Made by a program: the position numbers and the translations under genes. From Acidobacteriota bacterium (GTDB lineage Bacteria; Acidobacteriota; Polarisedimenticolia; J045), in NCBI GenBank assembly GCA_025456425.1, contig JALOKP010000044.1:1-34582 (forward strand): a DNA stretch of 34,582 bases. The letters are read 5' to 3'. The notes below the pieces were generated by a model that did not search any database, had not been told where the DNA came from, and was given only the letters and a program-made list of their open reading frames with translations. This document shows, one piece after another, positions 1 through 34,582 of the stretch. Position 1 is the first letter of the stretch. Each line of letters begins with the position of its first letter.

Positions 1-1152
1 GATGAACCAGCCCTCGCGGGCGTCGTACTCGCCGCCGAAGACGATCGAGCAGGCGGCCGAGCGCTTGGCCGAGGCGATCGCGCCGGTCAGGTTCTGGTAG
101 GAGGCCTTGTCGATCACCGCCCCCATGAAGTGGGTGTAGACGCAGGGATCGCCGACCCGGACCTCGCGCAGCTGTTCCACCAGCGCGCGGCGGACTTTCG
201 GCCAGAGCGACTGTGGGACGTAGGCCCGGCTGGCCGCCGAGCACTTCTGTCCCTGGTACTCGAAGGCGCCGCGGACCAGCGCCGTGACGACCGCGGTCGG
301 GTCGGCCGAGGCGTGGACGAAGACGAAGTCCTTGCCGCCGGTCTCGCCGACCAGCCGTGGATAGTTGCGGTAGCGGCGGATGTTGGCCGCAACCCCCTCC
401 CAGATCGAGTGGAAGACCCCCGTCGAGCCGGTGAAGTGGACGCCGGCCAGGTCCGGGCTGGCGATCGCCATCGGGCCGACCAGCGAGCCGGGGCCGGGGA
501 CGAAGTTGATCACGCCGGGCGGCAGGCCGGCCTCCTCGAGGATCTTGAAGATCACCCAGGACGAGGCGATCGCGGTCGACGCCGGTTTCCAGATCACGGT
601 GTCGCCCATCATCGCCGGCGCGGTCGGCAGGTTGCCGGCGATCGAGGTGAAGTTGAACGGCGTGATCGCCAGCACGAACCCTTCGAGCGCGCGGTACTCC
701 AACTGGTTCCAGGTACCGGGCGACGAGATCGGCTGGTCGGCGTAAATCGTCTGCGCGAAGTGCGGGTTGAAGCGCCAGAAGTCGATCAGTTCGGCGGCCG
801 AGTCGATCTCGGCCTGGTGCGCCGTCTTCGACTGCCCGACCATCGTCGCGGCGTTGGCCGCCATCCGGCGCGGCCCGGCCAGCAGGTCCGCAGCCTTGAG
901 GAAGATCGCGAAGCGCGCCTCCCACGGCATCCGCGACCAGGTCTGCCAGGCCTCGCGCGCGGCCTTGATCGCGGCCGCCATCTCGCGCGGGCCGGCCTGG
1001 TGGGCGCGGGCCACGACGCGGCGGTGCTCGAGGGGCTCGGACGCGAGGGCCGCGACCGCATCGGACAGCTCGCGCCGCTCGGGTGAGCCCGGGCCGTAGG
1101 CCTTGACCGGCTCGTTGACGGGGGGTGGAACGCGGTAGATCCCGTTGGGCAT
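1..1152 (-). CDS. pruA: L-glutamate gamma-semialdehyde (P5C) dehydrogenase, 3' end outside window
   Basis: This NAD-dependent aldehyde dehydrogenase oxidises P5C/glutamate semialdehyde to glutamate, the second step of proline catabolism. The 384 visible codons start at ATG 1152 and run off the left edge. The N-terminus MPNGIYRVPPPVNEPV followed by AYGPGSPER is typical of the long stand-alone P5CDH family (about 540 residues), so roughly 70% is present. Family motifs visible are ITPFNFTSIAGNLP, the VGETGGKD glutamate motif, and GQKCSA with catalytic Cys304. The start is fixed by a strong GAGGAGG site six bases upstream of the ATG. A near-consensus promoter lies upstream at 1231-1259, divergent from the histidine kinase gene. 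The assignment rests on motif recognition and is confident; the cofactor is family knowledge. Confidence 0.93.
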   Translation of the reverse strand, partial: MPNGIYRVPPPVNEPVKAYGPGSPERRELSDAVAALASEPLEHRRVVARAHQAGPREMAAAIKAAREAWQTWSRMPWEARFAIFLKAADLLAGPRRMAANAATMVGQSKTAHQAEIDSAAELIDFWRFNPHFAQTIYADQPISSPGTWNQLEYRALEGFVLAITPFNFTSIAGNLPTAPAMMGDTVIWKPASTAIASSWVIFKILEEAGLPPGVINFVPGPGSLVGPMAIASPDLAGVHFTGSTGVFHSIWEGVAANIRRYRNYPRLVGETGGKDFVFVHASADPTAVVTALVRGAFEYQGQKCSAASRAYVPQSLWPKVRRALVEQLREVRVGDPCVYTHFMGAVIDKASYQNLTGAIASAKRSAACSIVFGGEYDAREGWFI

Positions 1153-1230
1153 GAAGAACCTCCTCAAACAGATGCGGGACGGGCCCGGGGCGCGGTGCCG
1201 GGCGCGCGGGGGGTGGGACGGGAGAGAGAG

Positions 1231-1259
1231 ATTACACCGACCCGGGTCTACAATGGCAA
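1231..1259 (-). promoter_or_regulatory. sigma-70-type promoter for pruA
   Basis: Read on the minus strand, TTGCCA (1259-1254, five of six to TTGACA) and TGTAAT (1236-1231, five of six to TATAAT) are separated by exactly 17 bases. It lies about 80 bases upstream of the pruA ATG, leaving a leader that contains the GAGGAGG ribosome site. The elements overlap the likely -10 of the divergent histidine kinase gene. Predicted by eye only. Confidence 0.6.
1249..1254 (+). promoter_or_regulatory. possible -10 element (TACAAT) for the histidine kinase operon
   Basis: TACAAT matches five of six -10 positions and sits 33 bases before the GTG start at 1287. No good -35 is seen 17 bases upstream, where the sequence is purine-rich, so an activator or another sigma factor may be needed. 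A perfect hairpin (GCGCGC, loop CCTC, GCGCGC, 1261-1276) would fall in the short leader just before the ribosome site. Confidence 0.3.
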
Positions 1260-1286
1260 CGCGCGCCCTCGCGCGCGGGGACGATC

Positions 1287-3449
1287 GTGAGCGAGCGCGA
1301 AATCCGGACCGCAGCCTCCCGCGAGCAGCTGCTCGACCTGCTCGACGCGAACGGCGTACAGCTCGCGCTGATCGGTCCGGGCCGGAAGGTCCTCTGGGCC
1401 AGCCCGTCGCTGCTCGGCACGCGCGGCCCGCGGCTGATCGGTGGGGACTGCCACGGGATGCTCTGGCGGCGCGAGGCCGACTGCCGGACCTGCCGCCGCG
1501 AGGAGGTCCTCTCGACCGGCGTCACCCACCGCTCCTGGATCCCCGAGGGGCGGGGCGGCGCGCCGGGCCCGCGGCGGCTCCTGGTCCAGGTCCGCGTCGG
1601 GCCGGAGGAGATTCTCGAGGCGGTGATCGATACCGCGCTCTCCGACGGCGAGCAGGCCTACGAGGTCTTCCGCGAGCGCGTGCTGGCCGAGGGGCTTCGC
1701 CACGTTCCGGCCGGAGTCCTGCTGCTCGACCGCGAGCTGCGGATCGTCGCGGCCAACCCGGCGGCCTCGGCGCTGCTCGGCCGCGGGGAGTGGGAGTTGC
1801 GGGGGGCCCACTACCCGGCCGTCTTCCCCGAGGGGCTCTACCCTGCGGCCGACTTTCCGACCCCGGCCGAGCTGGCGTCCCACCGCCCGATCGAGGAGCG
1901 CGAGCTGGTGCTGGGGAGCGGGCTCGAGCGCCGCGTCGTGCGGGCCTGCCTGGCCGCGGTCCCGGGCCCCGACCACGGGCTCGCGGCGGCGGTCGCGGTC
2001 CTCACCGACGTGACGCGGCAGCGCTCGCTCAACGAGGCGCTGGCTCGCAAGGTGGGCGAGCTCACGCTGCTGCGCGAGATGAGCCTGGTGCTGTCGCGCA
2101 CCGCGCGGCTCGACCGCGTGCTGCGCGTCGTGCTCGCGGCGGCGGTCCATCCCGGCGGGCTGGGGATGCACGCGGCGGCGCTGTTCCTGGCGGAGGAGGG
2201 CAAGGGGGTGCTGCGCGGGCGGCTGGCGCGGCGCGCTCCCGCTGCGACGGGGCCGGCCCGCCGCGGCGCGGCCGGCCACGAGCTGGAGGCCCTCGCCTTC
2301 GACCCGCCGGCCCCGGCCGACCGCGCGGTCGAAACGCTGGCGCGGCGGCTGGCGGTTCCGCTCGGCCAGTCCGGCCACCCGCTGGTGCTGGCGCTGTCCG
2401 GCGCGTCGCCGGTCCAGATCTACCCGGCCGGCGCGCTCGAGGCGGCCGAGCCCGCGCTGGGCCCCCTGCTCGAGCGCTGCCCGGTCGTGCTGGCCCCGCT
2501 GATCGACCAGGGGAAGCACCTCGGCGTGCTGCTCGGCGCGGTCACCCCCGGATCGGGCTTCCCCGACGAGGACGAGCTGGCGCTGGCGGCGATGATCGCC
2601 TCGACCGCCGCCGGCGCGGTCGAGCGGGCGCGGCTGCACGACGCGCTGTCGGACCGGCTGGAGGAGTTGCGCGAAGCCAGCGCGCGGGTCCGCAACCTGC
2701 AGGTCCAGGTGCTCAAGGCCGAGCGCCTGTCCGCGATCGGCGAGCTGGCGGCCGAGATCGTCCACCAGATCCGCAACCCGCTCTCGGTCGTCGGCGGCTT
2801 CGCCCGGCGCCTGGCGCGCCACTTCCCGGCCGACGACCCGCGCTCCGAGGACGTTCAGATCGTGCTCGACGAGACGCGGCGGATGGAGGCGATCCTCGAG
2901 CGGATCCGGCAGGATGTCCGGCTCGCGCGCGCCCCCGCCGGCCGCTCGCTCGACCCCGGCGACCTGGTGCGCGCGGTCGTCGCGCGCTACCGCGACCTGG
3001 CGCTGGAGCGGCGGGTGCGGCTCTCGGCGCGGGTCGAGCCCGACCTGCCGCCGGTCGTGGGCGACCGCGACACGATGCTCGAAGTGCTCGACAACCTGCT
3101 CTCGAACGCCTTCGACGCGGTGGGCGAGGGGGGCAAGGTGACGGTCCGGGCCCAGCGCCTCAAGGAAGCCGTCCACCTGGTGGTCGAAGACGACGGTCCC
3201 GGGATCGCCGCCGAGCGGCTGGAGCAGATCTTCGAGCCGTTCTTCACGACCAAGGTCGGGGGAACGGGGCTCGGTCTCCCGCTCAGCAAGCGCCTGGTGG
3301 CGCAGTGCGGCGGGACTTTGAGTGCAGACAGCCGGCCCGGCGAGGGGGCGCGGTTCCGAATCCTGCTGCGGCCGCAAGACACCGCCGGCCCGGTCCCGGG
3401 CGAACTCCCGGAGGAGACAGACGATGCGACGGATCCTGATCGTGGATGA
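1287..3449 (+). CDS. PAS-PAS-GAF sensor histidine kinase
   Basis: A soluble 720-residue sensor kinase with no membrane segment. An N-terminal PAS-like domain (about 15-90) carries Cys55, Cys66 and Cys69 (C-x10-C-x2-C). A second PAS follows (about 130-260, LLLDRELRIVAANPAASALL), then a GAF-like region (about 265-455), a HisKA helix with phospho-acceptor His493 in IVHQIRNPLSVVGG, and a HATPase with DNLLSNAFDAV, DDGPGIA and GGTGLGLPLSK. It starts at GTG 1287 downstream of GGGGA. Its last 26 bases overlap the start of the receiver gene, so the two are very likely a cognate pair. The signal is unknown; the cysteines suggest redox or metal sensing, which is inference. Confidence 0.9.
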   Translation: MSEREIRTAASREQLLDLLDANGVQLALIGPGRKVLWASPSLLGTRGPRLIGGDCHGMLWRREADCRTCRREEVLSTGVTHRSWIPEGRGGAPGPRRLLVQVRVGPEEILEAVIDTALSDGEQAYEVFRERVLAEGLRHVPAGVLLLDRELRIVAANPAASALLGRGEWELRGAHYPAVFPEGLYPAADFPTPAELASHRPIEERELVLGSGLERRVVRACLAAVPGPDHGLAAAVAVLTDVTRQRSLNEALARKVGELTLLREMSLVLSRTARLDRVLRVVLAAAVHPGGLGMHAAALFLAEEGKGVLRGRLARRAPAATGPARRGAAGHELEALAFDPPAPADRAVETLARRLAVPLGQSGHPLVLALSGASPVQIYPAGALEAAEPALGPLLERCPVVLAPLIDQGKHLGVLLGAVTPGSGFPDEDELALAAMIASTAAGAVERARLHDALSDRLEELREASARVRNLQVQVLKAERLSAIGELAAEIVHQIRNPLSVVGGFARRLARHFPADDPRSEDVQIVLDETRRMEAILERIRQDVRLARAPAGRSLDPGDLVRAVVARYRDLALERRVRLSARVEPDLPPVVGDRDTMLEVLDNLLSNAFDAVGEGGKVTVRAQRLKEAVHLVVEDDGPGIAAERLEQIFEPFFTTKVGGTGLGLPLSKRLVAQCGGTLSADSRPGEGARFRILLRPQDTAGPVPGELPEETDDATDPDRG

Positions 3450-3804
3450 CGAGCGGCACCTGCGGCTGCTCTATCGCCGGGAACTGGAAGACGACGGCTA
3501 CCAGGTCGTCGAGGCGGCCAACGCCGAGGAGGGGATCCGGGCCTTCGAGCAACAGCGTCCCGACCTGATCGTGATGGACATCCGGATGCCCGGGATGAAC
3601 GGGCTGGAGGCGATGGCGCGGATCCTCGACAAGGACCGGCGGGTGCCGATCGTGCTCAACACCGCCTTCGACTCGTACCGCGACGATTTCACTTCGTGGG
3701 CGGCCGACGCCTACGTCACCAAGGGACCGGATACCGAGGAGCTGCGGCGCACGGTGCGCAAGCTGCTCGAGGAGCGCGAGCACCTCGGGCCGGGCGAGCT
3801 CTGA
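3424..3804 (+). CDS. single-domain response regulator (CheY-like)
   Basis: A 126-residue stand-alone receiver domain. All functional positions are present: the acidic pair in LIVDDE, phospho-acceptor Asp52 in MDIRMPGMNG, Thr80 in LNTAF and Lys100 in YVTKGPD. There is no output domain, so it probably acts by protein-protein contact or as a phosphorelay intermediate. The ATG at 3424 is preceded by GGAGGAGA, and it overlaps the kinase gene by 26 bases. An upstream in-frame extension exists but lies inside the kinase HATPase and has no ribosome site, so I reject it. Confidence 0.9.
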   Translation: MRRILIVDDERHLRLLYRRELEDDGYQVVEAANAEEGIRAFEQQRPDLIVMDIRMPGMNGLEAMARILDKDRRVPIVLNTAFDSYRDDFTSWAADAYVTKGPDTEELRRTVRKLLEEREHLGPGEL

Positions 3805-3889
3805 TCTTGCGGGCGCCGGTCCCGCTTCGCTTCGCCACGCCACGCCTCCCCCCGCCGGCCGGCCAAGCCGCCCGCCGTGGAGCCCGACG

Positions 3890-5155
3890 ATGGATCGTTC
3901 CCCGAACCGCAGCGCGTCCCTGCACCCCGACACCCTCAAGACGGTCCTCGCCTTCGTGCTGGCCGGGGGGAAGGGCGAGCGCCTCTACCCGCTGACCAAG
4001 GATCGCAGCAAGCCCGCGGTCCCGTTCGGCGGGACCTACCGGATCATCGACTTCACGCTCTCCAACTGCGTCAACTCGGGGCTCAAGCGGATCTGCGTCC
4101 TGACTCAGTACAAGGCGCACTCGCTGATGCGCCACATCAAGGAGGGCTGGCACCTGTTCGCCGCCGAGCTGGGGGAGTTCATTTACACCATCCCGCCGCA
4201 GCTGCGGGTCGGGAGCAGCTGGTACCTGGGGACCGCCGACGCGATCTACCAGAACATCTACACGCTCGAAGAGGAGCGGCCGGCCCACACGCTGATCCTG
4301 TCGGGCGACCACATCTACCGGATGGACTACCGCGACCTGCTGGCCGAGCACCTCGAGCGCGAGGCCGACGTCACGATTGCGGTGCTCGAGGTCCCGGCGC
4401 GCGAGGCCTCGCGCTTCGGGGTGCTGGAACTGGGGCCGAACGGCGAGGTGACGGGCTTCCGCGAGAAGCCGCAGGACCTCGACCCGGACGGGCCGGGCGT
4501 GGTCGCCAACATGGGGGTCTACCTGTTCCGCACCGACGTGCTGGTGCAGTCGGTCTGCCGCGACGCGCGGCGCGACGACACCCACCACGACTTCGGGCAC
4601 GACGTGCTGCCGGGGCTGGTCCGGGCCGGGGCCCGGGTCCAGGCCCACGTTTTCCGCGGCGCGGGGAGCTCGCCGACGCCGTTCTGGATGGACATCGGGA
4701 CGCTCGACGCCTACTTCGACGCCAGCCAGGACCTGATCTCGGTGACACCGCAGTTCAACCTCTACGACCAGGCCTGGCCGATCCGCTCGGCCGCGATCCA
4801 GGCGCCGCCCGCCAAGTTCGTGTTCGCGGGGGGGGAGAAGGGGCGGATCGGCGAGGCGCACGACTCGCTGGTTTCGCCGGGCTGCATCGTCAGCGGCGGC
4901 CACGTCGAGCGCTCGATCCTCGGCCCCGGCTGCCGGGTCAACTCGTGGAGCCTGGTCGAGGACGCGATCCTGATGGACGGGGTGGAGGTCGGGCGCCACG
5001 CGATCGTGCGGCGCGCGATCGTCGACAAGGGGGTGCGGATCCCGCCGGGCTTCCAGGTCGGGGTCGATCCCGAGGCCGACCGCCGCCGCTTCACGGTGAC
5101 CGAGGGCGGGCTGGTCGCGATCCCGAAGGGAGAGCACCTCGAGGAGCTCCCCTGA
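3890..5155 (+). CDS. glgC: glucose-1-phosphate adenylyltransferase (ADP-glucose pyrophosphorylase)
   Basis: Makes ADP-glucose from glucose-1-phosphate and ATP, the committed step of bacterial glycogen synthesis. The 421 residues are normal for the family. The nucleotidyltransferase domain begins with VLAGGKGERLYPLT and SKPAVPFGGTYRIIDF; LSGDHIYRMDY, a GFREKP loop and FWMDIGTLDAYFDA follow. The C-terminal half is the left-handed beta-helix with hexapeptide-like turns (SPGCIVSGGHVERSILGPGC). The ATG at 3890 lies 85 bases after the response regulator gene with a modest GGAG site, so it may be co-transcribed. No other glycogen genes are in the window. Its stop lies in a 10-base palindrome shared with the stop of the convergent gene. 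Confidence 0.96.
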   Translation: MDRSPNRSASLHPDTLKTVLAFVLAGGKGERLYPLTKDRSKPAVPFGGTYRIIDFTLSNCVNSGLKRICVLTQYKAHSLMRHIKEGWHLFAAELGEFIYTIPPQLRVGSSWYLGTADAIYQNIYTLEEERPAHTLILSGDHIYRMDYRDLLAEHLEREADVTIAVLEVPAREASRFGVLELGPNGEVTGFREKPQDLDPDGPGVVANMGVYLFRTDVLVQSVCRDARRDDTHHDFGHDVLPGLVRAGARVQAHVFRGAGSSPTPFWMDIGTLDAYFDASQDLISVTPQFNLYDQAWPIRSAAIQAPPAKFVFAGGEKGRIGEAHDSLVSPGCIVSGGHVERSILGPGCRVNSWSLVEDAILMDGVEVGRHAIVRRAIVDKGVRIPPGFQVGVDPEADRRRFTVTEGGLVAIPKGEHLEELP

Positions 5156-5162
5156 GCGCTCA
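5153..5162. repeat. 10-bp perfect palindrome holding both convergent stop codons
   Basis: TGAGCGCTCA is its own reverse complement. Its first three bases are the glgC stop and its last three, read on the minus strand, are the stop of the SprT-like gene. Four bases separate the two reading frames, so any terminator must lie inside coding sequence. It may be coincidence. Confidence 0.6.
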
Positions 5163-5600
5163 CCAGAACAGCGGCAGTTGGCGCGGGCGCCGGGGCGCGG
5201 AGGCCGCGAGGTCCTCGCGCAGCGGGCCGGCGCGCGGGACCTGCGCGGCGCGCAGCGCGGCCGGCGAGGCCGGGCGGTAGAGCCCGCGGGCCCGCGCCGC
5301 CTCGAGCAGCTCGCGGTAGAAGAGCACGAAGCTCGGGCCGTGGTGGAAGTGGCGCAGGTGGGCCAGCTCGTGGCAGAGCGTCGCGACCAGGCTGGAGTAC
5401 TTCAGGAACCCGCCCGTGACCCGCGAACGGAGGCGGATCCGGATCCGGCCGTCGGCGTCGCAGCTGCCGTAGAGCCGGGCGTCGCGGCGGGTTCTGGCGA
5501 CCGATCGCAAGGGCAGCGCGAACGCCTCCGCCAGCAGCCGGGCGTCCTCGCGCAGCCGGCGCAGCAGCGCGTCCTCTTCCCGCCGCTCTGCCGCCGTCAT
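5160..5600 (-). CDS. SprT/YgjP-like zinc metallopeptidase with C-terminal clamp-type motif
   Basis: A 146-residue putative zinc protease. The active-site helix is CHELAHLRHFHHGPSF, with His77, Glu78 and His81 forming HExxH and a further His (86 or 87) before GPxF, as in SprT/Spartan and YgjP-like proteins. The ATG at 5600 follows GGGAGGG by about 11 bases. The protein ends in RPRQLPLFW; QLPLF closely resembles the bacterial sliding-clamp (DnaN) binding consensus QL[SD]LF, often found at protein ends. Eukaryotic Spartan, a DNA-protein crosslink protease, carries a PCNA-binding motif, so a comparable role is possible but is inference. It lies 103 bases downstream of the secreted-protein gene and may be the last gene of that run. 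Confidence 0.75.
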   Translation of the reverse strand: MTAAERREEDALLRRLREDARLLAEAFALPLRSVARTRRDARLYGSCDADGRIRIRLRSRVTGGFLKYSSLVATLCHELAHLRHFHHGPSFVLFYRELLEAARARGLYRPASPAALRAAQVPRAGPLREDLAASAPRRPRQLPLFW

Positions 5601-5703
5601 CGCCCGCCCGTTCCCTCCCGACCGCAGCGAGTGTAGCGCGCCGCGGCGCAGCGCTTCGAGGCTTCCTGCTGCGCGCCGTCGCCGCCGCGGGAATCGCGCG
5701 CCG

Positions 5704-6315
5704 TCACCAGGGGATCTCGTCGAGCGGCAGGACCCGGTGGCTGGCCTTCTGGAACACCCAGAGCCGGTTGCCGTCCTTCTCCGTGCGCGCCTGGGAGGGC
5801 TCCAGCGGATCGCCGACGGTGACCACCGACTTCATCGGGTCCTGGACCCAGGCCAACTCCCACCCCATGTCGCCCAGCCGCTGCAGCCGGACGTCGCCGG
5901 TCTCGACCAGGTGCGAAGCGCGGACGCCGTGCTGCTCGCGGCGGTAGCGCACGACCAGCAGCTGCGGGGTCGAGGCCTTGCGGTCGACCGCCAGCTCGAA
6001 CCGGCCGGGGAAGCCGCGGTACGAGAAGTCGGCGCGCGTCTTCCAGTCGCTGTCGAACTCGAGCCCCTGGTCGGTCCACCAGTAGAGGCGGACCTCGGGC
6101 GGCTTCGACCGCCCGGCCTGCCGGATCCAGACGACCTGCTTGGAGCCCGGCTCCTGCCGGAACCAGGTCCCCTCGAAGCGCCCCGCGGCGCTGGGCGGAG
6201 GGATCTCGGGCAGGCCGGCCCGGGCCGGGCCGACCGCCGGCGGAAGGAGCGTCGCGGCCAGGGCGCAGGCGGCGAGCAGGGCGAGCGCGAGGGCGCGGAG
6301 CGGGCGGCGGGTCAA
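5704..6315 (-). CDS. conserved exported or lipoprotein of unknown function
   Basis: A 203-residue protein whose function I do not recognise. The N-terminus (MTRRPLRALALALLAACALA) is a signal sequence. LAAC fits a lipobox with Cys17, but the hydrophobic stretch continues to ARAG, which would also suit signal peptidase I. The mature part is rich in beta-type sequence with many Trp, Tyr and Arg (LYWWTDQGLEF, FSYRGFPGRFEL, ELAWVQDP) and no catalytic motif that I see. The start is TTG 6315, which overlaps the upstream stop as TTGA and has GGCGGAGG nine bases before it. It ends the lspA-lgt-rluD-DUF2520 run, so a lipoprotein would be produced alongside its own processing enzymes. Confidence 0.72.
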   Translation of the reverse strand: MTRRPLRALALALLAACALAATLLPPAVGPARAGLPEIPPPSAAGRFEGTWFRQEPGSKQVVWIRQAGRSKPPEVRLYWWTDQGLEFDSDWKTRADFSYRGFPGRFELAVDRKASTPQLLVVRYRREQHGVRASHLVETGDVRLQRLGDMGWELAWVQDPMKSVVTVGDPLEPSQARTEKDGNRLWVFQKASHRVLPLDEIPW

Positions 6316-7274
6316 GGGCGGTGGCCTCCGCCCGGCAAGGTACGGGACCGGCGCCGTCTCGTCCAGCCGCCGAGCGCGGCGAGGACCCGCGCGTGGGCCG
6401 CGCGCGTGAGGTCGCCGGCACGGGCCGCCCGTCCCGCTCCCGCCCGGGCAAGCGCGCGGTGCGCCGCGGCGGCGTCCGAGCCGGCGAGCCCCGCCGCCTC
6501 GAGCGCGGCGCGGTGGCGGGACAGGGTGCGGACGTCGCCGCGCGCGGCGGGGCCGGTCAACGCGCGCTCCCCCCCCCCCGCCGCGAAAGCGCGGGCCGAG
6601 CCCTCGCCGAGCCGCGCCGCGATCGCGCGGGCCACCGCCGGCCGGACCCCGGCCCGCTCGAGCAGGCCGGCCGCCTCGGCCAGCAGCGCGACCGCGTCGC
6701 CGGCAGCCAGGACCATCCCGAGGTGCGCCAGCGGCCGCCGCGCGTCGTCCACCGCCACCGGGCGCAGGCCGGCGGCGCGGGCCAGCGCCGCGGCCGCGCG
6801 GCGCCCCGCGGCATCCGCTCCAGAAACGGTCGCGAACGCGCCCTCGAGCGCCGCCGCGCTGGCCGCGCCGTGCAGTGCGACGGCCGGCTGGCAGACCCCG
6901 GTCGCCGCACCGCGCGCGGCCAGCGGCTGGAGCGCGGCCGACGGCAGCGCGCCCGCGAGGTGCAGCGCGGCGCACGGCGCCGCGGGGGCTGCGCCGGGGC
7001 GCGGCCAGGCCCGGGCCAGGGCCCGGGCCACGGCGGGAACCGCGTCATCGCTGACCGCCAGCACGACGACCCGCGCGCCGTGCGCCAGCTCGGCAAGGCT
7101 GTCCGCCCGGCGGGCGCCCGTCGCGCGCGCGACCCGCGCCGCGCGTCGCGCGTCGCGGTCCCAGATCCGCACCGTGGCGCCGCGCCGGACCAGCGCCGCG
7201 GCCAGGGCCGCGCCGGCCCGCCCGCCCCCTGCGATCGCGCAGTCGGCCCGCTCGCCGTCGGCCGCGCGCTTCAC
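6312..7274 (-). CDS. Rossmann-like / DUF2520 domain protein
   Basis: A 320-residue putative NAD(P)-dependent oxidoreductase. The N-terminal Rossmann fold has CAIAGGGRAGAALAAAL and VRIWDRD; LAVSDDAVPAVA and HLAGALPSAAL follow. The C-terminal helical DUF2520 domain contains LAHLGMVLAAGDAVALLAEA and ALTGPAARGD. Relatives resemble pyrroline-5-carboxylate reductase and ketopantoate-reductase-like proteins, but the substrate is unknown. It starts at GTG 7274, overlapping the rluD stop as GTGA. The coding strand contains an 11-G run (6579-6569) within AAGGGER. The frame is intact on both sides, so the gene is whole as sequenced but prone to slippage. Confidence 0.85.
   Translation of the reverse strand: MKRAADGERADCAIAGGGRAGAALAAALVRRGATVRIWDRDARRAARVARATGARRADSLAELAHGARVVVLAVSDDAVPAVARALARAWPRPGAAPAAPCAALHLAGALPSAALQPLAARGAATGVCQPAVALHGAASAAALEGAFATVSGADAAGRRAAAALARAAGLRPVAVDDARRPLAHLGMVLAAGDAVALLAEAAGLLERAGVRPAVARAIAARLGEGSARAFAAGGGERALTGPAARGDVRTLSRHRAALEAAGLAGSDAAAAHRALARAGAGRAARAGDLTRAAHARVLAALGGWTRRRRSRTLPGGGHRP
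6569..6579. repeat. 11-base homopolymer (C on +, G on coding strand)
   Basis: Eleven consecutive C on the plus strand lie inside the DUF2520 gene. It encodes part of a glycine run between the FAA and ERALTG segments. One base gained or lost would destroy the C-terminal domain. Confidence 0.9.
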
Positions 7275-8248
7275 TCGGGCCGCCCGCCGAGCGCGCTCCA
7301 GAGCACGCGCAGGTCGTCCGGCCACGGCGCCTCGAAGAAGACGCGCGCGCCGGTGCGCGGGTGATCGAAGGCCAGCCGCCGCGCGTGCAGCGCCGGGCGG
7401 CCGATCGCCCGCACCGCCTGCCGCCGCTTCGGGTCGCCGACCGACGCCGAGCGCTCGCCGCCATAGGTGGCATCCCCGACGATCGGGTGGCCGAGCGCCG
7501 CCAGGTGGACCCGCACCTGGTGAGTTCGCCCGGTCAGAATCCGCACCTCGAGCCGCGCGAAGCCGGGGACCTCCTCCAGGACGCGGTAGAGGCTGCGCGC
7601 CGCCCGTCCGCCGGCGACGCCGGCCCGCATCCGCAGGCGGTTCTTCGGGTCGCGCCCGACGCCCAGATCGATCTCCCCCTCGCGCTCGCGCGGCCGGCCC
7701 CAGGCGATCGCGTCGTAGATCTTCTCGACCGTCCGCGCGTGGAACTGCGCGGCCAGCGCCCGGTGTGCGGCATCGGACCGCGCCACGACCATCAGGCCCG
7801 AGGTCCCGCGGTCGAGCCGGTGGACCAGCCCGGAGCGCCCCGCGCCGCCGACGCCCGCCAGCGCCGGGTCATGGTGCAGCAGGGCCGCGGCCAGCGTCCC
7901 TTCGCGCACGCCGGCGCCGGGGTGGACGACCAGACCCGCGGGCTTGTCGAGAACCAGCAGCTCGGCGTCTTCGTAGACGATCGACAGCGCGATCGCCTCG
8001 GGCACGAGCGTGTCGTCGTCGGCGGGCGGGAAGTCGATCGCGATCCGCGCCCCGGCGCGGAGCGGTTCCGAAGGCCGCGCGGCGCGGCCGTCGAGCGTGA
8101 TCCGTCCCTCGCGGATCAGCGCCGCGAGCCGCGAGCGCGAGACCTCGGGATGGCGCAGCGCGCAGAAGCGGTCGAGCCGCAGCCCCTCGTCCCCCGGTCC
8201 GGCCTCGTGGCGGGCCGCTCCCGCCTCCCGGCGGCCGGCGTCGGTCAC
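7271..8248 (-). CDS. rluD: RluA-family 23S rRNA pseudouridine synthase (RluD-type)
   Basis: Isomerises uridines to pseudouridine in 23S rRNA. The 325-residue protein has an N-terminal S4-like RNA-binding domain (LRLDRFCALRHPEVSRSRLAALI then GRITLDG), the LLVLDKPAGLVVHPGAG motif, catalytic Asp in VHRLDRGTSGLMV, and the GRTHQVRVHLAALGHPIVGD motif of RluA enzymes. It starts at GTG 8248, overlapping the lgt stop as GTGA. lspA-rluD adjacency is common in bacteria; here lgt lies between them. The exact target uridines cannot be read from sequence, so RluD rather than RluC is a best guess. Confidence 0.92.
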   Translation of the reverse strand: MTDAGRREAGAARHEAGPGDEGLRLDRFCALRHPEVSRSRLAALIREGRITLDGRAARPSEPLRAGARIAIDFPPADDDTLVPEAIALSIVYEDAELLVLDKPAGLVVHPGAGVREGTLAAALLHHDPALAGVGGAGRSGLVHRLDRGTSGLMVVARSDAAHRALAAQFHARTVEKIYDAIAWGRPREREGEIDLGVGRDPKNRLRMRAGVAGGRAARSLYRVLEEVPGFARLEVRILTGRTHQVRVHLAALGHPIVGDATYGGERSASVGDPKRRQAVRAIGRPALHARRLAFDHPRTGARVFFEAPWPDDLRVLWSALGGRPE

Positions 8249-9087
8249 GGCGCTCCTGCTGCGCCCGGGTTCCCCCCCGTGCGCTGGCGCAACGCCAGCC
8301 AGAGGCCGGCCGCGACCGGGAAGACGACGAGCGAGACGAGCTGCCCCGACGACAGCAGGCCGCCGAGCCAGAGGCCGCGCGCCCCGTCGCCGCGGAAGAA
8401 CTCGACCAGCGCCCGGCCCACGCTGTAGCAGGTCAGGTAGGCCAGCATGACCTCGCCCGGGAAGCGCTGGTGCCGGCGCACCCAGAGCAGGACCGGCAGC
8501 ACGACCGCCAGGTTCCAGGCCGACTCGTACAGCGGCGCGGGGTGGAGCGGCACGCCGAGCGGCACGCCGGTCCGCTCGTGGCCCTCCGCGGAGTGGTAGA
8601 CGACGCCCCACGGCAGGTCGCAGGCCGCGCCGTAGCAGCACCCCGCGAGCAGGCAGCCGATGCGGCCGATCGCCTGCACCAGCGGGATCGGCAGCGCCGC
8701 GCAGTCGAGCACGGTCGCAACCGGCAGCTTCCAGCGCAGGCAGAGCAGGATCAGCGTGCCGATCCCGGCCAGCACCGCGGCCCAGACCACCCCGCCGGCT
8801 CGCAGGAAGTCGGCCGTCAGCATCCGCGACGGGTCGCCGAGGTAGTAGCCCGGCTCGACCAGCACGAGCCCCAGCTTGCCGCCCGCCAGCGCGGCGACGA
8901 TCGACCAGAACAGCACCGCGGCGGCCGAGTCCTGGTCCAGTCCGTGCCGGCGCGCCTCGCGGTGGTACCAGATCCAGCCGCAGAGCGTTCCGATCGCGAG
9001 CATCAGCCCGTAGGAGGGGAGCGCCAACCGCAGCGGTCCGAACAGCGGCAACGAGACGGTGCTGAAGTCAATCAGAAACGGGTGCAA
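8245..9087 (-). CDS. lgt: prolipoprotein diacylglyceryl transferase
   Basis: An inner-membrane enzyme that transfers diacylglycerol from phosphatidylglycerol to the lipobox cysteine of prolipoproteins. The 280-residue protein has about seven hydrophobic segments. Family marks are SYGLMLAIG near the N-terminus, GGVVWAAVLAG, the signature QAIGRIGCLLAGCCYG, and HPAPLYES followed by VGRALVEFFRGD. The ATG at 9087 lies 20 bases inside the end of lspA, and its stop overlaps rluD. The pairing of lspA with lgt places two sequential lipoprotein-maturation steps in one transcript. Confidence 0.95.
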   Translation of the reverse strand: MHPFLIDFSTVSLPLFGPLRLALPSYGLMLAIGTLCGWIWYHREARRHGLDQDSAAAVLFWSIVAALAGGKLGLVLVEPGYYLGDPSRMLTADFLRAGGVVWAAVLAGIGTLILLCLRWKLPVATVLDCAALPIPLVQAIGRIGCLLAGCCYGAACDLPWGVVYHSAEGHERTGVPLGVPLHPAPLYESAWNLAVVLPVLLWVRRHQRFPGEVMLAYLTCYSVGRALVEFFRGDGARGLWLGGLLSSGQLVSLVVFPVAAGLWLALRQRTGGNPGAAGAP

Positions 9088-9613
9088 TGTCGTCCTTCTT
9101 CTCCGCGCCGGGGCGGCGGAAGAGGATCTCGCCGGCCAGCAGCACGGCGCCGACCGTCAGCCCCATGTCGGCGACGTTGAAGGTCGGGAAGCGGTTGGTG
9201 CCGAAGATCGAGATCAGGCGGTCGGAGAGCGGCGGAGCCGACCAGTAGAAGTCGATGAAGTCGATCACGTGCCCATAGAACAGCCGGTCGAGCACGTTCC
9301 CGATCGCACCGCCGAGGATCAGGGACAGCGCCAGCCGGCCCCAGCGCTCGCCGGGGTCCTGGTGCCGGATCAGGTAGACGATCCCGAGGATCGCGAGCGC
9401 CGGCAGGGCGGTCAGCAGGACCGTGCGCCACGGGTCGCCGAGCTCGCCGAACAGTCCGAACAGCGCCCCCGTGTTGTGGGAGAGCGCGAAGCGGAAGAAG
9501 CCCGGGATGATCGAGACCGGGACCTGCCAGTGGGCGCTGGCCCAGAGCTTGGTCGCCTGGTCGAGCAGGACGACGAGGCCGGCGAGGGCGAAATCTCGCG
9601 TGCGCGGAGACAC
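9068..9613 (-). CDS. lspA: lipoprotein signal peptidase (signal peptidase II)
   Basis: An integral-membrane aspartyl protease that removes the signal peptide from lipidated prolipoproteins. The 181 residues show four hydrophobic segments. Family motifs are LDQATKLWA, HNTGALFGLF, GGAIGNVLDRL followed by VIDFIDFYW, and FPTFNVADM, which carries a catalytic Asp. The start is GTG 9613, with GGGAGGGAG seven bases upstream. It is first in a leftward run of at least five genes. The region toward ileS (9614-9750) holds no gene; I see only a weak TATCCT-like -10 on the minus strand with no matching -35. Confidence 0.94.
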   Translation of the reverse strand: MSPRTRDFALAGLVVLLDQATKLWASAHWQVPVSIIPGFFRFALSHNTGALFGLFGELGDPWRTVLLTALPALAILGIVYLIRHQDPGERWGRLALSLILGGAIGNVLDRLFYGHVIDFIDFYWSAPPLSDRLISIFGTNRFPTFNVADMGLTVGAVLLAGEILFRRPGAEKKDDIAPVSD

Positions 9614-9750
9614 CGGGCGACTCCCTCCCGCCGGGCGCGGCGGGCGCCCGGGGCGCAGAAGGATAGCCCGTCTCGCGTGCCCCGGCCCGTCGCGGCGTGG
9701 CAGAATACCGCGTTTGGCCCGACCCCCGACCGCCACGGAGCCCATCCTCG

Positions 9751-12700
9751 ATGCCCTACCAGCGCCCGCGCGGGGACTTCCGCTTCGCCGAAGCCGAGCG
9801 GGAGATCCTCCAGTTCTGGAAAGACGCCGCGGTCTTCGAGCGCCAGCTCGCCGAGCGCGCCGGCGGCCCGACCTTCGTATTCTACGAGGGGCCGCCGACC
9901 GCCAACGGCCTGCCCCACAACGGGCACGTCCTGACCCGCGTCGTCAAGGACCTCTTCCCGCGCTACAAGGCGATGCGCGGCTACCACGTGCCGCGCAAGG
10001 CGGGCTGGGACACGCACGGCCTGCCGGTCGAGGTCGAGGTCGAGAAGGAACTGGGGATCCACGGCAAGGCCGAGATCGAGCGCTACGGGATCGAGCCCTT
10101 CACCCGGCGCTGCATCGAGTCGGTCTTCCGCTACACCGAGGAGTGGGAGCGGCTGACCGAGCGGATCGGCTTCTGGATCGACATGCCGTCGGCCTACGTC
10201 ACCTTCCACCGGTCCTACGTCGAGTCGGTCTGGTGGGCGCTGTCCGAGCTGTTCCGCAAGGGGCTGCTCTACCGCGGCCACAAGGTCGTCTGGTGGTGGC
10301 CGCAGGGCGGGACGGCGCTCTCCTCGGCCGAGGTCGGCCTGGGCTACAAGACCGTCGACGACCCGGAGCTGATCGCACGCTTCGCCAGCCGGACGCGTCC
10401 CGGCGTCTCCTACCTGGCCTGGACCACGACGCCGTGGACGCTCCCGTCCAACGCCGCGCTCGCGGTGCGCCCCGACCTGCACTACGTGCTGGCGCGGGTG
10501 GCGCGCGAAGGGCAGCCCGAGGAGCTGGTGATCCTGGCCGAGGCGCTCGCGCCGGAGGTGCTGGGGGAGGCGGGGGTCGAGGTGCTCGAGCGCTTCCTCG
10601 GCGAGGCGCTGGTCGGTGAGTCGTACGAGCCGCTGTTCCGCTACGCCACGCCGGAAGGGGGGCGGGCCTGGCAGATCATCCCGGCCGACTTCGTCGGCTC
10701 CGACACCGGGACCGGGATCGTCCACACCGCGCCGGCCTTCGGCGAGGACGACTTCCGGATCTGTCGCGAGCAGGGGATGGGGTTCCTCCAGCTGCTCGGG
10801 ACCGACGGCCGCTTTCCGGAGGCCGTGACCGACTTCGCGGGCCGTTTCTGCAAGGAGGCCGACCGCGACATCGTGCGCCACCTGCGCGCGCGCGGCCTGG
10901 TCTTCAAGGAAGGGACGGTCCGCCACGAGTACCCCTTCTGCTGGCGGGCCTCGGACGAGCCGCTGATCCAGTTCGCCCGGCCGGCCTGGTTCATCCGCAC
11001 GACCGAGCGGATCGACGACGCGATCGCCAACAACCAGCAGGTCTTCTGGCTGCCCGAGCACATCAAGGACGGGCGCTTCGGCGACTTCCTCGCCAACAAC
11101 GTCGATTGGGCGCTGTCGCGCGAGCGGTGGTGGGGCACGCCGCTGCCGATCTGGCAGTGCGAGGCCTGCGGCGCGCTCGAGGCGCTGGACAAGCTCGACC
11201 GCGCGCTCGAGCGCAACCCCGCGTGCCTCTCCGACTGGGCCGCCGCCTGCGCGAAGGACCCGAACCTGCCCGAGCACCTCGTCGTCCACAAGCCGTGGGT
11301 CGACAAGGTGACCTTCCCCTGCGCCGGCTGCGGTGCGACGATGCGCCGCGTGCCCGAGGTGATCGACTGCTGGTTCGACTCGGGCTGCATGCCGTTCGCA
11401 CAGTGGGGCTTCCCGCACCAGGGGCTCGAGGCGTTCCGCGAGGCCTTCCCGGCCGACTTCATCTCGGAGGCGATCGACCAGACCCGCGGCTGGTTCTACT
11501 CGATGCTGATGGTCTCCACGCTGGTCTTCGACGAGGAAACGCAGCGGCGCTTCGGGGTCGCCCCGCCGCGCGGCTACCCGCACCCCTACAAGGCCTGCAT
11601 CGTGCTCGGCCACGTCGGCGACGCCGACGGCAAGAAGGAGTCGAAGAGCTCGGGCAACTACACCCCGCCCGACCTCGTGCTGGAGGGGAGCTTCAGGCTG
11701 CGCGCGGCCCCCGAGGGGCGGCTCGCCACCCCGCCGCCGCCCGACGCGGTCGTGCTGCTGCCGGCGCAGGTCAAGACGCTCGGCCTGCCCGAGGGGGCGC
11801 GGGTGCGGGTCCACAACGCGAGGCAGCCGGAGCGGGCCTTCGAGGCCCGGCTGCTCCCCGGCCCGGCCGGCAAGGAGTCGATCGTGCTCGGCTCGGCCGT
11901 GCGCGCCACGCTCGGCGTCGAGCCCGACGATCCGGTGCTGATCGACGTGCTGGACGACCCGCCGGGGGCCGACGCCTTCCGCTGGTTCTTCTTCGCCTCC
12001 GGCCCGACCTGGAGCAACTCGCGCAACTCGCTACGCCGCGATCGACGGTTTCGACCCGGCGGAGGGGCTCCCGGCGGAGGGCGGGCGGCTGCCCGACCGG
12101 CGGCGCGGGACGGGCTACCGGCCGGTCGCCGAGCGGTCCCAGCTCGACCGCTGGATCCTCTCGGAGACCGCGCTGACCGCGCGCCGCGTGACCGAGGCGC
12201 TCGACGGCTACCGCGTCTACGAGGCCGCGACCGCGCTGCGCGAGTTCGTCGACGCGCTCTCCAACTGGTACGTGCGGCGCGGCCGCGACCGCTTCTGGGC
12301 GACCGGCTTCTCGCAGGACAAGCGGGAGGCCTTCTGGACGCTGTGGGAGGTGCTGGTCGACCTGGCGCGGCTGGCGGCGCCGTTCGTCCCGTTCTTCGCC
12401 GAGCACACCTGGCGCACGCTGGTCGGCGGCGCGTGGCCCGGGGCGCAGCCCGACAGCGTGCACCTCGCCGACTGGCCCGAGCTTCCGGAGAACTGGATCG
12501 ACCGGCCGCTCTCGCGCTCGATGTCGCTGGCCCGCGAGGTCGTCTCGCTGGGCCTCTCGGCGCGCGCCAACCAGAAGCTGCGGGTCCGCCAGCCGCTGGC
12601 CACGGCGCGGATCTTCCTGGCCGATCACGCCGACGACGCGGCGCTGGCCGCGCTGGCGCCGATCGTCGCCGACGAGCTGAACGTCAAGCAGGTGATCGTC

Positions 12701-13258
12701 GGCGGCGACGCCGAGGCCTTCGTGCACTGGAAGATGCAGCCCAACTTCCGGCTGATCGGGCCGCGGGTCGGCGCGCTGGTGCCGGGCGTGAAGCGGGCGC
12801 TGGCCGCGGCCGACGTGGCGGCGCTGCGCCGGCAGCTCGACGCCGAGGGCACGATCCGGATCGCCGTCGACGGGCAGGAGGTGACGCTGGGGCCGGAGGA
12901 GGTCGCGATCTCGCTGACCGCGCGCGAGCACTACGCCGCGGCCTCGTCGGCGCGCGCCGTCGTCGTGCTCGAGACCGACCTGGACGACGGGCTGATCGCC
13001 GAAGGGCTGGCCCGCGAGTTGATCAACCGCGTGCAGGGGCTGCGCAAGGAGCTGGACCTCGACTACGCCGACCGGATCGAGGTGACGGTCGAGGCCGCGG
13101 GGCGGCTGGCGGCGGCGATCGAGCAGCACCGCGAGCTGATCGCCGGCGAGACGCTGGCGGCCGGACTGGTGGTCGGGCCACCGCGCCCGGGCGCGGCGGT
13201 CAAGGAGACCGAGCTGGAAGGAGAGGTGGTCCGGATCGGGGTCGCGAGGACGGCGTGA
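9751..13258 (+). CDS. ileS: isoleucyl-tRNA synthetase, type 2, disrupted by internal deletion/frameshift near 12031
   Basis: A class I synthetase charging tRNA-Ile. Frame one runs from ATG 9751 with HNGH (56-59) as the HIGH motif, GWDTHGLPVEVEVEKELGI, an editing domain (LAWTTTPWTLPSNAAL, GTGIVHTAPAFGEDD), WFDSGCMPFAQWG and KESKS (629-633) in place of KMSKS. About 90 extra residues (about 645-737) precede GADAFRWFFF. After WSNSRNSL the correct frame changes at about 12031 and resumes as YAAIDGFDP through LDRWILSET, FVDALSNWYVRRGRDRFW, to TGA 13258. Relatives have about 25 residues between these parts that are missing here. As written the product would be non-functional. The first frame stays open and runs into the next gene. 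Confidence 0.88.
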
Positions 13259-14391
13259 GCAGCCGGATCTACCTCGACCACAACGCGACCGCGCCGCCGG
13301 CGCCCGGGATCGCCGAACTGCTGGGGCGGCTCTGGGCCGAGGGCTGGGGCAATCCGTCGTCGGCCCACGCCGAGGGGCGGCGGGCCCGCGCGCTGCTCGA
13401 GGCGGCGCGCGCGCAGGTCGCGGCCGCCGCGGGAGCGGCGCCGGACGAGGTCGTCTTCTGCTCGGGCGGCAGCGAGGCCGACGCGCTGGCGTTGCGCGGG
13501 CTGGCCGAGGCGGGGGACATCGACGCCCTGGTGGTCGGCGCGCTGGAGCACCCCGCGGTCTCCGCCACCGCGCGCCGGCTGGCCGGCGAGCGGGGCCTGC
13601 CGCTGGCGGTCGTGCCCGCGACGCGCGACGGCGTGATCGAGCCGGAGGCGGTGGCGGCGGCGCTGGCCGGGACCCGCCGCGCGCTGGTCGCGGTGATGCT
13701 CGCGCAGAACGAGATCGGCACGCTCAACGACGCCGCCGCGGTGGCGCGCGCCGCGCACGCCCGCGGTGCGCTCGTGCTGGTCGACGCGGTCCAGGCCTTC
13801 GGCAAGGTGCCGCTCGACTTCCGCGCCCTGGGGGCCGACCTGCTGGCGCTGTCGTCCCACAAGATCGGCGGGCCGCCGGGGGTGGGCGCGCTGCTGGTGC
13901 GCGACGGGTTGGCCCCGCGACCGTTCTGCGCCGGGGGCGGGCAGGAGGCGGACCGCCGGCCCGGGACGGAGGCGTTGCCGCTGGCGGTCGCCTTCGGGGC
14001 GGCGGCCCAGGCGGTCCCGGTGCGTCTCGCCGCGGCGCCGGCCGTCGCGGCACGGCGCGACCGGTTCGAGGCCGAGGTGCTGCGCCGGGTCCCCGGGACG
14101 CGCGTCGCCGGCGCGGACGCCCCGCGGCTGCCGAATACGGCGGCACTGGTCTTCGAAGCGCGCGACGGGCGCGGGCTGACCGCGGCCTGCGACGCGCGCG
14201 GGCTCGCGGTTTCCGCCGGGTCGGCCTGCCACGCGGGCCAGGCCGGGCCGTCGGCGGTGATGCAGGCGCTGGGGTACGAGCCCGCGTGGCAGGGCGGGCT
14301 GGTCCGGGTCAGCCTCGGGCCCGCGACGACGGACGAAGACCTGGCGCGGGCCGCCGCCATCCTGGTCGACGCCGTCCGGGAGGCCGCGTGA
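13255..14391 (+). CDS. cysteine desulfurase (NifS/IscS family, PLP-dependent)
   Basis: Removes sulfur from cysteine for Fe-S clusters and other thio-cofactors. The 378-residue class V aminotransferase fold begins YLDHNATAPP and has WGNPSSAHAEGRRAR, the aminotransferase motif FCSGGSEADALAL, EHPAV, LVDAVQAFGK, the PLP lysine Lys203 in SSHKIGGPPGVG, and persulfide Cys325 in SAGSACHAG. It starts at GTG 13255, overlapping the ileS stop as GTGA. The reading frame is the same as the 5' frame of ileS, so a fused call is likely in automatic annotation. No IscU, IscA or MnmA neighbour is present, so the sulfur acceptor is unknown. Confidence 0.93.
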   Translation: MSSRIYLDHNATAPPAPGIAELLGRLWAEGWGNPSSAHAEGRRARALLEAARAQVAAAAGAAPDEVVFCSGGSEADALALRGLAEAGDIDALVVGALEHPAVSATARRLAGERGLPLAVVPATRDGVIEPEAVAAALAGTRRALVAVMLAQNEIGTLNDAAAVARAAHARGALVLVDAVQAFGKVPLDFRALGADLLALSSHKIGGPPGVGALLVRDGLAPRPFCAGGGQEADRRPGTEALPLAVAFGAAAQAVPVRLAAAPAVAARRDRFEAEVLRRVPGTRVAGADAPRLPNTAALVFEARDGRGLTAACDARGLAVSAGSACHAGQAGPSAVMQALGYEPAWQGGLVRVSLGPATTDEDLARAAAILVDAVREAA

Positions 14392-14756
14392 CCTTCTCCT
14401 TCCTGAAGCGCCCGGAAGCGCCGGCCTACAGCCAGGTCGGACGCGGCGCGTCGTGGACCGGCCGGCTCGCGGGGTCGGGGATGCTGATCGTGCTCGGCGA
14501 GGCGGCGACCGAGCTGGCGCTCGGCGGCGAGGTGATCGTCGGGCCGGCCGGGCGGCTCACGGCGACGGCCGCCCGCTGCGGCGCGCTGCGGGTCGAGGGG
14601 CGGGCGAGCGGCGCCTTCTGCGTGGACGGGCCGGTCGCGGTCGCCCCCGGCGGAAGGCTGTCCGGGTCGGTCTCGGCGCGCCGCTTCGACGCCGCGCGGG
14701 CGGCACACCTGGACGGCCGGCTGGAAGTCGGTGTCACCAAACCGGACACACCCTGA
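14388..14756 (+). CDS. bactofilin-like polymer-forming protein
   Basis: A small (122-residue) protein resembling bactofilins (DUF583), which polymerise into cytoskeletal filaments. The core has the repeating short beta-strand pattern of the right-handed beta-helix: VLGEAATELALGGEVIVGPAG, LRVEGRASGAFCVDGPVAVAPGG and LSGSVSA. The N-terminal tail (FSFLKRPEAPAYS) is short and charged, as is usual. It is at the small end for bactofilins. It starts at GTG 14388, overlapping the desulfurase stop as GTGA, so it is translationally coupled to it. Bactofilin genes often sit by M23 peptidases; here an EnvC-like M23 gene is 8 kb away. A different beta-helix protein remains possible. Confidence 0.7.
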   Translation: MTFSFLKRPEAPAYSQVGRGASWTGRLAGSGMLIVLGEAATELALGGEVIVGPAGRLTATAARCGALRVEGRASGAFCVDGPVAVAPGGRLSGSVSARRFDAARAAHLDGRLEVGVTKPDTP

Positions 14757-14855
14757 GCAGGTCCGATCCACCCGCGGCTCAAGTTCCGACCCTCTCGACC
14801 GAAGCGTTCTCCGAGACCTGCGGGGCGGGACGGAGTGTCTCCGGGCGGAGGGTGG

Positions 14856-15902
<1,047 letters not shown>

Positions 15903-15905
15903 GAT

Positions 15906-15921
15906 CGGGGACCGCTCCCCG
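15906..15921 (+). terminator. hairpin just after the sigma-54 activator
   Basis: CGGGGA, a four-base loop CCGC, and TCCCCG form a perfect six-pair stem three bases after the stop codon. Only TT follows, so it is a weak intrinsic terminator at best and might work with Rho. Confidence 0.35.
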
Positions 15922-15954
15922 TTCGGCGAAGAGGACCGCGGCCCCGGTCTCCCG

Positions 15955-15983
15955 TTGCGACGCGGCGGGGGGCGCGCTAAAGT
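15955..15983 (+). promoter_or_regulatory. sigma-70-type promoter for tRNA-Gly
   Basis: TTGCGA (15955-15960) and TAAAGT (15978-15983) are spaced 17 bases apart and each match four of six consensus positions. Transcription would begin about seven bases before the mature tRNA 5' end, between the -10 and 15998, which fits a tRNA promoter. Confidence 0.5.
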
Positions 15984-15997
15984 CCGCACTTGTCCGA

Positions 15998-16073
15998 GCG
16001 GGCGTAGCTCAGTCGGTAGAGCATCAGCTTCCCAAGCTGAGGGTCGCGAGTTCAAGCCTCGTCGCCCGCTCCA
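15998..16073 (+). tRNA. tRNA-Gly (anticodon CCC), CCA encoded
   Basis: The cloverleaf is complete over 76 bases. The acceptor stem GCGGGCG pairs with CGCCCGC. The D arm is GCTC/GAGC. The anticodon stem TCAGC/GCTGA encloses loop TTCCCAA with anticodon CCC at 16031-16033, reading GGG glycine codons. The T arm is GCGAG-TTCAAGC-CTCGT with one G-T pair. The discriminator is T, followed by an encoded CCA. It stands alone, not in an array, and no T-rich terminator is obvious after it. Confidence 0.95.
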
Positions 16074-16133
16074 TTTCCCCCTCCCGGGATAGCCCCTCGC
16101 CGGTCCGCTTCCACACGCGGCCCCAGGACCGCA

Positions 16134-16162
16134 TTGTTCCCCCCCTCCGAGGGTGGTACATT
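16134..16162 (+). promoter_or_regulatory. possible promoter for the receiver-PilZ / histidine kinase operon
   Basis: TTGTTC (16134-16139) and TACATT (16157-16162) are separated by 17 bases. A start near 16169 would give a leader of roughly 95 bases before the ATG at 16265. The -10 region GGTACATT recurs upstream of the gene at 20094. Visual prediction only. Confidence 0.4.
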
Positions 16163-16264
16163 CCGGACCGGAAGCGGGGCGATCGGCGGAAAGGCTTGCC
16201 GCGCGCGGCTTTTCGCGGGCTTTCCAAGCCGTTCGACCCGTTCGGTCAAGGCTCCGGGGGATCG

Positions 16265-16966
16265 ATGACACGCGTCCTGATCGTCGACGACGTGCGGCTC
16301 CTGGCGGAGATCCAGGCGACCCCGCTCGGCCGGGCGTCGGTCGAGACCTCGCTGCTGCGCGCCGGCGACGACCCCGTGGCCGCGGCGCGGGCATCGTGCC
16401 CCGATCTCGTCGTGCTCGAGGAAGGGGAGTGCTACCCGGAGGCCTTCGAGGCCTGTCGGCGCCTCGGCGACGACCCCGACACCGCCGCGATCCCGGTGCT
16501 CTACATCGGGCTCTCGCTGCACCGCGAGCGCTGCGCGGCGCGCGGGGTGTCCGAGTTCCTGGCGCGGCCGGCGACCCACCGCGACCTGGACCAGGCGGTG
16601 CGGCGGCTGCTCCGCGGAAGCGCGCGGCGCGGCACGCGCCGGGTGGTCGACGTCCCCTGCGCGTTCGAGCAGGACGGCACGCGAATCCCCGCTCGCTGCC
16701 TCGAACTATCGCTCGACGGGGCGTTCGTGCGGCTGGAAGCTGAACCCGCCGCGACGCCGGGTCGCCTGCTCCTGTCGAACGGCGCGCGACCGATCGAAGT
16801 CCCGGCCGAGGTCGTCCGCGCCGGGGAGGGGCGCGACGGACCCGGCTGGGGGTTGCGCTTCCTGCCGTTCGACATCGAAACCACAGCGCAACTGGCGCGC
16901 TTCGTCCGCTCGGCCGCGGAGCGACGCGGGCAGGCGGTCGACGCGGCGACTCCGGACGCGCCGTGA
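16265..16966 (+). CDS. degenerate receiver domain fused to PilZ domain
   Basis: A 233-residue two-domain protein. Residues 1-115 look like a response-regulator receiver (LIVDDV at the start), but the phospho-acceptor position is Glu52 (VVLEEGE) and the conserved Lys is Arg101 (LARPAT), so it probably cannot be phosphorylated normally. Residues from about 119 form a PilZ c-di-GMP-binding domain with the RxxxR motif in RRGTRRVVDVP and ELSLDGAF in the place of D/NxSxxG. A role as a c-di-GMP effector controlled by something other than phosphorylation is inference. The ATG at 16265 follows GGGGGATCG. Its stop overlaps the start of the histidine kinase gene as GTGA. Confidence 0.82.
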   Translation: MTRVLIVDDVRLLAEIQATPLGRASVETSLLRAGDDPVAAARASCPDLVVLEEGECYPEAFEACRRLGDDPDTAAIPVLYIGLSLHRERCAARGVSEFLARPATHRDLDQAVRRLLRGSARRGTRRVVDVPCAFEQDGTRIPARCLELSLDGAFVRLEAEPAATPGRLLLSNGARPIEVPAEVVRAGEGRDGPGWGLRFLPFDIETTAQLARFVRSAAERRGQAVDAATPDAP

Positions 16967-19200
16967 CGCCGGAAGCGCTCGCGGCCTGGTGGCCCGCGCT
17001 GGTCGGAGCGCTCGCGGCGGCGCTGCTGCTCGCGCTGGGCTGGGCGCTCGGCCGGCGCTCGCGGCCGCGCGGGCTGCGGCGGGTCGAGCAGGCGCTGGCC
17101 GAGGTGCTCGAAGGGCGTGCGCCGGAGGCGGAGGTCACGCCCGGTGATCCGGCCGAGCGCGCGCTGAACCAGATCGGCGCACTGGCCCACGAGCTGGCCG
17201 ACCGGCGCGGGCCGCGCGAGCGGCGCCTCTCGCGCTTCGGGGCTGCGACCGAGGCGCTGAGCGGTTCGGGCCTGGTGCTGCTCGACCGCGATCTGGTCGT
17301 CGCTGCCGTCGGCGAGCCGTTCGCGGTGGCGGTGGGCGAGCGTGCCGTCGAGCTCGAGGGACGAAAGGCCGAGCTGCTCTTCACGCCGGGCTCGTGGCGC
17401 GAGGTCGCGGTCGCGCTGCTCGACGCACGGCGGCGGCGCGAGCCGCTGACCGTGCGGGGCGACCTCCGGCGCGCGACCGGGCCGCCGCGGACGGCGCAGA
17501 TCCACGTCGGCTTCGTCGACGACCCGATCGACGGGATCGCGCTCTGGATCGTGCCGCAGGCGAACGGCGAGGAGGCCGGCGAGTCGCCGATGCAGGCGCT
17601 CGCGCGCACCCGTGCCGTGCTGGATGCGGTGGCGGACGGCGTGCTGGTGGTCGCGGAGGGCACGGTGGGTGAGGCCAACCCGACCGCGCGCGCCTGGTTC
17701 GGCGCCGATCCGGCCGGCCACCTGCTGCGCGACCTGTTCGACGCCGAGTCGCTGCTGCTGGTGCTCGACCGCGTCGCGCGGGCCGGCGCGGGAGAGTCCG
17801 CCGGGCCGGTCCGGGCGCGGATCCGGCCGCTGGCCGGGCGGGTGCGGGCGCGGGAGGTCGAGCTGGAGGCCGCGGGGGCGGGCCCGGGCCTGCCGGGCGC
17901 GGCGGTCCTGACGCTCCGGGACGCCGCCCCCGAGCAGGTCGCGCGGCGCCGCGCGCGGACCCACGAGGCCCGGCTGCGCTCGGTGCTCGACGCGATCGCG
18001 GAGGGGGTGGCGCTGCTTGCGCCCGGCGGGGCCGAACACCCGGAGTGGCGCGTCGCGCTGCTCAACCGTCGCGTGGCGGCGCTGCTCGGCGTCGAGCCCG
18101 CCGCGGTGCTGGGGGCGAGCGAGGCCGAGCTGATCGCGCTCCTGGCCCACCGCTTCCGCGACGCCAGCGCGTTCGTCGCGTTCCTCGAGCGGGCCGCGGC
18201 CGAGCCGGGGGCCGACCACGTCGCCGCCTTCGACACCCGCGGGGCGGAGGCGCAGAGCCTCGAGGTGGTCGCGCGTCCCGTGACCGGAGAGGACGGCGAG
18301 CTGCTGGGCCGGCTGCTGGTCGTGCGCGACGTCACCCGGCACCTCGCCGCGGAGCGCCGGCTCGAGGCCGACGCGGTGGCGATGACGCGCTCGCGCGAGG
18401 CGCTGCAGCGGGCCTACGAGGAGCTGTCTTCGGTCCACCGCGACCTGGAGCGGAAGACCGCCGAGCTGAACCGCGCCCACCGCGAGCTGGTCGAGCTCGA
18501 CGCGGCGCGCGCGCAGCTGCTGGACGACGTCACGCACGAGCTGCAGGCGCCGCTGGTCTCGATCCGCGGCTACACCCAGATGGTCCTCGACGGGCGCCTC
18601 GGCCGGGTCAACGACGAGCAGCGCCGCGGCCTCGAGGTCGCGCTGCGCAACGTCGAGCGGATGGTCGAGATGATCTCCAACCTGCTCGGGCTGGCGCGCG
18701 CCGACCGCGCGGCGCCGCTCGCCGCGGAGCCGGTGGAGCTGGCCGCCGCGCTGCAGGACGCGCTCGAGCGGGCCGGCCCGGCGGCGGTCCGCCGCGGCGT
18801 GCGGCTCGAGATGCGCCCGGTCCCGGCCGGGCTGGCGGTGCTGGCCGAGCGCGAGGCGTTCGCGCGGGTGGTCGACAACCTCGTCGGGAACGCGATCAAG
18901 TTCAATCGCTCGGGCGGCAGTGTCAGCGTCGCGGCGCGCCCCGGCCCGGGGGACGTCGTGACGCTCGAGGTCGCCGACACCGGGGTCGGGATCGCGCCGG
19001 ACGAGAAGGAGCGGATTTTCGAGCGCTTCTACCGCGGCCGCGGCGCCACGGCGACGCCGGGGACCGGGATCGGCCTCGCGCTCGTGCGCAGCGTCGTCCT
19101 GCGTCACGGGGGCCGGATCGAGGTGGAAAGCGCGCCCGGCCAGGGCTCGGTCTTCCGGGTCAGCTGGCCGCGCCGCCTGGCCGAGGCGAACTCGGCCTGA
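16963..19200 (+). CDS. membrane-anchored PAS sensor histidine kinase
   Basis: A 745-residue kinase of the PhoR/VicK general type. One N-terminal membrane segment (about residues 8-30, ALVGALAAALLLALGWALG) is followed by an Arg-rich stretch. PAS-like domains follow at about 90-180, 205-320 and 330-460, then a coiled helix (about 460-515). HisKA has phospho-acceptor His525 in DVTHELQAPLVSIRGY. The HATPase contains VVDNLVGNAIKFN, DTGVGIAPDEKERIFERFYRG and GTGIGLALVRSVVLRHGG. With no large periplasmic domain it likely senses cytoplasmic or membrane cues. It starts at GTG 16963, coupled to the receiver-PilZ gene. Since that receiver lacks the phospho-Asp, its true response regulator is probably encoded elsewhere. 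Confidence 0.9.
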   Translation: MTPEALAAWWPALVGALAAALLLALGWALGRRSRPRGLRRVEQALAEVLEGRAPEAEVTPGDPAERALNQIGALAHELADRRGPRERRLSRFGAATEALSGSGLVLLDRDLVVAAVGEPFAVAVGERAVELEGRKAELLFTPGSWREVAVALLDARRRREPLTVRGDLRRATGPPRTAQIHVGFVDDPIDGIALWIVPQANGEEAGESPMQALARTRAVLDAVADGVLVVAEGTVGEANPTARAWFGADPAGHLLRDLFDAESLLLVLDRVARAGAGESAGPVRARIRPLAGRVRAREVELEAAGAGPGLPGAAVLTLRDAAPEQVARRRARTHEARLRSVLDAIAEGVALLAPGGAEHPEWRVALLNRRVAALLGVEPAAVLGASEAELIALLAHRFRDASAFVAFLERAAAEPGADHVAAFDTRGAEAQSLEVVARPVTGEDGELLGRLLVVRDVTRHLAAERRLEADAVAMTRSREALQRAYEELSSVHRDLERKTAELNRAHRELVELDAARAQLLDDVTHELQAPLVSIRGYTQMVLDGRLGRVNDEQRRGLEVALRNVERMVEMISNLLGLARADRAAPLAAEPVELAAALQDALERAGPAAVRRGVRLEMRPVPAGLAVLAEREAFARVVDNLVGNAIKFNRSGGSVSVAARPGPGDVVTLEVADTGVGIAPDEKERIFERFYRGRGATATPGTGIGLALVRSVVLRHGGRIEVESAPGQGSVFRVSWPRRLAEANSA

Positions 19201-19206
19201 GCCCGT

Positions 19207-20034
19207 CTAGCCCGCCCGGCGCGCCGCGGCGGCCGCGGCCAGCAGGATCGATCCCGCGACCGGCACCGAAAGCGACTCCACCCCCGCGGCCATCGGGATC
19301 GTGACCGGCTCGGCTCGCCGCTCCAGCTCCGCCGGGAGGCCGGCGACCTCGGCCCCCAGGAGCAGCGCGATCCGTCCGGACCAGTCGATCGCCTCCGGGT
19401 TCCGCCCGCCGCGCGGGACCGCGGCCACCAAGCGCCAACCCCCGCGTTCCAGCGCCCCGCGCAGCCCCGGGTCGGACTCCGCCCCGTCGGCCCGCGCCAC
19501 CGCCAGCCGGTGGATCGAGCCGGCGCTGGCGCGCACCGCCTTGGGCCCCCACGGATCGGCCCCGCCGGCGGCGACCAGGCCCGCCCCCCCGAACGCCGCC
19601 GCACTGCGAACCAGGGTGCCGAGGCTGCCGGGGTTCTGGATCCGGACCGCCAGCGCGACGACGCCGTCCGCCGCCGCCAGCAGGCGCGCCGGATCGTCGG
19701 CGCCCGCCGGGAGCGGGCAGGCCGCGAGCAGGCCGGTCGGCGTCTCGGAGGGGGCGATCCGTTCGAGCAGCGCGTCCTGCACCAGCTCGACCGGGACCCC
19801 GGCGCGCCGGCAGCGCTCGATCAGCTCGCGGGCGGGGGAGCGGTCGGCCCGGCCGGCGGCGACCAGCGCGAACGCCGGCGGCGCGCCGGCCTCGAGCGCC
19901 TCCGCCAGCCCGCGCGGCCCCTCCACCAGGAAGAGGCCCGCGGCGCGGCGCTCGCGCACCCCGCGCGCCAGCTCGCGCGCCAGGGCGGCCCGAGGGTGGG
20001 ACATCGCCTTCACGATCGGTAAGGGGCGCTCCAC
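19207..20034 (-). CDS. TrmH/SpoU-family RNA 2'-O-ribose methyltransferase
   Basis: An S-adenosylmethionine-dependent methyltransferase of the trefoil-knot (SPOUT) class acting on rRNA or tRNA ribose. An N-terminal substrate-binding region (about 1-100, LFLVEGPRGLAEAL) precedes the knot motifs IQNPGSLGTLVRSAAAFG (motif 1), LLLGAEVAGLP (motif 2) and VTIPMAAGVESLSVPVAGSILL (motif 3). I chose GTG 20034 because GGAGG lies six bases before it; ATG 20004 has no good spacing. The length is then 275 residues, normal for the family. It is convergent with the kinase gene (six-base gap) and divergent from the gene at 20094. The modified nucleotide is unknown. Confidence 0.9.
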   Translation of the reverse strand: MERPLPIVKAMSHPRAALARELARGVRERRAAGLFLVEGPRGLAEALEAGAPPAFALVAAGRADRSPARELIERCRRAGVPVELVQDALLERIAPSETPTGLLAACPLPAGADDPARLLAAADGVVALAVRIQNPGSLGTLVRSAAAFGGAGLVAAGGADPWGPKAVRASAGSIHRLAVARADGAESDPGLRGALERGGWRLVAAVPRGGRNPEAIDWSGRIALLLGAEVAGLPAELERRAEPVTIPMAAGVESLSVPVAGSILLAAAAAARRAG

Positions 20035-20093
20035 GCGCGGCCTCCGCCCGCGGATGGTACATTTCCGCGATCGTCCCGGGGTAGGAGAACGGC

Positions 20094-22358
20094 ATGCGGC
20101 GAGCGTCTCTGAGGTGGTGTGTCGTGCTGGCGGTGGCCATCGGGTTGGCCGCCGGCGCGGCGGGGTGGGCCGCGGTCAAGCCCAAGGTGGTCGTGATCGG
20201 CTTCGACGGGGCCGACCCCAACCTGGTCAACTACTACCTCCAGCAGGGGAAGCTCCCGCGCGTCGCGGCGATCGCACAGGAGGGGGCCTTCTCCCCGCTG
20301 ATGCCGACCAATCCGCCGCAGACGCCGGTCTCTTGGTCGACCTTCGCGACCGGCCTCAACCCGGGGCGCACCGAGATCTTCGACTTCCTGCAGCGCCGCG
20401 AGGGGCAGTACGTGCCCGACCTGGCGCTGGCGACGCCGGGCAAGAAGCCGCTCCTGTGGGGCGAGCGGAACGGCCTCCTGCTCTCGGGCCTCGCCGGGCT
20501 GGCGGTCGGGCTGGTGCTGCTGTTCGTGCTGCGGCTGCTCGGCGTGCGCTGGCTCCTCGCGCTGGCGGGCGGAGTGATCGCCGCCGCGGGGCTCACCCTG
20601 GGGCTGGCCCGTCCCTTGGGGGCCCTGCTCCCCGCCGAGATCCCGGCCGCGACCAACAACCGGCAGGGAACCCCCTTCTGGACGCTGGCCGCGAAGGCGG
20701 GGATGAAGGTCAAGGTGACCCACGTGCCCGTGACCTTCCCGGCCGAGGAACTGCCCGCCGGTTCGCAGATGATCTCCGGCCTGGGGGTGCCCGATATGCG
20801 CGGCCGCGTCGGGACGCCGTCCTACTACACCTCGGACCCCCAGTTCCAGCTGGGCGACAACCAGTTCAGCCTCGAGCCGATGCGGCTGCCGGCCAAGCGC
20901 GGCGCGATCGAGTCCTCGGTGATCGGGCCGTTCAACTACCCCTTCCACCAGTACGTGCTCGACCGCGAGCGCGAGAAGTGGGCGAAGGAAGGGCTCTCCA
21001 GCGCCGACCGCAAGGAGAAGGAGAAGGAGCTGGTCTCCGCGCTCGAGGCGCGCGGCGTCGTCAAGCGGATCGACCTGCCGCTGAAGCTCGACGTCACGGA
21101 CAGCGCGCTGGCCTGGGAGGTCAGCGGACAGAAGGGGACGCTCAAGCCGGGCGAGTGGTCGGACTGGGTGGTCTTCGACTTCCCGCTCAACTGGCTGGTC
21201 GACCGGCTGCAGCCCCTGCGCGGGATGGGGCGCTTCAGGCTGATCCGGCTCGAGCCGGAGATCGAGCTCTACCTTTCGCCGATCAACTTCCACCCGTCGT
21301 GCCACCCGGTGGCCTACTCCTGGCCGCCGGACTGGGCCAAGCAGCTCTCCGGCGACATCGGTCTGTTCAAGACGATCGGCTGGACGATCGACACCTGGTC
21401 GTATCCCTCGGGCGTGGGCGGGATCGACCTGTTCCTCGAGGACATGTGGTTCACCGTCGACGCTTCGACGAAGATCCTCGAGCAGAGCTTCGCGCAGAAC
21501 GACGCCGAGGTGCTGGTCCACATCTTCGACTTCACCGACCGCGCCGGGCACATGCTGTGGCACGAGCTGGACGAGGGGCACCCGCTCTACGACCCCGAGC
21601 TGGCCCCCAAGTACCGCGCGGCGATGGAAGCGACCTACCGGCGGATGGACGAGCTGATCGGCCGCGCGCACGACCTGGCCGGCGAGGACGCGCTGTTCGT
21701 CGTGCTCTCCGACCACGGCTTCTCGTCGTTCCGGCGCCAGATCAACTACAACACCTGGCTCTACAAGAACGGCTACCTCGCGCTCAAGGGCCAGACCCGC
21801 ACGCGCAGCCTGGAGCAGCTTTTCGACAAGGACGTCTCGGGGGTCGACGTCTTCTCCGGGATCGATTGGTCGCGCACCAAGGCCTGGGCGATGGGGCTGG
21901 GCTCGGTCTACATCAACCTGGTCGGGCGCGAGCCGCAGGGGATCGTGATGCCGGGGCAGGAGTACGAGGAGGTCGTCAAGGCGCTGCAGGAGGGGCTGCA
22001 GAACGAGGTCGACCCGGTGACCGGCGAGAACCCCGTCTACAAGGTCTACCGCCGCGACGAGATCTACAAGGGCTACGACCCCAACAAGATCCCGGACCTG
22101 CGCCCGGCCAACCGGCTCAACTACCGCGTCTCGTGGCAGGACACGCTGGGCGGGCTGGCGACCGAGGTCTTCGAGAACAACGACCGCGTCTGGTCGGGCG
22201 ACCACTGCTCGCTCGAGCCCAGCTTCGTGCGCGGAATCCTGATCGTCAACCGCAAGCTCAAGGTCGACGACCCGCGGATCATCGACGTCGCCCCCTCGAT
22301 CCTCGGCACGCTCGACCTCAAGCCCGACGCCGAGCTCGACGGGAGGGTGATCTGGTAG
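20094..22358 (+). CDS. alkaline-phosphatase-superfamily phosphodiesterase with internal membrane hairpin
   Basis: A 754-residue exported enzyme of the type I phosphodiesterase / nucleotide pyrophosphatase group. A signal or anchor helix (8-27) precedes the first metal motif VVVIGFDGADPNL. The probable nucleophile is Thr77 in QTPVSWSTFATGLNPGR. Further metal ligands lie in FDFTDRAGHMLWH, VVLSDHGFSSF and SGDHCSLEPSFVRGILIVN, and PSILGTLDLKP closes the fold. Between the nucleophile and VTHVPVTFPAEE two strongly hydrophobic segments (about 127-150 and 152-172) form an apparent membrane hairpin, which is unusual. The ATG at 20094 follows AGGAG by six bases. Its last seven bases overlap the EnvC-like gene. 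The natural substrate is unknown. Confidence 0.88.
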   Translation: MRRASLRWCVVLAVAIGLAAGAAGWAAVKPKVVVIGFDGADPNLVNYYLQQGKLPRVAAIAQEGAFSPLMPTNPPQTPVSWSTFATGLNPGRTEIFDFLQRREGQYVPDLALATPGKKPLLWGERNGLLLSGLAGLAVGLVLLFVLRLLGVRWLLALAGGVIAAAGLTLGLARPLGALLPAEIPAATNNRQGTPFWTLAAKAGMKVKVTHVPVTFPAEELPAGSQMISGLGVPDMRGRVGTPSYYTSDPQFQLGDNQFSLEPMRLPAKRGAIESSVIGPFNYPFHQYVLDREREKWAKEGLSSADRKEKEKELVSALEARGVVKRIDLPLKLDVTDSALAWEVSGQKGTLKPGEWSDWVVFDFPLNWLVDRLQPLRGMGRFRLIRLEPEIELYLSPINFHPSCHPVAYSWPPDWAKQLSGDIGLFKTIGWTIDTWSYPSGVGGIDLFLEDMWFTVDASTKILEQSFAQNDAEVLVHIFDFTDRAGHMLWHELDEGHPLYDPELAPKYRAAMEATYRRMDELIGRAHDLAGEDALFVVLSDHGFSSFRRQINYNTWLYKNGYLALKGQTRTRSLEQLFDKDVSGVDVFSGIDWSRTKAWAMGLGSVYINLVGREPQGIVMPGQEYEEVVKALQEGLQNEVDPVTGENPVYKVYRRDEIYKGYDPNKIPDLRPANRLNYRVSWQDTLGGLATEVFENNDRVWSGDHCSLEPSFVRGILIVNRKLKVDDPRIIDVAPSILGTLDLKPDAELDGRVIW

Positions 22359-23542
22359 CGCGTCCCGCGCGGCGCGCACCGGCCGCGGCCGCGCTGTGCG
22401 CGGCGCTGGCGCTTGCCCTCGGAGCCCTCGCGCTTGCGGCCGAGGGGACCGTCCCCGCGCCGGCCGTCGACGAAAGCCCCGAGCGCCGGCTGCAGCGCGT
22501 GCGCGAGGAGGTCGCGCGGCTCTCCGCCGAACGCGAGCGGCTGGCGCAGGACACGGTCGGCGTGCTGGCGCGGCTCGACGCGCTGGGGGCCGAGGCCCGC
22601 TTCCAGGACGCGCGGATCGAGCAGCTGACGCTCGAGCAGACGGCGGCCGAGGCGGCGCTGGCGGCGACCAGCGCCGCGCGCGCCGCGGTGCAGGAGCGGC
22701 TCGACGCCGGGAAGGCGCGGCTGGCGACGATCGCCCGGCTGCTGCAGCAGGCGGGCCCGCTGGGCCGGGTCAAGCCGGTGCTGGGGGCGGCCGACGCCGA
22801 CGCGCTGGGGGCCGGGCTGCGCAGCACGCACGAGCTGGCGTGGCGCTCGAAGGGGGAGGTCGCCGGGATCCGCGAAAGCGAGGCGCGCCTGGCCGCGCTC
22901 GAGGCCGAGCAGCGCGCGCGGCAGGCCGAGGTGACCCGGCTGCGCGACGAGGCGGTCGCGGCGCGGGGCGCGCTCGAGGCCTCGATCCGCGCGCGCCAGG
23001 GCCTGCTGGACGACATGCGTCGCGAGACCGCGGTGCGCGAGGAGGCGGTGGGAGAGCTGGAGCGCGCGCGCGCGAGCCTCGAAGCCGTGCTCGCCGGCGC
23101 ACCCGACGCGGCGCCGGTGCGGCTGGACGTCCGCCGCTTCAAGGGGCTGTTCCGCCTGCCGGTCGAGGGGGGAAAGGTCGACGAGCCGTTCGGCGACCGG
23201 GTCGACCCCCGCTTCGGCACGCGGCTGCCGCACCCGGGCTGGGACCTCGCCGCGCCGTTCGGCGCGGTGGTGCGCGCGCCGTTCGACGGGCGCGTCTCGT
23301 GGACCGGCTGGCTCAAGGGCTACGGCCTGGTCGTCGTACTCGACCATGGCAGCGCGGTCCACACGATCTACGGCCACCTTTCCGCCGCGATCGTCCAGTC
23401 CGGCGATCCGATCGCGCAGGGCGAGAGCCTCGGCCGCGTCGGCGACACCGGCTCGGTGCGCGGCGCCTACCTCTACCTGGAGGTGCGCGTCGACGGCCGG
23501 CCGGAGGATCCGGCGTCCTGGTTCGGCACGCGCGCGCGCTGA
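22352..23542 (+). CDS. EnvC-like murein hydrolase activator (coiled coil plus LytM/M23)
   Basis: A 396-residue periplasmic protein. A signal peptide (about 1-30, AAAALCAALALALGALALAAEG) is followed by a long coiled coil (about 42-250, LQRVREEVARLSAERERLAQ) and a C-terminal LytM/M23 domain (about 270-396). HPGWD keeps His294 and Asp298, and YGHL keeps His342, but the zinc HxH is YLYLEVR (Tyr373, Tyr375). Such loss is seen in EnvC, which activates amidases and does not cut peptidoglycan itself; LKGYGLVVVLDHG is also EnvC-like. No ATG, GTG or TTG in frame would keep the signal peptide. CTG 22352, five bases after GGGAGG, is the likely start and overlaps the preceding gene by seven bases. Confidence 0.85.
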   Translation: MVARPARRAPAAAALCAALALALGALALAAEGTVPAPAVDESPERRLQRVREEVARLSAERERLAQDTVGVLARLDALGAEARFQDARIEQLTLEQTAAEAALAATSAARAAVQERLDAGKARLATIARLLQQAGPLGRVKPVLGAADADALGAGLRSTHELAWRSKGEVAGIRESEARLAALEAEQRARQAEVTRLRDEAVAARGALEASIRARQGLLDDMRRETAVREEAVGELERARASLEAVLAGAPDAAPVRLDVRRFKGLFRLPVEGGKVDEPFGDRVDPRFGTRLPHPGWDLAAPFGAVVRAPFDGRVSWTGWLKGYGLVVVLDHGSAVHTIYGHLSAAIVQSGDPIAQGESLGRVGDTGSVRGAYLYLEVRVDGRPEDPASWFGTRAR

Positions 23543-23564
23543 CGGGGTGCTTGCCGGCCGCGGC

Positions 23565-24506
23565 CTACAGCCCGCTGGCCTCCAGCCAACGCTCCGCCTC
23601 GATCGCCGCCATGCAGCCCGAGCCGGCCGCGGTCACCGCCTGGCGGTAGGTCCAGTCCTGGACGTCGCCACAGGCGAAGACTCCCTCGATCGCGGTCGAC
23701 GCCGTCCCGGGCTTCGTGACCAGGTAGCCGTTCTCGTTCATCGCCAGCTGGCCGGCGAACAGCTCGCTGTTCGGGTGGTGGCCGATCGCGACGAAGACCG
23801 CCCCCGCGGCGTGCTCCTCGACCGCGCCGGTCTTGAGCCTCTCGATCCGGACCGCGGTCACCCTGTCCTCGCCCAGGATCTCGGCCACGGCGGAGTCCCA
23901 GAAGAAGCGGATCTTCGGGTGCGCGAGCGCGCGCTGCTGCATCGCCTGCGAGGCGCGCAGCCGGTCGCGCCGGTGGACGACCGTGACCCGGCTCCCGAAG
24001 CGGGTCAGGAAGAGCGCCTCCTCCATCGCCGTGTCGCCGCCGCCGACCACGAAGATCTCCTGGTCGCGGAAGAAGAAGCCGTCGCAGGTGGCGCACATCG
24101 AGACGCCGTGGCCGAGCAGCCGCGACTCGGACGGAAGACCGAGCTTCTTGGCGGTCGCGCCGGTGGCGATGATCACGGCGCGGGCGGTCACCGTCGTGCC
24201 GTCGTCGATCGTCAGCGCGATCGGGCGGGCCGACAGGTCGGCCTTCGTCACCCGGTTGGGAAGCAGCTCCGCCCCGAATCGCGCGGCCTGCGTGCGGAAC
24301 TTGTCCATCAGCTCCGGGCCCATGATCCCGTCCGGAAAGCCGGGGTAGTTCTCGACGTCGGTCGTGATCATGAGCTGGCCGCCGGGCTGGATCCCCTCGA
24401 AGACGACGGGGACCAGGCTGGCTCGCGCGGCGTAGAGCGCCGCGGTCAGGCCGGCGGGGCCCGAACCGATGATCACGACCTTGTGCGTGGTGTTCCGTTC
24501 GCTCAC
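23565..24506 (-). CDS. trxB: thioredoxin reductase (NADPH)
   Basis: A flavoenzyme that reduces thioredoxin with NADPH. The 313 residues match the low-molecular-weight bacterial family. The FAD site is [20 protein letters not shown], the redox disulfide is CATC (Cys138, Cys141) before DGFFF, the NADPH site is [15 protein letters not shown] with [11 protein letters not shown], and [23 protein letters not shown] is the second FAD motif. It starts at GTG 24506, overlapping the HAD-like stop as GTGA and preceded by GAGGAG. It is convergent with the EnvC-like gene, with 22 bases between stops. Confidence 0.96.
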
Positions 24507-25240
24507 CTGGACTCTCCTCTGGTGCGGCGCGGGGCGGCCCGGCGCCGGGCGGGCGGGGGAGCGGCCAGCAGCCAGTCGGCCAGCTCCGTCATGGTCGTCA
24601 GCGTCGCGAGCGCGGTGACCTCCTCCGGCAGCGGCTCGCCGAAGCGGTCGAGGTAGACCCGCGGGATCCCGAGGTCCTCCGCGGTCGCCAGGTCGAGGTC
24701 GCCGCGGGCCGAGACGTACAGCAGCTCTTCCTCGTCCAGCTCCAGCTCGTGGAGCAGCGCCAGCAGGTGGTCGGCCTCGGGCTCGAAGCAGAGCACCTCG
24801 CTGCTGGTCACGGCGCGCTCGACCCGGAACGGCAGGCGGCGCGCGAGCCGGTCCCAGTCGCCGCGGTCGGCGTCGGTCACGAAGGCCACGGGATAGCGCG
24901 CGGCGATCCGCTCGAGCGCCGCCAGGGCGTCGTCGTGGAACGGCCACTCCGGAAGCGTGGCGGCCACGGCCCGGGCCTGCCGCTCGGTCATGATGATCCC
25001 GGCGCGCGGCGCGGCCGCGAGCAGCGTCCCGGCGAGCAGCTCGGTGTACGGGAGGTATTCCTCCAGCTGCTCGATCCGCTCCATCTCGAGGTCGGCGCGC
25101 AGCGCCGCGAGCAGGCCGAGCCGCTCCGGGTCGCCGCTCCCGAGCACGGCCCGCACGGCGTCCGCGATCCCCCGCGGCTCGTCGAGCAGGGTGCCGCGGG
25201 GCTCGAGGCAGGCGACGCGCACGCTCTGGGGCAGGGACAT
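24503..25240 (-). CDS. HAD-like protein with degenerate catalytic motifs
   Basis: A 245-residue protein of the haloacid dehalogenase superfamily fold, closest in feel to type II dehalogenases ([21 protein letters not shown] resembles their motif IV). Motif I reads [11 protein letters not shown], with Glu13 where the nucleophilic Asp of DxxGTL is expected. Motif II keeps Thr122 in [11 protein letters not shown]. The motif III Lys appears replaced by Glu153 in CFEPEADH. It is therefore likely not a normal phosphatase or dehalogenase. The C-terminal tail is Ala/Pro/Arg-rich. The ATG at 25240 follows CGGAG. It is coupled to trxB by GTGA and divergent from the DUF4388 regulator. A binding or regulatory role is inference. 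Confidence 0.75.
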
Positions 25241-25330
25241 CGGGGCTCCGGAGGATCGGGCGGGCGCGGCGGAGCCGCGCACCGGCGAGGAGTCTCGCGC
25301 GGCCCTCCCGTTCCGGCAACCGGGTAAGGG

Positions 25331-25360
25331 TTGACCGCGCCCCGGCCCGCTCCCTACCAT
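25331..25360 (+). promoter_or_regulatory. sigma-70-type promoter for the receiver-DUF4388 / recG operon
   Basis: TTGACC (25331-25336, five of six) and TACCAT (25355-25360, four of six) are spaced 18 bases apart. The GTG start at 25388 lies 27 bases beyond, giving a short leader with GAGGAG. It is in the 147-base divergent gap between the HAD-like gene and this operon. Confidence 0.55.
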
Positions 25361-25387
25361 GTCCGTTCCGAGGAGTGCCCGCCTGCC

Positions 25388-26368
25388 GTGAACGCCGCGA
25401 CGATTCTGGTAGTCGACGACAACCGGCTCGTTCGCGAACTGGTCCGCGACGCGTTCGCCGAGGCCGGCTACACGGTCGTCGCCGCCGCAGGCGGGGCCGA
25501 GGCGCTCGACCGGCTCGAGGACGTCCGTGCCGACCTGATCATCACCGACGTCGCGATGCCCGAGATGGACGGCTGGGCCTTCTGCGAGGCGGTCAAGCGG
25601 GACCCGCGCTTCGCCGACATCCCGCTGGTCTTCCTGGCCAGCCACCGCGAGATCCCGGAGCGGCTGCGGGGCTTCCGCCTGGGGGCCTACGACTACCTCT
25701 GCAAGCCGTTCTCCGTGGAAGAGCTGCTGGTCCGCGTCCGGCTGATCCTGGACCGCACCCGGGCCGCGGCGGCGGACGGCGCAGGTGGGAGCGGCGGCGG
25801 GACGCGGGCGCTGGCGGGTCACACCAGCCAGTTCCCGATCGCCGACCTGCTGCAGCTGCTGGCGATCAACGGCAAGACCGGGACGTTGCAGGTGGCCGGC
25901 CGCGAGGCCGGCCGCGTGCACGTGCGCGAGGGGCGGATCGTCGGGGCGGTCGCAGGCGCGGCGCGCGGACGCAAGGCGCTCCACCGGATGATCGGGTGGG
26001 GCGACGCCGACTTCCGCTTCGAGCCGCACGACGACACGTCGGTGGCAGACGACCTGGGGCCCAGCGCGGAGCGCCTGGTGATGGACGCGCTCGTGGCGCT
26101 GGACGATCTGGCGCGCCTGCTCGCCCAGCTGCCGCCTGGCTCGACCCCGGTCGGCGTCGCCGAAGGGGTGCGCGAGCTGCTGGCGAGCCCGGCCGCGCTC
26201 TCGCCGCTCGAGCTGGCGGTGATCCGCGAGGCGCGCGAGCGCTCCAGCCTGGACACGATGCTGGAGCGGATCGACGCCGCCGACGTCGAGATCGCGCGCG
26301 CCTTGGCGGGGCTGCTGGCGCGGGGCGCGATCGCACCGCTGCCGTCCGGCGCGGTGGGGGGCGCGTGA
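25388..26368 (+). CDS. response regulator with DUF4388 (PatA-type) output domain
   Basis: A 326-residue regulator. The intact receiver (1-120) has LVVDDN, phospho-acceptor Asp54 in [12 protein letters not shown], Ser85 and Lys106 in YLCKPFS. After a Gly-rich linker (about 128-142) comes a DUF4388 domain (about 145-225): [39 protein letters not shown] and [18 protein letters not shown] helical C-terminal segment (about 235-326) follows. DUF4388 proteins occur in gliding and predatory bacteria and cyanobacteria and probably mediate protein contacts rather than DNA binding. GTG 25388 was chosen because the receiver begins immediately after it. No partner kinase is adjacent. Confidence 0.88.
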
Positions 26369-26390
26369 GCCGGGCCGCCCGGCGCGCGGC

Positions 26391-28478
26391 GTGAGCCGGG
26401 TCGGGATCGACGACCCGATCACGGCGCTGCGCGGGATCGGGCCGCGCTGGGCCGCCGAGCTGGCCGGGAAGGGGGTCTTCAGCGTCGGCGACCTCCTGGC
26501 CTGCCTGCCGTTCCGGTACGAGGACCGCCGCCGGCCCCGGCCGCTGGCCGAGGCGCGCGCCGGCGAGGAGCTGACGGCCTTCGGCCAGATCCTCTCGGCG
26601 CGGCTGATCCGCACCCGCGGCCGCGGGATGGAGATCCTGACGGTCCTGCTCGACGACGGGACCGGCGCGCTCCCGCTGGTCTTCTTCAACCGCGGCTACC
26701 TGGCGCAGTGGATGACCCCCGGCACGCGGCTCGTCGTGCACGGCACGCCGCGGCTGACCGGGCGGAAGGCCGAGCTCCACTCGCCCGACTTCGACCTCGT
26801 GCGCGCCGGCGAGGACCCGGCCGAGGCGCTGGGCTGGCTGCCGGTCTACGAGAAGCTCGGGCCGCTCACACCGAAGCGGATGCGGGCCGCGATCCGGACC
26901 GCGCTGGCCGGGCTCGACGAGGCCCCCGACCCGTTCCCGCCCGCGCTGCTCGCCCCGTACCGCTTCCCGGGCCGGCTCGAGGCGCTGCGGGCGGTCCACC
27001 GCCCGCCGCCGGAGACCGACGCCGCCGAACTGGCGGAATCGCGCACGCCGGCCCATCGCCGGCTGGCCTTCGAGGAGTTCTTCCTGCTCGAGCTGGGGCT
27101 GGCGCTGCGCCGCTTCCGGCGCCGGGCGGAGCGGCGCAGCGGCGGCTACGCGATCGACGACGCGCTGCGCGCGCGGCTCGCCGCGCTGCTGCCGTTCGAG
27201 CTGACCCTCGCGCAGCGGCGGGTCGTGGCCGAGATCGAGGAGGACCTCCGCGCCCCGTGGCCGATGAACCGCCTGCTGATGGGCGACGTCGGCTCGGGCA
27301 AGACCGTGGTCGCCGCGCTGGCGATGCTGGCCGCCGCCGAGAACGGCTGGCAGGCGGCGTTGATGGCGCCGACCGAGATCCTCGCGCAGCAGCACGCGGC
27401 CTCGCTGCAGCGGCTGCTGCTCCCGGCCGGCCAGCGCGTCGAGCTGCTGACCGCCGGGCTGCCCGCGCCGCTGCAGCGCGAGGCCCGCGAACGGATCGCC
27501 TCCGGCCGCTCGCGGATCGTGGTCGGGACCCACGCGCTCTTCTCCGAGAGCACCGCCTTCGCGCGGCTGGGCCTGGTCGTGATCGACGAGCAGCACCGCT
27601 TCGGGGTCGAGCAACGGGCCGACCTGGCGGCCAAGGGGACCCACCCCGACACGCTCGTGATGTCCGCCACGCCGATCCCGCGCACCCTGGCGATGGTGAC
27701 CTACGGCGACCTCGACGTCTCGATCCTCGACGAGAAGCCGCCGGGCCGCCGCCCGATCCGGACGGTGGTCCGGCTGCACGACCAGCGCGACGGCGTGATG
27801 GACGGGGTGCGGCGGGCGCTGGCCGAGCACCGCCGGATCTTCGTCGTGCGCCCCGCGGTGGAGGAGGGGAGCACCGGCCTGAAGGCGGCCGAGGAGGGGC
27901 TGCGCGAGTACGCGGCGCGCTTCCCGGAGGCGCCCGTCGCGCTGGTCCACGGACGGATGAAGCCGGCCGAGAGGCAGCGCAACCTCGAGCGTTTCGCCGC
28001 GGGCGAGGTCCGGATCCTGGTCGCCACGACCGTGATCGAGGTCGGGATCGACGTGCGCGAGGCCTCGGTGATCGTGGTCGAGGATGCCGACCGCTTCGGG
28101 CTGGCGCAGCTGCACCAGCTGCGCGGCCGCGTCGGCCGCGGCGACATCAAGTCGTACTGCGTGCTGCTCGCCTCGGGCGAGGCGGGGCCCGAGGCGCTGG
28201 CCCGGCTCAAGGTGCTCGAGGAGACCGACGACGGCTTCCAGGTCGCCGAGCAGGACCTGCGGATGCGCGGTCCGGGGGAGCTGGCCGGGACCGCGCAGTC
28301 CGGGCTGCCGTCGTTCCGGATGGCCGACCTCGTGCGCCACCAGGACCTGCTGCTGGCGGCGCGCGAGGCGGCCTTCCGGCTGGTCGACGAACGGGGGGAG
28401 GCCGGCGTCCCGCGCGCCCTCCACGAGGAGGCGCTGCGACGCCACGGGGACCGGCTGCGGCTGGCGGAGGTCGGTTGA
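26391..28478 (+). CDS. recG: ATP-dependent DNA helicase RecG
   Basis: A branched-DNA helicase that remodels stalled replication forks and Holliday junctions. The 695-residue length is normal. It starts with the wedge/OB region (ITALRGIGPRWAAELAGKGV, then LLACLPFRYEDRR, LVFFNRGYL). The helicase motifs are LTLAQRRVVAEI, Walker A LLMGDVGSGKTVVA, LMAPTEILAQQH, the DEQH box VVIDEQHRFGVEQR, MSATPIPRTLAM, LVHGRMKPAER, ATTVIEVGIDV and LHQLRGRVGRG. GTG 26391 lies 22 bases after the DUF4388 gene without a clear ribosome site, so its translation may depend on the upstream gene. The end overlaps the EamA gene as TTGA. Confidence 0.96.
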   Translation: MSRVGIDDPITALRGIGPRWAAELAGKGVFSVGDLLACLPFRYEDRRRPRPLAEARAGEELTAFGQILSARLIRTRGRGMEILTVLLDDGTGALPLVFFNRGYLAQWMTPGTRLVVHGTPRLTGRKAELHSPDFDLVRAGEDPAEALGWLPVYEKLGPLTPKRMRAAIRTALAGLDEAPDPFPPALLAPYRFPGRLEALRAVHRPPPETDAAELAESRTPAHRRLAFEEFFLLELGLALRRFRRRAERRSGGYAIDDALRARLAALLPFELTLAQRRVVAEIEEDLRAPWPMNRLLMGDVGSGKTVVAALAMLAAAENGWQAALMAPTEILAQQHAASLQRLLLPAGQRVELLTAGLPAPLQREARERIASGRSRIVVGTHALFSESTAFARLGLVVIDEQHRFGVEQRADLAAKGTHPDTLVMSATPIPRTLAMVTYGDLDVSILDEKPPGRRPIRTVVRLHDQRDGVMDGVRRALAEHRRIFVVRPAVEEGSTGLKAAEEGLREYAARFPEAPVALVHGRMKPAERQRNLERFAAGEVRILVATTVIEVGIDVREASVIVVEDADRFGLAQLHQLRGRVGRGDIKSYCVLLASGEAGPEALARLKVLEETDDGFQVAEQDLRMRGPGELAGTAQSGLPSFRMADLVRHQDLLLAAREAAFRLVDERGEAGVPRALHEEALRRHGDRLRLAEVG

Positions 28479-29371
28479 CCGGCGACGGCCGGCAGCGGCG
28501 CGAGCACGCCGTCGTCGTCGCCGCGCTGCTCGCGGTGCAGCTCTGCTTCGGGCTGCACTACCTGGCCGCCAAGCTGGTCCTGGCGGAGATTCCACCGCGC
28601 GCCTGGGCCGCGATCCGGATCACCGCGGCGGCGCTGATCCTGCTGGCGATCGTGCGGCTGGCCCGCCGGCGGCTCCCGACGGCGCGGGCCGACCTGCGGC
28701 GGCTCGCGCTCTACGCGCTGTTCGGCGTGGTGATCAACCAGCTCTGCTTCGTGGAAGGGCTCAAGCGCACGACCCCGACCCACTCCGCGCTGATCAACAC
28801 CAGCATCCCGGTCTTCGCGCTGATCTTCGCGGTCGCCGCGGGCCGGGAGCGGTTCACCGGCCGCAAGGCGCTGGCCGTCGCCGTCGCGCTGGCCGGCGTG
28901 CTGCTGGTGATCTGGCCCTTCGGCCGGACCGCCTTCTCGAGCCAGACGCTGACCGGAGACCTGCTCACGCTGGCCAACTCGATCTCGTTCGCGCTGTTCC
29001 TGGTGATCTCGCGCGACCTGCTGGTGCGGACCGACCCGCTCGCGGCCACGACGGTACTGATGGGCTTCGGCGCGCTCGGGATCCTGGCCGTCGCCTGGCC
29101 GGCCCTGCTGGGGTTCGATCCGGCCACGGTGAGCGCCCGGGCCTGGTGGCTTGCGGCCTTCGTCGTGGTCTTCGCGACCGTGCTGACCTACGTCCTCAAC
29201 TACTGGGCGCTGGCGCGCGTGCCGTCCTCGGTCGTGGCGCTGTTCATCTACGTGCAGCCGGTGATCGCGGCGACGCTGTCGGCGCTCTTGTTCGGGGAGC
29301 GGCCCGCGCCGCGGGTCCTGGCCGGCGCCGCGCTGATCTTCGCCGGCGTCTTCCTGGCGCTGCGACGCTGA
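28475..29371 (+). CDS. EamA/DMT-family transporter
   Basis: A 298-residue inner-membrane protein of the drug/metabolite transporter superfamily with about ten hydrophobic helices in two EamA repeats (about 12-140 and 155-298). Typical stretches are FGLHYLAAKLVL, AWAAIRITAAALILL, THSALINTSIPVFALIFA, the second-half YVLNYWALARVPSS and FIYVQPVIAATLSALLFGE. The substrate cannot be predicted; members export metabolites or amino acids. It starts at TTG 28475, inside the recG stop (TTGA), with GGAGG four bases earlier. It is convergent with the gene ending at 29391. Confidence 0.9.
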   Translation: MTGDGRQRREHAVVVAALLAVQLCFGLHYLAAKLVLAEIPPRAWAAIRITAAALILLAIVRLARRRLPTARADLRRLALYALFGVVINQLCFVEGLKRTTPTHSALINTSIPVFALIFAVAAGRERFTGRKALAVAVALAGVLLVIWPFGRTAFSSQTLTGDLLTLANSISFALFLVISRDLLVRTDPLAATTVLMGFGALGILAVAWPALLGFDPATVSARAWWLAAFVVVFATVLTYVLNYWALARVPSSVVALFIYVQPVIAATLSALLFGERPAPRVLAGAALIFAGVFLALRR

Positions 29372-29390
29372 TCCGCGGCGCGCCTCCCGG

Positions 29391-30152
29391 TCAGAGCAGG
29401 AAGGGGACGATCGCCCGGCGCCGCGGCGGGTAGTCGGGGAACCGCTCGCGGTACCAGCGGTGGTGCGCCAGCGCGCGCGGTACGAGGTTGGCGGCGGTCC
29501 AGAGCGCGAAGGCGAGCCCGGCGACGGACCAGGTCGCGATCGCCCAGCCCGCCCACTCGACGACCTCGCCCAGGTAGTTGGGGCACGAGACCCACTCGAA
29601 CAGTCCGCCGCGCGGGACCGCGTAGTCGGACGCCCCGGGACGGCGCAGCTTGCGCAGCGTCGCGTCGGCGCTCCAGTTGATCGCCATCCCGCCGAGGAAC
29701 AGCGCAGTTCCGGCCAGGAACCGCGGATCGCGCAGCCAGGCGGCGTCGCGGGCCGGCTCGGCCAGGAACAGCGTGGCGCCCTGGAAGGCGCCGTTCACGA
29801 GGTTGAAGGTCAGCCCCATGGCCGCCACCACGAGCGGCAGGCCACCCGCCGAGTGGCGGGCAAGGAACGGGTAGACCAGCGCGCGCTGGAGGTAGTGCAG
29901 CTCCCAGAGCAGGAGAAACGCGATCGCGACCGGGGAGCGCACCTGGCCCGACGCGGCGAACAGGGCCGCCACGACGAGCACCGCCGGAAGCTCCATCAGC
30001 ACCCAGCCGGCGCGCGCGGGAAGGGTGGGGCCCCAGCCCGCGCGCGCGTGCCGCCCGTAGGGTGCGGGGAGGAAGAGCAGCACCACGAAGACCAGCCCGG
30101 CGACCGCGAGCCACGCGGCCAGGAGCAGGCCCGGTGCGGCGAGATCCGTCAC
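29391..30152 (-). CDS. steroid 5-alpha-reductase-like (SRD5A/DUF1295) membrane protein
   Basis: A 253-residue protein with about six hydrophobic segments. The C-terminal half is characteristic of the 3-oxo-5-alpha-steroid 4-dehydrogenase group: RGGLFEWVSCPNYLGEVVEW, then GWAIATW, ALWTAANLVPRALAHHRWY and FPDYPPRRRAIVPFLL. The middle has WELHYLQRALVYPFLAR and LTFNLVNGAFQG, also seen in SRD5A proteins. Members reduce the C4-C5 (or enoyl) double bond of steroids or lipids with NADPH. It starts at GTG 30152, overlapping the SDR gene stop as GTGA. Coupling to a 3beta-HSD-like SDR suggests both act on one substrate, perhaps a sterol or polyprenoid, but this is inference. Confidence 0.8.
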   Translation of the reverse strand: MTDLAAPGLLLAAWLAVAGLVFVVLLFLPAPYGRHARAGWGPTLPARAGWVLMELPAVLVVAALFAASGQVRSPVAIAFLLLWELHYLQRALVYPFLARHSAGGLPLVVAAMGLTFNLVNGAFQGATLFLAEPARDAAWLRDPRFLAGTALFLGGMAINWSADATLRKLRRPGASDYAVPRGGLFEWVSCPNYLGEVVEWAGWAIATWSVAGLAFALWTAANLVPRALAHHRWYRERFPDYPPRRRAIVPFLL

Positions 30153-31201
30153 CGCGACGCCCCCGCGGCGCCGCGGTCGAGCCGGCCCTCCGCTGCGAAC
30201 CAGTCGAGCGCGTCGCAGACCGTCTCGCGCAGCGGCCGCGCGCGGAACCCCAGCTCGGCCGCCGCCTTGCCATGGTCGATCCGGGGGTGGCCGGTGCGAA
30301 GCGCCAGCAGCGAGTCGGGAGTGAAGCGCGGTTCGCCCCCCGTCAGCCGCGCCCACGCCGCGGCGACCGGGGCGGCCGGCCGCGCCAGCCACTGCGGCAC
30401 GACGAGCCGCGGCGCGCGAACGCCGGAGTGCTCCGCCACCAGCGCAGCGAGCCCCGCCAGCGGCAGGTAGCTCCCCGAGAGCAGGTAGCGTTCGCCCGGC
30501 CGTCCCCGGCGCTCGGCCGCGAGCGCCGCGCGCGCGACGTCGCGGCCGTCGACCCAGTCGAACCCGCCCTGGACCAGGGCCGGGAACCGCCCGCACGCGA
30601 GGTCGATCAGGACCCGGCCCATCCGCGACGGCTTGAAGTCGAACGGGCCCAGCACCGCGGAGGGGAGGAGGGTCGTCGCCACGAGACCGCGCGCGGCGCC
30701 GGCGGCGACTTCCCGCTCGCCGGCGGCCTTGGAGCGGTCGTAGGCCGGAGCGCGCCGGGCGTCGGCCGCGGCGCGACGCTCGTCGAGCGTCTCGCCGCGC
30801 GGGAACTGGGACAGCGCGTGGATCGAGCTGAAGTGAATCAGCCGTCGGACGCCGCGCTCGAGGCAGCCTTCGACCACTGCGCGCGTCCCGGCGACGTTCA
30901 CCGCGTGGACCAGTCCACCCTGCCCGCCGGTCAGCGAGATCAACGCCGCGAGGTGGTAGACGACTTCGACCCCGTCGAGCGCGCGCCGGATCGAGTCCGG
31001 ATCGCGGACGTCGCCCGGCACCGTCTCGACCGGCAGTCCGGCCAGGGCGCGGCGGTCCTGGCGCACCAGCGCCCGCACGCGCCGGCCGTCCTCGAGCAGG
31101 GCGCGGACCAGCTGCGCCCCGACGTGCCCGGTCGCGCCGGTGACCAGGACGCGCTCCGCCGGCGCGGGATCGCCCCCCGCGAACGCCCCCCGCCCGCTCA
31201 C
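30149..31201 (-). CDS. extended SDR, 3beta-hydroxysteroid dehydrogenase / epimerase-like
   Basis: A 350-residue NAD(P)-dependent atypical/extended short-chain dehydrogenase. The cofactor site is VLVTGATGHVGAQLVRAL (TGxxGxxG at 21-28). VYHLAALISL and VNVAGTRAVVEGC follow. The catalytic set is SSIHAL with YDRSK (Tyr154, Lys158). GGFDWVDGRDVARAAL and YLLSGSYLPLAGL are typical of 3beta-HSD, dihydroflavonol reductase and HpnA-like proteins. The start is GTG 31201, with GGGGGG just upstream. It follows pepA by 25 bases. The substrate is not determinable; the downstream SRD5A-like gene is the main hint towards steroid-like lipids. Confidence 0.82.
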   Translation of the reverse strand: MSGRGAFAGGDPAPAERVLVTGATGHVGAQLVRALLEDGRRVRALVRQDRRALAGLPVETVPGDVRDPDSIRRALDGVEVVYHLAALISLTGGQGGLVHAVNVAGTRAVVEGCLERGVRRLIHFSSIHALSQFPRGETLDERRAAADARRAPAYDRSKAAGEREVAAGAARGLVATTLLPSAVLGPFDFKPSRMGRVLIDLACGRFPALVQGGFDWVDGRDVARAALAAERRGRPGERYLLSGSYLPLAGLAALVAEHSGVRAPRLVVPQWLARPAAPVAAAWARLTGGEPRFTPDSLLALRTGHPRIDHGKAAAELGFRARPLRETVCDALDWFAAEGRLDRGAAGASR

Positions 31202-31226
31202 GATCCCCCCGCGCGAGGGGCGGAGG

Positions 31227-32624
31227 CTACGCCCCCGCCAACCGGGCCAGGGTCGCGACGGTCACGCCGGTCGCCCCCTCGGGGCCGAGGTCGCCCGCGG
31301 TCTCGGCCCACGATGCGGGGGAGATGTCGAGGTGGGCCCACGGCGTCGTCCCGGCGAAGTGGCCGATGAACAACCCGCCGGCCAGCACGCCGGCCTCGGT
31401 CCCCCGGCCGGTGTTCCGGATCGTCGCGATCTTCGAGCGGATCGCGTCGCGGTACTCCGGGTCGGTCGGAAAGCGCCAGACCCGCTCGCCGGCGCGCGCC
31501 GCCGCGCGCTCGACCTCCGACAGCCAGGCCTCGTCGTTGCCGACCAGCGGGATCCGGACCCGCCCCAGCGCCACCAGCGCGGCCCCGGTCAGGGTCGCGA
31601 CGTCGAGCACGCGGGAGGCGCCGTCCCGGACCGCCAGCGCGACCGCGTCGGCCAGCACCAGGCGCCCTTCGGCGTCGGTGTTGCCGATCTCGATCGTCGT
31701 CCCGTCCAGCGCGCGGATCACGTCGCCCGGCCGCAGCGCGTTGCCGGCGACGCTGTTCTCGGCCAGCGCCAGGTAGAAGCGGACGTTGCGCTTCGGCCGC
31801 TGCCGGCCGACTGCGAGCGCCGCCCCCAGCACCGCCGCCGCGCCGGCCATGTCCTTCTTCATCAGCGCCATGCGGTCGCCGGGCTTGAGGTTGAGGCCGC
31901 CCGTGTCGAAGCAGATCCCCTTGCCGGCGAAAGCCAGCCAGTCGCCGCGCTTCGGCGCGCCGCGATGCTCGAGCACTACCATCCGCGGCGCCCGCGGGCT
32001 GGCCCGCCCGACCGCGAGCAGCGCCCCCGCCCCCATCCGGCGCAGCCGCGCGCGGTCGTGGACGCGGCACGAGAGCCCGACCTGGCGCGCCACCCGCCGG
32101 GCCTCGGCCTCCAACTCGTCCGGACCCATCTCCTCGGCCGGGGTGTTGACGAGGTCGCGCGCCAGGCGGATCCCGCGGGCGACGTCGAGCGCGCGGCGAC
32201 CGGCCGATTCGAACGTGCGGCGCGGGACCGCGACGGTGACCGCCGGGAGCGGTGCGACCGGCTCGCGGTAGCGGTCGAAGCGGTAGAGCCCCCGGGACAG
32301 CCCCGTGAGGATCGCCTCCGCCGCGTCGTCCGGGGCCTCGTCCGGGACCAGCACGGCCGCGCTGAGGGCCCGCTCGGCCAGCAGCGCGCGCGCGGCGCCG
32401 CCGAAGCGGCGGGCCGTCGCGACCGGGTCGTCCCAGTCCGGGGAGCGCAGCGCGACCAGCAGCGGCTGCGGCAGCCGGTCGAGCGTCGCAGTCACCGCAA
32501 CCGGGCCGCGCGCCCACTGCCGCAGCACCTCGCGGCGCAGCGCGAGGGGCAGCGGATGCCCCTCGACCACGACCAGTGCCTCGACCGGGACCGGCGCGCG
32601 GCGCGCGAGGCGCAGGCGGGACAT
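31227..32624 (-). CDS. pepA: leucyl aminopeptidase (M17, cytosol aminopeptidase)
   Basis: A two-metal aminopeptidase, normally a cytoplasmic hexamer. The 465 residues have a divergent N-terminal domain and a conserved catalytic domain: RDLVNTPAEEMGP, GKGICFDTGGLNLKPGDRMALMKKDMAGAAAV (metal Lys and Asp), the hallmark NTDAEGRLVLADA, LDVATLTGAALVALG and WAHLDISPASWAE. The ATG at 32624 has only a weak ribosome site, 15 bases after the rpoZ stop. E. coli PepA also binds DNA at recombination sites, but nothing here points to that function. Confidence 0.94.
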   Translation of the reverse strand: MSRLRLARRAPVPVEALVVVEGHPLPLALRREVLRQWARGPVAVTATLDRLPQPLLVALRSPDWDDPVATARRFGGAARALLAERALSAAVLVPDEAPDDAAEAILTGLSRGLYRFDRYREPVAPLPAVTVAVPRRTFESAGRRALDVARGIRLARDLVNTPAEEMGPDELEAEARRVARQVGLSCRVHDRARLRRMGAGALLAVGRASPRAPRMVVLEHRGAPKRGDWLAFAGKGICFDTGGLNLKPGDRMALMKKDMAGAAAVLGAALAVGRQRPKRNVRFYLALAENSVAGNALRPGDVIRALDGTTIEIGNTDAEGRLVLADAVALAVRDGASRVLDVATLTGAALVALGRVRIPLVGNDEAWLSEVERAAARAGERVWRFPTDPEYRDAIRSKIATIRNTGRGTEAGVLAGGLFIGHFAGTTPWAHLDISPASWAETAGDLGPEGATGVTVATLARLAGA

Positions 32625-32639
32625 CGCGGGGCCCAGTGG

Positions 32640-32948
32640 CTAGCGCTCGCGCCCCTTCGGGGCGGCGGGCGTCGCGTCCGGCTCGATCGGTTCGGAGAAG
32701 AGCGCTTCCTGCTGGTCGTCGACCAGCGGCGCGCCGTGCAGCTGGATCTCGCGCGTCTCGGGATCGACGGTGACGCACTCGCCGATGACCTCCTCGAGCA
32801 CGGTCTCCAGCTTCGACTCGCCCGGCCGGCTCTCGACCAGCGGCGGCGCGCCGGCGACGATGTTCTCCCAGCGGCGTGCGACCACGGTCGTCAGCAGGAA
32901 CCGGTTGCTGATCACCCCGAGGGCCTTTTCGATCGGCTTGTTGGCCAA
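32640..32948 (-). CDS. rpoZ: RNA polymerase omega subunit
   Basis: A 102-residue protein whose first third resembles omega: a helix with [16 protein letters not shown], followed by GAPPLVES as in the NRFeLvllAakRarql...plV pattern. Omega aids RNA polymerase assembly and contributes to ppGpp binding in some bacteria. The C-terminal 50 residues are acidic and Pro-rich ([19 protein letters not shown]), as is usual for longer omegas. It starts at TTG 32948, five bases after GGAGG and 23 bases after the rho stop. The pairing of rho with rpoZ in one transcript is a transcription-machinery cluster. The assignment depends on a short motif, so is moderate. Confidence 0.7.
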
Positions 32949-32971
32949 GTCTTCCTCCGGCGGCGCGGGCG

Positions 32972-34191
32972 TCAGGCGCCTTCGCGCATCATGCGGATGA
33001 AATCCGCGTTGTCCTTCGTCTTCGACAGGCGGTCGAGCAGCAGCTCGAGCGCCTCGGTGCCGTTCATCTGCGAGAGGCCGGGAAGACGCGCCGGTCGGCC
33101 AGCCGCCGGTCGAGGTGCAGCTCCATGTTCCCGGTTCCCTTGAACTCCTCGAAGATCACTTCGTCCATCCGCGAGCCGGTGTCGACCAGCGCGGTGGCGA
33201 TGATCGTCAGCGAGCCGCCCTCCTCCAGGTGGCGCGCGGCGCCGAAGAAGCGCTTGGGGCGCTGCAGCGCGTTGCTGTCCAGCCCGCCCGAGAGGACCTT
33301 GCCGGACGAGGGCTGGACGTTGTTGTAGGCCCGGGCCAGGCGCGTGATCGAGTCGAGCAGGATGACCACGTCGCGCCCGTACTCGACCAGCCGCTTGGCG
33401 CGCTCGATGACCATCTCCGCGACCTGCACGTGGCGCGTCGCCGGCTCGTCGAAGGTCGAGGCGATGACCTCGGCCTCGACCGCGCGCAGCACGTCGGTGA
33501 CCTCCTCCGGCCGCTCGTCGATCAGCAGGATGATCAGCACGACCTCGGGGTGGTTGGCGGTGATCGAGTTGGCGATCGCCTGAAGCAGCATCGTCTTGCC
33601 GGTGCGGGGGGCGGCGACGATCAGTCCGCGCTGCCCCTTGCCGATCGGCGTCAGGAGGTCCATCACCCGCCCGGTCAGGTTGTCGGGGGCGGTCTCGAGT
33701 TGGATCTGCTCGAGCGGGTAGAGCGGGACGAGGTTCTCGAAGAGGATCCGCTCGCGCGACTTCTCGGGGTCGGCGCCGTTGATCGCCTCCACCTTGATCA
33801 GCGCGAAGTACTTCTCGTCCTCCTTGGGCGGACGGACCTGGCCGGCGATCGTGTCGCCCGTCTGGAGCGCGAAGCGGTTGATCTGCGACGGCGAGACGTA
33901 GATGTCGTCGGGGCCGGGAAGGTAGCTGTTCTCGGCCGAGCGCAGGAAGCCGTAGCCCTCGGCGAGCGCCTCCAGCACCCCCTCGGCGAAGACCAGCCCG
34001 CGGCGCTCGGTCTGGGCCCGCAGGATCTCGTAGATCAGGTCGGTCTTGCGCCGGCCGGCCGTCCCGGTCAGCCCCAGATCGCGGGCGACCGCCTGCAGCT
34101 GGTCCGTGCGCATCTTGTTGAGCGCGTTGAGCGAATGGGCGTCCGTCCGGTCGCTGCCGGTCGGGCCACCATTGGTGGCGCTCATGCCCAT
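32972..34191 (-). CDS. rho: transcription termination factor Rho, disrupted by internal deletion/frameshift near 33077
   Basis: Rho is the hexameric RNA helicase that ends transcription. The N-terminal helical domain ([18 protein letters not shown]), RNA-binding cold-shock fold ([22 protein letters not shown]), Walker [23 protein letters not shown], Walker [17 protein letters not shown] and [21 protein letters not shown] are all normal. After FPA the frame hits TGA at 33064. The true C-terminus, [23 protein letters not shown] to FIRMMREGA, continues in another frame to TGA 32972. About 29 conserved residues are missing, including the usual SGTRKEELL segment with the arginine finger. The start is ATG 34191 or 34185; neither has a good ribosome site. 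Confidence 0.9.
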
Positions 34192-34301
34192 GGGAGAACT
34201 CGCACGGCTGGCCGGGGGGGTTGGCTCGGGGGGGTCGAGGGCGGGTGGGCCGGGCGGCGGTCGGCCGCGGGCCGGGGATGGTGCCGGGGGAAAGCGCGAG
34301 G

Positions 34302-34331
34302 AGTCTAGGGTTTGGGTCGGGCGGCTGTCAA
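34302..34331 (-). promoter_or_regulatory. sigma-70-type promoter for the rho operon
   Basis: On the minus strand, a perfect TTGACA (34331-34326) and TAGACT (34307-34302, four of six) are 18 bases apart. Transcription would start near 34295, leaving a leader of about 100 bases before rho; Rho genes are commonly autoregulated through a leader. The rest of the gap 34332-34493 shows no gene that I can support. Confidence 0.65.
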
Positions 34332-34493
34332 GAATCGCACGGTGGCCGCGAAACTGTTGGCAAGTGGATTCGCCGCGTGACCGCCGGCGGACGAGTGTCC
34401 GGCCCGGGGTGACCGCGGGCGGACGGCCGAGGGATCGGGGGCGCGGACCGACGGGGGTTTCCATCGGCCCGCGCCTTGCTCTCCCCGGTCCCC

Positions 34494-34582
34494 ATGAAAT
34501 GGCGAACGAAGCCCGTCGAAACCGTGCGTCCCTCGCGCTTCCGGCCCCCCTTCTGCCCCTGGCCAGACTGCCCCGCCCATCA
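34494..34582 (+). CDS. possible N-terminus of a zinc-ribbon (transposase-like) protein, cut by window edge
   Basis: An ORF opens at ATG 34494 and runs off the right edge (29 residues visible). It reads [16 protein letters not shown], then [13 protein letters not shown]. The Cys-x4-Cys-x2-His pattern after RPPF resembles the N-terminal zinc ribbon of some bacterial transposase-like proteins. There is no ribosome site and no terminal inverted repeat in view. With so little sequence it could be chance. Confidence 0.3.

Follow-up and report, generated by a model that had tools for sequence, protein, structure and literature searches.

The ileS locus and its broken reading frame

We analysed a window of 34,582 nucleotides, which is the whole of contig 48 in a metagenome-assembled genome of 4.28 Mb (252 contigs, 84.9% complete), most likely that of an Acidobacteriota. 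The window carries a gene for isoleucyl-tRNA synthetase, ileS, that is divided over two reading frames and followed by a cysteine desulfurase gene (Table 1). The catalytic half is read in frame 1 (9751–12030) and its C-terminal residues are WSNSRNSL, while the anticodon-binding half opens with YAAIDGFDP in frame 2 (12032–13258) and runs to a stop codon. The GTG start of the desulfurase gene overlaps this stop (GTGA), and the desulfurase itself lies in ileS frame 1. The combination of the frame change, the high GC content and the desulfurase in frame 1 gives rise to a spurious open reading frame of 1564 amino acids (9697-14391), which gene callers may report as an IleS–cysteine desulfurase fusion protein.

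Table 1. Features of the ileS region in the window, with the evidence for each.
Feature	Coordinates	Strand	Evidence
ileS 5' part (catalytic domain, frame 1)	9751..12032	+	P0001 matches relatives' IleS, PF00133, TIGR00392
Inserted domain, predicted double-psi beta barrel	11686..11949	+	Alignment, AlphaFold2, Foldseek
ileS join, 71 bases missing	12031..12033	+	Codon alignment, spacing versus homologues, codon-usage frame break
ileS 3' part (anticodon-binding domain and DUF5915 C-terminus, frame 2)	12032..13258	+	P0002, PF08264, PF19302
Cysteine desulfurase (NifS/IscS-like)	13255..14391	+	ORF list, sequence

Both parts were readily recognised as IleS. The product of the 5' part (P0001) shared 70-79% identity with the IleS of relatives over residues 1-762 and on its own scored 633.8 bits against TIGR00392, above the cut-off of 621.4, and the 3' half scored 118 bits against the same model. 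Based on Pfam, PF00133 was present in the 5' part, and PF08264 and PF19302 (DUF5915) in the 3' part. The window gene thus resembles the bacterial IleRS that carry DUF5915 (TIGR00392; PF00133, PF08264 and PF19302) in having all three domains, and differs from them by the 71 missing bases and by a predicted double-psi barrel after the KMSKS motif. The 3' part was 58-76% identical to the relatives and contained zero in-frame stops over 408 codons; its divergence from them was protein-like and resembled that among the intact relatives themselves. A real inactivation of ileS would therefore need to be very recent.

A codon alignment with 8 relatives of the same family located the break at 12031/12032, with an ambiguity of two bases, since the dinucleotide CT can be assigned to either side. 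Between NSL and YA all 8 relatives carried RAIREQQNEFLVRWSNVLSFFLI without interruption, and thus 71 bases, or approximately 23 residues, are lost from the window gene (…NSL-RAIREQQNEFLVRWSNVLSFFLI-YA…), with a frame shift of +1; the missing residues are the first part of the anticodon-binding domain. The same size was obtained from the spacing of homologous ORFs of the same family and of distant Myxococcota and Deltaproteobacteria: the gap in the window gene minus the expected gap was exactly −71 bases for most of the ORFs compared. No homologue with an assembled join showed the gap, and ileS genes of the same family on contigs that are complete there form a single frame of 1190–1196 codons. 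A codon-usage screen placed the frame break at 12028. Type 2 IleS is read in one unbroken frame through the anticodon-binding domain, and the window gene is not, a break that we attribute to the assembly.

A preliminary description had placed an internal deletion with frame change at about 12031, between the same two flanking peptides, and had anticipated that residues would be missing once both frames were aligned to homologues; both points were borne out by the alignment. Its estimate of the loss (75-90 bases) held as to the loss itself, though the size is slightly smaller.

We also inspected the surroundings of the join for sequence that might have guided a deletion. A 9-base direct repeat, GCAACTCGC, occurs twice just upstream; it encodes normal residues and was discarded as a deletion boundary. 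At the join itself there is just a 2-base CT match, and an origin by a tandem repeat or by long microhomology was dismissed.

An inserted domain with a predicted double-psi beta-barrel fold

The window IleS contains an inserted domain that lies after its KMSKS loop (KKESKS in this protein) and before the GADAFRW motif; 101 residues separate the two motifs. Every same-family relative covering the region has this domain, and versions of greater or smaller length occur in IleS of Myxococcota and Deltaproteobacteria (carried by L039-L049, L051, L053, L054, L056, L058-L060 and L063). It was absent from L019, L021, L050, L052 and L064, as well as from the relatives in Planctomycetes and Clostridia that we examined. 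The AlphaFold2 model of the domain had a pLDDT of 85, and its best Foldseek matches were the double-psi β-barrel domains of CDC48/VCP (E values of 1e-6 to 1e-5). A profile search against solved structures likewise indicated a double-psi β-barrel like that of the CDC48/VCP N-domain. The domain is real, conserved and unaffected by the lesion, and it possibly modulates the KMSKS loop or the contact with tRNA. Our literature search found no paper describing such an insert in IleS. Finally, two of the public records carrying the domain (L042 and L043) are labelled as Klebsiella pneumoniae and Bifidobacterium breve metagenome-assembled genomes and hold a deltaproteobacterial-type IleS; these organism labels look wrong.

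Frame breaks across the assembly

We screened for frame breaks without recourse to homology, scoring positions at which codon usage switches to another frame of the same strand although no stop/start boundary lies between. The sample comprised 0.975 Mb of this genome (approximately 23%), and the control comprised 0.612 Mb from two other assemblies, those of relatives G009 and G004. Strong breaks numbered 25 in the sample versus 2 in the control (binomial p=3e-4), that is 25.6 per Mb here and 3.3 per Mb in the relatives. At this rate 0.89 strong breaks are expected in DNA of the length of the window, and one was observed, the ileS join. A weaker signal at 25536 on the minus strand (score 1.32, below the strong threshold) lies opposite a plus-strand response-regulator gene and is probably noise.

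Breaks fell in housekeeping genes, and for several of them the missing length was estimated from profile matches on both sides. The groEL gene, of which the genome holds a sole copy split across contigs C223 and C189, lacks approximately 40 residues at an internal join (L226:3706, contig C189). Strong breaks were also found in mfd (L231:3355; ~19 residues missing), the gene for PEPCK (~11), an ABC ATPase gene (~40), etfA (L221:5414; ~35) and a gene for a COX1-type oxidase subunit (~40). A tblastn comparison with the ORFs of the relatives showed a loss of approximately 67 bases with a frame change in a copy of rpsA; a second S1-like gene is present elsewhere in the genome, so that single-copy status is not proven for every broken gene. 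The losses at the breaks amounted to approximately 35–120 bases. Duplications were detected as well: an exact tandem duplication of 46 bases in the gene of a MacB-like permease on contig C140 (L197:4538, minus strand), likely a duplicated contig overlap, and another of 13 bases (L229:370). The sampled contigs contained zero Ns from the assembly, and the GC content of the genome was 72%.

No second ileS was found by a search of the assembly (84.9% complete) for the IleS family. The weaker matches to class I synthetases were identified by their translations as other enzymes, namely ValS (C157), the N-terminus of LeuS at a contig end (C226), MetS (C181) and CysS (C183), and were set aside as candidates. 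An inactivated ileS with a replacement would be accompanied by a second intact copy, which this 84.9% complete assembly does not show. Nor was the missing piece found on another contig, as a 60-residue probe matched just the truncated left edge at the window locus. The relatives have a single type 2 ileS each. The preliminary description had offered two ways out for an essential gene, a loss during assembly or another copy in the genome; the former is supported by the rates of breaks (~26 versus ~3 per Mb), and the latter was not found.

Origin of the lesion and its meaning

The frame change in ileS is almost certainly an artefact of the assembly, very probably produced by mis-joined pieces, and the actual ileS of the organism is almost certainly intact, as in its relatives. 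The lesion is absent from the intact relatives, its class recurs far above the level in related assemblies, and losses occur together with duplications, all three as an artefact of this kind would have it. Bases lost at some joins and duplicated at others, with the joins unrelated and spread over housekeeping genes, are the pattern expected of imprecisely joined contigs, and exact tandem duplications such as those of 46 and 13 bases are expected when overlapping pieces are joined. Moreover, with so many breaks in housekeeping genes, including the sole groEL, all of them could not coexist in a living cell.

As to the exact cause, we infer imprecise joining of contigs or scaffolds rather than another fault of the assembly. 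Neighbouring pieces would have been placed end to end with the true gap or overlap unrecorded; this would have cost up to approximately 120 bases at many of the joins and duplicated short stretches at a few, and one such faulty join inside ileS would have removed the 71 bases. The absence of assembly Ns in the sampled contigs fits unrecorded joins or the removal of N runs, though it does not prove them. A chimeric join of two unrelated organisms was not supported, as both halves resemble the same family and their divergence is of similar order on both sides. Among all 72-base windows of the family's ileS, the missing stretch ranks in the top ~1% for nucleotide conservation. Furthermore, the assemblies of two relatives break at the ileS site or up to approximately 65 bases upstream of it: in G007 two contigs meet there with a 62-base overlap, and in G003 a contig starts there. 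The coincidence of both contig ends with the site has a rough Poisson estimate of ~0.05. The site is a plausible trouble spot for assembly, for which these contig ends are only suggestive. According to the account of Cooley & Wright (2024; PMC11017572), assembly faults commonly make false pseudogenes in draft genomes. Our case is like theirs in the raised counts of broken genes arising from assembly, which they treat as a sign of poor correctness, and differs from what is set out there in that many of the breaks cost tens of bases or carry a short tandem duplication at the join, and in that the genome was assembled from a metagenome.

A genuine 71-base deletion, present in at least some of the population, whose cells would live with an isoleucyl-tRNA synthetase in two pieces or with a substitute for it, is very improbable. 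One form of this would be a real and very recent deletion that inactivated ileS, while another ileS, located in the ~15% of the genome that is not assembled, supports the cell. At a completeness of 84.9% such a copy could indeed be absent from the assembly, and a very recent event would leave the 3' half just as undecayed as we found it. Yet the assembly holds no trace of a second ileS, each relative has one of type 2, and with equivalent breaks in excess across the genome the ileS join calls for no explanation of its own; we consider this deletion highly unlikely. Another form would have both halves expressed separately and assembling into a working split enzyme. Each half is an open frame, and other lineages do have split aminoacyl-tRNA synthetases, such as the LeuRS of Aquifex. 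Here, however, the ~23 residues that start the anticodon-binding domain are missing from both halves instead of being redistributed between them, frame 2 offers no common start codon before 12188, approximately 50 codons into the domain, and the 5' half would read on past the join in the wrong frame and enter the following gene. The genes are moreover unsplit in all complete relatives, and a split enzyme is hardly conceivable.

The loss might alternatively have arisen in sequencing or library preparation, by a polymerase skipping a GC-rich hairpin or by chimeric reads, rather than in the joining of contigs. The 72% GC content and the shortness of the losses would suit such an origin, but the 2-base match at the ileS join is at about chance level and the tandem duplications at other joins are better explained by contig joining, which leaves this origin extremely unlikely. 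The loss is an artefact under this explanation as well as under contig joining.

The main value of the ileS lesion is as a warning about an assembly with many short intragenic losses and duplications. Broken genes, fused ORFs and apparent gene absences in this assembly are not to be taken as biology, and broken marker genes may also depress estimates of its completeness. The gap in ileS is almost certainly not a real feature of the living bacterium.
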